DNA of 64,000 nucleotides, from contig CAIYCW010000055.1 in NCBI GenBank assembly GCA_903924855.1, forward strand, positions 1-64,000, read 5' to 3'. The stretch's first letter is position 1. Each line of letters opens with the position of its first letter. The notes beneath the pieces are model-generated. The model did no database searches. It saw only the letters and a list, made by a program, of their open reading frames with translations, and was not told the origin of the DNA. Made by a program: the position numbers and the translations under genes. Positions 1 to 64,000 of the stretch are shown one piece after another. The DNA comes from an uncultured Rhodospirillales bacterium. Its GTDB lineage: Bacteria; Pseudomonadota; Alphaproteobacteria; Acetobacterales; Acetobacteraceae.

Positions 1-343
1 AAGCCCGAACCTGAGTGCGGGCAAGGGCGGAACTGTCTGGCAGCAGCGGCGGCGCAGTGTAAAGCCGCACCCCATCCTCCCCCACGGCACATAATGCCGT
101 GCCGTGACGCGCCATCAGGCGCAGTGCGTCGTGGCTGACGGTCGAGCCAGGGCCGAGCAGGATGGTGGAGATGGATTGATGCGGAATGCGATAATCGCCC
201 GCCACCAGCAGATCACTTCCACCTGCGATGAAACGCAGACATCCATCTTCAACCGATAAGGCACCACGCTCCAGATAAACTAAGCCGTGCCGGTCGGCGT
301 GGGGAATGCGCGTTTTTATGTCCAACGCGACCCGAGAGTTCAA
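1..343 (-). CDS. cas1: CRISPR-associated endonuclease Cas1 (type I-E-like), N-terminal part, cut by the window edge
   Basis: Cas1 is the integrase of the CRISPR adaptation complex and inserts new spacers together with Cas2. The minus frame is open from position 343 to the window edge (about 114 residues). It contains PHADRHGLVYLERG, VEDGCLRF, ILLGPGSTVSHDALRL, ARHGTALCAVGEDGVRLY and DSSALAR. These match the N-terminal beta-domain and the start of the helical domain of Cas1 from type I-E systems as I know the family. The catalytic Glu/His/Asp residues lie beyond position 1 and cannot be checked. The chosen start is TTG at 343, which puts the protein in register with family N-termini; no clear ribosome binding site is seen and an AT-rich palindrome lies directly upstream. 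In ordinary I-E operons cas6e precedes cas1, but here the upstream gene is an unrelated methyltransferase, so this may be a solo, rearranged or decaying locus. The family call is sure; the subtype is less so. Confidence 0.85.
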   Translation of the reverse strand, partial: MNSRVALDIKTRIPHADRHGLVYLERGALSVEDGCLRFIAGGSDLLVAGDYRIPHQSISTILLGPGSTVSHDALRLMARHGTALCAVGEDGVRLYTAPPLLPDSSALARTQVRA

Positions 344-400
344 AAGTTTCTTTGGTTCTTTCTTTTCAAAGAAAGAACGTATTTCTTTCTTGAAAACGGA
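341..400. repeat. AT-rich palindromic intergenic repeat, copy a
   Basis: An AT-rich island in GC-rich DNA. The core GTTCTTTCTTT (355-365) pairs with AAAGAAAGAAC (368-378) around a 2-base loop and is preceded by AAAAGTTTCTTTG. The same arrangement (AAAGTTTTTTG, then a GTTC or CTTC inverted repeat) recurs at 31,919, 58,104 and 58,190. This copy lies immediately upstream of, and partly under, the cas1 start. Its function is unknown; the perfect stem could act as a bidirectional terminator. Confidence 0.7.
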
Positions 401-476
401 AAAAGATTTTCGTCGGACGCAATCCGCGTTGCCGTATCGCTGATCCTGACCGGGGGACCGGCTGAAAGACCTTTTG

Positions 477-1262
477 TTATTGCCTGACGTACCAGTCATC
501 CCAGCGGGACAGGCCGGTGTATTTGCGGACATAGCCCTTGGACGCCAGCAGCGCGTGGATGCGCTCACGGTCTGGTGTGTCGTTGTGTTCGCAGGTGATG
601 ACCCGGATGTCGTAGGCGGTGAAATCGAAGGCGGCGAGGATGTCGTATTCGCTGCCTTCGGTGTCCAGCGAGAGATAGTCGATTGTGCGTGGTGCCTGGT
701 GCCGGTCCAGCAGGTCCTGCAGGGAGATGGTGCGGACCTGGTAGGCGATGGCGCCTGTGCGGATATCTGCGTGGCTATCGCTGTCCTCGAAGCCCTGCAG
801 GGTGGAGAGATGTGCATCCGGCGTTTCGAGGAAGGTGAGTTGCTCGCCGGTGCGCGACCAAACGCAATCCGTCTCGATGATGCAGGAGCGGTTGGCAGCA
901 AGGGGCGCGTGCCATTTGCGCGCGGGTTCGGCGAGGAGGCCGGTCCAGCCGAAGCGGGTTTCCAGCAGTTGGGTGTTGCTGAGATAGACGCCGTCCGCAG
1001 CGCCGAATTCCACGAAGAAGCCACCCTGTTTGTAGCTGTGCTCCGACAGGACGAAGATGTCCTGATAGAGCTGTGATGTTGAGGCATCGACCAGATCCGC
1101 GTTGCCGCCGGTGAGGATCAGCATGGCGTCGCGCGACATAGCGGGCACGGGATCGGTGGGGCCGACATTGCCTGCCTCCTCCGCCGCGCGGACCACCTTG
1201 TAGCCGCGGTTTCGCAGGATGGCTTCGATGAGGTTGAAGCCGCGCATGGTGAGACTGGTCAT
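477..1262 (-). CDS. FkbM family SAM-dependent methyltransferase
   Basis: Predicted O-methyltransferase, 261 residues. The SAM-binding motif I is VEFGAADGVYLSN (about residues 84-96), followed by LLAEPARK, where the acidic residue would bind the ribose. LSLDTEGSEYDIL (197-209) is the hallmark of the FkbM/Methyltransf_21 group, and CEHND ends the Rossmann fold. FkbM proteins methylate hydroxyls on sugars, polyketides or lipids; the substrate here cannot be read from sequence. The ATG at 1262 has an AGGA element 7 bases upstream. It reads in the same direction as the SOUL gene upstream, 32 bases away, so the two may share a transcript. Confidence 0.85.
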   Translation of the reverse strand: MTSLTMRGFNLIEAILRNRGYKVVRAAEEAGNVGPTDPVPAMSRDAMLILTGGNADLVDASTSQLYQDIFVLSEHSYKQGGFFVEFGAADGVYLSNTQLLETRFGWTGLLAEPARKWHAPLAANRSCIIETDCVWSRTGEQLTFLETPDAHLSTLQGFEDSDSHADIRTGAIAYQVRTISLQDLLDRHQAPRTIDYLSLDTEGSEYDILAAFDFTAYDIRVITCEHNDTPDRERIHALLASKGYVRKYTGLSRWDDWYVRQ

Positions 1263-1294
1263 GGAGATCCTGCGGGAGCGAAGCCGAAAGGGCG

Positions 1295-1912
1295 TTATTG
1301 TGTGACTTGGACCGCGATCTCGTTCCGACGCAGGAAGGGGATGGTCCAGGGCGGGTCGTAGAACCAGGAGATCGGCTCACCCTGGGCGGTGTAGGGCGAG
1401 GATTTCAGCAAAGCGAGCAGGCGGGCGCGTTGGGTGGCCACGGTGTCTGCGCCGATGAAGCCGGTGTAGCGCAGCACGGCCATGGTTTGACCTGGGACCT
1501 CGACCAGTTTGACGTCCGGGTCGTTGGGTTTGGGCAGGGTCTGCATCGTGTATTGGCTGGGCATGAAGAAGCGGATGGTCCAGCCGGCATCGGTTCTGGC
1601 CTGGGCGACCGGGGCGGTCATGGCGATCTTTTCGGAGGATTGGGCGACAGGGGCGGTCATGGCGATCTTGGTGCTCGCCTGGTTGTCGCCGAAGATGTAG
1701 CCGGCGACCTTGCGAAAGCCGGCGTTGCGGGAGCTGTCCTCGTCGCCGTCCACCGTGACCTGGGCTGCGATGCGCGGGCCGTATTGGCGGATCTCCAGAT
1801 CGCCCAGGCGCTGCACCACGGTGAAGGGCGGCTCCTCCAGCCCGGTGCGGATGCCCACCACGCTGCAGCCGGCCAGCGCCAGGCCCGACATCACCGCCAA
1901 CATCGCTCGCAT
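1295..1912 (-). CDS. SOUL-family heme-binding-like lipoprotein
   Basis: 205-residue predicted lipoprotein. The N-terminus MRAMLAVMSGLALAGC ends in a lipobox (LAGC, Cys16), so it should be anchored to a membrane facing the periplasm. The SOUL/HBP fold is recognised from PPFTVVQRLGDLEIRQY (28-44), GFRKVAGYIFG, IAMTAPV and the C-terminal FYDPPWTIPFLRRNE. Family members bind heme or tetrapyrroles in some species; the bacterial role is unknown. KIAMTAPVAQ occurs twice (82-91 and 95-104) separated by SSE, a small internal tandem duplication. The ATG at 1912 is preceded by AGGAGG. Confidence is high for the family and low for heme binding. Confidence 0.85.
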   Translation of the reverse strand: MRAMLAVMSGLALAGCSVVGIRTGLEEPPFTVVQRLGDLEIRQYGPRIAAQVTVDGDEDSSRNAGFRKVAGYIFGDNQASTKIAMTAPVAQSSEKIAMTAPVAQARTDAGWTIRFFMPSQYTMQTLPKPNDPDVKLVEVPGQTMAVLRYTGFIGADTVATQRARLLALLKSSPYTAQGEPISWFYDPPWTIPFLRRNEIAVQVTQ

Positions 1913-1952
1913 CGCGTCCTCCTGTGTTGGCTTTGATATGGGGTGGGTGGGG

Positions 1953-3023
1953 TCAGGCTGAAACGTCCAGAATAGCGCAGGTGAGATGATAGAGGGTGGA
2001 GGCTGGTGCGGGCTGGCCGGTGCGCAGGCCTTCGTCCCATTTCTCGGTCCACAGACCCTCGGGGGTGAGGAACTGCCAGAGTTCGCCCAGCGCCTGGGGC
2101 AGGATCTCGGCGCCCCCCGCGCAGCGCAGCGCCTTGAGGCGTTCGGTGTGCGGCCAGACGCGGGTGGCGCGGGTGCGGACCTGGCCGGTGCTCCACATCT
2201 CGCCGGCGATCACGCGATCGGGCAGCAGCGCGTGGCGTTCGGCGGCGTTCATCAGCCGGTCGGAGACAGGCGCGGTGTCGCGCGGGGTGCGACCGAGGCT
2301 GCGCGCGATGCGGCGGTGCTCGGCCAGCAGCCAGACCCATTCGTGGTGATGGCCGGGCTCCCAGATGAAGTTGCCCTGCTCGCGCAGCGGGATGAGGCCT
2401 TCATCAAAATATTCGGGCAGGCCTTCGGGCTGGACCAGACGGTCGAGGAAGAGGTCGATCAGCGCGTCCGCATGGTCGAGGTAGGTGGTGTCCTCGAAGG
2501 ATTCGGCCGCGGCGAGCAGCGCTTCGAGCAGGTGCATATGCGGGTTCTGACGGCGGGGCAGCGCGTCCGGCAGGGATTCGCGCCAGCCGCCGGCGGGGTG
2601 GTGGAAGTGTTCGTCCAGATAGGCGAGCAGCTCACCGGCCGCCTGGCGTTCGCCGGTGGTGGCGAGGGCGAGCAGGACGAAGGCGTGGTCGTAGAGGTCG
2701 CGCGTGGTGTCGGTGGGGGTGCCCTGCAGGTCGAAACGCATGGCGTAGCCGCCGTCATCCTGGCGGGCGTGGTTGCGCAGGAAGCGCAGGCCGACCATGG
2801 CGCCCTCGGCAGCATCGGGCACGCTGAGCTGGGCGGCGCGGGCGAAGACATAGGTCTGCCGGGCGGCGACGCGCAGGCGGCGGAACTGTGCTGAGCAGGT
2901 CAGCTCCGGCGTGAGCTCTTCGTGGAAGCCGCCCTGCGCGCGGTCGATGCCATGGGCGAGCCAGAGCGGGATGGCGCGCTCCAGCAGCCAGGATCGGGCG
3001 GTGGCGGGGGCGATGGCGTGCAT
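1953..3023 (-). CDS. AGE family epimerase/isomerase (N-acylglucosamine 2-epimerase type)
   Basis: Sugar epimerase or isomerase with an (alpha/alpha)6 barrel, about 356 residues, near the family norm of 390. Motifs seen in order are RVAARQTYVFARA, DLYDHAFVLLAL, NPHMHLLEALL, WEPGHHHEWVWLL, TRVWPHTERLKA and ASTLYHL. The paired His and Arg residues match the active site of the AGE/YihS/mannose isomerase group. Which sugar it acts on (GlcNAc, mannose, cellobiose) is not visible. A longer frame reaches a GTG at 3080, but that start lies inside a perfect hairpin (3067-3090) that looks like the terminator of the next gene, so the ATG at 3023 (MHAIAPATARSW) is preferred. Confidence 0.85.
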   Translation of the reverse strand: MHAIAPATARSWLLERAIPLWLAHGIDRAQGGFHEELTPELTCSAQFRRLRVAARQTYVFARAAQLSVPDAAEGAMVGLRFLRNHARQDDGGYAMRFDLQGTPTDTTRDLYDHAFVLLALATTGERQAAGELLAYLDEHFHHPAGGWRESLPDALPRRQNPHMHLLEALLAAAESFEDTTYLDHADALIDLFLDRLVQPEGLPEYFDEGLIPLREQGNFIWEPGHHHEWVWLLAEHRRIARSLGRTPRDTAPVSDRLMNAAERHALLPDRVIAGEMWSTGQVRTRATRVWPHTERLKALRCAGGAEILPQALGELWQFLTPEGLWTEKWDEGLRTGQPAPASTLYHLTCAILDVSA

Positions 3024-3066
3024 GCGAGGCCTCGGCGGAGTGTGTGTCGGTGGCACATACGACAAC

Positions 3067-3090
3067 GGCCCGGCTGTCACCAGCCGGGCC
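3067..3090 (-). terminator. GC-rich hairpin downstream of the helix-hairpin-helix gene
   Basis: GGCCCGGCTG pairs perfectly with CAGCCGGGCC around a 4-base loop (10 base-pair stem). It lies 43 bases past the stop of the minus-strand gene at 3133-3510 and just before the epimerase start. The following minus-strand bases (GTTGTCG) are only weakly U-rich, so termination may be incomplete. Confidence 0.5.
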
Positions 3091-3132
3091 GCTTGCGGCC
3101 TCCCGGATTTGCTCCGGGGTGCCGTTCGTTGA

Positions 3133-3510
3133 TCAGAGGGTGATCAGGTCCTTGATCTTGGCGAATTCGGCGGGGCCGATCGCCTTTTTCGACACCAGCT
3201 CATCCGCCGATTTGTAGGGGCGGGCGGCGATGATCTTGCCGGCGCGCACCTTGCCGATGCCGGGCAGCGCGTCGAGCTGTTCGGCGGTGGCGGTGTTGAT
3301 GTTGACCGGGGCGGAGGGCGAGGGCTTGGCCACGACCGGCTTGGCCGCGGTGGTGGCCGGCTTGACGGCCGTGGTCGCGGGCATCGTGGTGGCGGCGGGC
3401 GCGGTCACGGCCGGTTTGGCGGGCGTGGTGACGGCCGGCGTTTGGGCCAGCGCGGGCAGCGCGATCATGGCGCTGAACAGGGAGGCGGTGATGATCTGTG
3501 CAAGGCGCAT
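3133..3510 (-). CDS. Secreted ComEA-like helix-hairpin-helix protein
   Basis: 125 residues. MRLAQIITASLFSAMIALPALAQ is a clear Sec signal peptide with cleavage expected after AQ. It is followed by a low-complexity Ala/Thr/Pro/Lys linker (about 24-70). The C-terminal ComEA-type HhH domain reads VNINTATAEQLDALPGIG, KVRAGKIIAARPY, and ends in AKIKDLITL. Such domains bind DNA non-specifically; periplasmic versions assist DNA uptake or have unknown roles. The frame opens at 3609, but the ATG at 3510 has AGGAG 7 bases upstream and begins the signal peptide. No other competence gene is seen nearby. Confidence 0.8.
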   Translation of the reverse strand: MRLAQIITASLFSAMIALPALAQTPAVTTPAKPAVTAPAATTMPATTAVKPATTAAKPVVAKPSPSAPVNINTATAEQLDALPGIGKVRAGKIIAARPYKSADELVSKKAIGPAEFAKIKDLITL

Positions 3511-3698
3511 GAAACTTCTCCTGGATCGGTCCGCGCCGCACCAAGCGGCGCAACCAACACTGCATAGAATAGCCCGCCGAATGGCACCGCAATGACCGAG
3601 TTGCGACATTTTGAAGGCGGATCGGGAAATCGGTTCGTATCGCTGGTGAGGCGGCGGCGGTTGGTCTAGCCTGCGCCAAATTCACGAGGAGCCTGACC

Positions 3699-4112
3699 AT
3701 GAGCGGATTTTTCTCCCAGATCGCCGGAAGCCTGCTGGGCAACCCTGCCGTGACGGCGGCGGTGCCGGGGTTGCTGGGGCAGTTGCTGGGTTCGGCCGAG
3801 GGCGCCAATGCCGGCGGGCTGCCGGGGATCATCGCGATGTTCGAGCAGGCCGGGCTCGGGGCGCAGGTGCAGTCCTGGGTGGGCAATGGCAACAATCTGG
3901 CGATCACCGCCGAGCATGTGATTGCCGCGATCCCGCCGGAGCAGCTGAACGCGCTGGCCGACAAGGCCGGCATTCCGCATGAGCAGGTGGCGGAAGTGCT
4001 GGCGCAGGTGCTGCCGCATGCGGTGGATCATGCAACGCCGGATGGCGCGGTGCCGCAGGCCGACTCCCCTGCCCCGGATTTCTCCTCGCTGGTTGGCAAG
4101 CTGTTCGGCTGA
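3699..4112 (+). CDS. YidB-like (DUF937) protein
   Basis: 137 residues. The Gly/Ala/Leu-rich N-terminus (PGLLGQLLG, GGLPGIIAMFEQAGLG) and the segment VQSWVGNGNNLAITAEHV, then AGIPHEQVAEVLAQVLP, are diagnostic of the YidB/DUF937 family, a small soluble protein of unknown biochemical role. GAGGAG stands 8 bases before the ATG. Its stop overlaps the next gene's start (TGATG at 4110-4114), so it is translationally coupled to the carboxypeptidase. Confidence 0.8.
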   Translation: MSGFFSQIAGSLLGNPAVTAAVPGLLGQLLGSAEGANAGGLPGIIAMFEQAGLGAQVQSWVGNGNNLAITAEHVIAAIPPEQLNALADKAGIPHEQVAEVLAQVLPHAVDHATPDGAVPQADSPAPDFSSLVGKLFG

Positions 4113-5635
4113 TGCGGGTGCAGCGCTTCGCTGCATGGCTGGTGACGCTGCTGCTGCTGTGCGGGACGGTTGCCGCACAGACCGCCCTTCGGCCGCAGGG
4201 CGGGCAGGCGGCCGGTGCGCAGCCCGCAGCGGCAGCCGCCCCGTCTGGCCCGAAACGGCTGCCGGAGCCGGTGACGACGCATCATCAGCTGGTGCTGTCC
4301 GGCCGCACTCTGGACATCACCGCCACCGCCGGTGCCATCACCATCTCCAACGCCGATGGCGTGGCGCAGGCGCAGATCGGCTATATCGCCTATAGCCGCG
4401 CCGATCTGCCGGCGGGCAGCCGGCCGGTGACATTCGCGATGAATGGTGGGCCGGGCTCCGGCTCGGCCTGGTTGCAGCTGGGGCTGCTGGGGCCGTGGCG
4501 GCTTTCGATGCATGACGATGCCGCGTATCGCTCGGCCCCGTCCGTGCCGGTGGCCAATGACGACACCTGGCTGGATTTCACCGACATCGTGTTCATCGAC
4601 CCGATCGGCACCGGCTTCAGCCGGCTGCTGGTGAATTCGGACGACAATCGCAAGAAATACTATTCGGTGGCCGGTGATGTCAGTGTGCTGTCCGAGGCGA
4701 TCCGGCAGTGGCTGGAACAGGCGCATCGCATGGCATCCCCGAAATTCCTGGTGGGTGAGAGCTATTCCGGGTTTCGCGGGCCGCGGCTGGTCAATGAACT
4801 GGCCAACGAACAGGGCGTGGGGATTTCGGGGCTGATCCTGATCTCGCCGCTGCTGGATTACGGGCTGCACAGCGCGGCCTTCGACCTGATGGGCTGGGTG
4901 GTGCAACTGCCGACACTGACCGCAGTGAACCGGGCCCGGCAGGGACATGTGACGCGCGCCGATCTGGCCGATGTGGAGGCCTACGCGACCGGCGACTACG
5001 CGGCCGATCTGTTCAAGGGCGAGGACCCGCAGGCCCTGGCGCGGCGCGGCGCCAAGGTGGCGGCACTCACCGGGCTCGACCCCGCCCTGCTGGCACGGCG
5101 CCACGCAAGACTCCAGGATTTCGAGTTTCTGCGCGAAACCGGACGGGATCGGGACGCGGTGGCCAGCGCCTATGACGCAACCTCCGTCAAGGCCGATCCG
5201 TTTCCGGAGAACAGCTTCAGCGAACATGGCGACCCGCTGACCGACACACTCGCCGTGCCGTTCACCGAAGCGATCTACGATATCTACGCCACCCGCCTGA
5301 ACTGGCTGCCGGATGGGCCGTACGAGCTTTCGAACAACGCGGTGAACAGCGCCTGGGATTACGGGCGCAGCGGGTTCACGCGGCCACAATCGACCGGCGC
5401 CCTGCGGCAGGATCTGGCGGCCGATCCGAAACTGCGCGTGCTGATCGCACACGGCATGTTCGACCTGGTGACGCCGTATTTCGCAACCCAACTGCAGCTG
5501 AACCAGATCCCCCCAAGCGTGGGACGCGATCGGGTGACACTCGAAGTCTACGAAGGCGGGCATATGTTCTACGCCCGTGACGCCGCCCGCACCGCGTTCC
5601 GCACCGCAGCCGAGCGGCTTTACCATTCGCCCTAG
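4112..5635 (+). CDS. S10 family serine carboxypeptidase, exported
   Basis: 507 residues. The N-terminus has a signal peptide (hydrophobic LVTLLLLCGTVAAQ) followed by an Ala/Pro-rich spacer, so it should act outside the cytoplasm. The S10 catalytic elements are present: oxyanion motif FAMNGGPGSGSAW, nucleophile motif VGESYSGFRGPRL, Asp in LIAHGMFDLVTPY and His in YEGGHMFYARD. It removes C-terminal residues from peptides. It overlaps the YidB-like gene by one base. The downstream inverted-repeat element begins within 15 bases of its stop. Confidence 0.9.
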   Translation: MRVQRFAAWLVTLLLLCGTVAAQTALRPQGGQAAGAQPAAAAAPSGPKRLPEPVTTHHQLVLSGRTLDITATAGAITISNADGVAQAQIGYIAYSRADLPAGSRPVTFAMNGGPGSGSAWLQLGLLGPWRLSMHDDAAYRSAPSVPVANDDTWLDFTDIVFIDPIGTGFSRLLVNSDDNRKKYYSVAGDVSVLSEAIRQWLEQAHRMASPKFLVGESYSGFRGPRLVNELANEQGVGISGLILISPLLDYGLHSAAFDLMGWVVQLPTLTAVNRARQGHVTRADLADVEAYATGDYAADLFKGEDPQALARRGAKVAALTGLDPALLARRHARLQDFEFLRETGRDRDAVASAYDATSVKADPFPENSFSEHGDPLTDTLAVPFTEAIYDIYATRLNWLPDGPYELSNNAVNSAWDYGRSGFTRPQSTGALRQDLAADPKLRVLIAHGMFDLVTPYFATQLQLNQIPPSVGRDRVTLEVYEGGHMFYARDAARTAFRTAAERLYHSP

Positions 5636-5645
5636 GCTGGTGTTG

Positions 5646-5865
5646 GGGAGGGGGAAGGAAGCGCGGGGCGCTGCCCCGAACCCCGCCAGGGGCCGAGCCC
5701 CTGGACCTCGATAGGTTGGAGCCTATGCCGGTAAGGGGGCCTGCGCCCCCTCGGCGACGCGCCGTGCCGGCCCCCTTACCGACATAGGCTGAACGAATGG
5801 GTTCCAAGGGCTCTGCCCTTGGCGGGGTTCGGGGCGGAGCCCCGCGCTTGCCCTCCCCTCCCCCA
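5646..5865. repeat. Long GC-rich inverted-repeat element, copy 1
   Basis: A roughly 220-base palindrome made of two imperfect arms of about 95 bases (5646-5741 and 5770-5865) around a short spacer. The left arm contains CCCCGAACCCCGCCAGGGG and GAGCCCCTGGACC; the right arm carries the reverse complement with scattered differences. A second copy at 23,729-23,971 shares the outer arms but has a different inner stem. No transposase or terminal target duplication was seen. It is probably a non-autonomous palindromic element or a very large terminator-like structure. Confidence 0.75.
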
Positions 5866-5931
5866 GCGCAAGCCTTGCGCGATGGCAATGTCCGTTCCAG
5901 GCTTAGTGCCTGCGTTGAGCGGAGGGCTGTC

Positions 5932-7530
5932 ATGGACGGGATTCGACCCACCATTGCTTCGTTGCATGGGATTGTTGCGGCGTCACATCCGCAGGCGGCG
6001 GCGGCCGGGGCGCAGATTTTGGCGGCTGGGGGCAATGCGTTTGATGCGGCGGTGGCGGTGGCCGCGGTGTTGGGGGTGGTGGAGCCGTTCATGTCCGGCC
6101 TGTTTGGCAATGGCATGGCGACGGTGCGGCCGGCGGGTGGGCCCATTCGGGCGTTGCAGTTTCGCGCAGGTGTGCCGCGGGCGTTTCCGCTGGGGCGGTA
6201 TGGCAAGCGCGAGGAGATGTATCGCGGGCCGATGGCGACCTCGGCGCCTGGCAATCTGGCGGGGTGGGATGCGTTGTTGAAGGCGCATGGCACGCTGAGT
6301 CTGGCGGAGGCGTTGGCGCCTGCGATCAGGCTGGCGCGCGATGGGTTTGCGTTGATCGACTACACGGCGTTCGGCATCAACGGGTCGGCCAAGGAGCTGG
6401 CGCCGTATTCGTTCTTTGAGGATTGGAGCCGGGTTTACACCGGTGGGCGTGGCGCGGTTCGGGCGGGCGAGGTGCTGCGTCTTTCGGAGCTGGCGGACAC
6501 GTTCGAGGCGATTGCGGCGCATGGGATTGGCCATCTGTATGGCGGGGCGCTGGGGCAGCGGATTGTCGATCATCTGCGGGGTTTGGGCGGGTGTCTGTCG
6601 ATGGCGGATATCGAGGCGGCGCAGCATGTGGCGTGGACCACGCCGTTGTCGGCGCCGTATCGCGATCTGATGGTGCATGTGCCGCGCCCGCCGTCGCAGG
6701 CGTTTCAGATGTTGATCGGGTTGCGGATACTGGACGGGTTCGATGTGGGGTCCCTGCCGTTTCTGGGTGTGGAGCATCTGGACCTGGTGTGGCGGGCGGC
6801 CCGGTTGGCGGCGGGGGCGCGGATCGAGGCGGGCAATCCGAAGCCGGAGTTGTTGGCGCGGTTGCTGGAGGATGAGGCGATTGCGCGTTTGCGGGCGCGG
6901 TGTGCGGATGGGGTGGTGATTTCGGGGCCGGCCGAGCAATGGGTGGCGCCGCCTGAGGGCCGGGTTGCGGGGCAGCACACGACGTCGCTTTCGGTGTCGG
7001 ACCGGGCGGGGAATCTGGTGTGTCTGACGCAGAGTCTGGGGGCGTTGTTTGGCAATGGCGTGGTGGTGCCGGGCACCGGGGTGTGTCTGAACAACGGGTT
7101 GTATTGGGGTGAGTTGGACCCGCGCAGTCCGAACCATCTGATCCCGGGGGGTGAGTTGATGACCTCGGTGGCGCCGAGCCTTGCCACGCGGGGCGGGGTT
7201 CCGGTGCTGGCCTTGGGCACGCCTGGCAGTTACGGCATCAGCCAGACGCAGACCCAGGTGATGGTGCATCACGTGGATTACGGCATGGCGTTGCAGGCGG
7301 CGATCGAGGCGCCGCGGGCGCGGCTGTGGGACGGGGTGCGGGTGCAGGCGGAGAGCCGGATCGAGGCTTCGGTGATCGAGGCGTTGCGGGCACGCGGGCA
7401 TGCGGTGGAGACGCCGAGTGCGTGGACGAGTGCGGTGGGCGGGATGCAGGGGATTTCGATTGACCCGGCCTCCGGCGTGATGACGGGTGGCGCCGACCCC
7501 AGGCGCGAGGGGTATGTGGTGCCGGGGTGA
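5932..7530 (+). CDS. Gamma-glutamyltransferase family protein
   Basis: 532 residues. Ntn-hydrolase of the gamma-glutamyltranspeptidase family, which splits gamma-glutamyl bonds in glutathione or related amides. The N-terminal signature is SHPQAAAAGAQILAAGGNAF. The autocleavage site and Thr nucleophile are in GQHTTSLSVSD (about residue 350), followed by GNGVVVPGTGVCLNNGLYW and LALGTPGSYGISQTQTQ. No signal peptide is visible after the chosen ATG (GGAGGG 7 bases upstream), so this member is probably cytoplasmic. The usual oxyanion Ser-Ser or Gly-Gly pair near PGS is altered, so the substrate may differ from glutathione. A second family member begins at 63,864. Confidence 0.85.
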   Translation: MDGIRPTIASLHGIVAASHPQAAAAGAQILAAGGNAFDAAVAVAAVLGVVEPFMSGLFGNGMATVRPAGGPIRALQFRAGVPRAFPLGRYGKREEMYRGPMATSAPGNLAGWDALLKAHGTLSLAEALAPAIRLARDGFALIDYTAFGINGSAKELAPYSFFEDWSRVYTGGRGAVRAGEVLRLSELADTFEAIAAHGIGHLYGGALGQRIVDHLRGLGGCLSMADIEAAQHVAWTTPLSAPYRDLMVHVPRPPSQAFQMLIGLRILDGFDVGSLPFLGVEHLDLVWRAARLAAGARIEAGNPKPELLARLLEDEAIARLRARCADGVVISGPAEQWVAPPEGRVAGQHTTSLSVSDRAGNLVCLTQSLGALFGNGVVVPGTGVCLNNGLYWGELDPRSPNHLIPGGELMTSVAPSLATRGGVPVLALGTPGSYGISQTQTQVMVHHVDYGMALQAAIEAPRARLWDGVRVQAESRIEASVIEALRARGHAVETPSAWTSAVGGMQGISIDPASGVMTGGADPRREGYVVPG

Positions 7531-7544
7531 GGGTGTGTGCGCCT

Positions 7545-8642
7545 CTACCCTGGTCTGAGGCGCGCGCGGATGCGTTTGGTGAGTTCCCGCAGCACATCGT
7601 AGCCGGATGAGCGGCTGAGGGCGTTCAGATCCGGGCGGCGCAGCGTGTCGATCTCGGCCATTTTGTCGTGCAGGTCACGCGCGGTGAGTCCGTACTCGGT
7701 TTGCAGCAGGTCTTCGAGGGCTGCATCGCCGAGCAGTTGGAACAGCGCCATCAGGCCGGCGAGGCTGAAGATTGGCCGCGACGTGCTGTGGGGCGACAGG
7801 AGCAGCAGGGCGGTTTCGATGGTTTTGTGCTGTGGGGTGGGCAGGCCTGGATGGCGCATCAGATCGGCAAATCCATCGCGCAGACAGTCATCGGGGATGT
7901 GGTCGAAGAATTTGCTGGCCAGGGTGTAGAGTTCGTTTTCCATTCTGACGAGGTTCTTCGGCGTCATGGAGCTGGCGTTTTCGCCGGGCAGCAGACGGAA
8001 GCTGATGAAGAATTCGGGCGAGACATGTATCTCGTGGTGTTTGAGCAGCCGGATCCACAGGTCGAAATCCGGGAATTGTCTGTATCGGTTGTCGTAAAGG
8101 CCGATGTCTTGATAGGCCTGTGACCGGATCAGCAGGGTTGGGTGGCAGAGGCAGTTGCCATGTTCGAAGAAGAACCTGAGCCATTGGCCACGGGAGCGGT
8201 TTTTCTTGTTGAAGATGTCGCGATAATGGGAGGACTGGCTTTCGCGTGGAATGAGCTTGCCGGCCCGATCGATGAATTCGGCGGCACCAAACGAGGCGAT
8301 GCATTCGGGATGCTCGGCCAGGACTGCGAGTTGCGTTTGCAGTTTGGCGGGTTTCCAGACGTCATCCGAGTTCATGATGGCGATATACTGGCCACGGCTG
8401 CGTGAGATGAGTTCGTTTGTGACCACGCAGGCGCCGCGGTTCTGGGCATGGGCTGTGACCTGCAGCCGGGGATCCTGGATGGAGCGTGCGATGTCCGCGG
8501 TGGGGTCGGTTGATCCATCGTCGGCCACCAGAAGTTCAAGGTCGACGTCCTGCGCAAGGACGCTGGTGATCGCCTCGCGGATGAACGGGGCATGGTTGTA
8601 GCTGGCCATGACCACGGACACGACCGGGGGGGTGAGAGCCAT
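7545..8642 (-). CDS. Family 2 glycosyltransferase
   Basis: 365 residues. GT-A fold inverting glycosyltransferase. Motifs are VVSVVMASYNHAPFIREAI at the start, LLVADDGSTDPT (nucleotide binding), NRGACVVTNELI and IAIMNSDDVWKP (the metal-binding DxD equivalent is NSDD). The last 120 residues are a variable helical extension. It is the third gene of a minus-strand cassette (aminotransferase - acyltransferase - glycosyltransferase) for a surface polysaccharide or glycan. The sugar donor and acceptor are unknown. An AGAAGG element precedes the ATG. Confidence 0.85.
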   Translation of the reverse strand: MALTPPVVSVVMASYNHAPFIREAITSVLAQDVDLELLVADDGSTDPTADIARSIQDPRLQVTAHAQNRGACVVTNELISRSRGQYIAIMNSDDVWKPAKLQTQLAVLAEHPECIASFGAAEFIDRAGKLIPRESQSSHYRDIFNKKNRSRGQWLRFFFEHGNCLCHPTLLIRSQAYQDIGLYDNRYRQFPDFDLWIRLLKHHEIHVSPEFFISFRLLPGENASSMTPKNLVRMENELYTLASKFFDHIPDDCLRDGFADLMRHPGLPTPQHKTIETALLLLSPHSTSRPIFSLAGLMALFQLLGDAALEDLLQTEYGLTARDLHDKMAEIDTLRRPDLNALSRSSGYDVLRELTKRIRARLRPG

Positions 8643-8739
8643 GGGGGAGACCTTCTTGCCGGGATGGTGGTTTGACGCGCCGCATCAGGGCGTTGTGCGG
8701 GATGATTGGCGTGCCGGGATTGCGGCACGCGGGGCGTGT

Positions 8740-9360
8740 TCAGGGATTGGACGTGTTGGTGTTCAAGGCGGTGTCTCGTTCAAACTCTGCCTGCAGCGCG
8801 AGGGGGTTGGTCTTTCGGTTGCGGATTTTTCGTGCCGGGCAGCCTGCATAGATGCCCCAGGCGGGCAGCGATGTTGAAACGAGGCTGAGGGCGCCGACCG
8901 CCGCCCCCTCCCCCAGTTCGACGCCTGGCAGGACGACGCTGCCACTGCCCACCAGGCTGTGTTGGCGCAGCAGGATGGGGGCCTTGGTGACGCTTCGGTA
9001 GCGGGCCGGGATGGTTGGATGTGCCATGGCCTGGCCGGAGAAATCGTCTGATTCGGAGAACAGCCGCACGCCGGGGGAAAGGCCTGCGAAATCCTCCAGC
9101 GTCACGCCGCTTGCGCCGGCGACAAAGCAGCTGTTTCCGACATGGACGTAGCGGCCGAGATCGATGCAGCCGGTGCTGCCTGCGGAGAGGATGGAGAATG
9201 CATCCACCCGGCAGAAATCGCGCAGGATGATGTTCTCTGGCGACAGGATGATGGCAGCGCGTGACAGCTGGACGTTCTGGCCGAGGTGGCGGAAGCCGAA
9301 CCGGGCCAGTTCCTCCTGGGGGAAGAAGCCGCCATTGATGCCGGGATGTTGGTTATCCAT
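8740..9360 (-). CDS. Hexapeptide-repeat acyltransferase (LbH family)
   Basis: 206 residues. Left-handed beta-helix acyltransferase. Hexapeptide-like turns run from about residue 30 to 165 (IILSPENIILRDF, VHVGNSCFVAGASGVTLED, SLVGSGSVVLPGVELGEGA). It ends with VSTSLPAWGIYAGCPARKI, the usual C-terminal motif of sugar O- or N-acetyltransferases. It overlaps the aminotransferase gene upstream by 8 bases. Next to a PLP sugar aminotransferase it most likely acylates the newly made amino group of a nucleotide-linked sugar; that is inferred from context. Confidence 0.85.
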   Translation of the reverse strand: MDNQHPGINGGFFPQEELARFGFRHLGQNVQLSRAAIILSPENIILRDFCRVDAFSILSAGSTGCIDLGRYVHVGNSCFVAGASGVTLEDFAGLSPGVRLFSESDDFSGQAMAHPTIPARYRSVTKAPILLRQHSLVGSGSVVLPGVELGEGAAVGALSLVSTSLPAWGIYAGCPARKIRNRKTNPLALQAEFERDTALNTNTSNP

Positions 9361-10438
9361 TGTTCAGAACCCGGAAAACGAGACGTGTGATCATTCTTTG
9401 TTCTGCGAAGGATAATCCATAATACATTGGCAGGCACAGAACCCTTGACGCGATGTCATCGGCGATCGGTGTGGCAAAACGGCCAGGGACATAGTCGAGT
9501 GAGGAGAGCGAGGGATAGAAATATCTGCGGGTTGAGACCTGGTTTTTCAGAAGTTCCCGCTCCACAAGCTGCATGGTTCGGTGCGATTTGAACAGGACCG
9601 GGTAGTATGAATGGTTGTAGAGTGTGTCATCCGCGATTTCGGGATATTTTATATCCGGGTGCCTCAAGAGCTTTCTGTAATTTTCAAAAATATTTTTCCT
9701 GTCTTGCAGGATTCGATCAATATATTTGAGGTTGCACAGACCTAGGGCGGCATGCAGCTCGGAATTCTTGCCGTTGATGCCTACACCGTCAAATTCCGTG
9801 GGCGCTGTGTGCCCGAAATTGCGCATCAGCGCGGCGCGGCGCAGCAGTTCGGGACTGTTGCAGACCACCGCTCCGCCCTCGCCGGTGCTGAACAGCTTGG
9901 TTGCGTGAAAGCTCATGGTTGAGATGTCCCCATAGGACATCAGGGATTTGCCGCGATATCGCGTGCCGAAACAATGCGCGCCGTCGAAGATGAGTTTCAA
10001 ACCGTGGTCGCGCGCGATCTGTTCGAGGGCCGGGATGTCGCATGGATTGCCGTAGACATGGGTGGCGAGGATGGCCGTTGTCTGCGGGGTGATGCGTGAG
10101 GCGATGGATGTTGGATCGATGTTCCAGCTTCGCTGGCAGATATCGGCCATCACCGGGCGGCATCCTTCCCACACGATACTGGAGGTGGTGGCGACGTAGC
10201 TGTACGGCGTTGTGATGATCTCTCCGGCCAGTCCCAGCGCCTTGATGGCGATCTGCAGGGCGATGGTGCCGTTGGCGACGAAGATCAGATGGTCGAGGTG
10301 GAGTTTTTCCTTCAGCTGAAGCTCGAGATCATTGACCAGGGGGCCGTTGTTGGTGATCCAGTTGCGGCTCCAGATGCCTGTTAAATATTCCACGTACTCA
10401 TCAAGAGGTGGCATGAACGGCCTGGTGACGGTGATCAC
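9353..10438 (-). CDS. DegT/DnrJ/EryC1/StrS family sugar aminotransferase
   Basis: 361 residues. PLP-dependent aminotransferase that converts a keto-sugar nucleotide into an amino sugar. The PLP lysine is Lys181 in MSFHATKLFSTGEGGAV. The cofactor Asp is D152 in IFDGAHCFG, and NGTIALQIA (56-64) binds the phosphate. It starts with GTG at 10438 with GGAG 8 bases upstream. It heads the three-gene glycan cassette. Its middle part (about 9600-9730) is visibly richer in A/T codons (ATA, TTT, AAA) than its neighbours, which hints at transfer from another genome. Confidence 0.9.
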   Translation of the reverse strand: MITVTRPFMPPLDEYVEYLTGIWSRNWITNNGPLVNDLELQLKEKLHLDHLIFVANGTIALQIAIKALGLAGEIITTPYSYVATTSSIVWEGCRPVMADICQRSWNIDPTSIASRITPQTTAILATHVYGNPCDIPALEQIARDHGLKLIFDGAHCFGTRYRGKSLMSYGDISTMSFHATKLFSTGEGGAVVCNSPELLRRAALMRNFGHTAPTEFDGVGINGKNSELHAALGLCNLKYIDRILQDRKNIFENYRKLLRHPDIKYPEIADDTLYNHSYYPVLFKSHRTMQLVERELLKNQVSTRRYFYPSLSSLDYVPGRFATPIADDIASRVLCLPMYYGLSFAEQRMITRLVFRVLNNG

Positions 10439-10680
10439 GCTCTCACTCCGTTTTTATTGATTAACTCAGACGATTGATGATCGGAGTTTTGTGTGAGTCT
10501 GCCAGATCTGCGATGGTGGTTTTGGTTGATATTGTACACTCCCCGCCAATTCGGCTGTGAGTGTTCTTTTTCCTCCAGAAACGCCGGGTTGACCAGCAAC
10601 GTCCGATGGTGCGGCGCGCGATTGGGGGGCTTGGGGGAATTCTCTTGCGTTGGGCCAGTTGGTGTGGCGTAGGCTGGTGG
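10439..10680. other. AT-rich intergenic stretch upstream of the sugar cassette
   Basis: 242 bases between the divergent cassette and the plus-strand hypothetical gene. The left half (10,439-10,550) is AT-rich and, read on the minus strand, contains TACAAT (reverse complement of ATTGTA at 10,531-10,536), a possible -10 element for the cassette. No convincing -35 box is seen. The minus-strand frames here are shadows without a family signature. Confidence 0.35.
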
Positions 10681-11298
10681 ATGGATGTGAGCTCCGCCTC
10701 TGTTGAGCCTGACACTGATGCGCCTGGACCGGTTTTGGTTCGGCTGCAGCTGGTGTTGCGCGGGATGCTGGCGGTGCTGGGGATGTGGCGGCTGGAGCCT
10801 TACGCCGCGGTGCTGGTTTATCGCCGGATTGCCGTGCTGGGCTGCCGGTTGGAACGGATGCTGCGGCGTTTTCAGGCAGGCTTGCTGCGGCATTGCGGGC
10901 CGCGCGGGGCACGGACGGGAGGGATGAGGCCGGGTGGGGCGTTGCGCGCGACGCCTGGTGTGCGGCTGCCACGACGGTTCGGCTGGCTGGCGCAGGCAGG
11001 TGGCTCGGAGGCGGTGTGCCGGGGGTTGCAGTTGCAGGCCGTGCTGACCTCGCCGGAGATGGCGGCGTTGCTTGCGGCGTCACCCCAGGCGGTGCGGCTG
11101 GTGCGGCCGTTGTGCCGGGCGCTGGCCGTGGAACTGCCGGGCGTGTCGGGGCCCGGCGCGCCGCGGGCGCGCAGGGTTGCGGCTGCCCCTCGTGTGCGGC
11201 GGCCCCGCCCGACCTTGCCGCCGTTTCGGATTCCTTTGCCACGCGGTGTGCTTTCGGCCGCACGGCGGGCGGGCTTTGGCCGAGACCTGCCGGCGTGA
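10681..11298 (+). CDS. Hypothetical protein, Arg/Leu-rich
   Basis: 205 residues from the ATG at 10681. I do not recognise a characterised family. A hydrophobic/basic first half (MLAVLGMWRLEPYAAV, RRIAVLGCRLERMLRRFQ) is followed by a compact segment with RFGWLAQAGGSEAVCRGL and LTSPEMAALLAASPQAVRL, and a basic tail with PLPRGVLSAARRAGFGR. The pattern resembles a conserved hypothetical protein I associate with Acetobacteraceae. The frame stays open to 10561, but the short start leaves a normal 5' region. Codon third positions are strongly G/C, which supports coding. It could be a regulator or a membrane-associated protein; no function is claimed. Confidence 0.55.
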   Translation: MDVSSASVEPDTDAPGPVLVRLQLVLRGMLAVLGMWRLEPYAAVLVYRRIAVLGCRLERMLRRFQAGLLRHCGPRGARTGGMRPGGALRATPGVRLPRRFGWLAQAGGSEAVCRGLQLQAVLTSPEMAALLAASPQAVRLVRPLCRALAVELPGVSGPGAPRARRVAAAPRVRRPRPTLPPFRIPLPRGVLSAARRAGFGRDLPA

Positions 11299-11350
11299 CG
11301 GAGGAATTGCCGGATTTTTATTGCGATTTGTGTCTTATTTAGGGGTTTGA

Positions 11351-11369
11351 GGCGGGTCGTGGACCCGCC
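11351..11369. repeat. GGCGGGTC/GACCCGCC hairpin repeat
   Basis: GGCGGGTC and GACCCGCC pair around GTG, followed by CTACA. It lies between the convergent ends of the hypothetical gene and otsA and may serve as a terminator for either. The same palindrome occurs twice at 34,489-34,543. Confidence 0.6.
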
Positions 11370-11388
11370 CTACAAGTCGGGTTGTTTG

Positions 11389-12828
11389 TCAGCCGGCATT
11401 GGCCATGGCCTGGTGGTCCTCATTTTCCACCAGTTCCAGCCGGCCGCCGCCGCGGACGGCGCCGCGCAGGAGGGCTGCGACGAACATGCGGCCCCAGGCG
11501 AGCGGGGTGCGGTTCTCGATGGCGCCGTAGAGGGACTGCCAGCGTTCGCGGCGCTCGGCGAGTTTCATGGTCAGCGCCTGGGTCATGGCTTCGGCCATGG
11601 CATCCGTGTCGTGCGGGTTGACCAGGAGGGCGGCGTCGAGCTGTTGGGCGGCGCCGGCGAAGCGCGAGAGGATGAGCACGCCGGGGTCGGCCGGGTTCTG
11701 GGCGGCCACGAATTCCTTGGCGACGAGGTTCATGCCATCGCGGAGCGGGGTTACGAGGCCCACGCGGGCGCAGCGCATGAAGCCTGCCGCGGTGGCGCGG
11801 TCGACGCCGTGGGAGATCATGCGCAGGGGAAGCCAGTCCGGCTCACCGAAATCGGCGTTGAGATTGCCGGATTCGCGATCGAGGGCGGCGCGCAGGGCGC
11901 GGTAGGAGCCGACCTCCTTGCGGGAGATGGCGGCGACCTGCAGCAGTGTCATGCGGCGCTTCCAGACGGGCTCGGTTTCCAGCAGGCGCCGGAGGCCCGC
12001 GATGCGTTGCAGCAGGCCCTTGGTGGGGTCGAGACGGTCGAGGCCGAGCACCAGGGTCTGGCCGGTGAGGCTCTGGCGCAGGCGGACGGCGGGGAGTTTG
12101 CGGGCGTTGGCCGCGGCCATGGCGGCGAATTCGCGGGCCTCGATCTCGACCGGGAAGACGCCGAGCAGCACGCGCCGGCCATCGACGAGCAGCGTGTTGC
12201 CGGGGCCGCGGGCGGCGTCGCAGAACTGGACGGCGCAATTGGCGAAATTCGCCATGTCACCCTCGGTCTGGAAGCCGATCAGGTCGGAGGCGAGCAGGCC
12301 GCGCAGCAGCTCCGCCATGTCCGGCACGGCGTCCAGCGTCTCGGGGGTGCAGAAGGGGATGTGCAGGAAGAAGCCGATCGGGTTGGAGACGCCGGCGGCG
12401 CGCAGGGCGGCGGGCAGCGGCAGCAAATGGTAGTCGTGCACCCAGATCAGGTCATCCGGGCCGATCAGGGCCTGAACGTCCGCCGCGAGGCGGAGATTGA
12501 CGTCCCGGTAGATCTGGGCGTCCGTCCGGTCGTATTGGATGAGGTCGGTCATGGAATGCAGCAGCGGCCAGAGCACGCCGTTGGAGAAGCCGTTGTAGTA
12601 ACGGTCATGCTCCTCGGCGGTGAGGTCGGTGGTAGCGTAGTCCACCCCATCGTGATGGGCGACCTTGACCGGCGTGCTGGTGGCGTTGGGGCTGACGATG
12701 CCGGACCAGCCGAACCACATGCCGCCGCGCTTTTCCATCAGGCCGTCGAGCGCCACGGCGAGGCCGCCGGCGCGCGGGCCCTGGTCGGGCAGCGGGACGC
12801 GGTTGGAGATCACCACGAGACGGTTCAT
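11389..12828 (-). CDS. otsA: Trehalose-6-phosphate synthase
   Basis: 479 residues. GT20 retaining glycosyltransferase that makes trehalose 6-phosphate from UDP-glucose and glucose 6-phosphate, usually for osmoprotection. Motifs are MNRLVVISNRVP at the start, RAGGLAVALDGL (glucose-6-phosphate/UDP loop), DLIWVHDYHLLPLP, GLDRLDPTKGL and LRDGMNLVAKEFVAAQ (UDP binding). The ATG at 12828 matches the normal N-terminus of the family; the frame is open further upstream but without homologous sequence. No trehalose-6-phosphate phosphatase (otsB) is adjacent. Confidence 0.93.
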   Translation of the reverse strand: MNRLVVISNRVPLPDQGPRAGGLAVALDGLMEKRGGMWFGWSGIVSPNATSTPVKVAHHDGVDYATTDLTAEEHDRYYNGFSNGVLWPLLHSMTDLIQYDRTDAQIYRDVNLRLAADVQALIGPDDLIWVHDYHLLPLPAALRAAGVSNPIGFFLHIPFCTPETLDAVPDMAELLRGLLASDLIGFQTEGDMANFANCAVQFCDAARGPGNTLLVDGRRVLLGVFPVEIEAREFAAMAAANARKLPAVRLRQSLTGQTLVLGLDRLDPTKGLLQRIAGLRRLLETEPVWKRRMTLLQVAAISRKEVGSYRALRAALDRESGNLNADFGEPDWLPLRMISHGVDRATAAGFMRCARVGLVTPLRDGMNLVAKEFVAAQNPADPGVLILSRFAGAAQQLDAALLVNPHDTDAMAEAMTQALTMKLAERRERWQSLYGAIENRTPLAWGRMFVAALLRGAVRGGGRLELVENEDHQAMANAG

Positions 12829-13122
12829 CGTGGCCCGGTTGTGGGCGGGATGAAGCTCGGTCACCTCAGCCCCGAACGGGGCCTCGCGGCGCATGGATTT
12901 CGGCAGACGGGTCACGAAAACCTCCTGGTCCCGCACATCCCGAGATGCCTTGAGCGATCCCGAACCGTTGCGATTGACCCAGAGATGCCATCCACAAATG
13001 GCGACATTGCGGCGAACAATGTGGCGGTGCGGCAAAATCGCAGGGTTGCGAATTATTCGCGCGCGTTTGGCGAGAATCCTGCAAGGTCGGGGCTGTCTTT
13101 CACCACACAGGTCAGCCGTCTG
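12829..13122. other. Divergent promoter region between otsA and the amidohydrolase
   Basis: 294 bases between two divergent starts. Both promoters should lie here. Several short AT-rich patches occur (for example AATTATTCG near 13,050) but I cannot assign a -35/-10 pair with confidence. No RNA gene or repeat was recognised. Confidence 0.4.
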
Positions 13123-14271
13123 ATGGATGCCTCTTTGATTGAACGTCTCACCGCCTGGCGCCGCCATCTGCATGCGCATCCGGAGCTGTCGCGCGAGGAG
13201 GTCGAGACATCGGCCTTTGTGCGGGCGAAGTTGACCGAGCTGGGCATTGGGTTCGAGGCCGGCATTGGGGGGCATGGCGTGGTGGCGACGCTGCGGCGCG
13301 GCAGTTCGAACCGGGCGGTGGGGTTGCGCGCGGATATGGATGCGCTGCCGATCGTGGAGGCGACGGGGGTTGCGCATGCCTCGACGCGGCCGGGTGTGAT
13401 GCATGCCTGCGGGCATGACGGGCACACCGTGTCGCTGCTGGGGGCGGCGGCGCTGCTGAAGGATGACCCGAGCTGGAGCGGGACGGTGCATTTCGTGTTT
13501 CAGCCGGCCGAGGAGGGTGCGGGCGGGGCGCGGGCGATGATTGCGGACGGGCTGTTCAGCCGGTTTCCGATGGAGCGCATCTTTGGCTACCACAACTGGC
13601 CAGGGCTGGAGGCGGGGACGGTTGCGGTTCACAGCGGGCCGGTGATGGCGGCAGGGGCGCGGCTTGATGTGCGGATCGAGGGCACCTCCGGCCATGCGGC
13701 GTTGCCGCATCAGACGCGTGATCCGATTCTGGCGGCGGGGCATCTGATTGTGGGGCTGCAATCGGTAGTGGCGCGCAATGTGGACCCGATCGAGTCCGGC
13801 GTGATCAGCCTGGGGCGGATCGAGGGGGGGCTTGCGTCCAACCAGATCCCATCCGAGGTGCGGTTGCGCGGCACGTCCCGCCATTACACGCATGGGACCG
13901 GGCAGATCATCCATGACGGGATCAGGCGGGTGGCGGCGGGTGTGGCTGCGATGCTGGATGTGCGCATCGATGTGGAGATTGTCCCGGGCGTGGGGCCCAC
14001 GATCAATCACCCGGCTGAGGCGGCGCTTGCGGTGCAGGCGGCCGCGGCTGCGGGTCTTGCGGTGCGGCGCGATCTGCCGCCTGCGATGACGGGGGAGGAT
14101 TTCGGCTGGATGCTGGAGGCGTGCCCGGGCGCCTATGTGTGGATCGGCAACGGGCCGGGTGGGCCGGGCGCTGATCTGCACAATGACGGCTATGATTTCA
14201 ACGATGCGATCCTGCCGGCGGCGTCAGGCTTTCTGGCACAGGCGGCAAAGGGGGCCCTCGCCGAGGGGTAG
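13123..14271 (+). CDS. M20 family amidohydrolase (hippurate hydrolase / aminoacylase type)
   Basis: 382 residues. Metal-dependent peptidase-family amidohydrolase that removes acyl groups from N-acyl amino acids or similar. It starts MDASLIERLTAWRRHLHAHP. Metal ligands lie in MHACGHDGHTVSLLG and FQPAEEGAGGARAM (catalytic Glu-Glu). HNWPGLEAGTVAV and MTGEDFGWMLEACPG complete the family pattern. No signal peptide, so it is cytoplasmic. Its end overlaps the end of the convergent hypothetical gene by 48 bases. Confidence 0.9.
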   Translation: MDASLIERLTAWRRHLHAHPELSREEVETSAFVRAKLTELGIGFEAGIGGHGVVATLRRGSSNRAVGLRADMDALPIVEATGVAHASTRPGVMHACGHDGHTVSLLGAAALLKDDPSWSGTVHFVFQPAEEGAGGARAMIADGLFSRFPMERIFGYHNWPGLEAGTVAVHSGPVMAAGARLDVRIEGTSGHAALPHQTRDPILAAGHLIVGLQSVVARNVDPIESGVISLGRIEGGLASNQIPSEVRLRGTSRHYTHGTGQIIHDGIRRVAAGVAAMLDVRIDVEIVPGVGPTINHPAEAALAVQAAAAAGLAVRRDLPPAMTGEDFGWMLEACPGAYVWIGNGPGGPGADLHNDGYDFNDAILPAASGFLAQAAKGALAEG

Positions 14272-14892
14272 CGCGGCGAAGGGTGGCGTTTGCAGTGTTT
14301 GCAGCAGGGTGAGTGGCACGTGGTGCGATCCTTGCGGAAGCTGGGCTGCGATGGCGCTGCGTTCCAGGCTGATTGCGTGTTGCAGCGTGTTGAGCTGCAC
14401 CGGCCGGGGTGGTGCGTTTTCCAGCTGGGTGGGCGTGGGGCGCAGATAATCCGTCCATTGTTCGTGGGGGGTTGTGTGGGCGGCCTGGCCCAGGCGCTGC
14501 AGGGTGATGGCGCTGCGATCGGCGAGCATGGCGATGCGGGTGGACAGGCGGGGCTGAGAGGCACCGTTCGCGCCGGTTTCGATAACGTCCGCCCGTTCGA
14601 GGGCGAGAAGCGCGCCGTCTGAGGCGATGAAGGCCAACAGGTCCTGGCGGATCTGTGCGGTGTCCAGCGCGAAGCTGATCAGGTGGATGGGAGCGGGGCG
14701 CAGATCGAGCGTGGCGCGCAGGCGGGCGCGCTGCGGGGGGAGGATAAAGACAGCGCCGCCGGGCAGGAAGAGGGTGGCGGGGCGTGCCACCTCCCCGACC
14801 GTGCCCGGGCGGAGTTGGGCTTTGGGTTGGGGGCCGGGGGCTGAGGCTGACAGCTCCAGGCCGGCGAGGATCATGTGGCGTCGGGCGATCAT
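14224..14892 (-). CDS. Hypothetical protein downstream of crcB
   Basis: 222 residues from the ATG at 14892 (an ATG at 14874 is also possible). Almost every codon ends in C or G, so the frame is genuinely coding even though I know no family with a function. Features are GTVGEVARPATLFLPGG, FILPPQRARLRATLDLRPAP, HLISFALDTAQIRQDLLAF and ASDGALLALERADVIET, which look like a mostly beta N-terminal domain. It ends in CRLCQKA. It lies 23 bases behind the fluoride channel gene in the same direction, so it is probably cotranscribed. It overlaps the amidohydrolase gene tail to tail. Confidence 0.6.
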   Translation of the reverse strand: MIARRHMILAGLELSASAPGPQPKAQLRPGTVGEVARPATLFLPGGAVFILPPQRARLRATLDLRPAPIHLISFALDTAQIRQDLLAFIASDGALLALERADVIETGANGASQPRLSTRIAMLADRSAITLQRLGQAAHTTPHEQWTDYLRPTPTQLENAPPRPVQLNTLQHAISLERSAIAAQLPQGSHHVPLTLLQTLQTPPFAALPLGEGPLCRLCQKA

Positions 14893-14915
14893 GCCGGCAG
14901 AGTGCGCCGGATTGG

Positions 14916-15296
14916 TTAAGCCCGGCTGAACAAAGCGAGGCCTGCGGCGGTGGCGATGACGCAGAGAGCGACCGAGGCCGCGGCATAGAGGGCGGCCTGC
15001 AGGGTTTGGCCGGCGCGCAGCAAGGTGAGGGTTTGCAGGCTGAAGCTGGAGAAGGTGGTGAAGCCGCCGCAGATGCCGACCATGACCAGCAGACGCAGGC
15101 TTTGATTGCCGGAGAAGTCGCCATTGCTGCCGGTGAGGGCCGCGAAGGCGCCGATGACCAGGCTGCCCAGGACGTTGATGGCCAGCGTGCCCCAAGGGAA
15201 GGCCTCCCCCACCAGCTGGGCTGTGATGAGTGTCAGCCAGTAGCGCAGCAGGCTGCCCGCGGCGCCGCCCATGCCAACAAGTATCAGTGCCTGCAC
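14916..15296 (-). CDS. crcB: Fluoride ion channel CrcB/Fluc
   Basis: 126 residues, the usual size. Four hydrophobic helices are visible. Family signatures are GGAAGSLLRYWLTL, FPWGTLAINVLGSLVIGAF and GICGGFTTFSSFSLQTL, the last holding the Phe/Thr residues of the fluoride pore. The dual-topology dimer exports fluoride and protects against it. GTG start at 15296 with AGGAGG 7 bases upstream. I looked for a fluoride riboswitch in the upstream 230 bases and saw no convincing consensus. Confidence 0.93.
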   Translation of the reverse strand: MQALILVGMGGAAGSLLRYWLTLITAQLVGEAFPWGTLAINVLGSLVIGAFAALTGSNGDFSGNQSLRLLVMVGICGGFTTFSSFSLQTLTLLRAGQTLQAALYAAASVALCVIATAAGLALFSRA

Positions 15297-15470
15297 GAAT
15301 TGTCCTCCTGTCTGCCGCCGATGGCGATACGTTATCGATGGTTAGCACATCAGGCATGCCAGTCAGAATTTCTTGTGCTTTTGTCGGATTTTGTCATGCG
15401 ACCCGGATATGGGCGTGCCAATCCACGGTTTGTGCTTGGTTGGACACGTCTGCGAGAGTTGATTTCGTGA

Positions 15471-15500
15471 TTGACACCAGTTTTACATAGGCGTTATGTA
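15471..15500 (+). promoter_or_regulatory. Probable sigma-70-type promoter of the PEP-CTERM gene
   Basis: A perfect TTGACA (15,471-15,476) is followed after 18 bases by TATGTA (15,495-15,500) within an AT-rich stretch, 33 bases before the ATG. The -35 match is perfect and the -10 is weak. Confidence 0.5.
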
Positions 15501-15532
15501 ATCCTGTATGAATTTTAACGATCGAGGCGAGC

Positions 15533-16267
15533 ATGGCTAACCTCCGCAGATTGGTGATGGCTTTTGCAGTCGCCGCATCCGGTTTGTCCGGTGCAGCCTC
15601 GGCTGCCATCCTTGGACCGGGATATAATGGCGCGGTGATTTCGTTCGGCGCCTCAGGCGTGGGCGATGCGCTGAGTACCTCTTCGGCGGTGTTCAGTACT
15701 ACTCCTTACACAAGCAACATCTCGGCAGGCTCGATCTCCGGCGCGTTCAGCGTAGAGACGACGGGCAACGGCGCGTATCCTGGCCAATTTAGCATGGATA
15801 CGATCCTGGGGGCGACGGTATCCCATACCAGCCCGAGCAAAAGCTTTACCATTCCTCCCTTCACGGCGCTGGCGAAGGATCTGGGTGGGAATGACGGCAA
15901 CGCGTCGCTCAATGTCAGCGTGTCGGCCGATGGTCTCGCCATGGATATCACTGATATCAATGGCGGAAACTTTGTTAAATGGAGCATCTATCTGGTGTTC
16001 ACCGCGCCGTTGCACTTCGGCGAGAACGTGATCGACACAACGCATTCATTCCTGTGCGACAACACCGCCCCTCCAGCAACGAGCTGTGTTGGTGGCTTTG
16101 TTCCGACTACCGGCAACACTTTGACCAGCACCGAGACCTTCACCGGGCTTAAGGACGAGGCATTCTTCGCTGCGGGCGCAGTGCTTGAGGTGCCGGAGCC
16201 CGCCTCGATGGCGATCGTGGGTCTGGGTCTGGCCGGGCTTGCCGCGGTACGTCGCCGCCGGGGCTGA
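15533..16267 (+). CDS. PEP-CTERM sorting domain protein
   Basis: 244 residues. A signal peptide (MANLRRLVMAFAVAASGLSG, cleavage near AASA) begins it. The C-terminus has the tripartite PEP-CTERM signal: VPEPAS, a hydrophobic segment (MAIVGLGLAGLAAV) and a basic tail RRRRG. Such proteins are processed by an exosortase and released to the surface or exopolysaccharide matrix. The middle region is Ser/Thr/Gly-rich with no recognised domain. GAGGCGA precedes the ATG. No exosortase gene is in the window. Confidence 0.88.
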   Translation: MANLRRLVMAFAVAASGLSGAASAAILGPGYNGAVISFGASGVGDALSTSSAVFSTTPYTSNISAGSISGAFSVETTGNGAYPGQFSMDTILGATVSHTSPSKSFTIPPFTALAKDLGGNDGNASLNVSVSADGLAMDITDINGGNFVKWSIYLVFTAPLHFGENVIDTTHSFLCDNTAPPATSCVGGFVPTTGNTLTSTETFTGLKDEAFFAAGAVLEVPEPASMAIVGLGLAGLAAVRRRRG

Positions 16268-16294
16268 TCCGCCTGATCTGAAACTGCTCGAAAT

Positions 16295-16324
16295 CCACCA
16301 TGTCTCGGACATGGTGGGTTTTTT
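16295..16324 (+). terminator. Rho-independent terminator
   Basis: CCACCATGTC pairs perfectly with GACATGGTGG around a 3-base loop, followed by G and six T. It lies 28 bases beyond the stop of the PEP-CTERM gene. Confidence 0.9.
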
Positions 16325-16410
16325 GCTGTCTGCGCCCTGAGGGTATTTCTGGCCTGCGGGATCAGGGGCGCGAATGGTGTTGTGATCTGCCATGCGACTG
16401 GTATTGTGCC

Positions 16411-16420
16411 TGACATGTCA
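16411..16420. promoter_or_regulatory. Perfect palindrome TGACATGTCA, candidate operator
   Basis: A 10-base perfect palindrome located 17 bases upstream of the GntR-family start. GntR regulators bind short palindromes and often regulate themselves, so this could be the autoregulatory operator of the GntR - dioxygenase pair. The assignment rests on position and symmetry alone. Confidence 0.4.
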
Positions 16421-16437
16421 GCCCGCAGGTCAGTCCC

Positions 16438-17148
16438 ATGTCTTTGATCGGCCGTATTGAAGCCCCGTTGAGCCTGACCGATCAGGCGGTGGTGGCGTTG
16501 CGGCGCGAGATCATCGCCTGCCGGCTGGCGCCTGGCGAGACGGTGAGTGAAACGCTGATGGCGGAGCGGTTTCCGCTGGGACGGGCTGCGATCCGCACCG
16601 CGCTGTCCCGACTGGCCGAGGAAGGCCTGGTGCAGGCGATGCCGCGCCGTGGCTGGGTGGTGCGGGTGGTGACGCTGCGCGACATTCATGAGGTGTGCGA
16701 TCTGCGCATGCTGCTGGAGCCGGAATCGGCCCGGCTGGCCGCCCTGAACTGCGGGCGGGAGCCGGGCTCGGCGGCGCGGCTGCGGGAGTTGGATGCCATC
16801 TGTGCCCGGGGCTACACGCCGGGGGATGCGGAGTCGGCGCTGGATTTCCTGACCGCCAACCGAGAATTCCACACCGGTGTGGCCGTGCTGGCCGGCAATG
16901 ACCGGCTGACCCGCGAGATCGGCCGGCTGCTGGATGAAGGCACACGCATGCTGGTGCACGGCCTGTCGACGCGCGATCGCACGGTTGAGATGGCGCATGA
17001 GCACCACGCTTTGGTGGAGGCCATCGCCCGCAACGCTGCCGATGAGGCCGCCCAGATCATGCGCGAGCAGGTGGCGGCCAGCCGCGAGATGGTGCTTGCC
17101 GCCCTCACCGGTCCCCGTTCTCCCCTGATTGTCTCGGAGCCACGATGA
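16438..17148 (+). CDS. GntR family transcriptional regulator (FadR/FCD subfamily)
   Basis: 236 residues. N-terminal winged helix-turn-helix (about 10-75): ALRREIIACRLAPGETVSE, then ERFPLGRAAIRTALSRLAEE and GLVQAMPRRGWVV. The C-terminal FCD ligand domain carries the metal-binding pattern LRMLLEPESARLAA, NREFHTGVAVLAGND and EHHALVEAIARNAADEA. FCD domains sense small organic acids. The gene overlaps the dioxygenase gene by 4 bases (ATGA at 17,145), so the regulator most likely controls that gene and its ligand may be a thiol or its oxidation product. Confidence 0.9.
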   Translation: MSLIGRIEAPLSLTDQAVVALRREIIACRLAPGETVSETLMAERFPLGRAAIRTALSRLAEEGLVQAMPRRGWVVRVVTLRDIHEVCDLRMLLEPESARLAALNCGREPGSAARLRELDAICARGYTPGDAESALDFLTANREFHTGVAVLAGNDRLTREIGRLLDEGTRMLVHGLSTRDRTVEMAHEHHALVEAIARNAADEAAQIMREQVAASREMVLAALTGPRSPLIVSEPR

Positions 17149-17702
17149 ACGCGATCTCGCCGCAGGGACTGTCCCTGCCCCAGCCCACCACCGGCATCCG
17201 GCTGCAGATGCTGGCGGACATCGCCGAGGCGGCCCACACGTCGTTGCCACGGCGGCACAAGGCGGTGGCGGCGGCCTTGGCGCCGTATCTGGGGCTGCCC
17301 GGGCTGCTGGACGGGCTGTCCTGCCCCTCCTGTGCGGAGCATTACAGCCGGCATTTGCTGCACAACAACGCGGCCGCCAACTATGCGGTGGTGGCGATCG
17401 TGTGGGCGCCGGGTCAGATGTCGCCGGTGCATGCGCATCGCACCTGGTGCGCCTTCGGCATTCATCAGGGCTGGCTGGCGGAGACGTATTTCGACGCCGG
17501 GGCGCAGGCGGCGGGCTGTGTGACACCCTCTCCCACCGCGTGTCATGCGCATGCGGCCGGCAGCACCGGCTGTGCGCCGGCGGGCCATGAGGCGATCCAT
17601 CGCCTGGCCAATCTGGGCACGGCGAATGCGATTTCGTTGCACGTCTATGGCGTGGCGTTCGATGATTTCGGTGTTGGGGTCAATGAGGTTTACGCCCCAT
17701 GA
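17145..17702 (+). CDS. Cysteine dioxygenase-like cupin (thiol dioxygenase)
   Basis: 185 residues, typical for type I thiol dioxygenases. The cupin iron site is seen as GQMSPVHAHRTWCAFGIHQG (first two His of the triad) with the third His in AISLHVYGV. The enzyme inserts O2 into the thiol of cysteine or a relative such as 3-mercaptopropionate to give a sulfinic acid. It is coupled to the preceding GntR regulator by a 4-base overlap. A cysteine-rich insert (AGCVTPSPTACHAHAAGSTG) between the motifs is unusual. Confidence 0.85.
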   Translation: MNAISPQGLSLPQPTTGIRLQMLADIAEAAHTSLPRRHKAVAAALAPYLGLPGLLDGLSCPSCAEHYSRHLLHNNAAANYAVVAIVWAPGQMSPVHAHRTWCAFGIHQGWLAETYFDAGAQAAGCVTPSPTACHAHAAGSTGCAPAGHEAIHRLANLGTANAISLHVYGVAFDDFGVGVNEVYAP

Positions 17703-17766
17703 CAAGCGGCTGTTGCCATGGTTGCTGTTCTGGGCTTAGTGTTTTCCGTCCAGAAGGTGCAATGTC

Positions 17767-18708
17767 GTGCTGCTAAGCCGATACCTTGTTGTCCAGACGA
17801 ACCGACCCGACGAACTCGTGGACGGCCTGCTGCGGCGGCAGCCCTGGATGCGGGATGTGTCGGTCACGGCCACGCCGGATTGGCTTTATGCGCATTTTCG
17901 GGTGCAGTTGGGCTCGATCGAGCTGAGCACCTCGTCCTCGACCGGGGTTTCCTATCGCTCCGACACCTCTGGTTCCATCACGATCGGGCTTGCGCTGTCC
18001 GGCCATCAGCTGATGACGGTGGGCAACGAGACGCGGATCATGCCGGAGATGGCGAGCTTTCTGCCGACCGTGCCGGTGATGGGCATGGTGCGGGATTGCC
18101 GCTTTGCGCTGGTTCGGCTGAACCGGGCCAGGTTGGTGGCGTTGCTGGATGAGATGGATGTGCGCCCCGCCGAGATCAGACTGGGCGCCTATCTGGCACG
18201 CCATTGGCTGCAGCCGCGCCCTGACACCGCGGCGCTGGATTCGACGTTGCGGTTCTTGTTCCAGCATCTGGACCGGTTCGGCGAGCCTGCCCCCGGCGAG
18301 GCGCGGGCGCTGGAGGATCTGGTCTATGCCCAAGCGGCCAGTGCCCTGGTGGGCCCGGTGCATCCGCGGAAACAGGCGGAGAATCCGGCCGGGTTTTCCC
18401 GCGCCATGGCGTTCATTCTGGAGAATCTGGCAGCGGACATCTCGGTGACGGACGTGGCCAAGGCCTGCGGCCTGTCGCTGCGGGGCACCCAGGCGATGTT
18501 TCAACGGCATGGGCATACCAGCATCACCGGTGCGATCCGCAGTGTCCGGCTGTCCAGGGCGCGGGAGATGCTGCAGGCGGGACGTCCGGGCGACACGGTG
18601 CTCGGCGTGTCGTTGGAAGTTGGGTTCAACCATATCAGCTATTTCACGCGGGCCTATCGCGCGGCGTTCGGTGAAACCCCGGGTGACAGTTTGCGCCGCG
18701 CGCGTTAA
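17767..18708 (+). CDS. AraC family transcriptional regulator
   Basis: 313 residues. The C-terminal 100 residues hold the double helix-turn-helix of AraC/XylS proteins: ISVTDVAKACGLSLRGTQAM, SRAREMLQAG and VSLEVGFNHISYFTRAYRA, FGETPGD. The N-terminal 200 residues resemble the AraC-binding-like sensor found in regulators such as FeaR (substrate unknown). GTG start at 17767 with AAGG upstream. It lies 64 bases after the dioxygenase gene in the same direction. Confidence 0.9.
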   Translation: MLLSRYLVVQTNRPDELVDGLLRRQPWMRDVSVTATPDWLYAHFRVQLGSIELSTSSSTGVSYRSDTSGSITIGLALSGHQLMTVGNETRIMPEMASFLPTVPVMGMVRDCRFALVRLNRARLVALLDEMDVRPAEIRLGAYLARHWLQPRPDTAALDSTLRFLFQHLDRFGEPAPGEARALEDLVYAQAASALVGPVHPRKQAENPAGFSRAMAFILENLAADISVTDVAKACGLSLRGTQAMFQRHGHTSITGAIRSVRLSRAREMLQAGRPGDTVLGVSLEVGFNHISYFTRAYRAAFGETPGDSLRRAR

Positions 18709-18865
18709 TCAAAACGCAATTCTTTCGGCGCACGTATGTTGTTGAATATCAAACTGATTTATTTGGCCGAAACGTGGTGGCAAGTGGATTGAGTGCGTCG
18801 TGGTGCAAGACCGATGGGTGAATATGCGATAGCACAGACAGGTTGGGTCCTGTGGGAGCAGAGGG

Positions 18866-19282
18866 ATGGATATCGGTTTGTCGGGTCAGGGCGAAGGGCC
18901 AAAGATCCGGTTGCTGATTGTCGAAGATGATATCTCGCTGCGCGACCAACTTGAGGAAGGCCTGCATTATTGCGGCTTCGATACTATGACCGCCTCTGAC
19001 GGGTTTGCCGCCCGTGCGATCACCGGAAATCACCCGGACCTGTCGCTGATCCTGACCGATATGGATATGCCGGGCATGACCGGGCTGGAACTGGCGCGCC
19101 ATGTTCTGGCGGACCGTCGGGCGGCTGTGGTGATCCTGACCGGCAAGGGACTGCCACGGCTGGAGCAGGAGGCGGAGGATGCGGGGGTGTTCGCCGTGTT
19201 GCGCAAACCGATCCGGCTTCCGGCCCTGGCTGAGACGCTGCGACAGGCCTTGGCCTCCCTGCGTGAGGCCGGCGTGCGGTAA
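18866..19282 (+). CDS. Single-domain response regulator (receiver domain only)
   Basis: 138 residues forming one CheY-like receiver. The acidic pocket is IVEDD (19-22), the phospho-acceptor is Asp65 in LILTDMDMPGM, the switch Thr is in VVILTGKG and the Lys in VLRKPI. No output domain is present and no histidine kinase is adjacent, so it is an orphan regulator or phosphorelay shuttle. The 157 bases upstream are AT-rich and probably hold its promoter. Confidence 0.88.
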   Translation: MDIGLSGQGEGPKIRLLIVEDDISLRDQLEEGLHYCGFDTMTASDGFAARAITGNHPDLSLILTDMDMPGMTGLELARHVLADRRAAVVILTGKGLPRLEQEAEDAGVFAVLRKPIRLPALAETLRQALASLREAGVR

Positions 19283-19319
19283 CGATTGGCGACCGGGCTG
19301 CACCGTGTCGGACGAAGCG

Positions 19320-22807
<3,488 letters not shown>

Positions 22808-22875
22808 TGTCTATCGCTTTTCATGGCAGGCCGGAGGACCCGCAAAACAGGCTTCATTGCGCGCCGACCGGTGAA

Positions 22876-22950
22876 GCGTGGCAATCGATCACCGCCCAGG
22901 CCGGCCTTGCGATGGATTGCCACGCCGCCTTCGGCGGCTCGCACTGACGA
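22876..22950. repeat. REP-like palindrome, copy 1
   Basis: GCGTGGCAATC (22,876-22,886) and GATTGCCACGC (about 22,915-22,925) form an inverted repeat, and the segment ends in a GGATTGC...CGGCTCGCACTGACG consensus. Related units are at 29,050 and 62,071. It fills the gap between recO and parC. Confidence 0.55.
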
Positions 22951-23712
22951 TTATAGAGTCCGATCCACCGAGTCCCGCTTCGCATCGTCCGCAAGCAACG
23001 CAAGCGCGCGGTCGTAAAGTGCGAGGCGCGGTTGCGGCAAGGGGCGGTGATGGTGGCCGAACGCGTCGCGCGCCAGGAAATGCGCGGTCAGACGCAGGCC
23101 GTCCACCCATTGTGGCGCATCGCCTGGCGAGTCGGTGAGCAGAAAGCCGGGCAAGGGCAGCAGACGGTCGCGCCAGATGCCGGCGGCCGCCTCCGACACC
23201 GCGCGGCCGGTGCGGGGCGAGACGCCGATCAGCGTGTCGGCGGTGCCGGTGACAGCGCAGGAGGACAGGTCGAGCCCGTAGCCGAGCCCGGCCAGCAGGC
23301 TCAGCTCCCACCGCACCGCCTCGCCCAACACGATCTCCCCCAAGGGCAAGCGCGCCAGCAGACGCACCAACGCGTCAAACACCACCGGCTGGGCCTCGCG
23401 CTCGACCAAGGCACCCTCCGCCACGGCACAGCAGGAGGAGAGAATGGCCAGCAGCAGCGGATCATCCATCACGGGTGCGGCCGTCGCATGCACCAGCTCG
23501 GCCGAGAAACTGCCCAGCTGGTCGGACAGCCGACCCACCCAACGCACCTCGACCAGATTGCCCTTCTGCCAGATGGCCGTTCTGCTGCGGGCCTGCGCAC
23601 CACGCGCCAGGCCGCGATGCGCGCCATGCTCCTCGGTGAACACCGTGGCGATTACATCCGTGTCGCCATACGGCCGGATGTCGAGCACCACACCAGGCGC
23701 CTGCCATTCCAT
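22951..23712 (-). CDS. recO: DNA repair protein RecO
   Basis: 253 residues. RecO acts with RecF and RecR in loading RecA at gaps. The N-terminal OB fold is seen as MEWQAPGVVLDIRPYGDTD, VFTEEHGAHRGLARGAQ and GNLVEVRWVGR. The helical domain contains LLARLPLGEIVL and WELSLLAGLGYGLDLSSCAV. The ATG at 23712 fits the family start; the longer open frame runs through the inverted-repeat element and is not coding. The cysteine tetrad of some RecO proteins is not conserved. Confidence 0.9.
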   Translation of the reverse strand: MEWQAPGVVLDIRPYGDTDVIATVFTEEHGAHRGLARGAQARSRTAIWQKGNLVEVRWVGRLSDQLGSFSAELVHATAAPVMDDPLLLAILSSCCAVAEGALVEREAQPVVFDALVRLLARLPLGEIVLGEAVRWELSLLAGLGYGLDLSSCAVTGTADTLIGVSPRTGRAVSEAAAGIWRDRLLPLPGFLLTDSPGDAPQWVDGLRLTAHFLARDAFGHHHRPLPQPRLALYDRALALLADDAKRDSVDRTL

Positions 23713-23728
23713 GGCGGGGTCAGGCGGT

Positions 23729-23971
23729 GGTGGGGGGGGAGAGAGGGCAAGGGGCTCCGCCCCTTGAACCCCGCCAGGGGCCGAGCCCCTGGACCTCAAG
23801 CTTTTGAAAGTTTTGGCGAGAGGGGGCGGCTTCGCCTGCGCGACAGCGCGCCCCGTGGCGCCCCCTCTCACCAAAACTTTGAACGACCGGGTTCCAAGGG
23901 CCTTTCGGCCCTTGGTGGGGGTCCAGGGGGCGAAGCCCCTTGGTCTCACCCTCCCCCCCCATCACCCCCCG
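23729..23971. repeat. Long GC-rich inverted-repeat element, copy 2
   Basis: About 240 bases with two long imperfect arms: 23,729-23,827 and the complementary 23,860-23,971. It shares the block GAACCCCGCCAGGGG and GAGCCCCTGGACCT with copy 1 at 5,646. Its inner stem differs (AAAGTTTTGGCGAGAGGGGG paired with its complement). It separates recO from the thioesterase gene, whose last codons run into its right edge. Confidence 0.75.
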
Positions 23972-24405
23972 TCTCCGCCGCGCGTGCGGGTGTCCTGGGG
24001 TGGTTGCCAGGCCTCGGGCGCGTCGAGTGGTCGGGAGCGGCGGTTGTTGTCGATGGCGACGAAGACGAAATTGGCTTCGGTGACTTTGGTGATGATTTCG
24101 TCGTGCCGGGCGCGGCGCCAGGCTTCGACGGCGATGCGCATGGAGGTGCGGCCTTCGGAGACCAAGGTTCCGTAAAGCGTCACCTCGTCGCCGACGAAGA
24201 CCGGGCTATGAAAGGTCATGGCATCGACCGCGATGGTGGCGGCGCGGCCGTGGGAGCGGCGATGGGCGATGGTGCTGGCGGCGAGGTCCATCTGGGACAT
24301 CAGCCAGCCGCCGAAGATATCGCCGCTGGGGTTGGTGTCGGCCGGCATGGCGATGGTGCGGATGCAGAGTTCGCCTTTGGGGGTGAGCGCTGCGTCCGCG
24401 GTCAT
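23962..24405 (-). CDS. Acyl-CoA thioesterase, YciA-like hotdog fold
   Basis: 147 residues. A hotdog-fold acyl-CoA hydrolase. Signatures are TIAMPADTNPSGDIFGGWLM (catalytic Asp/Gly turn), MDLAASTIAHRRSHG, AVDAMTFHSPVFVGDEV and a terminal FVFVAIDNN. The final residues (TRTRGGDGG) are encoded at the edge of the inverted-repeat element and may have been replaced by it. Its start overlaps the era stop by 4 bases (ATGA). Confidence 0.9.
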   Translation of the reverse strand: MTADAALTPKGELCIRTIAMPADTNPSGDIFGGWLMSQMDLAASTIAHRRSHGRAATIAVDAMTFHSPVFVGDEVTLYGTLVSEGRTSMRIAVEAWRRARHDEIITKVTEANFVFVAIDNNRRSRPLDAPEAWQPPQDTRTRGGDGG

Positions 24406-25295
24406 TTCGGGTCTTCCAGGCCGATGGCGCGCAGACGGGCGTTTTCCTCGTCCCAGCCGGCGCGTTCCTTGACGTTGAGGAAGAGGTGCACGCGGCGTTC
24501 CAGCAGCTGTTCGAGGCCGGTGCGGGCGCGGGCGCCGATTTCGCGCACGCGGGCGCCGCCGGCGCCGATGAGGATGGATTTGTGGTTGGCGCGGGCGACG
24601 AAGATGGTGACGTCGATGCGCACCGAGCTGTCCTTGCGTTCCTGCCAGCTTTCGGTCTCGACGGTGGTGCCGTAGGGCACTTCCTCATGGGTTTGCAGGA
24701 AGATCTGTTCGCGCACCATCTCGGCGGCGAGCAGGCGGTCCGGCAGGTCGGTGAGGTCGTCTTCCGGGTAGAGGTAGGGGCCTTCCGGCACGGCGCGGGC
24801 GAGTGCGTCCATCAGTTCGATCACGCCGTCGCCGTCCGAGGCGGAGACCATGAAGGTTTCCTCGAAGCTGGCGAGTTCGTTGAGGCCTGCGATCAGCGGC
24901 AGCAAGGCGGGGGCGCCGACCAGGTCGGTCTTGTTGAGCACCAGCCAGGCTCGGCCGCCGCGTTTGCCGATGGCGGTTGCGATCTCGCGGACATTCTCCT
25001 TCAGCCCGGCTTTGGAATCGACGACCAGCACCACCAGATCGGCGTCTTCGGCGCCGGTCCAGGCGGCGTTGACCATGGCGCGGTCGAGTTTGCGCTTGGG
25101 TTTGAAGATGCCGGGCGTGTCGACCAGCAGGATCTGCGAGGTGTCTCGCATCAGAATGCCGAGGACGCGAAACCGCGTGGTCTGGGCCTTTGGCGAGACG
25201 ATGGAGAGTTTGGCCCCGGTCATGCGGTTGAGCAGGGTGGATTTGCCGGCGTTCGGCGCGCCAAGGATGGCCACGAAGCCGCATCGCGTTGTCAT
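24402..25295 (-). CDS. era: GTPase Era
   Basis: 297 residues. Ras-like GTPase that binds 16S rRNA during small-subunit maturation. G1 is GAPNAGKST (12-20), G2 KAQTTRFRV, G3 LLVDTPGI and G4 LVLNKTDL. The C-terminal KH domain carries HKSILIGAGGARVREIG. The ATG at 25295 overlaps the rnc stop (ATGA), so expression is coupled to RNase III, as in many proteobacteria. Confidence 0.95.
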   Translation of the reverse strand: MTTRCGFVAILGAPNAGKSTLLNRMTGAKLSIVSPKAQTTRFRVLGILMRDTSQILLVDTPGIFKPKRKLDRAMVNAAWTGAEDADLVVLVVDSKAGLKENVREIATAIGKRGGRAWLVLNKTDLVGAPALLPLIAGLNELASFEETFMVSASDGDGVIELMDALARAVPEGPYLYPEDDLTDLPDRLLAAEMVREQIFLQTHEEVPYGTTVETESWQERKDSSVRIDVTIFVARANHKSILIGAGGARVREIGARARTGLEQLLERRVHLFLNVKERAGWDEENARLRAIGLEDPK

Positions 25296-26035
25296 GGCTG
25301 CAACATCTCCAAAAGGGCGCGGGCGGCTTCCTGTTCGGCCTGCCGCTTGCTTTGTCCGGTGGCGCGGGCGGTTTTGCCGCCCATCTGCACCTCGATCTCG
25401 AAGACCGGCGCGTGGGACGGGCCGGTGGTGGAGATGACGTGATAGACCGGCAGGCCGAGGGCGCGCTGCATGGCCCATTCCTGCAGGCTGGTCTTGGAAT
25501 CGCGCGGTGGCTGGGCGTGTTTGGCGATGGCCCGGGCGAAGGCGCGGCGGACGAAGCGGCGGGCCTCGTCCAGCCCGGCATCGAGATAGAGTGCGCCGAT
25601 CACCGCCTCCATCGCATCCGCCAGCACGGTTGCCAGTTTGCGGACCCCTGCCCGGCTTTCGCTGGGTGACAGCGACAGGCAGGCGGCGAGGCCAAGCTCC
25701 CCCGCGATTTCGGCCAGCACCGGCTGTGAGACCAGCAGGGCCAGCCTGCGGCCGAGATCGCCCTCCGATTCATCGGGATGGCGTTCGGCGATCCATTCGG
25801 CGATCAGCAGGCCCAGCACACGGTCGCCGATGAATTCCATCCGCTCATTGCTGGCGGAGAACACGGTCTTGCCGGCCCAGCGATCGAGCGCTGCCGAGCG
25901 ATGGGTCAGCGCCTCCACCAGCAAGGCCGGTTTGTGAAACCGGTGGCCCAGAATGGTCTGGGCCGCGGTGAGGGCGGCGGGCTCGGTCAGTGGATGCCCA
26001 TGAACAGGCGGGACCAGCGGATTTCCAGCGGCCAT
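25292..26035 (-). CDS. rnc: Ribonuclease III
   Basis: 247 residues. Double-strand-specific endoribonuclease for rRNA and mRNA processing. The signature is NERMEFIGDRVLGLLIAEWI with the catalytic acidic residues, then VLADAMEAVIGALYLDAG. The C-terminal dsRNA-binding domain contains SKTSLQEWAMQ and GQSKRQAEQEAARALLE. The ATG at 26035 is preceded by GGGAG and overlaps the end of lepB by 49 bases; a GTG at 26050 has no binding site. Confidence 0.94.
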   Translation of the reverse strand: MAAGNPLVPPVHGHPLTEPAALTAAQTILGHRFHKPALLVEALTHRSAALDRWAGKTVFSASNERMEFIGDRVLGLLIAEWIAERHPDESEGDLGRRLALLVSQPVLAEIAGELGLAACLSLSPSESRAGVRKLATVLADAMEAVIGALYLDAGLDEARRFVRRAFARAIAKHAQPPRDSKTSLQEWAMQRALGLPVYHVISTTGPSHAPVFEIEVQMGGKTARATGQSKRQAEQEAARALLEMLQP

Positions 26036-26745
26036 TGCCAGAACTCCCACATTGGCGCGGAGGCATCGATGGAGAAGAACACGAATTCGGCGCGGCCGAC
26101 CAGGTTTTCCAGCGGCACGAAGCCCACCTCGCTCAGCACCCGGCTGTCTTCGCTGTTGTCGCGATTGTCGCCCATGCAGAAGACGTAGCCTTCCGGCACG
26201 CGGTATTCGATGGTGTTGTTCATGTCGAGATCGGGGCCCAGGATCAGCGGGCCGTCGGTCTTTTTCAGGATTTCGTGGACGCGGCCATTGGGCAGGGTTT
26301 CCTGGTAGTGGCGCGCCATGGTGCGCACCTCGCCTTCATCGGCCAGGAAATCCGGCAGCGCCTTGCGCGGTGCCTCGGTGCCGTTGATGTAGAGCAGGCC
26401 GCCGCGCACCTGGATGCGATCGCCGGGCAGGCCGATGATGCGCTTGATGAAGTCGGTCGAGTTGTCCTTCGGCAGCTTGAACACCGCGACATCGCCGCGA
26501 TCCGGCAGGCGGCCGAAGATGCGGCCGTGGAACAGCGGCGGCGACAGCGGCAGCGAGTGGATCGAATAGCCGTAGCTGTATTTGGAGACGAACAGATAGT
26601 CCCCGATCAGCAGGGTCGGCACCATCGAGGCGGAGGGGATGTTGAATGGTTCAAAGGCGATGGTGCGGATGCCGATGGCGATGAGGCCGGCATAAAGCAC
26701 CGTCTTGATGTTTTCGAGCATGGTGCCCGAGCTGCGCTTGCTCAT
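25987..26745 (-). CDS. lepB: Signal peptidase I
   Basis: 252 residues. Membrane serine/lysine protease that removes Sec signal peptides. One N-terminal membrane helix (about 10-30) is followed by the nucleophile Ser40 in IPSASMVPTL and the general base Lys101 in DFIKRIIGLPGDRI. Box E is FCMGDNRDNSEDSR. Its 3' end overlaps rnc. It belongs to the lepB - rnc - era block conserved in alphaproteobacteria. Confidence 0.94.
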   Translation of the reverse strand: MSKRSSGTMLENIKTVLYAGLIAIGIRTIAFEPFNIPSASMVPTLLIGDYLFVSKYSYGYSIHSLPLSPPLFHGRIFGRLPDRGDVAVFKLPKDNSTDFIKRIIGLPGDRIQVRGGLLYINGTEAPRKALPDFLADEGEVRTMARHYQETLPNGRVHEILKKTDGPLILGPDLDMNNTIEYRVPEGYVFCMGDNRDNSEDSRVLSEVGFVPLENLVGRAEFVFFSIDASAPMWEFWQWPLEIRWSRLFMGIH

Positions 26746-26859
26746 GAAACGGCTGGGTCCAGAAAATGTTATGGGCCGATGAAGCCCAGGCCCGGATGCA
26801 TGTCAAGCAAGCGCCGGCTTGTCCGGGGCAGATGGGGCGGCGATCGCGTGACCCGGTTG

Positions 26860-26895
26860 CAAAAATGCGTGCCGGGGTTGCCCGCCGGCACGCAT
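26860..26895 (-). terminator. Rho-independent terminator of the beta-propeller gene
   Basis: On the minus strand ATGCGTGCCGG pairs with CCGGCACGCAT (11 base-pair stem, 9-base loop), followed by a run of T (ATTTTTGC). It lies about 40 bases beyond the stop at 26,936. Confidence 0.85.
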
Positions 26896-26935
26896 GTTTC
26901 GCCTGATCGGTTCTGCGCGGATCAGCGCATCGGCG

Positions 26936-28021
26936 TCACTTCGCCGGGGCGTAGACGTGGATGGTGCCGTCGCCGCCATCGACCGTGCCGACCGGCACGT
27001 AGACATAGCCGGTGGCTTCATCGGACGTGACCGAGTGCGGATAGCCGCCATGGGTGTCGATCTTCTGCACCAGCTTGTTGGTCTTGGCGTCGATCACGCC
27101 GATCACCGCCCCACCGGGCTGGCCGCGCGAGGCGGTGTAATACTGGTTGTTGTGGGCGTTGTAGTTGACCATGTCCGCCCCGCCGATCTCCGGCACCAAC
27201 ACCACGGCACCGGTCTTGACGTTGATCACGCCGGTCACCGGCGGCATGCCTTCCTTGCCGTTGGCGCCACAGCCGACGACGAGATTGTCACCCGGGCCCT
27301 TGGCCAGGCCCGCCGGGTGGCACATGTCGATGGGCAGCATCTTCACCAGCTTGGCGGTTTTCGGGTTGATCACCGCGATGGCGCCCTTTTTGGGGTCTTT
27401 GTTCAGCTCGGGGACCGACATGTAGAACATGCCGTCATTCGGGTTGTAGGCCGGCTGCTCGGCGCCGTCGGTGGCGTTCTCGAAGACGATCTTGCCGAGG
27501 ATCTTGTGGTCCGGCTTGGTCGAGATCAGCGTTGCGAACGGCGGATCATCGGCATTGTTGACGCCGATGAACACGCCGTCCTTCGGGTCGTAGGCCATTT
27601 CGTCGAGCCGCGCGGTGCCGCCGGTGCTGATCGTGGCGACGGTTGCCTTGCTGGCCACGTCGATGATCTGCACGGTGCTGTTGCCGTCCCCACCCCAGAC
27701 CTGACCGCCGATCTTCTGCACGCCGTCCGGGCCGGAATGGTCGTTGTCCACCTTGGGCCCCTTCATGGTGACGCCGACAAACTTGCCGGCGCGGCCGATG
27801 AAGCTGTTGGTCTTGGTGTCGAAGATGTCGATGGCGGCGTTGTCGCGATCGGCGAAATACATCTGCCGCGCCTTCGAATCGACCTGCGAGATATCAAAGC
27901 TTTTGAGCGGATTGCCGGGAATGGCGATGGTTGCGATCTGTTTCAGCTCAGCGGACATGGCGGTGCCGGCCAGAAGCAGGCTGACAGTGGCGGCGGCAAG
28001 ACTCGCTTTGGACCGAATCAT
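26936..28021 (-). CDS. Secreted YVTN-like beta-propeller protein
   Basis: 361 residues. Signal peptide MIRSKASLAAATVSLLLAGT, cleavage near MSA-EL. The mature part shows propeller-blade repeats: IDIFDTKTNSFIG, VQIIDVASKATVATIS, IAVINPKTAKLVKML, GVINVKTGAVVLV and IGVIDAKTNKLVQKI, each followed by a YVYVP or similar strand. Periplasmic proteins of this type bind ligands or cofactors, but nothing identifies one here. GGGAG is 8 bases before the ATG. It interrupts the usual acpS - lepB linkage. Confidence 0.85.
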   Translation of the reverse strand: MIRSKASLAAATVSLLLAGTAMSAELKQIATIAIPGNPLKSFDISQVDSKARQMYFADRDNAAIDIFDTKTNSFIGRAGKFVGVTMKGPKVDNDHSGPDGVQKIGGQVWGGDGNSTVQIIDVASKATVATISTGGTARLDEMAYDPKDGVFIGVNNADDPPFATLISTKPDHKILGKIVFENATDGAEQPAYNPNDGMFYMSVPELNKDPKKGAIAVINPKTAKLVKMLPIDMCHPAGLAKGPGDNLVVGCGANGKEGMPPVTGVINVKTGAVVLVPEIGGADMVNYNAHNNQYYTASRGQPGGAVIGVIDAKTNKLVQKIDTHGGYPHSVTSDEATGYVYVPVGTVDGGDGTIHVYAPAK

Positions 28022-28140
28022 TGAGAATTCTCCCGGTGTTTTTCATTTTGGGCACAGCGCCGCAGCGAGTGTGCCAAAGCTGCCGGGAAACACAATCTGT
28101 CCGAGAAACCGCGGCGATCACGTGTGTGACACGCAAGCGC

Positions 28141-28545
28141 CTAGTCGGGTTTGGCGAGGATCTGGCCGAAGCCGATCTCGTGGCCATCGAGGTCGCGCGC
28201 GCCGAATTCGCGGCAGCCGTAGAAGCGGTCGCAGGGGGGGTAGCTGATGGTGGCGCCGCGCTGGGTGAATTCGGCGAACAGGGCGTCTGCGTCATCGACC
28301 CAGAAATACATCTGCCACATCTCGGGATCGACCGCGGCGTGGGGGACGACCAGTTCGGCTGCGACCTGCTTGAGCATGACGTACATGCCGTCCCGCCCGA
28401 TGATGGTGAAAACCTCGGGCTCGCCGTAGAAGCGGCCGAGCTTGAAGCCCATCGCGTCTCGGTAGTGTTCAGCGGCGGCGTGGATGTTCCGCACGAAGAG
28501 GACCGGGGCGGAGGAATTGAACTTGGCGGGGGCGGGGTCTGCCAC
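28141..28545 (-). CDS. VOC (glyoxalase/bleomycin resistance) superfamily protein
   Basis: 134 residues. Two beta-alpha-beta-beta-beta modules are visible: SAPVLFVRNIHAAAEHYRDA, MGFKLGRFYGEP, MWQMYFWVDDADALFAEF and the closing FGARDLDGHEIGFGQ. The pattern matches VOC-fold proteins with a metal or small-molecule site; the substrate is unknown. GTG start at 28545 with AGGAG 8 bases upstream. It lies 12 bases after acpS and is probably cotranscribed. Confidence 0.85.
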   Translation of the reverse strand: MADPAPAKFNSSAPVLFVRNIHAAAEHYRDAMGFKLGRFYGEPEVFTIIGRDGMYVMLKQVAAELVVPHAAVDPEMWQMYFWVDDADALFAEFTQRGATISYPPCDRFYGCREFGARDLDGHEIGFGQILAKPD

Positions 28546-28557
28546 GGCGCGCTCCTG

Positions 28558-28968
28558 TCAGGCGGGATTGGCGGAGATGATCACCTGGGCGTAGGCGTAG
28601 GGATACTCATCGGTCAGGGTCAGATCGATCTGCGCCTGCATGCCGGGGGGTGTGATTTCGGCGAGGCGCGCGGCCGCCCCGCCGGACAGCACCAAGGTCG
28701 GCTTGCCGCTGGGCAGGTTGACCACCGCGAGGTCCTGCAGGAACACGCCGCGCTTGAAGCCGGTGCCGAGCGCCTTGCTCATCGCCTCCTTGGCGGCGAA
28801 GCGCTTGGCGTAGGTGCCGGTGCGCATGCGGCCGGAGCGGCGTTCGGCCTTGGAGATCTCGGTCTTGGTGAAGACCCGGTCGAGGAATTTCTGGCCGAAG
28901 CGCTCGATTGCACCCTCGATGCGGCGGATGTCGCAAATGTCGGAGCCGAGGCCGAGGATCATGGCCAT
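28558..28968 (-). CDS. acpS: Holo-[acyl-carrier-protein] synthase
   Basis: 136 residues. Transfers 4'-phosphopantetheine from CoA to acyl carrier protein. Signatures are [16 protein letters not shown] (magnesium-binding Asp), [20 protein letters not shown] (Glu/Lys catalytic segment) and the closing strands [15 protein letters not shown] and VIISANPA. In many alphaproteobacteria pdxJ precedes acpS; here spoT lies directly upstream. Confidence 0.93.
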
Positions 28969-29046
28969 GTCTCATGACCGGTCGTGCCGTCGTTGCGGGC
29001 CGGGTGGCGTGCTGCGATGAACCGTAGGCCGGGCCAATGGTTCGGT

Positions 29047-29077
29047 GGATTGCTTCGCTGCGCTCGCAATGACGGTT
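29047..29077. repeat. REP-like palindrome, copy 2
   Basis: GGATTGCTTCGCTGCGCTCG followed by CAATGACGG, with a short self-complementary centre. It matches the REP-like units at 22,911 and 62,071. It sits in the 151-base gap between acpS and spoT, where nothing else is recognised. Confidence 0.65.
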
Positions 29078-29119
29078 GAATGGACGCGGGGCTGATCGTG
29101 GGGCGGATCGAGGCGGCTG

Positions 29120-31390
29120 TCATCCCTTCGCGCGCTCGACCTGGTGGATGCCTTCGGTGGCGCGCAGGCCTGCGATGACGTGGCTCAGATGGCGCAGATC
29201 GCGCACCTCGACATCGACCAGCATCTCGAAGAAATCCGCCTGGCGGTTGACCACCTTCACATTGGCGATCGCGGCATCCTGCTTGGAGATGGCGTTGGCG
29301 ACATTGGCCAGCGCCTTTGCCTCGTTGTGGGCGATGACGCTGATGCGCCCGGTGTGGCCGTCCGCCAGGCCCTTGGCGCCACCGAAGGCGGAGGCGTCCC
29401 AGTCGACATCGATGAAGCGTTCCGGCGTGTCCGCGAAGGTCTCAAGCGTGGGGCAGTCTCTTGTGTGGATGGTCACACCCTTGCCGGTGGCAACGATGCC
29501 CACGATGCGATCGCCCGCCAGCGGGTGGCAGCAGCCGGCATAGTGGATGGCCATGCCGGGGACGAGGCCGGTGATGGGCAGATGATGGCCGGTGCTGCCG
29601 GGTTTGCTGCGATGGGTGCCGAGATTGGGCAGCATGCGCGGGGCGCGCGGGGCCTGGCGCAGCTCGGGATAGGCGGCGAGCACCACATCCTTGGGCCCCA
29701 GATTGCCGTTGCCGACAGCGACGTAGAGATCTTCCAGCGAGGCCTGTTTGAGCAGCTTGAGCGCGGGTTCGAGGATCTTTTCCGACCCGTCCACCCCTTC
29801 CTGGCGGAACGCCTTGGCGAGGGCTGCCCTGCCCTGGTCGCGGTTGGCCTGGCGCTGCTGCTGCTGGACGAAGCGGCGGATGCGCGCGCGCGCCTTGCCG
29901 GTGACGGCGAAACGCTCCCATTGCGGGCTGGGGGTGCCGCCGCGGGAGGTGAGGATCTCCACCTGGTCGCCGTTCTGCAGCTCGTGGCGCAGCGGCAGCA
30001 GGCGGCCATTGACCTTGGCGCCCACGCAGGTGTCGCCCACCTGGGAGTGCACGGCATAGGCGAAGTCGATCGGCGTGGCGCCGCGTGGCAGCTGGATGAG
30101 CTGGCCCTTGGGCGTGAAGCAGAACACCTGGTCCTGGTAGAGTTCGAGCTTGGTGTTCTCCAGGAACTCATCGGGGGTGGAGTTTTCCAGGATTTCCAGC
30201 AGATCCTGCACCCAGCGGAATTTCTGCGCGTCCTGCGGGCCGGCGCCCAGCGCCTTGTAGACCCAGTGGGCGGCGACGCCGCTTTCGGCAATGTCGTGCA
30301 TCTCCTCGGTGCGGATCTGCACCTCGATCTTCTGGTTGCGCGGCTGGCGCAGGGTCACTCCGGTGTGGATGGACTGGTAGCCGTTGGCCTTGGGGGTGGA
30401 GATATAGTCCTTGAAGCGGCCGGCGATGACGGGGTAGGCGGCGTGGATGGCACCCAGCGCCGCGTAACAGGCCTCCCGCGTCGGCACCACCAGGCGAAAC
30501 GCCATGATGTCCGACAGTTGTTCGAACTGCACGTTGCGGCGCTGCATCTTCTCCCAGATCGAGTAGGGCGATTTCTCGCGGCCGGTGACGCTGACCACCG
30601 TGACACCCTGATCGGTGCAGACGCGGCGCAGCTCGTGGCGCACCTCCTCGATCACCTCGGCGCCCTGGCCGCGCAGGAAGTTCAGGCGGGCCTGGATGCT
30701 GTCATAGGCTTCGGGGTCGAGCTGGGCGAAGGCGAGGGTTTGCAGCTCGGTCTTGACCGCCTCCATGCCGATGCGTTCGGCGAGCGGGGCGTAGATGTCC
30801 ATCGTCTCGCGGGCGATACGCTGGCGGCGATGCGCCTCCGCCACGGCGCCCAGCGTGCGCATGTTGTGCAGGCGGTCGGCGAGTTTGACCAGCAGGACGC
30901 GGATGTCCTTGCTCATGGCGAGGACGAGTTTGCGGAAATTCTCGGCCTGCTTGGTGCGGTCCGATTGCAGTTCGAGGCGGGTGAGCTTGGTGACGCCATC
31001 GACCAGGCCGGTGATCTCGGCGCCGAACTGGCGTGTCATCTCCGGGAGGGTGAGCTGGGTGTCCTCGATCACGTCATGCAGCAGGGCAGTTGCGATGCTG
31101 GCGGTGTCGAGACGGTAGCCGGCGAGGATGTCGGCCACGGCGAGCGGGTGGATGATATAGGGCTCGCCATTGTCGCGGCGCTGTTCGCGATGCGCTTCGG
31201 CGGCGGTGGCGACCGCGCGGTCGATCAGCCCGGTGTCGGCCTTGGGGTCGTAGGCGAGGATGCGCCCGCGCAAGGCTGCGCCGGCGGATTGCACCAGGGC
31301 ACTGCCGCTGCCGGCCGGGGTTGGTGTGGGCGCTCCGTCAGGGGCGCGCAGGGCGCCGGCACGCCATGGGGGAGGAGTGCCGGCGGTCAT
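29120..31390 (-). CDS. spoT: Bifunctional (p)ppGpp synthetase/hydrolase (RelA/SpoT family)
   Basis: 756 residues. Controls the stringent alarmone. The HD hydrolase domain is intact (IIHPLAVADIL, ATALLHDVIEDT, LVKLADRLHNMRTLG). The synthetase domain shows REKSPYSIWEKM, DIMAFRLVV, RFKDYISTPKANGYQSIHT and VQIRTEEMHDIAESGVAAHW. A TGS domain (CFTPKGQLIQLPRGATPIDF) and a C-terminal ACT domain follow. As in most alphaproteobacteria a single Rel-type enzyme is expected. The first 35 residues form a variable Pro/Ala-rich extension. It lies 6 bases after rpoZ. Confidence 0.94.
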   Translation of the reverse strand: MTAGTPPPWRAGALRAPDGAPTPTPAGSGSALVQSAGAALRGRILAYDPKADTGLIDRAVATAAEAHREQRRDNGEPYIIHPLAVADILAGYRLDTASIATALLHDVIEDTQLTLPEMTRQFGAEITGLVDGVTKLTRLELQSDRTKQAENFRKLVLAMSKDIRVLLVKLADRLHNMRTLGAVAEAHRRQRIARETMDIYAPLAERIGMEAVKTELQTLAFAQLDPEAYDSIQARLNFLRGQGAEVIEEVRHELRRVCTDQGVTVVSVTGREKSPYSIWEKMQRRNVQFEQLSDIMAFRLVVPTREACYAALGAIHAAYPVIAGRFKDYISTPKANGYQSIHTGVTLRQPRNQKIEVQIRTEEMHDIAESGVAAHWVYKALGAGPQDAQKFRWVQDLLEILENSTPDEFLENTKLELYQDQVFCFTPKGQLIQLPRGATPIDFAYAVHSQVGDTCVGAKVNGRLLPLRHELQNGDQVEILTSRGGTPSPQWERFAVTGKARARIRRFVQQQQRQANRDQGRAALAKAFRQEGVDGSEKILEPALKLLKQASLEDLYVAVGNGNLGPKDVVLAAYPELRQAPRAPRMLPNLGTHRSKPGSTGHHLPITGLVPGMAIHYAGCCHPLAGDRIVGIVATGKGVTIHTRDCPTLETFADTPERFIDVDWDASAFGGAKGLADGHTGRISVIAHNEAKALANVANAISKQDAAIANVKVVNRQADFFEMLVDVEVRDLRHLSHVIAGLRATEGIHQVERAKG

Positions 31391-31396
31391 GCTGGG

Positions 31397-31804
31397 TTAC
31401 CGGCGGCCGCGCCCGCCCAGCTCGGCCTCGATGGCGGCGGCCATGTCGTCGGCGGACAGGTCTTCGCCATCCATTGGCAGCGAGGCGCTTTCCTCGCTGT
31501 CCGAGATGTCCTGCAGGCCGAAGATGTTCTGTTCGGTGGGGATAAGATCGAGCACCTCCTCATCCGCGGGCTCGGGCTCGGGCGCGCGTGAGAGGGATTT
31601 GAGCAGATCGCCGTTGAGCTTTTCTAGCGTGATCGTCTCATCGGCGATTTCGCGCAGGGCAACGACGGGGTTCTTGTCGTTGTCGCGATCGACGGTGATC
31701 TCCTCGCCGCGCGAGATGTTGCGGGCGCGCTGGGCGGCCAGCAGCACCAGCTCAAAGCGGTTGGGAATGCGTTGCACGCAATCTTCGACGGTTACGCGCG
31801 CCAT
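31397..31804 (-). CDS. rpoZ: DNA-directed RNA polymerase subunit omega
   Basis: 135 residues. Small polymerase subunit that helps assemble beta-prime. The conserved region [33 protein letters not shown] and [14 protein letters not shown] is followed by a long acidic alphaproteobacterial tail. The ATG at 31804 matches the family start. It is transcribed with spoT. Confidence 0.95.
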
Positions 31805-31918
31805 GCGATCAGCTCCGATCAACGGTCTCTAGGAAAGCGCGTTATATGACAAGGACACAGGCTTTGTGCAAGTGCAGCGGGCGCATGGCGGCGGTGAGGG
31901 GCGAAGCGGACGTTTGTT

Positions 31919-31971
31919 CTCAAGAGAAGAGCTTCTTTTTTGAAAAAAAGAAGCAAAAAACTTTCAGCACT
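31919..31971. repeat. AT-rich palindromic intergenic repeat, copy b
   Basis: Read on the minus strand it is AAAGTTTTTTGCTTC, then TTTTTTTCAAAAAAGAAG. The CTTC...GAAG inverted repeat brackets T and A runs. It sits directly after the folK stop on the minus strand, so it may end that transcript. It is the same family as copies at 341, 58,104 and 58,190. Confidence 0.7.
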
Positions 31972-32496
31972 TCAGAGCCGTGTGATGCCTTGAGGTGGTA
32001 GCTCGGCGAGCAGGGTGGAGGCTGGGCGGGCCAGCTCCGGGTGCACCCAGTCTGGTCTGAGATCGCACAGCGGCTGCAGCACGAAGCGGCGCAGATGGGC
32101 GCGGGGGTGCGGCAGGATCGGGTCGGAGGTGGCGCGGATGGTCTGGCCCATGGCAATGATGTCCAGATCAAGCGTGCGGGGCGCGTTGGGCTCGCTGCGC
32201 ACGCGACCGGCCCGCGCCTCGATGGCCTGGAGGGCGCCCAGCAGGCCTGCGGGCGACGCCTCCCCCACCAGCCAGGCCACGCCGTTCACATAGGGCGGGC
32301 CACCGGGCGGGATGGGGGCGGTTTCATACCAGGGCGACACGCCCGCCAGCCGCAGCCCCGGCAAGGCCCGCAACGCCTCCACCGCGGCGCGCACGCTGGC
32401 CAGGGGCTGGCGGCCCTGACGGTCCGGCAGGTTGGCGCCGATGGCGACGAACACATCGCCCGACAGAATTGTATCGTTAACGGTGTGACACATCAC
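31972..32496 (-). CDS. folK: 2-amino-4-hydroxy-6-hydroxymethyldihydropteridine diphosphokinase
   Basis: 174 residues. Transfers pyrophosphate from ATP to the pterin in folate synthesis. Signatures are VFVAIGANLPDRQG, SPWYETAPIPPGGPPYVNGV, PNAPRTLDLDIIAMG (magnesium-binding DxD) and LPHPRAHLRRFVLQPL. The exact start (ATG 32496 or the next) is uncertain. It is divergent from the NYN gene with 154 bases between. Confidence 0.92.
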   Translation of the reverse strand: MMCHTVNDTILSGDVFVAIGANLPDRQGRQPLASVRAAVEALRALPGLRLAGVSPWYETAPIPPGGPPYVNGVAWLVGEASPAGLLGALQAIEARAGRVRSEPNAPRTLDLDIIAMGQTIRATSDPILPHPRAHLRRFVLQPLCDLRPDWVHPELARPASTLLAELPPQGITRL

Positions 32497-32650
32497 TGCA
32501 ACTTTCGGCTTCCGATCCGTGCGAATCTGCGCTTAACATTGTCGTGGGCGAAGGTCGTGCAGCGCTCCAAGGACAAACCGGGCCGATAACGGCCAAATGT
32601 TTTTTTGCTCGACCGGATCGTTTCAGATACCGCATATAGGACAGACCGTC

Positions 32651-33262
32651 ATGCATTTCCTCCCGACCGAACGCGCCGCCCTGTTCATCGACGGCGCCAA
32701 TCTCTACTCGGCGTCGCGCAACCTGGGCTTTGACGTCGATTATCGCAGCCTGTTGGAGGTGTTCCGCAAGCGCTGCCATCTGATCCGGGCCTATTACTAC
32801 TCCGCCGTGCTGGAGACCGAGGAATATTCGCCGCTCAAGCCGCTGACCGATTGGCTGGCCTATAACGGCTACACGCTGGTGACCAAGCCGGCCAAGGAGT
32901 TCACCGATGCGCAGGGGCGCCGGCGGATCAAGGGCAACATGGATATCGAGCTGGCGATCGACATGCTGGAGCTGGCCGACAAGATCGACCATGCCATTCT
33001 GTTCAGCGGGGATTCGGATTTCCGCCGTCTGGTGGAGGCCGTGCAGCGGCGCGGCGTGCGGGTTTCGGTGATCTCGTCGATCCGCACCTCGCCGCCGATG
33101 GTGGCCGATGAGCTGCGGCGGCAGGCGGATCAGTTCATCGATCTGGCGGAGATCGCGCCCGAGTTCACCCGCCGCCAGACCGAGCCGCGCCCGGTGCGCA
33201 GCAGCCCGCCGATCCGCCAGACGCCCGCCGAGCCGTTTGCCGATGCGGGTGAGCTGGCCTGA
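32651..33262 (+). CDS. NYN domain protein (LabA/DUF88 family)
   Basis: 203 residues. The PIN-like NYN fold holds the acidic nuclease-type residues: ALFIDGANLYSASRNLG, GNMDIELAIDMLELAD and LFSGDSDFRRLVEAVQRRG, then VSVISS. Proteins of this group are predicted RNases. The ATG at 32651 begins MHFLPTERAALFIDG. The C-terminal 40 residues are a disordered Pro/Arg tail. It is widely kept in alphaproteobacteria beside folK and rpoZ. Confidence 0.88.
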   Translation: MHFLPTERAALFIDGANLYSASRNLGFDVDYRSLLEVFRKRCHLIRAYYYSAVLETEEYSPLKPLTDWLAYNGYTLVTKPAKEFTDAQGRRRIKGNMDIELAIDMLELADKIDHAILFSGDSDFRRLVEAVQRRGVRVSVISSIRTSPPMVADELRRQADQFIDLAEIAPEFTRRQTEPRPVRSSPPIRQTPAEPFADAGELA

Positions 33263-33267
33263 CAGCG

Positions 33268-33909
33268 ATGACGGGGATCGCAGCGCCGGCACAGGATTGT
33301 GCCGCGTGCCCGCGGCTGGCCGCCTATCGCGCGGCCAACCGGGCGGCCAATCCCGCCTGGTTCAACGCCCCGGTGCCGAGCTTTGGCAGCCCGTCCGCCC
33401 GGTTTCTGGTGGTGGGGATGGCGCCGGGCGTAAAGGGGGCCAACCGCACCGGCCGGCCGTTCACCGGCGATCATGCGGGGCTGCTGCTGTATGAGACGCT
33501 GCTGAAATTCGGCTTCGCCACCGGCGTGTATGACGCACGGCCGGATGACGGGGTTGAGCTGGTGGACACGCGCATCTGCAACGCGGTGCGCTGCGTACCG
33601 CCGGCCAATCTGCCGGAACCGGCTGAGATCGCCGCCTGCAACCGCTATCTGGCAGCCGAGCTGGCCGGCCTTCCCAATCTGCGCGTGGTGCTGGCGCTAG
33701 GCGGGCTTGCGCACAAGGCGGTGCTAAAGGCGCAGGGGATGGTGGCCAGCCGGCATCCATTTGGTCATGGCGCGCGCCATGCTCTGCCAGACGGGGTGGT
33801 GTTGTTCAACTCGTACCACGTCTCCCGCTACAACACGAACACCGGGCGGTTGACGACGCCGATGTTCGAGGCGGTGGTGGCGGAGATCGTGGCCGTGCTG
33901 GAGACCTGA
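33268..33909 (+). CDS. Uracil-DNA glycosylase, family 5 (UdgB-like)
   Basis: 213 residues. Removes uracil and possibly other damaged bases from DNA. Motif A reads VGMAPGVKGANRTGRPFTGD, characteristic of family 5, in which the Asp of family 1 is missing. CAACPRL near the start with two later Cys (ICNAVRC, AACNRYL) can hold the 4Fe-4S cluster. Motif FNSYHVSRYNTNTG provides the C-terminal His. The start lies 5 bases after the NYN gene stop, so they form a unit. Confidence 0.88.
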   Translation: MTGIAAPAQDCAACPRLAAYRAANRAANPAWFNAPVPSFGSPSARFLVVGMAPGVKGANRTGRPFTGDHAGLLLYETLLKFGFATGVYDARPDDGVELVDTRICNAVRCVPPANLPEPAEIAACNRYLAAELAGLPNLRVVLALGGLAHKAVLKAQGMVASRHPFGHGARHALPDGVVLFNSYHVSRYNTNTGRLTTPMFEAVVAEIVAVLET

Positions 33910-33976
33910 TCCGATTGCGGGCAGCTGCGTGATATCACGGATGCGCGCGGTCAATGGGGCGTGTTATGCCTTGGGT

Positions 33977-34213
33977 ATGATCACCCACGGTCTCTCGGAA
34001 GCATTGGCACTTGCAGCGACCTGGCCTGAATCGGCGCAGGAGGAACTGGCCAGCATCGCGGCAGGGATCGATGCCGCGTTGCGCGGGCAGATGTATGAGC
34101 CATCACCCGAGGAGCTCATTCATATTGATATTGGGGTTCGAGATGCTGACGAGGGGCGGTTTGCGTCCCCGGATGCGGTGGCAGCCATGTTGGCGCGGCA
34201 TCGCCCTGCGTGA
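33977..34213 (+). CDS. Antitoxin-like protein of a RelE/ParE-type module
   Basis: 78 residues from the ATG at 33977. The sequence LATWPESAQEELASIAAG is not itself diagnostic, but the short acidic protein with EPSPEELIHIDIGVRDADEG is of the kind coded just before ParE toxins. Its stop overlaps the toxin's GTG start by 4 bases (GTGA), the usual arrangement of a toxin-antitoxin pair. The call comes mainly from the partner. Confidence 0.65.
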   Translation: MITHGLSEALALAATWPESAQEELASIAAGIDAALRGQMYEPSPEELIHIDIGVRDADEGRFASPDAVAAMLARHRPA

Positions 34214-34488
34214 GAATTGTCTACACGGATCGCGCTTTGCGGGATCTCGATGAAATACTCACATCGATCGAAACGGATTTTCCGGCGGCACACCAGGGCT
34301 TCGTTGCCCGTTTGCGATCCATTGAACGACAGATCGGGCGGTGGCCGGACAGCGCACAAGAAGTGGCGGGCTGGGTAGGCATCCGAACCGTCCCGTTTGT
34401 GCGCTATCCTTATCGTCTCTTCTACCGGGTCCGCGGCGAGGCTGTTCAGATTGTCGCCATCCATCATGCGTCCCGCAACGGCCTGTAG
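34210..34488 (+). CDS. RelE/ParE family toxin
   Basis: 92 residues. The RelE/ParE fold is recognised in VYTDRALRDLDEILTSIE, FVARLRSIERQIGRWPDSA, VPFVRYPYRLFYRVRGEAV and VQIVAIHHASR. ParE-like members poison gyrase, RelE-like members cleave mRNA; the sequence favours the ParE side but does not prove it. GTG start coupled to the antitoxin stop. Confidence 0.85.
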   Translation: MRIVYTDRALRDLDEILTSIETDFPAAHQGFVARLRSIERQIGRWPDSAQEVAGWVGIRTVPFVRYPYRLFYRVRGEAVQIVAIHHASRNGL

Positions 34489-34543
34489 GGCGGGTCCGTG
34501 ACCCGCCTTTGGGAACGTGGTGATGGCGGGTCGTGGACCTGCC
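34489..34543. repeat. Two tandem GGCGGGTC hairpin repeats
   Basis: GGCGGGTC/GACCCGCC (34,489-34,507) is followed 17 bases later by GGCGGGTC/GACCTGCC (34,525-34,543), the second with one mismatch. Both share the sequence found at 11,351. They lie between the convergent ends of the toxin and glutathione peroxidase genes and may end both transcripts. Confidence 0.6.
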
Positions 34544-35110
34544 TTACGCGGTGGGGGCCTGAGCCTTCAGGGCGCGGTCCAGCCAGCCGGTCATCGCACT
34601 GCCCTGCGGCTCGGAATCCGAGCCGAAGAGCTGGACGATCTGACCGTCACGGCCGATCAGCACCTTGTTGAAGTTCCAGGAGGGTTCCCAGTCCTTCTCG
34701 GCCTTCACCCATTTGTAGAACGCATTGGCCTGGGCGCCGCGGACATGGGTGATCTCGGTCATCGGGAAGGTGACACCGAACGTGGCGTCACAGAATTCCT
34801 TCACCGCGGTGTTGCTGGCACTTTCTTGGTTGAAATCGGTGCTCGGCATGCCGACCACGGTGAGGCCCGCAGGGGTGAGGGCCGCGTGCAGCTTCTCCAG
34901 CCCTTCATACTGGTAGGTGTAGCCGCAGAAGCTGGCGGTGTTGACCACCAGCACCACGCGCCCCTTGAACTGGGCGAAATCCATCTTGTCGTCTTCCAGC
35001 GATTTGAAGCTGAAATCGAAGGCGGATGGCTTGCGCGGGGCGGCCAGGGCCGGGGCCGCGATGAGGCCGGCGGTTGCGATCAAAGCTGAACGGCGGGTGA
35101 TGTCAGTCAC
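34544..35110 (-). CDS. Glutathione peroxidase family protein, exported
   Basis: 188 residues from the GTG at 35110. Thiol peroxidase that reduces H2O2 or lipid peroxides. The active-site Cys is in VVNTASFCGYTYQYEGLEKL, with the Gln/Trp partners replaced in part (GMPSTDFNQES for the usual GFPCNQF) and WNFNK conserved near the end. The N-terminus VTDITRRSALIATAGLIAAP has twin arginines before a hydrophobic stretch ending in ALA, a Tat-type signal. GAGGAG lies 8 bases before the GTG. It overlaps the molybdenum oxidoreductase gene by 8 bases. Confidence 0.85.
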   Translation of the reverse strand: MTDITRRSALIATAGLIAAPALAAPRKPSAFDFSFKSLEDDKMDFAQFKGRVVLVVNTASFCGYTYQYEGLEKLHAALTPAGLTVVGMPSTDFNQESASNTAVKEFCDATFGVTFPMTEITHVRGAQANAFYKWVKAEKDWEPSWNFNKVLIGRDGQIVQLFGSDSEPQGSAMTGWLDRALKAQAPTA

Positions 35111-35750
35111 TGTAGCGCTCCTCAAGCCAGGGATCAGCGTTGTTGTTGTAGCCGTTGCGTTCCCAGAAACCCGGCCGGTCGGAGGTGGTGAACTCGATGC
35201 GGTTCACCCATTTGGCGGATTTCCAGAGATAGAGCTTCGGGATCAATACGCGCACCGGGCCGCCATGGATGCGGCTGATCTGCTCGCCCTCCCATTCATG
35301 CACCAGATACACGTCGTCATCGGCGAATTGTTCGAGCTTCACATTGGTGGTGTAGCCGTCATGCGCGGTGAAGATGACATGGGCGGCCTCGGGCAGCGGG
35401 CGCACCAGGTCGATCAGCGTGCGCGATGACACGCCGCGCCAGGTGTTGTCGTAGCGCGACCAGGCGGTGACGCAATGCATGTCCGACACGCTCTGCTCCT
35501 GCGGCAGGGCCATCAGGTCGGCAAGCGAGAGATGCACCGGGTTTTCCACGGCACCGTTGATGTCGAGGAAGAATTTCTCGGGCGTGATCTCCGGCTGCAC
35601 GCCGAGATCGAGCACCGGCCAATCCTTCACCAGGCGCTGGCCGGGCGGCAGACGCACCGAGGGATCGGCCGTCTTGCCGGTCAGCAGCCGGCCGGCCTTG
35701 GCCCAGGCCTGTTTGGCCTCGATCAGCTTGTCCTTGATCCCGCTCATCAC
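35103..35750 (-). CDS. Sulfite oxidase-like molybdopterin oxidoreductase (YedY/MsrP type)
   Basis: 215 residues. Molybdenum-dependent oxidoreductase with the sulfite-oxidase fold. The Mo ligand Cys is in VSDMHCVTAWSRYDNTWRGV. Further motifs are YLVHEWEGEQISRIHGGPVR, LIPKLYLWKSAKWVNRIEF and RPGFWERNGYNN. It lacks a Tat signal and a heme domain, so it is a cytoplasmic relative whose substrate (sulfite, methionine sulfoxide or other) is unknown. It is coupled to the exported glutathione peroxidase, which suggests a redox or repair role. Confidence 0.88.
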   Translation of the reverse strand: MMSGIKDKLIEAKQAWAKAGRLLTGKTADPSVRLPPGQRLVKDWPVLDLGVQPEITPEKFFLDINGAVENPVHLSLADLMALPQEQSVSDMHCVTAWSRYDNTWRGVSSRTLIDLVRPLPEAAHVIFTAHDGYTTNVKLEQFADDDVYLVHEWEGEQISRIHGGPVRVLIPKLYLWKSAKWVNRIEFTTSDRPGFWERNGYNNNADPWLEERYSD

Positions 35751-35786
35751 CCTCTCCTCACTGGCGTGACATAGGCTGTGTGCCTG

Positions 35787-36692
35787 TCACTGCAAGACGA
35801 CTGCGCTGTCGTGCATGTGTTGCAGAAAATTCTCGATCAGCGGCCCCCACAGATCGGCACCGCCGGGGGCCGAGTAGAGCGCATGGCCTTCATCGAAGAA
35901 CGGGTTGACCATGGCAAGGACGGCCTGCCCGCCGGCGCCGGTATAGGCGCGGTGCAGGCCAGCCGTCACCTCCGGGGGGAAGTAGCTGTCATTGCGCGCT
36001 GCGATCCACAGCACCGGCAGGCGGGAGCGCGCGCCGAGCCGGGCCGCGGCTGCTTCCAGCAGGTCCGGGCGGTAGACCGAATGCGGCGGTGGATAGACCT
36101 TGGCGCCGCGGCCCGGGGCAAAGGCGATCACCGCGCGCACGCCGGGATCGTTGCGCCCGGCATAGGCCAGCGCCGCCCAGCCGCCGGTGGACTGGCCCAC
36201 CACAAGCGCGTTGTCCGGCCGCACCCAGGGCAGGTGTCGCGCGGCCGCAAGGCTTGCCGCGATGTCATCGGCGCCGGCCTCGGCGGAGGCCGCGAAATCG
36301 GCCTCCGCGCACAGGCAGGTGTCTTCGGCCACGGCACCACCGCTGGCCCCGAAGCCGCGGCGCAGCGGCATGATGGCAAGATAGCCATGTGCCGTGAACC
36401 AGCGCACCGGCGGCGCCTGGCAGGTCATTGGCTGCATGTCCGGCCGCGCCGCCGGCGAGGCGGCCGAGCCGTGGTTGAGCAGGGCGATCGGCCAGGGACC
36501 GGGGCCTTCAGGGGCGCAGATGCGGCCGGTGAGCGTGGTGGTGGCATCGAAGGCGGCGGTGAAGGGCAGACCGGAGGCGGGGATTGCGGGGATGGCAGAG
36601 GGTGCCGCGCAGGATGAGACCAGCAGCAGAAGCCCCGCGGCAAGCACGCGAAGGCGGATGGGCTGACGCAAGGGCGCACGTGGTACGGTCAT
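35787..36692 (-). CDS. Alpha/beta hydrolase (dienelactone hydrolase-like) lipoprotein
   Basis: 301 residues from the ATG at 36692. The N-terminal hydrophobic run ends in LLVSSC, a lipobox, so it should be a lipoprotein. The oxyanion region is ALLNHGSAASP, the nucleophile elbow VVGQSTGGWAALAYAG, the acid in WIAARNDSYFPPEV and the His in FDEGHALYSAPGG. The substrate is unknown. It lies 54 bases after the last giant repeat gene. Confidence 0.83.
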   Translation of the reverse strand: MTVPRAPLRQPIRLRVLAAGLLLLVSSCAAPSAIPAIPASGLPFTAAFDATTTLTGRICAPEGPGPWPIALLNHGSAASPAARPDMQPMTCQAPPVRWFTAHGYLAIMPLRRGFGASGGAVAEDTCLCAEADFAASAEAGADDIAASLAAARHLPWVRPDNALVVGQSTGGWAALAYAGRNDPGVRAVIAFAPGRGAKVYPPPHSVYRPDLLEAAAARLGARSRLPVLWIAARNDSYFPPEVTAGLHRAYTGAGGQAVLAMVNPFFDEGHALYSAPGGADLWGPLIENFLQHMHDSAVVLQ

Positions 36693-36746
36693 CACCCGGG
36701 GGTTAAGCCCCCTGCCCTTGCGTTGCAAATCGCGCGCGGCGCCCGA

Positions 36747-39110
36747 TCAGTTGATCAGCGCATGGCCACCGATTAGCTTGGTGTCCTCCGCCAGCACGTT
36801 GAAGTATGTCACGGCGGTGCCGTAGCCCACCAGGATGACGCCATGGGTGGGATCGTCGGAGCTGAACAGCGTGATGGCGGCGTGGCCGTTATAGGTGCCG
36901 CTGCCCACGGTCAGCACCGAGCTTGCCGCCCCCTTGAGGTCGATGTTCAGCTCGTCCAGCCCGTACTGGTAGCCGGAGATCACCTCGATCCCATTGCTGG
37001 GTTGCAAGGTGATCTCGATCTCGGCGGTGGCGCTGGTCAGGAACAGCGTGCCGGGCACGCCGTTGAGCGTGATGGTGCCGTTGGCCAGGCCCGACGCATC
37101 ATAGGCCACGTTGCTGGTCAGCTGAACCAGTGTGGCGGGGCTTGTATGGGTCAGGGTGAGCGTGGAGACGCCCAAAGCTGTTTGGGTGGGCGTGACAAAG
37201 CCGTAGTAATCCAAGGCCTCGCCAAACAACGGCACCAGTTTCTGGATCGCGAAATCCTCCTCCGGCAGCGGGCCGGTGACGGTGCTGACGTAGTTGCCAG
37301 CACTGTTCAGCGCCCAAACGATGGCGCTGTCGGCAAGCTGATAAACGCTGCCGCCCTCCTCGAACACCACCTCATAGCCACCAGGGACAGCCACGGCCGC
37401 GTAGGGATCGTAGGCTCCAAACTCCCCTGGAGAGATCGGGGCGCCATTCAGACTGACGGCCGGGCCGGAGCCAAGGTTGTTCAGCAGATAATACGCGTTG
37501 GACAACGCCGCATACTCGAAGGTGGTGCCCCCAACGATTGAAAGTGTTTTTGTTTGAGGCTGGCCCACGAAACCATCCGCGTTGAAATCCTTGTCGAACA
37601 CGGTTTCCTGCGCCCACAGGGCCGGTGTTTCACCCGTCATGACGCCAGTGGCGGAGGTGTAGCTGCCGACAATGTTGAAATCGAGGCGAATGAAATTGGC
37701 GCCGTTCTCGAACATCACCGCATAACCGCCGGTCACACCGGTGACGGCCACGGGCGTGTAGCCATTGAAATGACCCGAGCTGATCGGAGTGCCTCCGACC
37801 GTGAGCACGGTGTATCTCGTGCCGTCGTAAATTTCGTATTCATCGGCGGCCTGATACAAATAGAGGGAGCCGCCGTTGTCGACGTAATTGTAATAGAGAC
37901 CGACGACGCCATCGCCGTTCAGATCGATTCCGAACGTATTCTCCAGGCTCTGCAGGGCAAAACTGGACCCTGCGAGCTGCGCGGTGACGGGTCCGGTGTA
38001 GTTGCCGGTGCCGTTGAATTCCAAGCCGATGTATTGCGAGCCGTTGCCGAACATGACCTCATAGCCGCCGGTGTTGCTGATAATTCCCACCGCGCTGTAG
38101 CCGTTGAAGTTGCCGGAAATGATCGGGCTGCCATTGACTTGCAGAACCGCCGCCAGACCCGCATTGTTCCAGATCGTGTATTCGTTTGCCTCCTGATACA
38201 GGGTGAATGTGGGTGCCTGGGTTTCGATTGTGGTGAACACCGGGCCTTCGGTGCCGTCCCCGTTGAGATCGTTGCTGAAGCTGCCCTCCAACATCTCCAG
38301 TGCAAGGCTGCCCGATGTCAGAACGCTGGTGGCGGCCGAGAGGTAGTTGCCGGAGCGATCGAAGTCGAGGCCGACGAAGTTGGTGCCGTTGCGAAACATC
38401 ACCTCGTAGCCGCCCGTCAGTCCCATCACCGCGATTGGCGTGTAGCCGTTGAACTGGCCGGATGTGATCGCGCTGCCGGCGACTGTGAGGACGGGTTTGG
38501 ACGTGCCGCTCCAGATTTCGAACACCTCGGCTGCCTGCGTCAGAACGACGTTGCCGCTGCCTTCGAGCGTCGTATAGACGGGCCCATAGGTGCCATCCAA
38601 GTTCAGATCAGCAAAGAAGGTGTTCTCCAGGCTCTCCAGCGCAAAGCTGGAGCCGGCCAGAACCGGGGTCGCGGCGGAGGTGTAGTTGCCATTGCTGTCG
38701 AAATCGAAACCGACAAAGCCGGTGCCGCTTTTGAACAGCACCTCGACACCCGTGCCGGACGAGATCATGTCAATCGGGGTGAAGCCGTTGAACTGGCCCG
38801 AGATGATCGGGTTTCCGGAGACCTGCAGGACCTCGAACGGCCCGGCGCCGCTGCTGAAGACGAACTCCTTGTCCACCGTGTAGAAGTTATAGGGTCCGAC
38901 CGAGGGGATCGTGGTCAGCACCGGACCGATATGACCGTCTCCGTCGAGATCAAAGCTGAACGCAGTCTCAAGCTCCTGGAGCGCAATCGTGCCGGAGCTC
39001 AGCGCGCTGGTGGCAGCCGAGGTGAAGGCGCCGGCGGAATTGAAGTCAAGGCCCAGGAAGGAGGTGGCGTTCTTGAACATCACCTCAAAGCCACCGGTGA
39101 CCGGGATCAC
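36747..39110 (-). CDS. Giant tandem-repeat protein A, C-terminal part (separated by a frameshift)
   Basis: This open frame (787 residues) is the continuation of the frame at 39,085-41,007. It starts in mid-repeat at VTGGFEVMFKNATSFLGLDF and holds the rest of unit 6, units 7-11 and the C-terminal domain. Units are about 115 residues and end in loops such as DLNLDGTYGP, DLNGDGTEGP and DLNGDGVVGL, resembling dockerin/EF-hand calcium loops. The unit before the last contains ALWAQETVF, a feature also of protein C. The final domain (HTSPATLVQLTSNVAYDASG onwards) includes GIEVISGYQYGLDELNIDLK and ends GGHALIN. Joined with its upstream part the gene would encode about 1,419 residues. Whether the split is real, a sequencing error or a phase switch is open. 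Confidence 0.8.
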   Translation of the reverse strand: MIPVTGGFEVMFKNATSFLGLDFNSAGAFTSAATSALSSGTIALQELETAFSFDLDGDGHIGPVLTTIPSVGPYNFYTVDKEFVFSSGAGPFEVLQVSGNPIISGQFNGFTPIDMISSGTGVEVLFKSGTGFVGFDFDSNGNYTSAATPVLAGSSFALESLENTFFADLNLDGTYGPVYTTLEGSGNVVLTQAAEVFEIWSGTSKPVLTVAGSAITSGQFNGYTPIAVMGLTGGYEVMFRNGTNFVGLDFDRSGNYLSAATSVLTSGSLALEMLEGSFSNDLNGDGTEGPVFTTIETQAPTFTLYQEANEYTIWNNAGLAAVLQVNGSPIISGNFNGYSAVGIISNTGGYEVMFGNGSQYIGLEFNGTGNYTGPVTAQLAGSSFALQSLENTFGIDLNGDGVVGLYYNYVDNGGSLYLYQAADEYEIYDGTRYTVLTVGGTPISSGHFNGYTPVAVTGVTGGYAVMFENGANFIRLDFNIVGSYTSATGVMTGETPALWAQETVFDKDFNADGFVGQPQTKTLSIVGGTTFEYAALSNAYYLLNNLGSGPAVSLNGAPISPGEFGAYDPYAAVAVPGGYEVVFEEGGSVYQLADSAIVWALNSAGNYVSTVTGPLPEEDFAIQKLVPLFGEALDYYGFVTPTQTALGVSTLTLTHTSPATLVQLTSNVAYDASGLANGTITLNGVPGTLFLTSATAEIEITLQPSNGIEVISGYQYGLDELNIDLKGAASSVLTVGSGTYNGHAAITLFSSDDPTHGVILVGYGTAVTYFNVLAEDTKLIGGHALIN

Positions 39111-41007
39111 CGCTTCCGGCGTGTAGCCGTTGAACTGACCCGAGAAAATCGGGCTGCCCCCCGACAGTCAGGAAGGCGGACACTGCGCCACTGCTGAGAA
39201 CATAGGCACTGTTCTCCTGGGAAATCGTTGTCACGCCGAGTTGCGCCACTCTTGAGACGAAGATCGGGCCAATAGTGCCATCCCCGTTCAGATCGGTGTT
39301 GAACACCGGCTCAAGGCTTTGCAAGGCAAAGGAACTGCCGGCGAGCACGCTTGTCGCAGCCGAGGTGAAGGCGCCCGCGACGTTGAAATCGAGACCGGCA
39401 AAGCCGGTGCCGCTTTGGAACATCACCTCGAAACCGCCCGTGACCGGAATCTCCGCCAGCGGGGTGAAGCCGTTGAAATGACCCGAGATGATCGAGCTGC
39501 CGCCGACCTGCAGGATCGCCGAAAATGCGGGCCCGTTGGTGAGTTCATAGACGTCGTCCACCTGGAACAGGCTGTAGCCGCTGTTGGTGTCGATCAGCGT
39601 GGAGGTGGGCGAGTGGAGGTCCAGCGTGGCGTTGAACGCGCCGTTCAGGCTCTCCAGCGCATAGGTCCCCGATTGCAGCACGCCGGTTGCAGCAGAGGTG
39701 AGATTGCCGGTGGTATCGAATTCAAGACCGACGAAACTGGTGCCGTTTCGAAACATCACCTCATAGCCGGCGGCATTGGACAGCATGGCAACGGGGCTGT
39801 AGCCGTTGAAACTGCCTGACACGATGTCGCTGCCGCCCGATTGCAGGAAGACCTTGATCGAACCGCCGCTGGTGATGGCAAAATTGTCGGCCTCCAACAT
39901 GAGACCGTAGACCCCATTGGTGCCGATGGAGCTTGTGTTTGGCCCGATGCGGCCGGTTTGGTCGAGCGAGGTGTTGAACGCTGCGTCCAGGCTCTCCAGC
40001 GCGTAGCTGCCCGCTTGCAGCGCAGAGGTCGCGGCCGAGGTGAAGGTGCCGGCGGCGTTGAATTCCAGGCCCACGAATGTGGTGCCGCTTTGGAACATCA
40101 CCTCATAGCCAGGCGTGTTCGAGAGCAAGCCGACTGGGGCATAGCCGTTGAAACCACCGGGGAAGATGATCGTTCCGGATACCACAAGCGGCCCCACCAC
40201 GGTGCCGGCGCTGGTGAACGCATAGGCGTCGGTGAGTGAGCCGATCGTGTAAAGCCCGTTGCTGACAACGGGTGTCAGATGTGGTCCGACAACGCCATCG
40301 CGGTTCAGGTCGGAGCGGAACGATGATTCAAGGCTCTCCAGCGCATAGGTTCCGCGGTGAAGCTGGCCGGTCGCGGCGGAGACGTAGGCGCCGGCGGTGT
40401 TGAATTGCAGGGCCTCGAAAATGTTGGTGTCTGCGCTTTCGAACATCACCTCGTAGCCGCCGGCATTGACCAGCAAGGCCACGGCTTGGTCGCTCTGACC
40501 GCTGGACGTGGTCGGGGTTCCGGCGACGTTGAGAATGCCCTGCACCGATCCACCGACGGTGATTTCATACTCGTCAGCGACCTGGACCAGGTCGAACAGG
40601 GCGGCACCTTGGGTGTTGTAGGCGATCGTGGTGCTGGTCACACCGGTCGTGCCATCGGCGTTGAGGTCGGTGTTGAAGCCAGGCTCCAGGCTTTCCAGCG
40701 CATAGGAGCTGCCGGTGAGCACGCCGGTTGCGGCGGAGGTGAAGTTGCCGCCGGCGTTGAAGTCGAGGCCGACATAGCTTGCGCCGTCCTCGAACATCAC
40801 CTCATAGCCGCCGCCGGTGATGGCCTCGATCCCGATCGGGGTATAGCCGTTCAGGGTGTTGGAGATGGCAACGCCGCCAATTTCGAGCGTTGCTTCGAGC
40901 GTGGTGCCGCTTGAGACCTGAAAGGCGCCGTTTGATGCGATGTGATAGATCGAGAGCGCGCCGTTGGAGGCAACGCGGGCGGAGAGCAATACCGGCAAAA
41001 CGATCAC
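39085..41007 (-). CDS. Giant tandem-repeat protein A, N-terminal part (separated by a frameshift)
   Basis: 640-residue frame. It begins VASNGALSIYHIASNGAFQV, matching the N-termini of proteins B and C, and has no signal peptide. Repeat units 1-5 and half of unit 6 follow, with the consensus EITSGG...LQV.G..I.SG.FNGY.P.A, GGYEVMF.SGT.FVGL.F and G.FTSAAT..L.GSYALESL. The last 19 residues (from PDFLGSVQRLH) do not fit the repeat; removing one base from the C6 run at 39,157 restores it. The start codon is GTG at 41007 or TTG at 40998; GGAG at 41,009 suits the TTG better. Together with the next frame it is a single gene or former gene. Confidence 0.8.
   Translation of the reverse strand: MIVLPVLLSARVASNGALSIYHIASNGAFQVSSGTTLEATLEIGGVAISNTLNGYTPIGIEAITGGGYEVMFEDGASYVGLDFNAGGNFTSAATGVLTGSSYALESLEPGFNTDLNADGTTGVTSTTIAYNTQGAALFDLVQVADEYEITVGGSVQGILNVAGTPTTSSGQSDQAVALLVNAGGYEVMFESADTNIFEALQFNTAGAYVSAATGQLHRGTYALESLESSFRSDLNRDGVVGPHLTPVVSNGLYTIGSLTDAYAFTSAGTVVGPLVVSGTIIFPGGFNGYAPVGLLSNTPGYEVMFQSGTTFVGLEFNAAGTFTSAATSALQAGSYALESLDAAFNTSLDQTGRIGPNTSSIGTNGVYGLMLEADNFAITSGGSIKVFLQSGGSDIVSGSFNGYSPVAMLSNAAGYEVMFRNGTSFVGLEFDTTGNLTSAATGVLQSGTYALESLNGAFNATLDLHSPTSTLIDTNSGYSLFQVDDVYELTNGPAFSAILQVGGSSIISGHFNGFTPLAEIPVTGGFEVMFQSGTGFAGLDFNVAGAFTSAATSVLAGSSFALQSLEPVFNTDLNGDGTIGPIFVSRVAQLGVTTISQENSAYVLSSGAVSAFLTVGGQPDFLGSVQRLHAGSGDPGHRWL
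39157..39162. other. C6 homopolymer run at the frameshift point of giant gene A
   Basis: Six consecutive C on the plus strand (G6 on the coding strand) at the point where the coding frame jumps. With five bases the reading is GGSPIFSGQFNGYTPEAVIP, a perfect repeat unit. The total span 36,747-41,007 is one base more than a multiple of three. Confidence 0.85.
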
Positions 41008-41175
41008 TCCACGTCAGAGACCGCGGCCTTGATCGGTCAGGATTTATGATCCGTTGCGCGTCTCGTTGCTTTCAGGGCGAAAGCTCACACAGAAATCATT
41101 GCGATGCCAGGAAATTTGTTGGAATCTCGATATATGTTGCACCATTGTGTGCGATCGCGCTGACGGAATCCGGGG
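41008..41175. other. Intergenic region upstream of giant gene A
   Basis: 168 bases between genes B and A. It contains GTTGCAC (41,136-41,142) and ACGGAAT (41,163-41,169), which also occur in the same order upstream of gene B (45,765 and 45,791). The stretch around 41,112-41,140 is AT-rich, compatible with a promoter. No hairpin terminator is evident. Confidence 0.45.
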
Positions 41176-44100
41176 TCAGGTGATCACGGCATGGCCACCG
41201 ATGAAAGTCGTGTGGTTGGTCGGCACACTGTCCGATGTCACCATGGTGCCATAGCCCACCAGAATGACCCCGTGAGTTGGATCGGCCAAGCTGAAAAGCG
41301 TGATCGCAGCCTGGTTGTCATAGGTGCCGCTGCCCACCGTCAGCACCGAGCTTGCCGCGCCCTTGAGGTCGATGTTGAGCTGATCCAGCCCGTATTGGTA
41401 GCCGGAGATCACCTCGATCCCGAGGGTCTTTTGCAGCGATATGTCGATCGTGGCGGTGGCACTGGTGAGGACAAGCGTGGCGGGCGTGCCGGTGAGGGTG
41501 AAGGTGAAGCGGCCGAGGCCCTCCCCGGCATAAGCGGTGTTGTTGGCCAGTTGCACCGTGGTGGCGGGGCTTGCTTGCGTCAGGCTGAGCGTGTTCAGCC
41601 CGGACGATACCTGGGTGGACAGCACCTGGGTGGACAGCCGGCCATCGCCATTGAGATCCTGCCCGAACACCGGCTCCAGCTGCTCCAGGGAGAAATCCTG
41701 GCCGGTGACCGGACCTGTCACCAGGCTGGTGTAGTTGCCGGCGCTGTTGACGGCCCAGACGATATAGGTGTCGGACGCGGTGTCCTTGAACGCCACCTCG
41801 TAGCCGCCGCCGGTCACCGCAACCGCGCCGATCGGGTTGATTGTGCCAAGCTGGCCCGAGCTGACCGGGACAGAGTTCACCTGCAGCTCCGGGCCAGACC
41901 CCTGGGCGTCGTAGAGATAGTAGCTGCTGAACGCCACAAGGGTCAGTGTGGTGCCATTGTCGGTCTGGATGGCGGATTGCGGCAGACCGACCAGGCCATC
42001 GCCGTTGAGATCGGTTGCGAATTCTGTCTCCAGGCTTTCAAGAGCCGTGCTGGACCCGGCCAACAACGCGGTGTCGGCGGAGAGGAAGTTGCCGCTGGTG
42101 TCAAACTCGAGACCGATGAAGCCGGTGGCGCTGTTGAACATCACCTCATAGCCGCCGGCATTGGACAGCACAGCCAGCGGGTTGAAACCGGCAAATTGGC
42201 CGGACATGATTGGGGCACCCGAGATCCGCAGGACGGTTTGCGAAACATTACCGTTGTCGTCCGCAAGCCGGTGGTCCTCTATCACGAACAGGTTGTCTTC
42301 GATGAACAGGCCGAGGGGACCGTTTTCTCCGATAAAAGACTGCATCGGTCCCACCACGCCGTTGTGATCGAGATCGTAACCGAACTGCTGCTCCACCAGG
42401 TGCAGTGCGTAGGTTCCCGAGGTCAACACACCGGTGGCGGCGGAGAGCTCGTGTCCGGAGGTGTCGAAATCCAGGCCGATGAAGCTGTTGGCGCTGTTGA
42501 ACATCACCTCATAGCTGCCGGCATTGGCGATCACCGCCTCCGCCGTGAAGCCAAAGAACTGTCCCGAGATGATGGGCTTGCTGGAGACCAGCAGCACGGC
42601 GGATTGTGGACCACTCGTGATCTCAAACACATTGCCCGCCAGGTTGAGCACGGGGGTGATTGCGTTCAACGAGACCGGGCTTTCGATCACGACCAGATTG
42701 GGGCCGATCGTGCCGTCACCGTTCAGATCGACGTTGAAGCCTCGCTCCAGGCTTTCCAGCGCGTAGCTGCCCGATGCCAGGAGGCCGGTGACCGCTGAGA
42801 GATATGCGCCGTTGGTATTGAAATCGAGCGCGACAAAGGATGCGCCGCTGCTGAACATGATTTCGAACGCGGCCCCGTCCATCGTCACGGCCTGTGGCGT
42901 GAAGCCGCCGAACTGGCCTGAGATGATGGCCCTGCCGTTGATCTGCAGGATGCCCTGCACCGCACCACCGCTGGTGATCTCGAACTCATCGGCCACACCA
43001 ACCAGATTGAGCGCGCCGTTGGTGGCGATCACCGTGCTGGTCACGCCGATGACACCATCTCCATTCAGATCGTCGCCGCCGACATACTGGTTGCCGAATG
43101 CCGTCTCCTGGCTCTCCAGCGCGTAGGAGCTGCCGGCCAGCAAACCCGTGTCGGCGGAGAGGTAGTTGCCGCTGATGTCAAACTCGAGCCCGATGAAGCC
43201 GGTGGCGCTGTTGAACATCACCTCATAGCCACCGAAATTGGACAACAGCCCGATCGGGTCGAAGCCGTTGAAGTGGCCTGAAATGATAGGAGAACCCGAA
43301 ATCTGCAGAACAGCCCAAGACGCTTGGGAAATCCCCGGCAAATTCTTTCCATTCTGGATCACGAACACATTATCTTCTTGAAACAAATATTGGCCGCTGT
43401 CGTATTGGATTGGCTGTTCTATCGGCCCTACGTTCCCATCTCCATCGAGATCGTAACCAAACTGCCGCTCCACCACGTGCAGGGCAAAGCTGCCCGATGT
43501 CAGCACGCCGGTGGCGGCGGAGAGGAAGTTGCCGGCGCTGTCGAAATCGAGGCCGATGAAGCTGGTGTCGCTGTTGAACATCACCTCATAGCCGCCGGTA
43601 TTGGCGATCACCGCCTCCGCCGTGAAGCCGAAGAACTGTCCCGAGATGATGGGCTTGCTGGAGACCAGCAGCACGGCTGATTGTGCACCACTTGTGATCT
43701 CAAACGCGTTGCCCGCCAGATTGAGCACTGGGCTGGTTGCGTCCAACGCAAGCGCGGCTTCGATCGGGACGAGATTGGGGCCGATTGTGCCATCACCGTT
43801 CAGATCGGCGTTGAAGCCCGGCTCCAGGCTTTCCAGCGCGTAGCTGCCCGATGTCAGGATACCGGTGGCTGCTGAGAGATATGCGCCTTTGGTATTGAAA
43901 TCGAGCGCGACAAAGGATGCGCCGCTGCTGAACATGATTTCGAATGCGGCCCCGTCCATCGTCACGGCTTGTGGCGTGTAGCCGGCAAACTGGCCTGAGA
44001 TGATGGGGCTGCCGTTGATCTGCAGGATGGCCTGCACGGTGCCGCCGCTGGTGATCTCGAACTCATCGGCCAAGCCAACCAGATTGAGCGCGCCGTTGGT

Positions 44101-45672
44101 GGCGATGGTGGTGGAGAGCACGCCAATCGTGCCATCACCGTTGAGATCATCGTCGAGCGATGACTCAAGATTTTCGAGCGCGAGCGAGTTGCCCGCGAGT
44201 ATGCCGGTTGCGGCTGAGGCGTAGTGACCGCCGCTGTCAAAATTAAGCTCAATAAACTTTGTATCGCCCTTGAAGACCACGTCGAATGGGCCGGGGCCCT
44301 GGGTCACGTACACCGGTGTGTAACCGCCAAGCTGTTCCGATGTCATCGGTGCGCCCGACAATGTCAGAAAAGAAGAGGCAACGGCTGATGTTGTGAGCAA
44401 GCCACCAGTTAGGTGATCATAGCCTGTGATCGTGAATGTGTCGAAGTTGATTTCGTATTGATCAGCGACCGTGATGAGATATCGGGCATAGGGTGAATAT
44501 CCTGGCGACTCTGGAAATGGGTGCTCGTCCAGAGTGACGCTGGTGAGGCCCGTCGTGCCATCGCCGTTGAGATCGACACCGAACGTGTTTTCCAGGCTTT
44601 CCAGCGCGTAAGAACCGCCGGCTAGCAGGCTCGTTGCGGCCGAGGTGAGATTGCCGGCACTGTCGACGTTGAGCGCGATGAAACTGGAGCCGCTCTGGAA
44701 CATCACCTCATAGCCGCCACCGCTCGCCAGCACACCATCCGGCGTGAAGCCGCCGAAACGGCCGGAGATGATCGGGCTTCCCGAATATGTCAGGATCTGA
44801 GCCATCGCAGCGCCGCTGATGATCTCAAACTCGTCCGCAACCGAGACCAGCGCCACCGGTCCGTTGACTGCTATGGTGCTGCTGGCAAGGCCTGTTGTGC
44901 CATCGCCGTTGAGGTCGTAGCCCAAGCCCAACTCTAGGCTTTCCAGCGCATATGAGCTGCCGGCCAGCAGGCTGGTCGCGGCTGAGAGATAGTTGCCGCT
45001 GCTGTTGAAATCGAGGCCGATAAACGATGTGCCGCTTTTGAAAACCACCTCAAAGCCGCCAGACGGCTGGGTGACGAACGCGGGGACAAAGCCATGAAAC
45101 TGGCCGGAAACGATGGGGGACCCCGACACGGTCAGGATGACAGATGTCTCCGTCACAGCGCCATATGTATACCCTTGGCTGCTGACTTCGTTCGCAAAGG
45201 AATCAGTGACAACTTCATACTCATCCGCGACCTGGAGCACGCTATGGGCGGAAGCTGGATATTCTCCCTGGGTCAGAAACGGTCCACTATAGATTGTGGA
45301 TGTCATCGGGCCACGAGAACCATCACTGTTGAGGTCGTCCGCGAAGCCTCGCTCCAGGGATTGCAGCGCGTAGGAACTGCCGGCCAGTACAGCCGTGGCG
45401 GCCGAGGTGAAATTGCCGCCCGCGTCGAAATCCAACCCGATGAAGGTGTCTGTCGTGGCATCCCGCCACATCACCTCGTAGCCGCCGCCCACGATGGCTT
45501 CGAGGGCGATCGGGTTGTAGGCGCCAAATTGTCCGGAGCTGATCGGCAGGCCGCTGAGTTCCAGCGTGGCCTCAAGCGTTGATCCGCTCGACACCTCGTA
45601 GACGGTTCCTGATTGCAACAGCGTCAACGCGCCGTTGTACGCAATCGTCACCTGCGGCAGATCCGCCATCAT
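41176..45672 (-). CDS. Giant tandem-repeat protein B
   Basis: 1,498 residues from the ATG at 45672 (GGAG 6 bases upstream). The frame opens at 45,771, but that start lies in the conserved upstream motif. It has no signal peptide. Eleven repeat units of about 115-140 residues, then the C-terminal domain (LTQASPATTVQLANNTAYAG; GIEVISGYQYGLDQLNIDLK; ending GGHAVIT). Most units close with a DxNxDGxxG loop (DLNGDGTTGL, DLNGDGTIGP, DLDGDGNVGP). Units 5-7 and 8-10 are near copies of each other, a block duplication. The last unit (VTGQDFSLEQLEPVFGQDLN) is a distinct cap also found in protein C. I infer a calcium-binding surface or secreted protein; no known function. Confidence 0.85.
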   Translation of the reverse strand: MMADLPQVTIAYNGALTLLQSGTVYEVSSGSTLEATLELSGLPISSGQFGAYNPIALEAIVGGGYEVMWRDATTDTFIGLDFDAGGNFTSAATAVLAGSSYALQSLERGFADDLNSDGSRGPMTSTIYSGPFLTQGEYPASAHSVLQVADEYEVVTDSFANEVSSQGYTYGAVTETSVILTVSGSPIVSGQFHGFVPAFVTQPSGGFEVVFKSGTSFIGLDFNSSGNYLSAATSLLAGSSYALESLELGLGYDLNGDGTTGLASSTIAVNGPVALVSVADEFEIISGAAMAQILTYSGSPIISGRFGGFTPDGVLASGGGYEVMFQSGSSFIALNVDSAGNLTSAATSLLAGGSYALESLENTFGVDLNGDGTTGLTSVTLDEHPFPESPGYSPYARYLITVADQYEINFDTFTITGYDHLTGGLLTTSAVASSFLTLSGAPMTSEQLGGYTPVYVTQGPGPFDVVFKGDTKFIELNFDSGGHYASAATGILAGNSLALENLESSLDDDLNGDGTIGVLSTTIATNGALNLVGLADEFEITSGGTVQAILQINGSPIISGQFAGYTPQAVTMDGAAFEIMFSSGASFVALDFNTKGAYLSAATGILTSGSYALESLEPGFNADLNGDGTIGPNLVPIEAALALDATSPVLNLAGNAFEITSGAQSAVLLVSSKPIISGQFFGFTAEAVIANTGGYEVMFNSDTSFIGLDFDSAGNFLSAATGVLTSGSFALHVVERQFGYDLDGDGNVGPIEQPIQYDSGQYLFQEDNVFVIQNGKNLPGISQASWAVLQISGSPIISGHFNGFDPIGLLSNFGGYEVMFNSATGFIGLEFDISGNYLSADTGLLAGSSYALESQETAFGNQYVGGDDLNGDGVIGVTSTVIATNGALNLVGVADEFEITSGGAVQGILQINGRAIISGQFGGFTPQAVTMDGAAFEIMFSSGASFVALDFNTNGAYLSAVTGLLASGSYALESLERGFNVDLNGDGTIGPNLVVIESPVSLNAITPVLNLAGNVFEITSGPQSAVLLVSSKPIISGQFFGFTAEAVIANAGSYEVMFNSANSFIGLDFDTSGHELSAATGVLTSGTYALHLVEQQFGYDLDHNGVVGPMQSFIGENGPLGLFIEDNLFVIEDHRLADDNGNVSQTVLRISGAPIMSGQFAGFNPLAVLSNAGGYEVMFNSATGFIGLEFDTSGNFLSADTALLAGSSTALESLETEFATDLNGDGLVGLPQSAIQTDNGTTLTLVAFSSYYLYDAQGSGPELQVNSVPVSSGQLGTINPIGAVAVTGGGYEVAFKDTASDTYIVWAVNSAGNYTSLVTGPVTGQDFSLEQLEPVFGQDLNGDGRLSTQVLSTQVSSGLNTLSLTQASPATTVQLANNTAYAGEGLGRFTFTLTGTPATLVLTSATATIDISLQKTLGIEVISGYQYGLDQLNIDLKGAASSVLTVGSGTYDNQAAITLFSLADPTHGVILVGYGTMVTSDSVPTNHTTFIGGHAVIT

Positions 45673-45835
45673 GGTCACTCCGTCGAGGAGACGACGGACA
45701 TCACATGCGTGTTGCTCCGGAAATACCGCCTGCCAGATGATATTTTCTATTTCTGGGATCGATCGTTGCACATATCACGCATGCCGCCTAACGGAATTCT
45801 TCCGCCTGACGCAGGATTCAACCCGGCCGCTGGTC
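45673..45835. other. Intergenic region upstream of giant gene B
   Basis: 163 bases. It contains GTTGCAC (45,765-45,771) and ACGGAAT (45,791-45,797), as upstream of gene A, beside an AT-rich stretch TATTTTCTATTTC (45,741-45,753). These are candidate elements of a shared promoter. Confidence 0.45.
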
Positions 45836-48800
45836 TCAGGTGATCAGGGCATGGCCGCCGATGAAATTGGTGTGGCCGCTGATGATGTTGGCCGCGGTGA
45901 CGGCCGAGTTGTAGCCGGTGAGGATGATGCCGTGCGACAGATCGGCGGTGCTGTAGAGCGTGATGGCGGCCTGGCTGTTATAGGTGGTGGCGGTTGCCCG
46001 CAGCGTGGCGTTGGCGGCACCCAGCAGGTCGATGTTGAGTTCATCGGTTGTGTAGGTGAAGCCGCTGATCACATCGATGCCGGCGGAGGGAGCAAGGGGG
46101 AGTTGGATCGTCTCCTGGGTCGATCCGAGCACCACCACGCTGGGCGTGCCGGACACCGTGAGGGTTGCGGCGGATATCAGTGACGGTGCCGCGGCCGTGT
46201 TGGTGGCCAGCGTGATGATGTAGCTTTCCTGGGAGGTGGCGAAGCTGGCGAAAGACACGGCGCCCGGGAAGACGCCCTGCATCAGCCTGCCATCGCCGTT
46301 CAGATCCTGGCCGAAAGTCGGTTCGAGCTGTTCGAACTGGAAATTCTGACCGGTGACCGGCCCCATGATTGTGCTGGTATAGGCCCCGGTGGTGTCGAAT
46401 TTCAGCACCGAATAGGCGTTGGCCCCCACGCTCTGCCACACGACCTCATAGCCGCCACCCACCGCCAGGGCGCCGATCGGTGCGACACTGGTGTTGGAGG
46501 TCAGGGGCGTGCCGCTGAGCGTCAATGTGACCGGGGCGCCACCGTTGCTGGCGACCCGGTAGGTGGTGCCGGAGATGCTGAGCGTGGTGCCGTTGTCCAC
46601 CCGCAGGTTGCTGACCGGGGGGCCGATCTGGCTGTCTCCGTTGAAGTCGGTGCCGAACAGGGTTTCCTGGGCCCACAAGGCCTGGCTGCTGATGGCCAGC
46701 ACGGAGGTGGCGGCCGAGGTGAAGGCACCGGAGCTGGTGAAATCGAGGCCGAGGAAGGTGGAGCCGCTGGTGGGGCCGGTCATCCCGGCGCTGCTGACGA
46801 ACATGACCTCGAAGCCGCCGCTGATGGCGGCGACATCGATCGGGTCGAAGCCTGCGAACTGGCCCGAGACGATCGGAGCGCCCGCCACCTGCAGGATGGA
46901 CTGCAAGGCGCCGCTTGAGATGGCGAATTCATCCGCCTCGTGCCACAGGCCGAGGCCGGTTGAATTGTGCACCACGATGGCGGAGCTGGCGATGCCTGTT
47001 ACGGCGTCGCCGTTGAGGTTGACGTTGAACCCCTGCTCCAGGCTCTCCAGCGCGTAGCTGCGCGCGCCGAGCAGAGCGGTTGCGGCCTGGGTGAAATTGC
47101 CGCTGCTGTCGAAGTCCAGGCCGATGAAGCCGGAGCCGCTTTTGAACATCATCTCGAAACCGCTGGCATTGCTCTCGAGCGCGACCGGGTTGAAGCCTGC
47201 GAACTGGCCCGAGACGATCTGGTTGCCTGACACTTTCAGCACTGCTTTCAGCGTGCCGCCGCTCAGGATGGCGAAGGCGTCCGCCTCCTGGGCCAGGGAG
47301 TAGACCCCGTTCAAGGCGATGGTGCTGACCCACGGTCCGTTTCCGGCACCGTTGCCGTCCAGACTGGCGTTGAAGGCGGAATCGAGACTTTCCAGCGCAT
47401 AGGTGCCCGAGGACAGCATGCCGGTGTCGGCCTGGGTGAAATTGCCGGTGGAGTCGAACTCAAGCCCGACGAAGCTGGTGGCGTTCCTGAACATTACCTC
47501 ATAGCCGCCGGCATTGGTCAGCATGGCCACCGGGTTGTAGCCCGCGAACTGGCCGGAGACGATCGGGGTGCCGGCCACTTTCAGCACCACCTCCAGGCTT
47601 GCATTGCTGCGGATGGTGAATTCATCGGCTTCTCGCTGCAGGGTGTAGGGCCCGTTATAGGAGATGCCACTCAAGACAGGACCGATCGGCCCTGCACTGT
47701 CCAGGCTGATGTTGAACGCGGAATCGAGGCTTTCCAGCGCATAGGTGCCTGATGACAGCAGGCTGGTGGCAGCCGAGACGAAATTGCCGCTGGTGTTGAA
47801 CTCCAAGCCGATGAAGCTGGTGCCGCTTTTGAACATCACCTCATAGCCACCGGAATTCGCCAGCACCGCAACCGGGGTGAAGCCGGCAAAATTGCCGGAA
47901 ACGATCTGGCTGCCGGCGACCTGCAGGACGGCTTGCGTTGGCTGACCGCTGCTGATGACGACGAAGGCATCCGCCTCGCTGACCAGGGAGACCGTTGAAT
48001 TGACGTCGATGTTGCTGGTGGTCGGGCCAATGACAGTGTCACCGTTGAGGTTTTTGCCAAAACCTGGCTCCAGGCTCTGCAGAGCGTAGCTGGAGCCCGC
48101 GAGCACGGAGGTGGCGGCCTGGGTGAAATTGCCGGATGCGTTGAAGTTCAGCCCGACGAAGCTTGACCCGCTTTGGAACATCACCTCGTAGCCGCCATAG
48201 CTAGCCTCCACGGCGACGGGTGCGAAGCCTGCGAACTGGCCGGAGATGATGGCGCTGCCACCCACCTGCAGGATTGCCTGTTGCACGCCTCCGCTGGTGA
48301 TCTCGAATTCATCGGCGATGTTGGCGATGCCGAACGCACCGTTGGAGGCGATGCTGCTGATCTTGGGCCCGGTTGTGCCATCGCCGTTGAGATCGCGGGC
48401 AAAGCCGGTCTCAAGGCTTTCGAGCGCGTAGCTGGAGCCGGCCAGCAGGCTGGTGGCGGCCTGGGTGAAATTGCCGGATGCGTCGAAGTCCAGCCCGACA
48501 AAGCTCGATGCGCTTTGGAACATCACCTCATAGCCGCCGGAGATGGTCTCCACGGCGACGGGTGCGAAGCCCGCGAACTGGCCGGAGACGATGGCGCCGC
48601 CACCCACCTGCAGGATTGCCTGTTGCACCCCGCCGCTGGTGATCTCGAATTCGTCGGCGATATGCGCGAGGTAGATCGCGCCGTTGGAGGCGATGTTGGT
48701 GATTTTCGGGCCGATTGCAGTGTCGGCGTTGAGATCTGCACCAAATCCAGGCTCCAGGCTCTGCAGGGCATAGGAACTGCCGGCAAGCACGGCTGTGGCG

Positions 48801-49069
48801 GCGGAGGTGAAATTGCCCGCTGAATCGAAATCCAGGCCAACGAAGGTCGAGGTGGCAGCATCCTCCCACATCACCTCGAAACCACCGCCAGCGACTGCCT
48901 CAAGACCGATCGGGGCATAGCCGGGAAGCTGTCCCACGCTGATCGCCGAACCGCCCAGGGACAGCGTCTCCTCCAGGGTCAATCCGCTGGAAACCTGGTA
49001 GATCCCGGCCGATTGCCAGAGCGTGAGGGCGCCGTTCGAGCCAACCAGGGTTTTCACGGGTGCTGTCAC
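45836..49069 (-). CDS. Giant tandem-repeat protein C
   Basis: 1,077 residues from a GTG at 49069 (GGAG 9 bases upstream). Eight units of about 115 residues and a C-terminal domain. Units 2 and 3 are nearly identical (IADEFEITSGGVQQAILQVG). Loops are well kept in units 2 and 8 (DLNGDGTTGP, DLNGDGRL) but degraded in units 4 and 5 (LDSAGPIGP, LDGNGAGNGP), so calcium binding may be lost in part. Unit 7 has the insertion GMTGPTSG and ALWAQETLFG. The C-terminal domain carries GIDVISGFTYTTDELNIDLL and ends GGHALIT. Without a signal peptide, secretion would need a C-terminal signal. Confidence 0.85.
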   Translation of the reverse strand: MTAPVKTLVGSNGALTLWQSAGIYQVSSGLTLEETLSLGGSAISVGQLPGYAPIGLEAVAGGGFEVMWEDAATSTFVGLDFDSAGNFTSAATAVLAGSSYALQSLEPGFGADLNADTAIGPKITNIASNGAIYLAHIADEFEITSGGVQQAILQVGGGAIVSGQFAGFAPVAVETISGGYEVMFQSASSFVGLDFDASGNFTQAATSLLAGSSYALESLETGFARDLNGDGTTGPKISSIASNGAFGIANIADEFEITSGGVQQAILQVGGSAIISGQFAGFAPVAVEASYGGYEVMFQSGSSFVGLNFNASGNFTQAATSVLAGSSYALQSLEPGFGKNLNGDTVIGPTTSNIDVNSTVSLVSEADAFVVISSGQPTQAVLQVAGSQIVSGNFAGFTPVAVLANSGGYEVMFKSGTSFIGLEFNTSGNFVSAATSLLSSGTYALESLDSAFNISLDSAGPIGPVLSGISYNGPYTLQREADEFTIRSNASLEVVLKVAGTPIVSGQFAGYNPVAMLTNAGGYEVMFRNATSFVGLEFDSTGNFTQADTGMLSSGTYALESLDSAFNASLDGNGAGNGPWVSTIALNGVYSLAQEADAFAILSGGTLKAVLKVSGNQIVSGQFAGFNPVALESNASGFEMMFKSGSGFIGLDFDSSGNFTQAATALLGARSYALESLEQGFNVNLNGDAVTGIASSAIVVHNSTGLGLWHEADEFAISSGALQSILQVAGAPIVSGQFAGFDPIDVAAISGGFEVMFVSSAGMTGPTSGSTFLGLDFTSSGAFTSAATSVLAISSQALWAQETLFGTDFNGDSQIGPPVSNLRVDNGTTLSISGTTYRVASNGGAPVTLTLSGTPLTSNTSVAPIGALAVGGGYEVVWQSVGANAYSVLKFDTTGAYTSTIMGPVTGQNFQFEQLEPTFGQDLNGDGRLMQGVFPGAVSFASFATSQESYIITLATNTAAAPSLISAATLTVSGTPSVVVLGSTQETIQLPLAPSAGIDVISGFTYTTDELNIDLLGAANATLRATATTYNSQAAITLYSTADLSHGIILTGYNSAVTAANIISGHTNFIGGHALIT

Positions 49070-49225
49070 GGCAATGACTCCATGCGACAGATCGGTTCAG
49101 GACCGACATGCGCGCAGGCACCTGCCTTTTGCCGGAACCCTCGGGCTTCCAGCAGTGTCACAGATTTCGTTTCTATGCCAGTCACATTGCAGGCAATGAG
49201 AACGATCGGGTCGGTGGCACCTGCA

Positions 49226-49711
49226 TCAGCCCCGGTCGCGCATCAGCCTTGATTTGTCGCGCGCCCAGTCGCGGTCGGCGATGGCGTGGCGTTTGTCGGC
49301 CTTGTTGCGGCCCTGGCCGAGGCCGAGTTCGACCTTGGCGAGACCGCGCTCGTTGAAGGTGATCGACAGCGGCACCAGGGAATAGCCGTCGCGCGCGATG
49401 GAGCTGAGCAGGCGGTTGCGTTCCTTTTTCTTCAGCAACAGCTTGCGCGGCGCGCGCGGCTCGAAGCGGGACAGCACGCCGCCCTGGTATTCGGGGATGT
49501 AGCAGTTGAAGAGGAACATCTCGCCGTCCCGCTCGCCGGCCCAGGCCTCGGTGAGGGTGGCGCGGCCGTGGCGCAGGGATTTCACCTCCGGCCCCTTCAG
49601 CACGATGCCGGCCTCGATGGTCTCCTTGATCGAATAGTCGAACCGGGCCTTGCGGTTCTGGGCGGCGAGGCCGTGGCTGATCAGGCCCGAGGCCCGCTTG
49701 GAGGATGCCAT
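49226..49711 (-). CDS. smpB: SsrA-binding protein SmpB
   Basis: 161 residues. Binds tmRNA and delivers it to stalled ribosomes. The beta-barrel shows NRKARFDYSIKETIEAGIVL, GPEVKSLRHGRATLTEAW, LFNCYIPEYQGG and RKLLLKKKERNRL; the basic tail DKRHAIADRDWARDKSRLMR reaches the decoding centre. It lies 7 bases after dapA. No tmRNA gene was found in the window. Confidence 0.95.
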   Translation of the reverse strand: MASSKRASGLISHGLAAQNRKARFDYSIKETIEAGIVLKGPEVKSLRHGRATLTEAWAGERDGEMFLFNCYIPEYQGGVLSRFEPRAPRKLLLKKKERNRLLSSIARDGYSLVPLSITFNERGLAKVELGLGQGRNKADKRHAIADRDWARDKSRLMRDRG

Positions 49712-49718
49712 CTGATGT

Positions 49719-50597
49719 TCAGTTCAGGATCCCGGCCGAGACCATGGCGGCGCGGACGCGCTGCTTGGTGGTGTCGGCCACCGGGGCCATCGGCAGGCGG
49801 CAGTGATCGGCGGTGAAGCCGAGCAGGCTGGCGGCGTATTTCACCGGGCCTGGCGAGGTTTCACAGAACATGGCGTCGTGCAGCGCCACCAGGCGGGTCT
49901 GGATCGCCATGGCATCGGCGAGATGGCCGCTCTGCCAGGCGGCGTGCATCTGGCTGCACAGGCGCGGCGCGATGTTGGCGGTGACGGAGATGCAGCCATG
50001 GCCGCCGGCGGCGAGGAAGGCCAGCGCCGTGTGGTCCTCCCCCGAAAGCTGGATGAAATCCGGACCGCAGGCGGCGCTGGTGTGCAGCGGGCGGGTGAGG
50101 TTGGCGGTGGCATCCTTGACGCCGATGATGTTCGGGTGGCGGGCGAGCTTCGCCATCGTCTCCACCGACATGTCCACCACCGAGCGGCCTGGGATGTTGT
50201 AGATGAAGATCGGCAGGTCCACCGCGTCCGCGATCGCCATGTAGTGGCGGTAGAGGCCTTCCTGGGTGGGCTTGTTGTAGTAGGGGGTGACGACGAGGGC
50301 GGAATCAGCGCCGGCCTGCTTGGCGTGGCGGGTGAGGTCGATCGCCTCCGCGGTGGAGTTGGAGCCGGCGCCGGCCATCACCGGCACGCGGCCATCGGCG
50401 ACGGAGACGGCGATCTCCACCACGCGCTTGTGCTCGTGATGCGACAGCGTGGGCGATTCGCCGGTGGTGCCGACCGGGATGATGCCTTTGGTGCCTTCGC
50501 GGATCTGCCAATCGACAAAGCGCGCGAAGGCATCCTCATCGAGGCTGCCATCCTGCGTCATCGGGGTGATCAGGGCGACGAGCGAGCCCTTGTACAT
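49719..50597 (-). CDS. dapA: 4-hydroxy-tetrahydrodipicolinate synthase
   Basis: 292 residues. Condenses pyruvate with aspartate semialdehyde in lysine and peptidoglycan synthesis. TIM-barrel signatures are GIIPVGTTGESPTLSHHEH, VVTPYYNKPTQEGLYRHY (catalytic Tyr), IFIYNIPGRSVVDM and the Schiff-base Lys in IIGVKDATANLTR. The ATG at 50597 has AAGGA upstream. The longer upstream frame is noncoding. dapA - smpB is a common alphaproteobacterial pair. Confidence 0.95.
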   Translation of the reverse strand: MYKGSLVALITPMTQDGSLDEDAFARFVDWQIREGTKGIIPVGTTGESPTLSHHEHKRVVEIAVSVADGRVPVMAGAGSNSTAEAIDLTRHAKQAGADSALVVTPYYNKPTQEGLYRHYMAIADAVDLPIFIYNIPGRSVVDMSVETMAKLARHPNIIGVKDATANLTRPLHTSAACGPDFIQLSGEDHTALAFLAAGGHGCISVTANIAPRLCSQMHAAWQSGHLADAMAIQTRLVALHDAMFCETSPGPVKYAASLLGFTADHCRLPMAPVADTTKQRVRAAMVSAGILN

Positions 50598-50691
50598 GGG
50601 GCGATCCTTCCGGGGGCCAATTTCTATCGTGGACGCGAAAGCTAGGCGCGCGGGGGGTGCGCTGCAAGGCTCGCGTGGCTTACAAGATGAC

Positions 50692-52713
50692 ATGCGCCAG
50701 ATCATCCTTGCCCTGTTGATTGTGTGTGTTGGACATGCCGCCATGGCAGCCCCGCCCGTGCCGCCCGCGAAAAAGCCAGCTGCGGGTGTGGCGGCGAAGC
50801 CGCAGGCCAAGGCGGCACCGGCCGCCCCGGCCGCCCCGGCAGCGCTTGATCTGATGGGGCTGATCCGCGCGGATCGCTGGGCGGAGGCGCAGGCGATGGC
50901 GCAGCTTTCCGCCGATCCGCTGCAGGCCAAGATCGTCACCTATTTCCGGCTGCTGGCGCCCGGGGCTGGCAGCTATGACGAGATCGTGCGGTTTCAGGCG
51001 GAGAACCCGGATTGGCCGGGCCAGCCCAGCCTGGATCGCAGGCGGGATGAGGCGCTGGCGCAGCTGGCCGATGACGGCCAGGCTCTGGCGGCCTGTGATG
51101 CGACGAAGCCGCGCCTGGTGGGGGCTTTGCTGCGCTGCGCGCAGGCGGAAGCGCATCTGGGGCGCGGCGAGGATGCGGTGCGGCGTGCCAATGCGGCCTG
51201 GGCGAGCGGGGAGAAATTCATCGAGCTGCCGCTGCTGCGCGACTTTGCCAGCGTGCTCACCCCGCAATCGGAGGCGGCGCGCTTCGATCGGCTGATCGCA
51301 ACCAATCTGCAGGCAGCGGCCCGTCAGCTGCAGCGGCTGCAGCCGGAGGATCGGCCGCGCGCCGAGGCCTTGCTGGCGCTGCGCCGGCAGACGCCCAATG
51401 CGGAGATGCAGCTGCAGGGGCTGAGCGAGGCCCAGCTGCGCGAGCCGGCGCTGGTGCTGGAGCGGCTGCGCTATCTGCGCCGCAGCGGACGTGAGGACGA
51501 CGCGCTGCAGCTGTGGTGGCAGGCGGCGGTGGCGGCCGAGACGCAGGCCCCTGCCCTGCGGGCCGCGTTCTGGGATGAGCGCAACCAGCTGGCGCGGCTG
51601 CGGCTGCGCGAGGGTGATCCGCAGAGCGCCTATCGGCTGGCGGCGGAGGCCATGGTGGCCGATGGCGAGCCGGCCGCCGATGCGGCGTTCCTGGCCGGTT
51701 TCGTGGCGCTGCGCCGGCTGTCCGACCCGGCCAAGGCTGTGATCCATTTCCGCAGGCTGGCGGGGCTTTCGAAATCCGCGATCACCCAGGGGCGCGCGCA
51801 TTACTGGCTGGGGCGGGCGGCGGCGGCGCAGGGGGCGAGCCCGGCTGCCGAGTATCAGGCGGCTGCGGCCTATCCGAACACGTTCTACGGCCAGCTGGCG
51901 GTGCTGGCGCTCGGGCGCGATCCGTTCGAGGCGATCCGCACTGTGCCCGCGGTGCCCAACGATGCCGAGCACATCCAGGCGCTGGCCAGCCGCGAGGTGG
52001 CGCGGGTGGCCAGCTATCTGATCGATTGGGGCGAAAGCAGGCGGGCGGTGCAGTTCCTGTTCCGGTTGGACGACATCGCGCCTGACGCGGCCGAGCGGCG
52101 GCTGGTGGGGCTGTTGGCGTTGAAGCTGGGCGGGCCGGATATCGCGGTGGCGCTGGCGCGCCGCGCCGGGCGCGACGGGGTGGTGGAGCTGGACACCGGC
52201 TGGCCGGCGCCGGTGCAGTTTCCGGCCGAGATCGGGCTCGATCCGGCGCTGGGCTATGGCATCATCCGTCAGGAGAGCAGCTTTGATGGCACGACCACCA
52301 GCCCGGTGGGGGCGCGCGGGCTGATGCAGCTGATGCCGGGGACCGCCACGCAGGTGGCCAGGCAGCTCGGCACCAAGGTGTCGATCCCGGCGCTGACCAC
52401 GGACAGCCAGCTGAACATCCGCCTTGGCGCCACCTATCTGAAGGGGTTGCTGGATCAGTTCGCGGGCGTCGTGCCCTATGCGGTGGCCGGCTACAATGCC
52501 GGGCCGGGGCGGGTGGTGGACTGGCTTGCCACCTATGGCGATCCCACGGCGGGGGCTGTGGACATGATCGACTGGATCGAGCTGATCCCGTTCGGTGAGA
52601 CGCGCAACTATGTGCAGCGGGTGATCGAGAACCAGGTGGTCTATATGGCGCATGGCCAGGGCATCGGCGCGCCGGAGCATCCGCTGCTGCATTTCCTCAG
52701 GAGTGGCAGCTGA
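50692..52713 (+). CDS. slt: Soluble lytic murein transglycosylase
   Basis: 673 residues. Cleaves the MurNAc-GlcNAc bond in peptidoglycan. A signal peptide (MRQIILALLIVCVGHAAMAA) is followed by an Ala/Pro/Lys linker and a superhelical alpha domain. The SLT catalytic domain begins near residue 520: IIRQESSFDGTTTSPVGARG (catalytic Glu528), LMQLMPGTATQVARQ and AVAGYNAGPGRVVDWL. It is divergent from dapA. Its stop overlaps the pgpA start (TGATG). Confidence 0.9.
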   Translation: MRQIILALLIVCVGHAAMAAPPVPPAKKPAAGVAAKPQAKAAPAAPAAPAALDLMGLIRADRWAEAQAMAQLSADPLQAKIVTYFRLLAPGAGSYDEIVRFQAENPDWPGQPSLDRRRDEALAQLADDGQALAACDATKPRLVGALLRCAQAEAHLGRGEDAVRRANAAWASGEKFIELPLLRDFASVLTPQSEAARFDRLIATNLQAAARQLQRLQPEDRPRAEALLALRRQTPNAEMQLQGLSEAQLREPALVLERLRYLRRSGREDDALQLWWQAAVAAETQAPALRAAFWDERNQLARLRLREGDPQSAYRLAAEAMVADGEPAADAAFLAGFVALRRLSDPAKAVIHFRRLAGLSKSAITQGRAHYWLGRAAAAQGASPAAEYQAAAAYPNTFYGQLAVLALGRDPFEAIRTVPAVPNDAEHIQALASREVARVASYLIDWGESRRAVQFLFRLDDIAPDAAERRLVGLLALKLGGPDIAVALARRAGRDGVVELDTGWPAPVQFPAEIGLDPALGYGIIRQESSFDGTTTSPVGARGLMQLMPGTATQVARQLGTKVSIPALTTDSQLNIRLGATYLKGLLDQFAGVVPYAVAGYNAGPGRVVDWLATYGDPTAGAVDMIDWIELIPFGETRNYVQRVIENQVVYMAHGQGIGAPEHPLLHFLRSGS

Positions 52714-53186
52714 TGGCGCAGGCGCGCGGCGGCCTGGCCTGGCTGGTGGCGTCCGGCTTCGGCTCCGGCCTGGCGCCGGTGGCGCCTGGGACGGCGGGGT
52801 CGCTGGTGGCGCTTGGGGGCGCGGCCTTGCTTCTACAGGGGCCTGGGTGGGCGTTGCCGGCGGCCGTCGTTCTGTCGCTGCTGGGCGGTCTGTGGGCGAT
52901 CCCGCGGGCGGGGGTGGCGGGTGATCCGGGCTGGGTGGTGATCGATGAGTTTGCCGGGCAATGGATGGCCCTGCTGCCGCTGCTGGCCGCACCGGGGCCG
53001 AGCCTGGGCGGGATGGCGGCGGGGTTTGCGCTGTTCCGGCTGTTCGACATCGCCAAGCCCGGTCCGATCGGCTGGGCGGATCGGCTGCCGGGCGCGTTCG
53101 GCGTGATGGCGGATGATGTGCTGGCGGGCCTGGCGGCTGCATTTGTGCTGGTTGCGCTGCGGCTGCAATGGCCGGCCTGGTTCTGA
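52713..53186 (+). CDS. pgpA: Phosphatidylglycerophosphatase A
   Basis: 157 residues. Membrane phosphatase that makes phosphatidylglycerol. Motifs are ASGFGSGLAPVAPGTAGSLV, WVVIDEFAGQWMAL (acidic active site), FALFRLFDIAKPGPIGWADR and GVMADDVLAG. Several hydrophobic helices are visible. It is translationally coupled to slt. Confidence 0.93.
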   Translation: MAQARGGLAWLVASGFGSGLAPVAPGTAGSLVALGGAALLLQGPGWALPAAVVLSLLGGLWAIPRAGVAGDPGWVVIDEFAGQWMALLPLLAAPGPSLGGMAAGFALFRLFDIAKPGPIGWADRLPGAFGVMADDVLAGLAAAFVLVALRLQWPAWF

Positions 53187-53202
53187 AGCCGGGCGGCAGG
53201 CT

Positions 53203-54630
53203 GTGACTCCGCAGGAGGTGATCAAGACGCAACTGGACCGGGCCCGGATGGCTGCGCAACATGGCGGCATGTCTGATCTGCCACCCGAGTCCGCGCCGAG
53301 GCTGTTGTCCGTTGAGGAGCGGCGGGCGCTGGGTCATGCCAAGCGCGCAGCCCTGTCGCGCAGCGCGCATGCGGAGTGGCAGGCGGCGCTGAACCGCGAC
53401 GATCCGGTTGATCTGCTGCGTGCCGGTGAGGCCGGGCGGCTGCCTTCGCTGCTGCCGTTGCGCTACGGGCGGATGGCGGTCGATCCGTTTGCGTTCTTCC
53501 GGGGGGCGGCCGCGGTGATGGCGGCGGATCTGGGGGCGACACCCAACACCGGCCTGCGCACCCAGCTGTGCGGCGATGCGCATCTGGCCAATTTCGGCGC
53601 GATGTGCGGCCTGAGCGGTGAGGCGTTGTTTGACGTCAATGATTTCGATGAGACGCTGCCGGGTCCGTTCGAGTGGGACATCAAGCGTCTGGCGGCGAGT
53701 CTGGTGGTGGCCGGGCGGGTGCAGAATCTGTCCGACAAGGCGTGCCGGGCCCTGGCGCGCCGGGCCACCCATGCCTATCGGCGCGAGATCAACGATCTGG
53801 CCGGGGTGCCGCCCTTCGAGGCGTGGAATGCGCGGGTGCGGCTGGAAGACGCGGTGGAGGAGATCGGCGACCGCGATGTGCGCAAGCGGGAGCGGCATCG
53901 GCTGCAGATGGTGCTGCAGGCGAGCCAGGACGGGTATCGGCATCTGATCGCCGGCAACACCACGCTGCGCCTGCCGGAACGGCCGCCTGCGATCTTCAGG
54001 CTGGGTCAGCACGAGGCGGTGGCGCATGCGGCGTTTGCCAGCTACGCAGCGCATGCGCCGGCGGAGATGCGCGCGCTGCTGGATTGCTACAGGCTGCGCG
54101 ATGTGGCGTTCAAGGCGGTGGGGGTGGGCTCGGTTGGCACGTTCTGCGCGATCGGGCTGTTCGCGACCGCCGATGGCGACACGCTGCTGCTGCAGCTGAA
54201 ACAGGCGCTGCGCTCGGTGCTCGCGCCCTATGCCGGTGAGAGCGCGTATGCGCATGCCGGCCAGCGCGTGGTGGTGGGCCAGCGCATGCTGCAGGCGGAG
54301 CCCGATGTGTTTCTGGGCTTCACCGATTATGCCGACCGGCAATTCTATGTGCGCCGCCTGAAGGATCCGCGTGTCGCGGTGATCGGGGCCGAGATCGAGG
54401 CGAGCGCCCTGCCCTACACCGCCCGGCTGTGCGGCCGGACGCTGGCCCGCGCCCATTCCCGCGCCGGCGATGCGGCGCTGATCTCCGGCTATCTGGGCGA
54501 TGGCGACAGTTTTGACGAGGCGGTGGCGCAGTTCGCGTTGACCTATGCCGATCAGACGCAGCGCGATCATGCACGCCTGGTGCAGGCGATCGCCGATGGT
54601 GAGATCGAGGCGGCGAAGGAGCGGTCCTGA
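53203..54630 (+). CDS. DUF2252 family protein
   Basis: 475 residues from a GTG at 53203 (the true start may be slightly downstream). Recognised by LLPLRYGRMAVDPFAFFRGA, TQLCGDAHLANFGAMCG, LFDVNDFDETLPGPFEWDIK and RLAASLVVAGR. The HxN and DxND patterns resemble aminoglycoside-phosphotransferase/kinase folds, but no activity is established for the family. Its stop overlaps the start of pncC (TGATG). Confidence 0.87.
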   Translation: MTPQEVIKTQLDRARMAAQHGGMSDLPPESAPRLLSVEERRALGHAKRAALSRSAHAEWQAALNRDDPVDLLRAGEAGRLPSLLPLRYGRMAVDPFAFFRGAAAVMAADLGATPNTGLRTQLCGDAHLANFGAMCGLSGEALFDVNDFDETLPGPFEWDIKRLAASLVVAGRVQNLSDKACRALARRATHAYRREINDLAGVPPFEAWNARVRLEDAVEEIGDRDVRKRERHRLQMVLQASQDGYRHLIAGNTTLRLPERPPAIFRLGQHEAVAHAAFASYAAHAPAEMRALLDCYRLRDVAFKAVGVGSVGTFCAIGLFATADGDTLLLQLKQALRSVLAPYAGESAYAHAGQRVVVGQRMLQAEPDVFLGFTDYADRQFYVRRLKDPRVAVIGAEIEASALPYTARLCGRTLARAHSRAGDAALISGYLGDGDSFDEAVAQFALTYADQTQRDHARLVQAIADGEIEAAKERS

Positions 54631-55118
54631 TGCTGGCAGATGAAGTGCTGATCCAGGCCGAGGCGCTGCTGTCCGCCTGCCGGGCGAAGGGGGTGCGGAT
54701 TGCCACGGCGGAGAGCTGCACCGGCGGGCTGATCGCGGCGGCGCTGACCGCGATCGCGGGGTCGTCCGACGTGGTGGATCGGGGGTTCGTCACCTATTCC
54801 AACGCCGCCAAATCGGAACTGCTTGGGGTTGATCCGGCGCTGATCGCGCGCGTGGGGGCGGTGAGCGAGGAAGTGGCGCGGGCGATGGCCGAGGGCGCGC
54901 TGGCACGCTCCCGGGCGGAGCTGGCGGTTGCGGTGACGGGCGTGGCCGGGCCGGGTGGCGGGTCGGCGGCCAAGCCGGTGGGGTTGGTGTGGTTCGGGCT
55001 TGCGACACCCAATGGGGTTTCGACCGGATCGATGATCTTTCCAGGCGACCGGACCGCGGTGCGGGCGGCGACCGTGGTGCATGCGTTCGGCCTGCTGCGA
55101 GGTGCGATCGGCGCGTAG
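54630..55118 (+). CDS. pncC: Nicotinamide-nucleotide amidohydrolase (CinA C-terminal family)
   Basis: 162 residues. Deamidates NMN to NaMN. Signatures are IATAESCTGGLIAAALTAI (active-site Ser), VVDRGFVTYSNAAKSELLGV, AVSEEVARAMAEGAL and VAVTGVAGPGGGSAAKPVGL. Only the deamidase domain is present, as is usual for short CinA proteins. It is the last gene of the slt - pgpA - DUF2252 - pncC unit. Confidence 0.92.
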   Translation: MLADEVLIQAEALLSACRAKGVRIATAESCTGGLIAAALTAIAGSSDVVDRGFVTYSNAAKSELLGVDPALIARVGAVSEEVARAMAEGALARSRAELAVAVTGVAGPGGGSAAKPVGLVWFGLATPNGVSTGSMIFPGDRTAVRAATVVHAFGLLRGAIGA

Positions 55119-55137
55119 GGCGAGTTGTGGGGTCCCT

Positions 55138-56520
55138 CTACAGGAGGATGACGGAGAGGGCGGCGAAGATCGGCAGCAGCAGGGCGGCTGCGATCGCCAG
55201 ATAGGTGAAGAAGCCCGGCATGCGGATGCCGCGATGGGCCGCGATGGAGCGCACCAGAAGGTTGGGCGCGTTGCCGATATAGGTGAGCCCGCCGAAGAAC
55301 ACCGAGCCCGCGGAGAGGGCGCGCAGCACATGGCCTGATCCGGCCGTGAGCTTTTGCGCGTCGTCCCCGGCGAGTTGGAAGAACACCAGATAGGTGGGCG
55401 CGTTGTCGAGCACGGCGGCGAGGCTGCCGGCCAGCCAGAAATAGGCCAAAGGCTCCGGATTGCCGGCGGTGTCGGTGGTGAGCGCCAGCAGGCCCGCGAG
55501 CGGGCCGGCAGCACCTGCATGCAGCATGGCCTCCACCGGCAGGATGGTGATGAAGATGGCGGCGAACAGCTTGCCCACCTCCGCCATGGGACCCCAGGCG
55601 AACAGATTGGCGTCGCGGATGCGCCGAGGCGTCACGGCCAGGGAGGTGGCGGTGACGAGGGCCAGTGCCAGGATGCCGACCAGGCGTTCGGTGTCGATGC
55701 TCTGACCCAGCACGCTCGTCTGGCCCGGATGCCACAGGCCCTGCATCAGCACGATGCCGACCACGCAGGCGATCAGCGCCAGGTTGATCGCACCGGACAG
55801 GCGCAAAGGGTGGCGCAGCGGATTCGGGTCGCGGCGGGAGAGGATGGTGTCGGCGGCGAAGAACACCGCCAGCAGCGGCAGCGCCACCAGGGCCAGCGGC
55901 AGCAGCAGATGCGAGAGCGGCCAGAAGAACGGCACACCGCGCAGGAAGCCGACATAAAGCGGCGGATCGCCCAGAGGTGAGGTGATGCCGCCGGCATTGG
56001 CGCAGAGCAGGATGAAGAAGACCACAAGATGCACGCGCTGGCGGCGATGCGCGTTGGCGCGCAGCAGCGGGTGGATCAGCACCATGGCAACGCCGGTGGT
56101 GCCCATCACGCCTGCGAGCAGCGTGCCGATGGCAAGCAGTGCGGTGTTGCCGGCGGGTGTGCCCCAGGGCCCGCCTTCCAGCAGAATGCCGCCGCCCACG
56201 GTGAACAGCGCCAGCAGCAGCATGACGAAGGGCAGATATTCGATCAGCACGGCATGCCAGGCCTGGGCCGCCGCCCCCGCGACACCCGCCTGCACACTCA
56301 GCGGCCCCAGCAGCGCTGCGACCCAGAGCAGCGCCACCAGCCCCATGCGGTGATGCCAGAACTGCGGCGCCAGCAGCGGCAGCACGGCGATGGACAGCAG
56401 CAGCCCCGCGAACGGTGCAGCCCAGGCCAGCCCGGGTGCCGCCTGCAAACCCGCCGCCCACAGCGGATGCGGCAGCAGGCTGGCAATCAGCACAAGGAGT
56501 CCCAGATAACGGTTCGACAT
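55138..56520 (-). CDS. Sodium/proton antiporter-like or citrate-type ion transporter (membrane)
   Basis: 460 residues with about 12 hydrophobic segments. Conserved parts are VLIEYLPFVMLLLALFTVGG, TPAGNTALLAIGTLLAGVMG, LLCANAGGITSPLGDPPLYV, AAVLDNAPTYLVFFQLAG and GGLTYIGNAPNLLVRSIA. The ANAGGxxSPLGDPP and DNAPTY patterns are typical of the UIT6/NhaD-like and CitMHS group in the ion transporter superfamily. The ion is not known. The ATG at 56520 begins the first membrane segment. Confidence 0.83.
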   Translation of the reverse strand: MSNRYLGLLVLIASLLPHPLWAAGLQAAPGLAWAAPFAGLLLSIAVLPLLAPQFWHHRMGLVALLWVAALLGPLSVQAGVAGAAAQAWHAVLIEYLPFVMLLLALFTVGGGILLEGGPWGTPAGNTALLAIGTLLAGVMGTTGVAMVLIHPLLRANAHRRQRVHLVVFFILLCANAGGITSPLGDPPLYVGFLRGVPFFWPLSHLLLPLALVALPLLAVFFAADTILSRRDPNPLRHPLRLSGAINLALIACVVGIVLMQGLWHPGQTSVLGQSIDTERLVGILALALVTATSLAVTPRRIRDANLFAWGPMAEVGKLFAAIFITILPVEAMLHAGAAGPLAGLLALTTDTAGNPEPLAYFWLAGSLAAVLDNAPTYLVFFQLAGDDAQKLTAGSGHVLRALSAGSVFFGGLTYIGNAPNLLVRSIAAHRGIRMPGFFTYLAIAAALLLPIFAALSVILL

Positions 56521-56591
56521 AAGCCAAGGCCCCTTGGTTGCAGCGCCGCGACCCTGCAAGTAACCTTGCGCCCAATCAAGGAGATCAGCTG

Positions 56592-57191
56592 ATGGATATG
56601 ACCGGCGAACGCCGAATCCCCGCCCCGCGCCAGAAGGTTTGGGAGGCGCTGAACAATCCGGAGGTGCTGAAGGCCGCCATCCCGGGCTGCGAGTCGATGG
56701 AAAAACTGTCGGACACCGAGCTGAAGGCGACGGCCGCGGTGAAGATCGGCCCGATCGCGGCGCGCTTCACCGGCAAGGTCAATCTGCTCGATCTCGATCC
56801 GCCCAACTCCTATCGCATCGATGGTGAGGGCCAGGGCGGTGTGGCCGGCTTTGCCAAGGGCGGGGCGGTGGTGCGGCTGGTGGATGACGGCGCCGGCACG
56901 CTGCTGAGCTATGACGTGAAGGCGCAGGTTGGCGGCAAGATCGCGCAGCTGGGGGCACGGCTGATCGATGCCACCGCCAAGCAGATGGCCGATGCGTTCT
57001 TCAACAATTTCTCCGCCGCCGTGGCGGCGGCCGAGCCCGAGGCCGGTGCGGCGCCGGCGCCGGTGGCCCAGGCGCAGCTCAGCCTGTTCGATCTGATCCC
57101 GGCCGAGATCGGCGGCTTCCCGCTGATCGCCTGGATCGGCAGCGCCATCTGGGCGGCGATCCTGCTGCTGCTGCTCAGCGCCTATTTCTGA
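56592..57191 (+). CDS. coxG: CoxG family (SRPBCC) protein with C-terminal membrane anchor
   Basis: 199 residues. The CoxG domain is MDMTGERRIPAPRQKVWEAL, LKAAIPGCESMEKL, FTGKVNLLDLDPPNSYRI and SYDVKAQVGGKIAQLGARLI. It is followed by an Ala/Pro linker and a C-terminal helix (AAILLLLLSAYF). CoxG proteins help mature or anchor molybdenum hydroxylases such as CO dehydrogenase. AAGGAG is 8 bases before the ATG. It heads the maturation cluster. Confidence 0.9.
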   Translation: MDMTGERRIPAPRQKVWEALNNPEVLKAAIPGCESMEKLSDTELKATAAVKIGPIAARFTGKVNLLDLDPPNSYRIDGEGQGGVAGFAKGGAVVRLVDDGAGTLLSYDVKAQVGGKIAQLGARLIDATAKQMADAFFNNFSAAVAAAEPEAGAAPAPVAQAQLSLFDLIPAEIGGFPLIAWIGSAIWAAILLLLLSAYF

Positions 57192-57201
57192 AAGCCAGGC
57201 C

Positions 57202-58104
57202 GTGACCCTGCCGAACTCCGTGGCCGAGACCGAGGCCCTGCTCGCCGCTGGCGGCTACGTGGCCGACACGGCGCTGGCCACCACAGTCTTCCTCGCCCTT
57301 GCGATGCAGCGCCCGCTGTTTCTGGAGGGCGAGCCGGGCACCGGCAAGACCGAGATCGCCAAGGTGTTGGCGAGCGGCCTGGGCCGGCGGCTGGTGCGGC
57401 TGCAATGCTATGATGGGCTGGATCTGGCGGCTGCCGCCTATGAGTGGGATCACGCGCGGCAGTTGATGGCGATCAGGCTTGCGGAGGCGCGCGGCGAGGC
57501 CGGGCATGTGGACATCTATGGCCGCGAATTTCTGCAGGCACGGCCGCTGCTGTCGGCGATCGATCCGGCGCTGCCGCCGGCGGTGCTGCTGATCGACGAG
57601 CTCGACCGCGCCGATGAGCCGTTCGAGGCGTTTCTGCTGGAGGTGCTGGCGGATTTTCAGGTGACGATCCCGGAATTCGGCACGATGCAGGCGGCGGTCG
57701 CGCCTGTGGTGGTCCTGACCTCCAACCGCACGCGCGAGGTGCATGACGCGATCCGCAGGCGCTGCCTGTATCAATGGGTGGACTACCCCAGCGCCGCGCG
57801 CGAGCGGGAGATTCTGGCGCGCAAGGCGCCCAAGGTGGCGGCGAAGCTGTCCGCCGAAATCGTGGCCTTTGTGCAGCGTCTGCGCCAGGAGGACATCTTC
57901 AAGCTGCCGGGTGTGGCCGAGACGATCGACTGGGCGGGGGCGCTGACCTATCTGGATCAGACCGAGCTGGCGCCGGGGGCGGTGGATGAAACGCTGGGCG
58001 TGCTGCTGAAATACCAGGATGACATCGCCAAGATCCGCGGCGCCGAGGCGGCACGGCTGGTGGGTGAGGCCAAGGCCAGCGTGGCTCCCGCACCGGTGGT
58101 ATAG
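57202..58104 (+). CDS. coxD: MoxR-type AAA+ ATPase (CoxD)
   Basis: 300 residues. ATP-dependent chaperone used to load or finish the Mo active site of CO dehydrogenase-type enzymes. Walker A is GEPGTGKT (43-50), Walker B VLLIDELD (128-135), the sensor is VVLTSNRTREVHDAIRRRCL. The C-terminal lid is typical of MoxR proteins. GTG start, 11 bases after coxG. The next gene is separated by a pair of AT-rich repeats. Confidence 0.9.
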   Translation: MTLPNSVAETEALLAAGGYVADTALATTVFLALAMQRPLFLEGEPGTGKTEIAKVLASGLGRRLVRLQCYDGLDLAAAAYEWDHARQLMAIRLAEARGEAGHVDIYGREFLQARPLLSAIDPALPPAVLLIDELDRADEPFEAFLLEVLADFQVTIPEFGTMQAAVAPVVVLTSNRTREVHDAIRRRCLYQWVDYPSAAREREILARKAPKVAAKLSAEIVAFVQRLRQEDIFKLPGVAETIDWAGALTYLDQTELAPGAVDETLGVLLKYQDDIAKIRGAEAARLVGEAKASVAPAPVV

Positions 58105-58235
58105 AAAAAGGACTTCTTTTCTGAAGAAAAGAAGCAAAAGACTTTTATCTTTTTTGACGCCTTTCTCCGAAGCCGCGCATAAGAATGAAAGTTTTTTGGT
58201 TCTTTTTTTCAAAAAAGAACTGCTTGCCTTGAACT
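58104..58235. repeat. AT-rich palindromic intergenic repeat, copies c and d in opposite orientation
   Basis: Copy c (58,104-58,150), read on the minus strand, has TTTTGCTTCTTTTCTTC and GAAAAGAAGTCC. Copy d (58,190-58,230), read on the plus strand, has AAAGTTTTTTGGTTC, then TTTTTTTCAAAAAAGAAC. They are separated by about 40 GC-rich bases. The pair splits coxD from coxE, which are normally adjacent. The family also occurs at 341 and 31,919. Confidence 0.72.
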
Positions 58236-58253
58236 GTGAGAAAACCCGGCGCC

Positions 58254-59447
58254 ATGACAGGCTTGCTCCCGATCAATGTGATGCATTTCGCACGGTTGCT
58301 GCGCCGGGCCGGGCTGCCGGTGGGGCCTTCCGATCTGTTGGCGGCGCAGCAGGCGTTGGGCGTGATCGATCTGGGCAGCAAGGCGCAGACCCAGGCGGCG
58401 TTGCGCGGCACGTTGGTGCATCGCCATGAGCATGCCGATATCTTCGACTATGCGTTTGCGCTGTATTGGCGCGATCCGGCGGCGGCCGAGCATGCGCGGG
58501 CGATGGCTGCGATCGATGGCGGCAAGGAGGCGCCGCCCGAGAAGGCGCCGCCCGGGGCCAGGCGCATTCAGGACGCGTTTCGCCCACCGCGCGAGCAGCG
58601 CCAGGCGCCGGAGGATCGCGGTCCGCAGATCGATGCGGTGATGACGGTCTCTGACCGGGAGCGGTTGGAGACGATGGATTTCGAGGCGATGTCCGCCGAT
58701 GAGATCGCCAATGCCAAGGCTGAGATCCGCAGGCTGCATCTGCCGCTTGATGAGAAGCGCACCCGCAGGCGCAGGCCGGATGCCACAGGCCCGCATATCG
58801 ATCTGCGCGCCACGCTGCGCCGCAGCCTGCGCCAGGGTGGCGAGATCGCGACGCTGTCGCGCACACGGCGCACCACGCGCCCACCGCCTTTGGTGGTGCT
58901 GTGCGACATCTCCGGCAGCATGAGCCGCTATGCGCAGATTCTGCTGCATTTCCTGCACGCGGTGGCCAATGACCGCGACCGGGTTTCCACCTTTCTGTTC
59001 GGCACAAGGCTGTCCAACATCACCCGCCAGCTGCGCGCGCGCGACCCGGAGGTGGCGTTCGAGATGGTGGCGCATGCGGTGCCGGACTGGTCCGGCGGCA
59101 CGCGGATCGGCGAGGCCATTGCCCTGTTCAACCGCAACTGGTCGCGCCGTGTGCTGGGCCAGGGGGCGGTGGTGCTGCTGGTGACGGATGGGCTGGACCG
59201 CGATGGGGCGGCCGGGCTTTCGGAGGAGATGGAGCGGCTGCACAAGAGCTGCGCGCGGCTGGTCTGGCTCAACCCGCTGTTGCGCTGGGACGGGTTCGCG
59301 CCCAAATCCCAGGGTATTCGTGCGATGCTGCCGCATGTGGACGAGTTCCGCACCGTGCACAACATTGCAAGCCTGCGCAGCCTGGTCGACACGCTGTCCC
59401 GCCCGGCTTCGGCGCGTGACATGGATCGTTGGAGGAAGGCCCTATGA
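58254..59447 (+). CDS. coxE: CoxE-like von Willebrand factor A domain protein
   Basis: 397 residues from the ATG at 58254. It starts with INVMHFARLLRRAGLPVGPS, the N-terminal CoxE domain. The VWA MIDAS is LCDISGSMSRYAQILLHF (DxSxS near 218-222), with NITRQLRARDPEVA and WSGGTRIGEAIALFN later. With the MoxR ATPase it forms a chaperone system for molybdenum hydroxylases. A middle segment (about residues 90-190) is rich in Arg/Pro/Glu and probably flexible. It overlaps the XdhC gene by 4 bases. Confidence 0.9.
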   Translation: MTGLLPINVMHFARLLRRAGLPVGPSDLLAAQQALGVIDLGSKAQTQAALRGTLVHRHEHADIFDYAFALYWRDPAAAEHARAMAAIDGGKEAPPEKAPPGARRIQDAFRPPREQRQAPEDRGPQIDAVMTVSDRERLETMDFEAMSADEIANAKAEIRRLHLPLDEKRTRRRRPDATGPHIDLRATLRRSLRQGGEIATLSRTRRTTRPPPLVVLCDISGSMSRYAQILLHFLHAVANDRDRVSTFLFGTRLSNITRQLRARDPEVAFEMVAHAVPDWSGGTRIGEAIALFNRNWSRRVLGQGAVVLLVTDGLDRDGAAGLSEEMERLHKSCARLVWLNPLLRWDGFAPKSQGIRAMLPHVDEFRTVHNIASLRSLVDTLSRPASARDMDRWRKAL

Positions 59448-59758
59448 GTCTCGACATTCTGCACCAGGCCGAAGCCTGGCGTGCCGCCGGCGAGGAGGTG
59501 GCGATCGCCACCGTCACGGAGACCTGGGGCAGCAGCCCAAGGCCTGCCGGAAGCCAGCTGCTGGTGAGCCGGTCGGGGCGGATGGAGGGTTCGGTCAGCG
59601 GCGGCTGCATCGAGGGTGCGGTGGCGGAGGCTGCGATGACGACGATTGCCACCGGCGTGCCGCAGCTGCTGGATTTCGGCGTGACGGATGAGCAGGCCTG
59701 GGAGGTCGGACTTGCCTGTGGCGGCAAGCTGAAAGTGTTCGTGGAGAAACTGTCGTGA
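59444..59758 (+). CDS. XdhC/CoxI family protein, N-terminal domain only
   Basis: 104 residues. The XdhC_CoxI domain reads EEVAIATVTETWGSSPRPAG, SQLLVSRSGRMEGSVSGGCI and EGAVAEAAMTTIATG. Family members bind molybdenum cofactor and help its sulfuration before insertion. The second half of classical XdhC is on a separate gene immediately downstream (4-base overlap GTGA). It ends ACGGKLKVFVEKLS. Confidence 0.88.
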   Translation: MSLDILHQAEAWRAAGEEVAIATVTETWGSSPRPAGSQLLVSRSGRMEGSVSGGCIEGAVAEAAMTTIATGVPQLLDFGVTDEQAWEVGLACGGKLKVFVEKLS

Positions 59759-60441
59759 ACGCGGCAACGCTTGCAGCCCTCAACGCGGCGCGGGCGGCGC
59801 TCAGGCCGGTGGTGCTCGCGACGCGGCTGCCGGATGGGCATCAGATGCTGCTGCCGGATGAGGCGGCCTCCCCTGCCCTGAATGCGGCGGCCCTTGTGGC
59901 GCTTGCCAAGGACAAGAACGGCACGCAGGAGATCGATGGCAGTGCGTGGTTTCTGCACGCCTATGCGCCGCCGGTGCGGCTGGTGATTGTGGGGGCCGTG
60001 CATATCGCGCAATCGCTGGTGCCGATGGCGGCCCCGCTTGGCGTGCAGATCATCGTGGTGGACCCGCGGCGTTCCTTTGCCACCGAAGAGCGGTTTCCCA
60101 ATGTGACGCTGATGGATGACTGGCCGGATGACGCGATGAAGGCGATCGCACCCGATTCCCGCACGGCGGTGATCACGCTGACCCATGATCCGAAGCTGGA
60201 TGATCCGGCGCTGGATCAGGCGTTGCGGTCGGATGCGTTCTATATCGGATCGCTGGGAAGCCGGCGCACCCATGCGGCGCGGTTGGCGCGGCTGGCGGCA
60301 CTTGGCCATGACGAGGCGGCGTTGGCGCGGATCAAGGGGCCGGTGGGGCTGGATATCGGCGCGGTGTCCGCCCCTGAGATCGCGCTGTCGATCCTGGCGG
60401 AGTTCGTCGCCTATCGCCGCAGGCTGGGCCGGCCCGCGTGA
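59755..60441 (+). CDS. XdhC family protein, Rossmann (C-terminal) domain
   Basis: 228 residues. The Rossmann-type half contains VRLVIVGAVHIAQSLVPMAA, IIVVDPRRSFATEERFP, AVITLTHDPKLDDPAL and YIGSLGSRRTHAARLARL, with GLDIGAVSAPEIALSILAE at the end, all standard XdhC features. GTG start overlapping the previous stop; its own stop overlaps the next GTG. It acts with the smaller XdhC piece in cofactor handling. Confidence 0.9.
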   Translation: MNAATLAALNAARAALRPVVLATRLPDGHQMLLPDEAASPALNAAALVALAKDKNGTQEIDGSAWFLHAYAPPVRLVIVGAVHIAQSLVPMAAPLGVQIIVVDPRRSFATEERFPNVTLMDDWPDDAMKAIAPDSRTAVITLTHDPKLDDPALDQALRSDAFYIGSLGSRRTHAARLARLAALGHDEAALARIKGPVGLDIGAVSAPEIALSILAEFVAYRRRLGRPA

Positions 60442-62033
60442 ACTTCGCGCCCATCCCGCTTGATGACGCGTTGGGCTGCGTGCTGGCGCATTCCAGGCGC
60501 GCGGGCGGGCTGATGCTGAAGAAGGGCACGGTGCTGGACCAGGCCGCGATCGCGGCGCTGCGGCAGGCGGGGTTTGCCGAGGTGGTGGCGGCGCGGCTCG
60601 ATGCGGGGGATCTGACCGAGAATGTGGCGGCGGATCGGCTGGCGGCGATGCTGGTGGCGCCTTGGCTGCATTGCACGCCGTCCAACACCGGGCGGGTCAA
60701 TCTGGTGGCGGATGCCAAAGGGCTGCTGGTGCTGGATGCGGCGGCGATTGACCGCATCAACGAGGTGGATGAGGCGTTGACGCTTGCCACACTTCCCAAC
60801 CACGCCGTGGTGGCACCTGGCGACATGGTGGCGACGATCAAGGTGATCCCGTTTGCGGTGAGCGAGGCGGTGCAGGCGCGTGTCGAGGCGCAGGTGCAGG
60901 GGGCGGTGTTTCGCCTGCATCCGTTTCGCCCGTTGCGTGTGGGGCTGGTGCTGAGCGAGATCGGCCGGCTGAAGGACAGCGTGGTGGAAAGCTCCATCGC
61001 GGTGACGGAGGCGCGGGTGACGGCTTTGGGTGGCGCATTGCTGCCGCCGCGGCGCTGCCCGCATGAGGCGCAGGCGATCGCGGCCGCGCTGTCGCAGCTG
61101 CATCAGGAAGGGGCCGAGCTGCTGCTGGTGATCGGCGCCTCGGCGACCGTGGACCGGCGCGATATCGGGCCGGATGCGATTGTGCGGGCGGGTGGTGAGA
61201 TCACCCATTTCGGCATGCCGGTCGATCCCGGCAATCTGATCTGCCTGGGGCGGATCGGGCAGACGCATGCCATTGTGCTGCCGGGCTGCGCGCGCAGCCC
61301 GAAGCTGAACGGGATTGATTTCGTGCTGGCGCGCATCTTTGCGGGCCTGAAGGTAGGGCGGTCCGAGGTGATGCGCATGGGGGTGGGCGGGTTGTTGAAG
61401 GACACCGAGTCCCGCCCGTTGCCGCGCGCGCGTGCCACCGCGACACGCAGGGTTGCCGCCATCGTGCTGGCGGCCGGCCGGTCCAGCCGGATGGGGCCGC
61501 GGCACAAATTGCTGATCGAAGGTGCGGATGGCCGCGCCATGGTGGCGCGCACGGTGGATCATCTGCTGCAGGCGGGGTTGGCGCCGGTTTCGGTGGTGGT
61601 GGGGCACCGTGCCGATGAGATCAAGGCGGCGTTGGCCGGGCGCGATGTGCGCTTCGTGCTGGCCGAGCGTTATGCCGAGGGGCTGGCTGAGAGTTTGAAG
61701 GCGGGGCTGGCGGCACTGCCAGAGAATGCGGCGGCTTTTCTGATCGCCTTGGGGGACATGCCGCTGGTGGATGCGGCGGCGTTGCGGCGGATCGTTGCCG
61801 CCTATGACCCGGATGAGGGGCGGTTGATCGTGACACCGCGCCATGGCGGGCGGATCGGCAATCCGATCCTGTGGGATCGCGGCTTTGCCGGCGAGATGAT
61901 GCAGCTGACCGGCGATATCGGCGCGCGGTCGCTGCTAAGGCGTCATGAGGACGCGGTGTTCGCCCTCGACATGCAGGACGATGCGGTGCTGCGCGATTTC
62001 GACACGCCGGAGAGTCTGGCGGCGTTGGAGTAG
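60438..62033 (+). CDS. Molybdopterin-binding / nucleotidyltransferase fusion protein
   Basis: 531 residues, two domains. Residues 1 to about 335 form a MoeA/CinA-like molybdopterin-binding part (PLDDALGCVLAHS; LRVGLVLSEIGRLKDSVVES; ELLLVIGASATVDRRDIGP). Residues from about 338 are a MobA/MocA-like NTP transferase (VAAIVLAAGRSSRMGPRHKL, ERYAEGLAESLKAGL, LIALGDMPLVDAAALRRI). MocA-type enzymes make the cytidylylated cofactor used by xanthine dehydrogenase-type enzymes. It completes the maturation cluster. GTG start with GTGA overlap. Confidence 0.87.
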   Translation: MNFAPIPLDDALGCVLAHSRRAGGLMLKKGTVLDQAAIAALRQAGFAEVVAARLDAGDLTENVAADRLAAMLVAPWLHCTPSNTGRVNLVADAKGLLVLDAAAIDRINEVDEALTLATLPNHAVVAPGDMVATIKVIPFAVSEAVQARVEAQVQGAVFRLHPFRPLRVGLVLSEIGRLKDSVVESSIAVTEARVTALGGALLPPRRCPHEAQAIAAALSQLHQEGAELLLVIGASATVDRRDIGPDAIVRAGGEITHFGMPVDPGNLICLGRIGQTHAIVLPGCARSPKLNGIDFVLARIFAGLKVGRSEVMRMGVGGLLKDTESRPLPRARATATRRVAAIVLAAGRSSRMGPRHKLLIEGADGRAMVARTVDHLLQAGLAPVSVVVGHRADEIKAALAGRDVRFVLAERYAEGLAESLKAGLAALPENAAAFLIALGDMPLVDAAALRRIVAAYDPDEGRLIVTPRHGGRIGNPILWDRGFAGEMMQLTGDIGARSLLRRHEDAVFALDMQDDAVLRDFDTPESLAALE

Positions 62034-62070
62034 GCGGGGCCGATTGTCCGCAGTGCCTTGGTTGCGGTTC

Positions 62071-62101
62071 AGTGGATTGCGCAGCTCGGCTCGCAATGAC
62101 G
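62071..62101. repeat. REP-like palindrome, copy 3
   Basis: GTGGATTGCGCAGCTCGGCT followed by CGCAATGACGA, with a partly self-complementary centre. It resembles the units at 22,911 and 29,047. It lies in the gap between the fusion gene and the convergent ABC solute-binding protein gene. Confidence 0.55.
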
Positions 62102-62147
62102 ATGGCCCTTAGGGGGCAAGGCGGAGGACGGCTTCGCCGCTTCCGCC

Positions 62148-63794
62148 CTACTTGGCGTGCCAGTTTTCGACCCAGAGCGTGTTGATGCCGAAGCGGGTGC
62201 GGTCGACCATGCCGGTCATCCATTTGGGGGTGAGAATGCCGGAGGCCGGGAAGTAGAGCGGGATTTCCGGCAGTTCATCGGCATAGAGATCCAGGATCGG
62301 CTTCCACAAGGCGAGGCGTTTCTGCGGGTCCAGCTCGGCGCGGGCGGCGTTGAGGGCTGCGTCCATGTCCGGATTGGCCCAGAAGCTGTAGTTGTTGCCG
62401 GAGAAATTGTTCTCCGGGCGGGGGATGTAGCCGGACTGGAAATAGATCAGCGGCACATAGTCGATCGGGCTGTCGTTCTGGAACTCGACCAGGCCGGTGA
62501 AGCCGCGCTTGCGCAGGGTCTCGCCGAACATCACCCGGGCGGGCTCGTTCTTGATGACGATGTCGATGCCGATCGCCTTCATCTCGGTCTGCAGCACCTG
62601 TTCGACCAGCTCGCGGGTGCGGTTGCCGGCGGTGGTGACGAGGTCGATGGAAAAGCGCGTGCCATCCGGGCTGAGCAGGATGCCGTCCGGCCCCGGTTTG
62701 AAGCCGGCCTCCGCCAGCAGCGCCTTGGCGGCCTTCGGGTCGTAGGGCAGGACCTTGGTGCCGTCATGCCAGCCGAACTGGCTGGGGTGTTTGAAGCTGC
62801 CGGCGACCTGGAAGCGGTTGTCGAACACGCGGGCCACGATGGTGGCCTTGTCGATGCCCATCGCCATCGCCTGGCGTACCCGCTTGTCCGCCAGCAGCTT
62901 GTTGTTGAGCTGGACGGCGAGATGTTCGTAGCTGGTGACCGAGGGGATGAAATCGACGTCGAACTTGGCGGCCTGGGATTTGGCCACCGAGATGATCTGA
63001 TCGAGCGTGATGCCGAGATTGCCGGTGGCCAGAATGTCCACGTCGCCTGCCAGCAGATTGGCCTGCAGGGCGGAGGTGTTCTCGATCAGCCGCATGGTGA
63101 TCTTCTGGAAATACGGGGCGTGGCCCTTCCAGCCGGGGTTGGGCAGCAGGGTGACCTGATCGTTCGGCTTGAACTCGGCAATGCGATACGGGCCGTCCCA
63201 CAGGCCGGGTGTTTCGGGGGCGTGGTTGAAGGCGGATTTCTGGCCGTAATCGACGGCATCCTTGGCGCTGGCCAGGATCGGGGCCTCGATATGTTCGGGG
63301 ATGGGCGTGTTGGCCTGGCGGTCGAAATCATAGACCACCGATTTCAGCACGTAGCGCACGCGATGCGCGTCGATCGCGGTCGCGGATTCGACCACCAAGG
63401 GCGGGTTGAACATGGCGTTGACCTTGAAGGCGAACGCCACATCGGCGGCGGTGACGGGCACGCCGTCGCCCCAGGCGAGATCGTCGCGCAGGATGTAGTC
63501 CACCTCCATGCCCTTGGTGCCGTCGGGCCGGTCGACGATCTTGGCGAGGCCGTTGGCCAGGCTCGGCACCTCGGTGCAGAGCAGGCAGATCACCCGGCCT
63601 TCCGCGGTGAAGCCCACCACCGGGCGCAGCGCGGCGCCGAGGATGGTGTCCTTGATCGAGGTGGAGGTGATGAAGGGGTGCATGTCCGGCGGGAATTGCG
63701 ACATGCCCATGGTGAGGCTGGTATGGGGTTGCGAGGCCGCCGGATGGCAGGCAAGCAGCGATGCCGAGAGAACGAACCCCTGAAGCCAGCGCAT
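62148..63794 (-). CDS. ABC transporter solute-binding protein, peptide/nickel type (SBP_bac_5)
   Basis: 548 residues. The N-terminus MRWLQGFVLSASLLAC is a signal with a lipobox-like LLAC. The SBP family 5 pattern includes LRDDLAWGDGVPVTAADVAF, GPYRIAEFKPNDQVTLLPNP, LLADKRVRQAMAMGIDKATI and AKALLAEAGFKPGPDG. It binds oligopeptides or similar solutes in the periplasm for an ABC importer not in the window. The neighbouring divergent gamma-glutamyltransferase suggests gamma-glutamyl peptides as one possible cargo. GAGG precedes the ATG. Confidence 0.9.
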   Translation of the reverse strand: MRWLQGFVLSASLLACHPAASQPHTSLTMGMSQFPPDMHPFITSTSIKDTILGAALRPVVGFTAEGRVICLLCTEVPSLANGLAKIVDRPDGTKGMEVDYILRDDLAWGDGVPVTAADVAFAFKVNAMFNPPLVVESATAIDAHRVRYVLKSVVYDFDRQANTPIPEHIEAPILASAKDAVDYGQKSAFNHAPETPGLWDGPYRIAEFKPNDQVTLLPNPGWKGHAPYFQKITMRLIENTSALQANLLAGDVDILATGNLGITLDQIISVAKSQAAKFDVDFIPSVTSYEHLAVQLNNKLLADKRVRQAMAMGIDKATIVARVFDNRFQVAGSFKHPSQFGWHDGTKVLPYDPKAAKALLAEAGFKPGPDGILLSPDGTRFSIDLVTTAGNRTRELVEQVLQTEMKAIGIDIVIKNEPARVMFGETLRKRGFTGLVEFQNDSPIDYVPLIYFQSGYIPRPENNFSGNNYSFWANPDMDAALNAARAELDPQKRLALWKPILDLYADELPEIPLYFPASGILTPKWMTGMVDRTRFGINTLWVENWHAK

Positions 63795-63863
63795 GTGTTT
63801 TCCTCTTGATGGCAGCGATCCCTCCCAACTCTGCCCAACACGCGACCGAATGGAAACCTCCAG

Positions 63864-64000
63864 ATGACCGATCCGCGATTTGCTGCCCCCTGGCTTGACT
63901 GTGACACCAGCCGGGTGCGGCCGGCGCGGGGGCAGGCGGTGGTGGCCACCGCCAATCCGGAGGCGAGCTGGGCTGCTGCGCTGATCCTGCACCAGGGTGG
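63864..64000 (+). CDS. Gamma-glutamyltransferase, N-terminal part (cut by the window edge)
   Basis: Only 45 residues are visible: MTDPRFAAPWLDCDTS, then RGQAVVATANPEASWAAALI and LHQGG. The HPxAAxAGxxILxxGGNAxDAAxA signature of the family begins here (ATANPEASWAAALILHQGG). It is divergent from the solute-binding protein gene 69 bases away. It would be the second member of this family in the window. The identification depends on a short motif. Confidence 0.6.
   Translation, partial: MTDPRFAAPWLDCDTSRVRPARGQAVVATANPEASWAAALILHQG

Follow-up and report, generated by a model that had tools for sequence, protein, structure and literature searches.

The repeat unit of an array of three giant paralogous proteins from an uncultured Rhodospirillales bacterium is already listed in Pfam as the family PF07483 (W_rich_C). 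We consider it probable that these giant, acidic and enzyme-less W_rich_C arrays are exported by a type I system via their common C-terminal domain, are stiffened by calcium and may serve as a surface coat or adhesin. In the window, i.e. the whole stretch of 64,000 nucleotides analyzed here, three same-strand paralogues (A, B and C) fill the span 36747–49069 on the minus strand (Table 1), as an earlier sequence-only reading had described. Of the lengths given there, 1,077 residues was correct, 1,498 residues applies to protein B only if its 1531-aa frame is started at Met34 (base 45672), and 1,419 residues does not hold. Gene C consists of two open frames that overlap by 26 bases, hence there is a frameshift near 39.1 kb, either genuine or an assembly error.

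A profile built from the units found 8 copies in A, 11 in B and 5 + 6 over the two halves of C, in agreement with the 8–11 copies read before. The total of 30 takes in one part unit at the frameshift. The first unit begins at residue 3 of A, at residue 41 of the 1531-aa frame of B (residue 8 counted from Met34) and at residue 10 of the 640-aa frame of C. Two three-unit blocks of protein B are 74% identical to each other over 359 alignment columns. All four frames are acidic (net charges of -62, -126, -41 and -59) and contain 0, 1, 0 and 0 Cys residues. As stated previously, no signal peptide is apparent by eye. Scans for promoters and terminators remained at chance level. Pfam and NCBIfam scans detected no enzyme domain above cut-off in the window proteins, and weak matches to the repeats were judged to be due to chance.

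Table 1. Features of the W_rich_C array in the window.
Feature	Position	Strand	Remarks
W_rich_C array protein A	45836..49069	-	1077 aa; 8 units (residues 3-925) and C-terminal domain; PF07483 E 9.7e-72
Two tandem units of protein A	48029..48727	-	structure predicted; pLDDT 94.4
C-terminal domain, protein A	45839..46333	-	model of 165 residues, of which the first few are part of the last unit; beta-roll-like by prediction
W_rich_C array protein B	41176..45771	-	1531-aa frame; 11 units and C-terminal domain; PF07483 E 2.6e-76
Three-unit block, protein B, first copy	43057..44136	-	residues 546-905
Three-unit block, protein B, second copy	41986..43056	-	residues 906-1262
C-terminal domain, protein B	41179..41673	-	same unnamed domain as in A
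W_rich_C array protein C, upstream half	39085..41007	-	640-aa frame; 5 complete units plus a partial sixth; PF07483 E 6.2e-21
W_rich_C array protein C, downstream half	36747..39110	-	787-aa frame; a partial unit followed by 5 complete ones and the C-terminal domain; PF07483 E 1.1e-41
C-terminal domain, protein C	36750..37244	-	same unnamed domain as in A

PF07483 scores above its curated cut-off of 26.2 bits in all four frames (74.9 to 252.9 bits; E 6e-21 to 3e-76), which shows the earlier statement that no characterized family with this unit is known to be wrong insofar as the family is catalogued. The window units of ~111 residues share with W_rich_C (units of about 105–111 residues) their length, the tandem arrangement and a DLNGDG-type end. 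They are not accompanied by an enzyme domain and, in contrast to the W_rich_C copies of other genomes, are poor in Trp, with 0 to 0.75 residues per unit compared to 1.8 to 3.75; the Trp richness from which the family takes its name is not included in the cut-off. In a tree of the units, the window copies group with the other units of their own genome on one side of a branch with support of 92/76, which is below the star level of the tool. The first units of the three proteins form a clade of their own and so do the last units, together with one extra row, which suggests selection on position.

For the model of two tandem units, the closest solved structures were pieces of beta-propellers with Z of 6.6 or less, and the alignments mostly covered one unit. 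Therefore, we make no claim about the fold of the unit pair. Two Foldseek rows at E under 0.001 were set aside, with TM-scores under 0.3. A search of PDB sequences with the units gave nothing useful, the best match being a FliK chain with E of 0.0078. DxN/DxD loops are present in 21 of the 30 window units and missing in the other 9. The earlier description of most units as ending with DxNxDGxxGP needs correction, as the full motif occurs in fewer units than this. As read from the sequence, position 12 of the loops is not acidic, unlike that of an EF-hand. Their presence suggests that the units may bind calcium.

The common C-terminal domain of the window proteins ends with GGHA(L/V)I(T/N), as previously noted, and received no name in Pfam and NCBIfam scans. 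In this genome, each of the six W_rich_C proteins whose C-terminus is sequenced carries it (a seventh frame, C15, is cut off by the end of its contig and is outside this count), and the copies are 42–69% identical to the first of the six. The GGxGxD motif is absent from the four window frames and from all 20 C-terminal rows, while one is present in the C15 frame. Since GGxGxD nonapeptide repeats are missing, the window proteins are not classed as RTX proteins.

The model of this domain from protein A has a moderate pLDDT of 77.4. Among the 50 rows listed by VIA-align, 41 are RTX proteins, about a dozen of them distinct. The best match is the C-terminal part of MIS38 lipase with Z of 8.0 over 105 residues, followed by LipA (7.7), PrtC (7.4) and the S-layer protein RsaA (7.1, reaching the C-terminal end of RsaA), with Z near the level at which common arrangements score. 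The other 9 rows are not RTX proteins, with CylK reaching Z of 6.9. When the two-unit model went through the same pipeline, no RTX proteins were among its 50 listed rows. By Foldseek alone, the C-terminal model had no significant match (best E 1.1), and no profile-level link to solved RTX proteins was found in PDB sequences. The predicted structure of the domain aligns best with beta-rolls at the C-termini of proteins secreted by type I systems. The C-terminal RTX rolls of Caulobacter RsaA and of family I.3 lipases can be aligned with the model (Z 7.0–7.1 and 7.5–8.0, respectively), but unlike these the window domain has no GGxGxD repeats and no sequence-level match to them; the resemblance seen to RsaA concerns its C-terminal part. 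According to a review (PMC6891781), the type I signal of serralysins lies in the last ~20 residues of the domain capping the RTX roll.

Two further points of the sequence-only reading were the lack of an adjacent transporter and a type I-like export. A tblastn search, for which two ABC proteins of type I systems and two HlyD proteins were the queries, yielded nothing at E ≤ 1e-3 in the window or in the rest of its contig, which confirms the former. On this contig the HlyD profile gave only matches far below cut-off, located at 73.8–74.8 kb (41.8 and 23.1 bits vs 208.65). The search for T1SS genes elsewhere in the genome found candidate components: the only HlyD above cut-off is encoded on contig C82 together with a HlyB-like ABC protein, which scores below the type I cut-offs, and a TolC above cut-off is found on contig C13. 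The expectation that homologues with the same C-terminus lie near RTX exporters was not borne out, as the flanks of 30 loci with this domain (27 distinct places), many of them cut by contig ends, yielded no type I exporter gene. Of the ABC proteins near the domain, that of L121 is MsbA-like, that of L123 looks similar to it (212 vs 211 bits), that of L126 is importer-type and those of L135 are weak matches. Likewise, no HlyD match was obtained near W_rich_C loci without the domain (L148–L157), and no exporter was found beside the W_rich_C genes of a Phaeobacter plasmid. Since HlyD homologues occur in 237 of 249 genomes of the family, including all 15 that carry the C-terminal domain, their co-occurrence is uninformative and was dropped as a test of export.

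The genome of the window encodes further W_rich_C giants, among them a protein that has an AIDA stalk and is 6138 aa long, and another with RTX nonapeptides (on contig C64). The latter is the only protein of this genome for which PF00353 was reported, and its C-terminus is the shared domain. Plasmids of Ruegeria sp. THAF33 and AD91A encode W_rich_C serralysins with RTX, and genes annotated as type I ABC and HlyD follow 0.8 and 2.2 kb downstream of them; because both loci are syntenic, they count as one instance. Four frames in three other genomes (G175, G366 and G470) combine Peptidase_M10_C with W_rich_C, three of them with RTX above cut-off. As in the window, W_rich_C arrays are found here on likely type I substrates. 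These serralysin-type proteins differ from those of the window in having M10-type domains, in most cases RTX nonapeptides, and another C-terminus, and those of Ruegeria are near exporter genes. Taken together, type I export of the window proteins is supported by the predicted match to beta-rolls, the modularity of the domain, RTX on the sister protein, HlyB-like, HlyD and TolC proteins in the genome and the Ruegeria loci; against it stands that no exporter was found by way of the same C-terminus.

We propose that the array proteins leave the cell in one step via an ABC-HlyD-TolC system, for which the HlyB-like/HlyD locus on contig C82 is the most likely candidate. The uncleaved C-terminal domain would both target the proteins to the exporter and cap their fold. 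Once the chain is outside, it probably becomes a stiff rod of beta modules through calcium bound at the inter-unit DxNxDG loops, and the proteins would then form a surface coat or act as multivalent adhesin or matrix proteins. Whether adhesin or coat is correct, rather than another extracellular role, is about evenly balanced. A LapA-type RTX adhesin, which a retention plug at its N-terminus holds in the outer membrane, would agree with the size, the repeats, the beta-roll-like C-terminal domain and the likely type I export. In all three proteins, however, the first unit begins directly at the N-terminus, which leaves no room for such a retention module and makes this type of anchoring very improbable.

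The proteins might instead be secreted scaffolds binding carbohydrates or other ligands, a possible but somewhat doubtful explanation. W_rich_C would then normally be an accessory binder on exported hydrolases, of which only the binders were kept here. Besides the M10 serralysin-type proteins, it accompanies GH16 with CBM60, an NF038122 metalloprotease and a sub-cut-off GH17 match in relatives, and a cyanobacterial subtilisin (PMC2605481); the missing enzyme domains of the window proteins fit such a loss. On the other hand, Trp, which often lines sugar-binding sites, is mostly lost from the units. To our knowledge, no binding activity of a W_rich_C unit has been described. Decay of the array into intracellular or non-functional relics would explain the frameshift in gene C and the occurrence of W_rich_C in only this genome among 8 of the genus. 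We give this little credence, since two long frames are intact, the copies of the C-terminal domain retain the identities given above and the position-specific clades suggest selection. A type I-exported array, perhaps at the cell surface, remains our preferred reading. If true, proteins exported by type I systems become a likely setting for W_rich_C, a family named in one paper of the literature searched, and its confidently predicted fold makes a binding function testable.

The C-terminal domain is modular, being common to otherwise unrelated proteins. Within the family it also caps calpain-like and other Acetobacteraceae proteins, and a C152 protein was among its matches in domain searches. 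Outside the family, 1 of 337 genomes of the class contains it, which is the window's own, and a search of plasmids gave no match. We slightly favor the view that these ~150 residues may constitute a so far undescribed domain for type I export and capping, in which the calcium nonapeptides were lost but the beta-roll was kept. It would be a common Acetobacteraceae tail for diverse cargo (W_rich_C arrays, AIDA-stalk giants, calpain-like proteases, DUF4214 proteins and GloVer-repeat proteins), with the exporter encoded elsewhere in the genome. If so, one domain marks a class of giant extracellular proteins of this family despite the lack of an RTX motif and of an exporter nearby. The calpain-like (Peptidase_C2) proteins share the unnamed domain with the window proteins but differ in the remainder: no W_rich_C was reported for them, and they carry a protease and another repeat, by eye of the SDTAANV..L..DSKLTSI type.

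The repeat unit that fills the array proteins A, B and C belongs to a known family, W_rich_C (Pfam PF07483). All four open frames of the array match it with 74.9–252.9 bits, far above the cut-off of 26.2, and the sequence-only reading, which knew of no characterised family for the unit, is wrong in so far as the family is catalogued. A search for literature naming W_rich_C or PF07483 yielded nothing beyond PMC2605481, where it is one of the domains in a subtilisin from Synechococcus. New are the Trp-poor form without an enzyme and, after the last unit, an unnamed C-terminal domain of about 150 residues.

A profile built from the unit recognises 30 units in the window, one of them a part unit: 8 in A, 11 in B, and 5 and 6 in the upstream and downstream halves of C. 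DxN/DxD loops are present in 21 of these (4/8, 9/11, 3/5 and 5/6, respectively), and in one further unit the loop is shifted by an insertion. The window frames contain 0.75, 0.27, 0.00 and 0.67 Trp per unit. Among the sister proteins on other contigs of the same genome the values are 0.12 for the giant protein on C152 and 0.8–1.0 for those on C64, C15 and C68; proteins of other genomes reach 1.8–3.75, where of two Ruegeria proteins and one Phaeobacter protein a single unit lies above the score limit of the script.

Three paralogues had been proposed. A and B are each a single open frame; the third consists of two frames that overlap by 26 bases in different reading frames. Since both jointly correspond to the proposed third protein, gene C carries a frameshift near 39.1 kb, which may be real or an error of the one assembly available (3.90 Mb, 154 contigs, 84.5% complete). 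The two halves were treated separately in all analyses.

Open frames of the W_rich_C array
Feature	Coordinates	Strand	Description
Array protein A	45836-49069	-	1077-aa open frame
Array protein B	41176-45771	-	1531-aa open frame
Array protein C, upstream half	39085-41007	-	640-aa open frame
Array protein C, downstream half	36747-39110	-	787-aa open frame

Two tandem units were modelled from 54 rows with a mean pLDDT of 94.4. Each is predicted to form two four-stranded antiparallel meanders and a helical stretch, interrupted in the second unit, followed by the DxNxDG loop. By reading, the sequence before the loop resembles an EF-hand in its first half, but position 12 is not acidic. The top VIA-align match, a part of a glutaminyl cyclase (Z 6.6, 90 residues, 3.0 Å), is no clear relative, and none of the 978 chains compared reached Z >= 8.

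For the C-terminal domain, Pfam and NCBIfam scans, which give the best stretch per family, report no family. Its model (20 rows, pLDDT 77.4) aligns best with MIS38 lipase (Z 8.0, 105 residues, 3.0 Å), followed by LipA (7.7), PrtC (7.4), the AlgE6 R-module (7.1), the S-layer protein RsaA (7.1, the match running to the RsaA C-terminal end) and the RTX fragment of adenylate cyclase toxin (7.0). RTX proteins make up 41 of the 50 VIA-align rows listed; many of these rows are further entries for one protein, and about a dozen different proteins are represented. CylK accounts for five of the remaining nine rows, lymphostatin for two and a clostridial toxin for two. The matched RTX proteins are classed as type I substrates. 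Three results speak against the resemblance: Foldseek gave a best E of 1.1, GGxGxD is absent from all 20 rows of the domain, and no RTX protein turned up when PDB sequences were searched with a profile of the domain. Many of the matched entries appear in the table of RTX structures in PMC6891781; for serralysins that article puts the secretion signal within the final ~20 residues of the cap domain on the RTX roll.

Putative type I export of the window proteins via the C-terminal domain is supported, and coat or adhesin is the likeliest inferred function. No paper linking type I secretion to RTX C-termini in Acetobacteraceae, or to Rhodopila, came up in the literature searched. As the sequence-only reading stated, no transporter is adjacent: on C55, the contig whose bases 1–64000 are the window, type I ABC and HlyD proteins used as tblastn queries gave no match, and at 73.8–74.8 kb the profile of HlyD scores twice, far under cut-off. 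Candidate exporter parts, which it suggested seeking elsewhere in the genome, are one HlyD above cut-off on C82, adjoining an HlyB-like ABC protein (TIGR01846, 531 bits, under the cut-off of 725.55), and one TolC above cut-off on C13. The C82 locus (L052:8815-17092) lines up the ABC and HlyD genes with those for a Sel1-repeat protein and for a glycosyltransferase of two domains; a tie between export and glycosylation is possible.

The genome contains 42 PF07483 matches, on C55, C64, C15, C68 and C152, and six copies of the C-terminal domain, at every sequenced W_rich_C C-terminus. The C64 protein (1160-aa frame) combines an RTX nonapeptide stretch with the C-terminal domain and six units. In the 6138-aa frame on C152 (L034:3-12614, upstream L051), AIDA stalk repeats occur together with the C-terminal domain and with eight units recognised by the unit-built profile. 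C15 (L033) ends and C68 (L032) starts inside very similar W_rich_C arrays, which may be the two ends of one giant glycine-rich-array gene split by assembly.

W_rich_C occurs in 7 of 249 genomes of the family Acetobacteraceae, in 3 of a sample of 337 from the class and, within the genus, in 1 of 8, the own genome included each time. It is combined with Peptidase_M10_C and RTX on two Ruegeria plasmids and at the loci L148, L149, L150 (RTX below cut-off) and L155. Genes annotated as type I ABC and HlyD come after the W_rich_C gene at a distance of 0.8 kb in Ruegeria sp. THAF33 and of 2.2 kb, with two regulator genes between, in Ruegeria sp. AD91A; the loci are syntenic and therefore count as one instance. 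HlyD had no match in L148–L157, and the stretch shown of the third plasmid match, from Phaeobacter, contains no exporter. W_rich_C is thus carried, in part at least, by proteins of the type I class. In two Acetobacteraceae genomes (L152, L154) GH16 and CBM60 accompany four W_rich_C units without the C-terminal domain. The window proteins look like W_rich_C arrays minus the enzyme. On the Phaeobacter inhibens plasmid (L146:10046-12466), seven near-identical repeats form an annotated hypothetical protein by heme-uptake genes.

The C-terminal domain was found in 15 of 249 family genomes; in the sample of 337 from the class the own genome was the one carrier. Ten named loci carry it, eight from Acetobacteraceae or Rhodopila and two from Rhodospirillales. 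In a set of 39 loci a script located the domain on 34 frames, of which the own genome supplies two frames; L064/L116, L067/L125 and L063/L134 are pairwise the same record, and the C152 protein was missed. Seven frames are calpain-like (L060, L061, L065, L066, L121, L123, L124); other carriers are W_rich_C arrays, one behind an NF038122 metalloprotease, a DUF4214 protein and a GloVer-repeat protein that itself has W_rich_C. The expected proximity of this C-terminus to RTX exporters was not seen, since none of the 30 loci outside the own genome (27 distinct places) has HlyD or a type I ABC protein in its flanks, many of which are short. By eye, several of the calpain-like frames, cysteine proteases of Acetobacteraceae, contain an SDTAANV...DSKLTSI-type repeat.

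A tree of 92 of the 94 units found (two short ones omitted) has few columns and many open forks. A branch with support 92/76, short of the star level, has all own-genome units on the same side. One clade (100/96) unites the three window proteins' first units, and a second (100/96) holds the last units before the C-terminal domain in the window, C152, C68 and C64 proteins, together with the first C152 unit. In protein B a three-unit block is present twice, with 74% identity over 359 columns. This fits an array history in which whole genes were duplicated, the ends staying fixed while the middle expanded.
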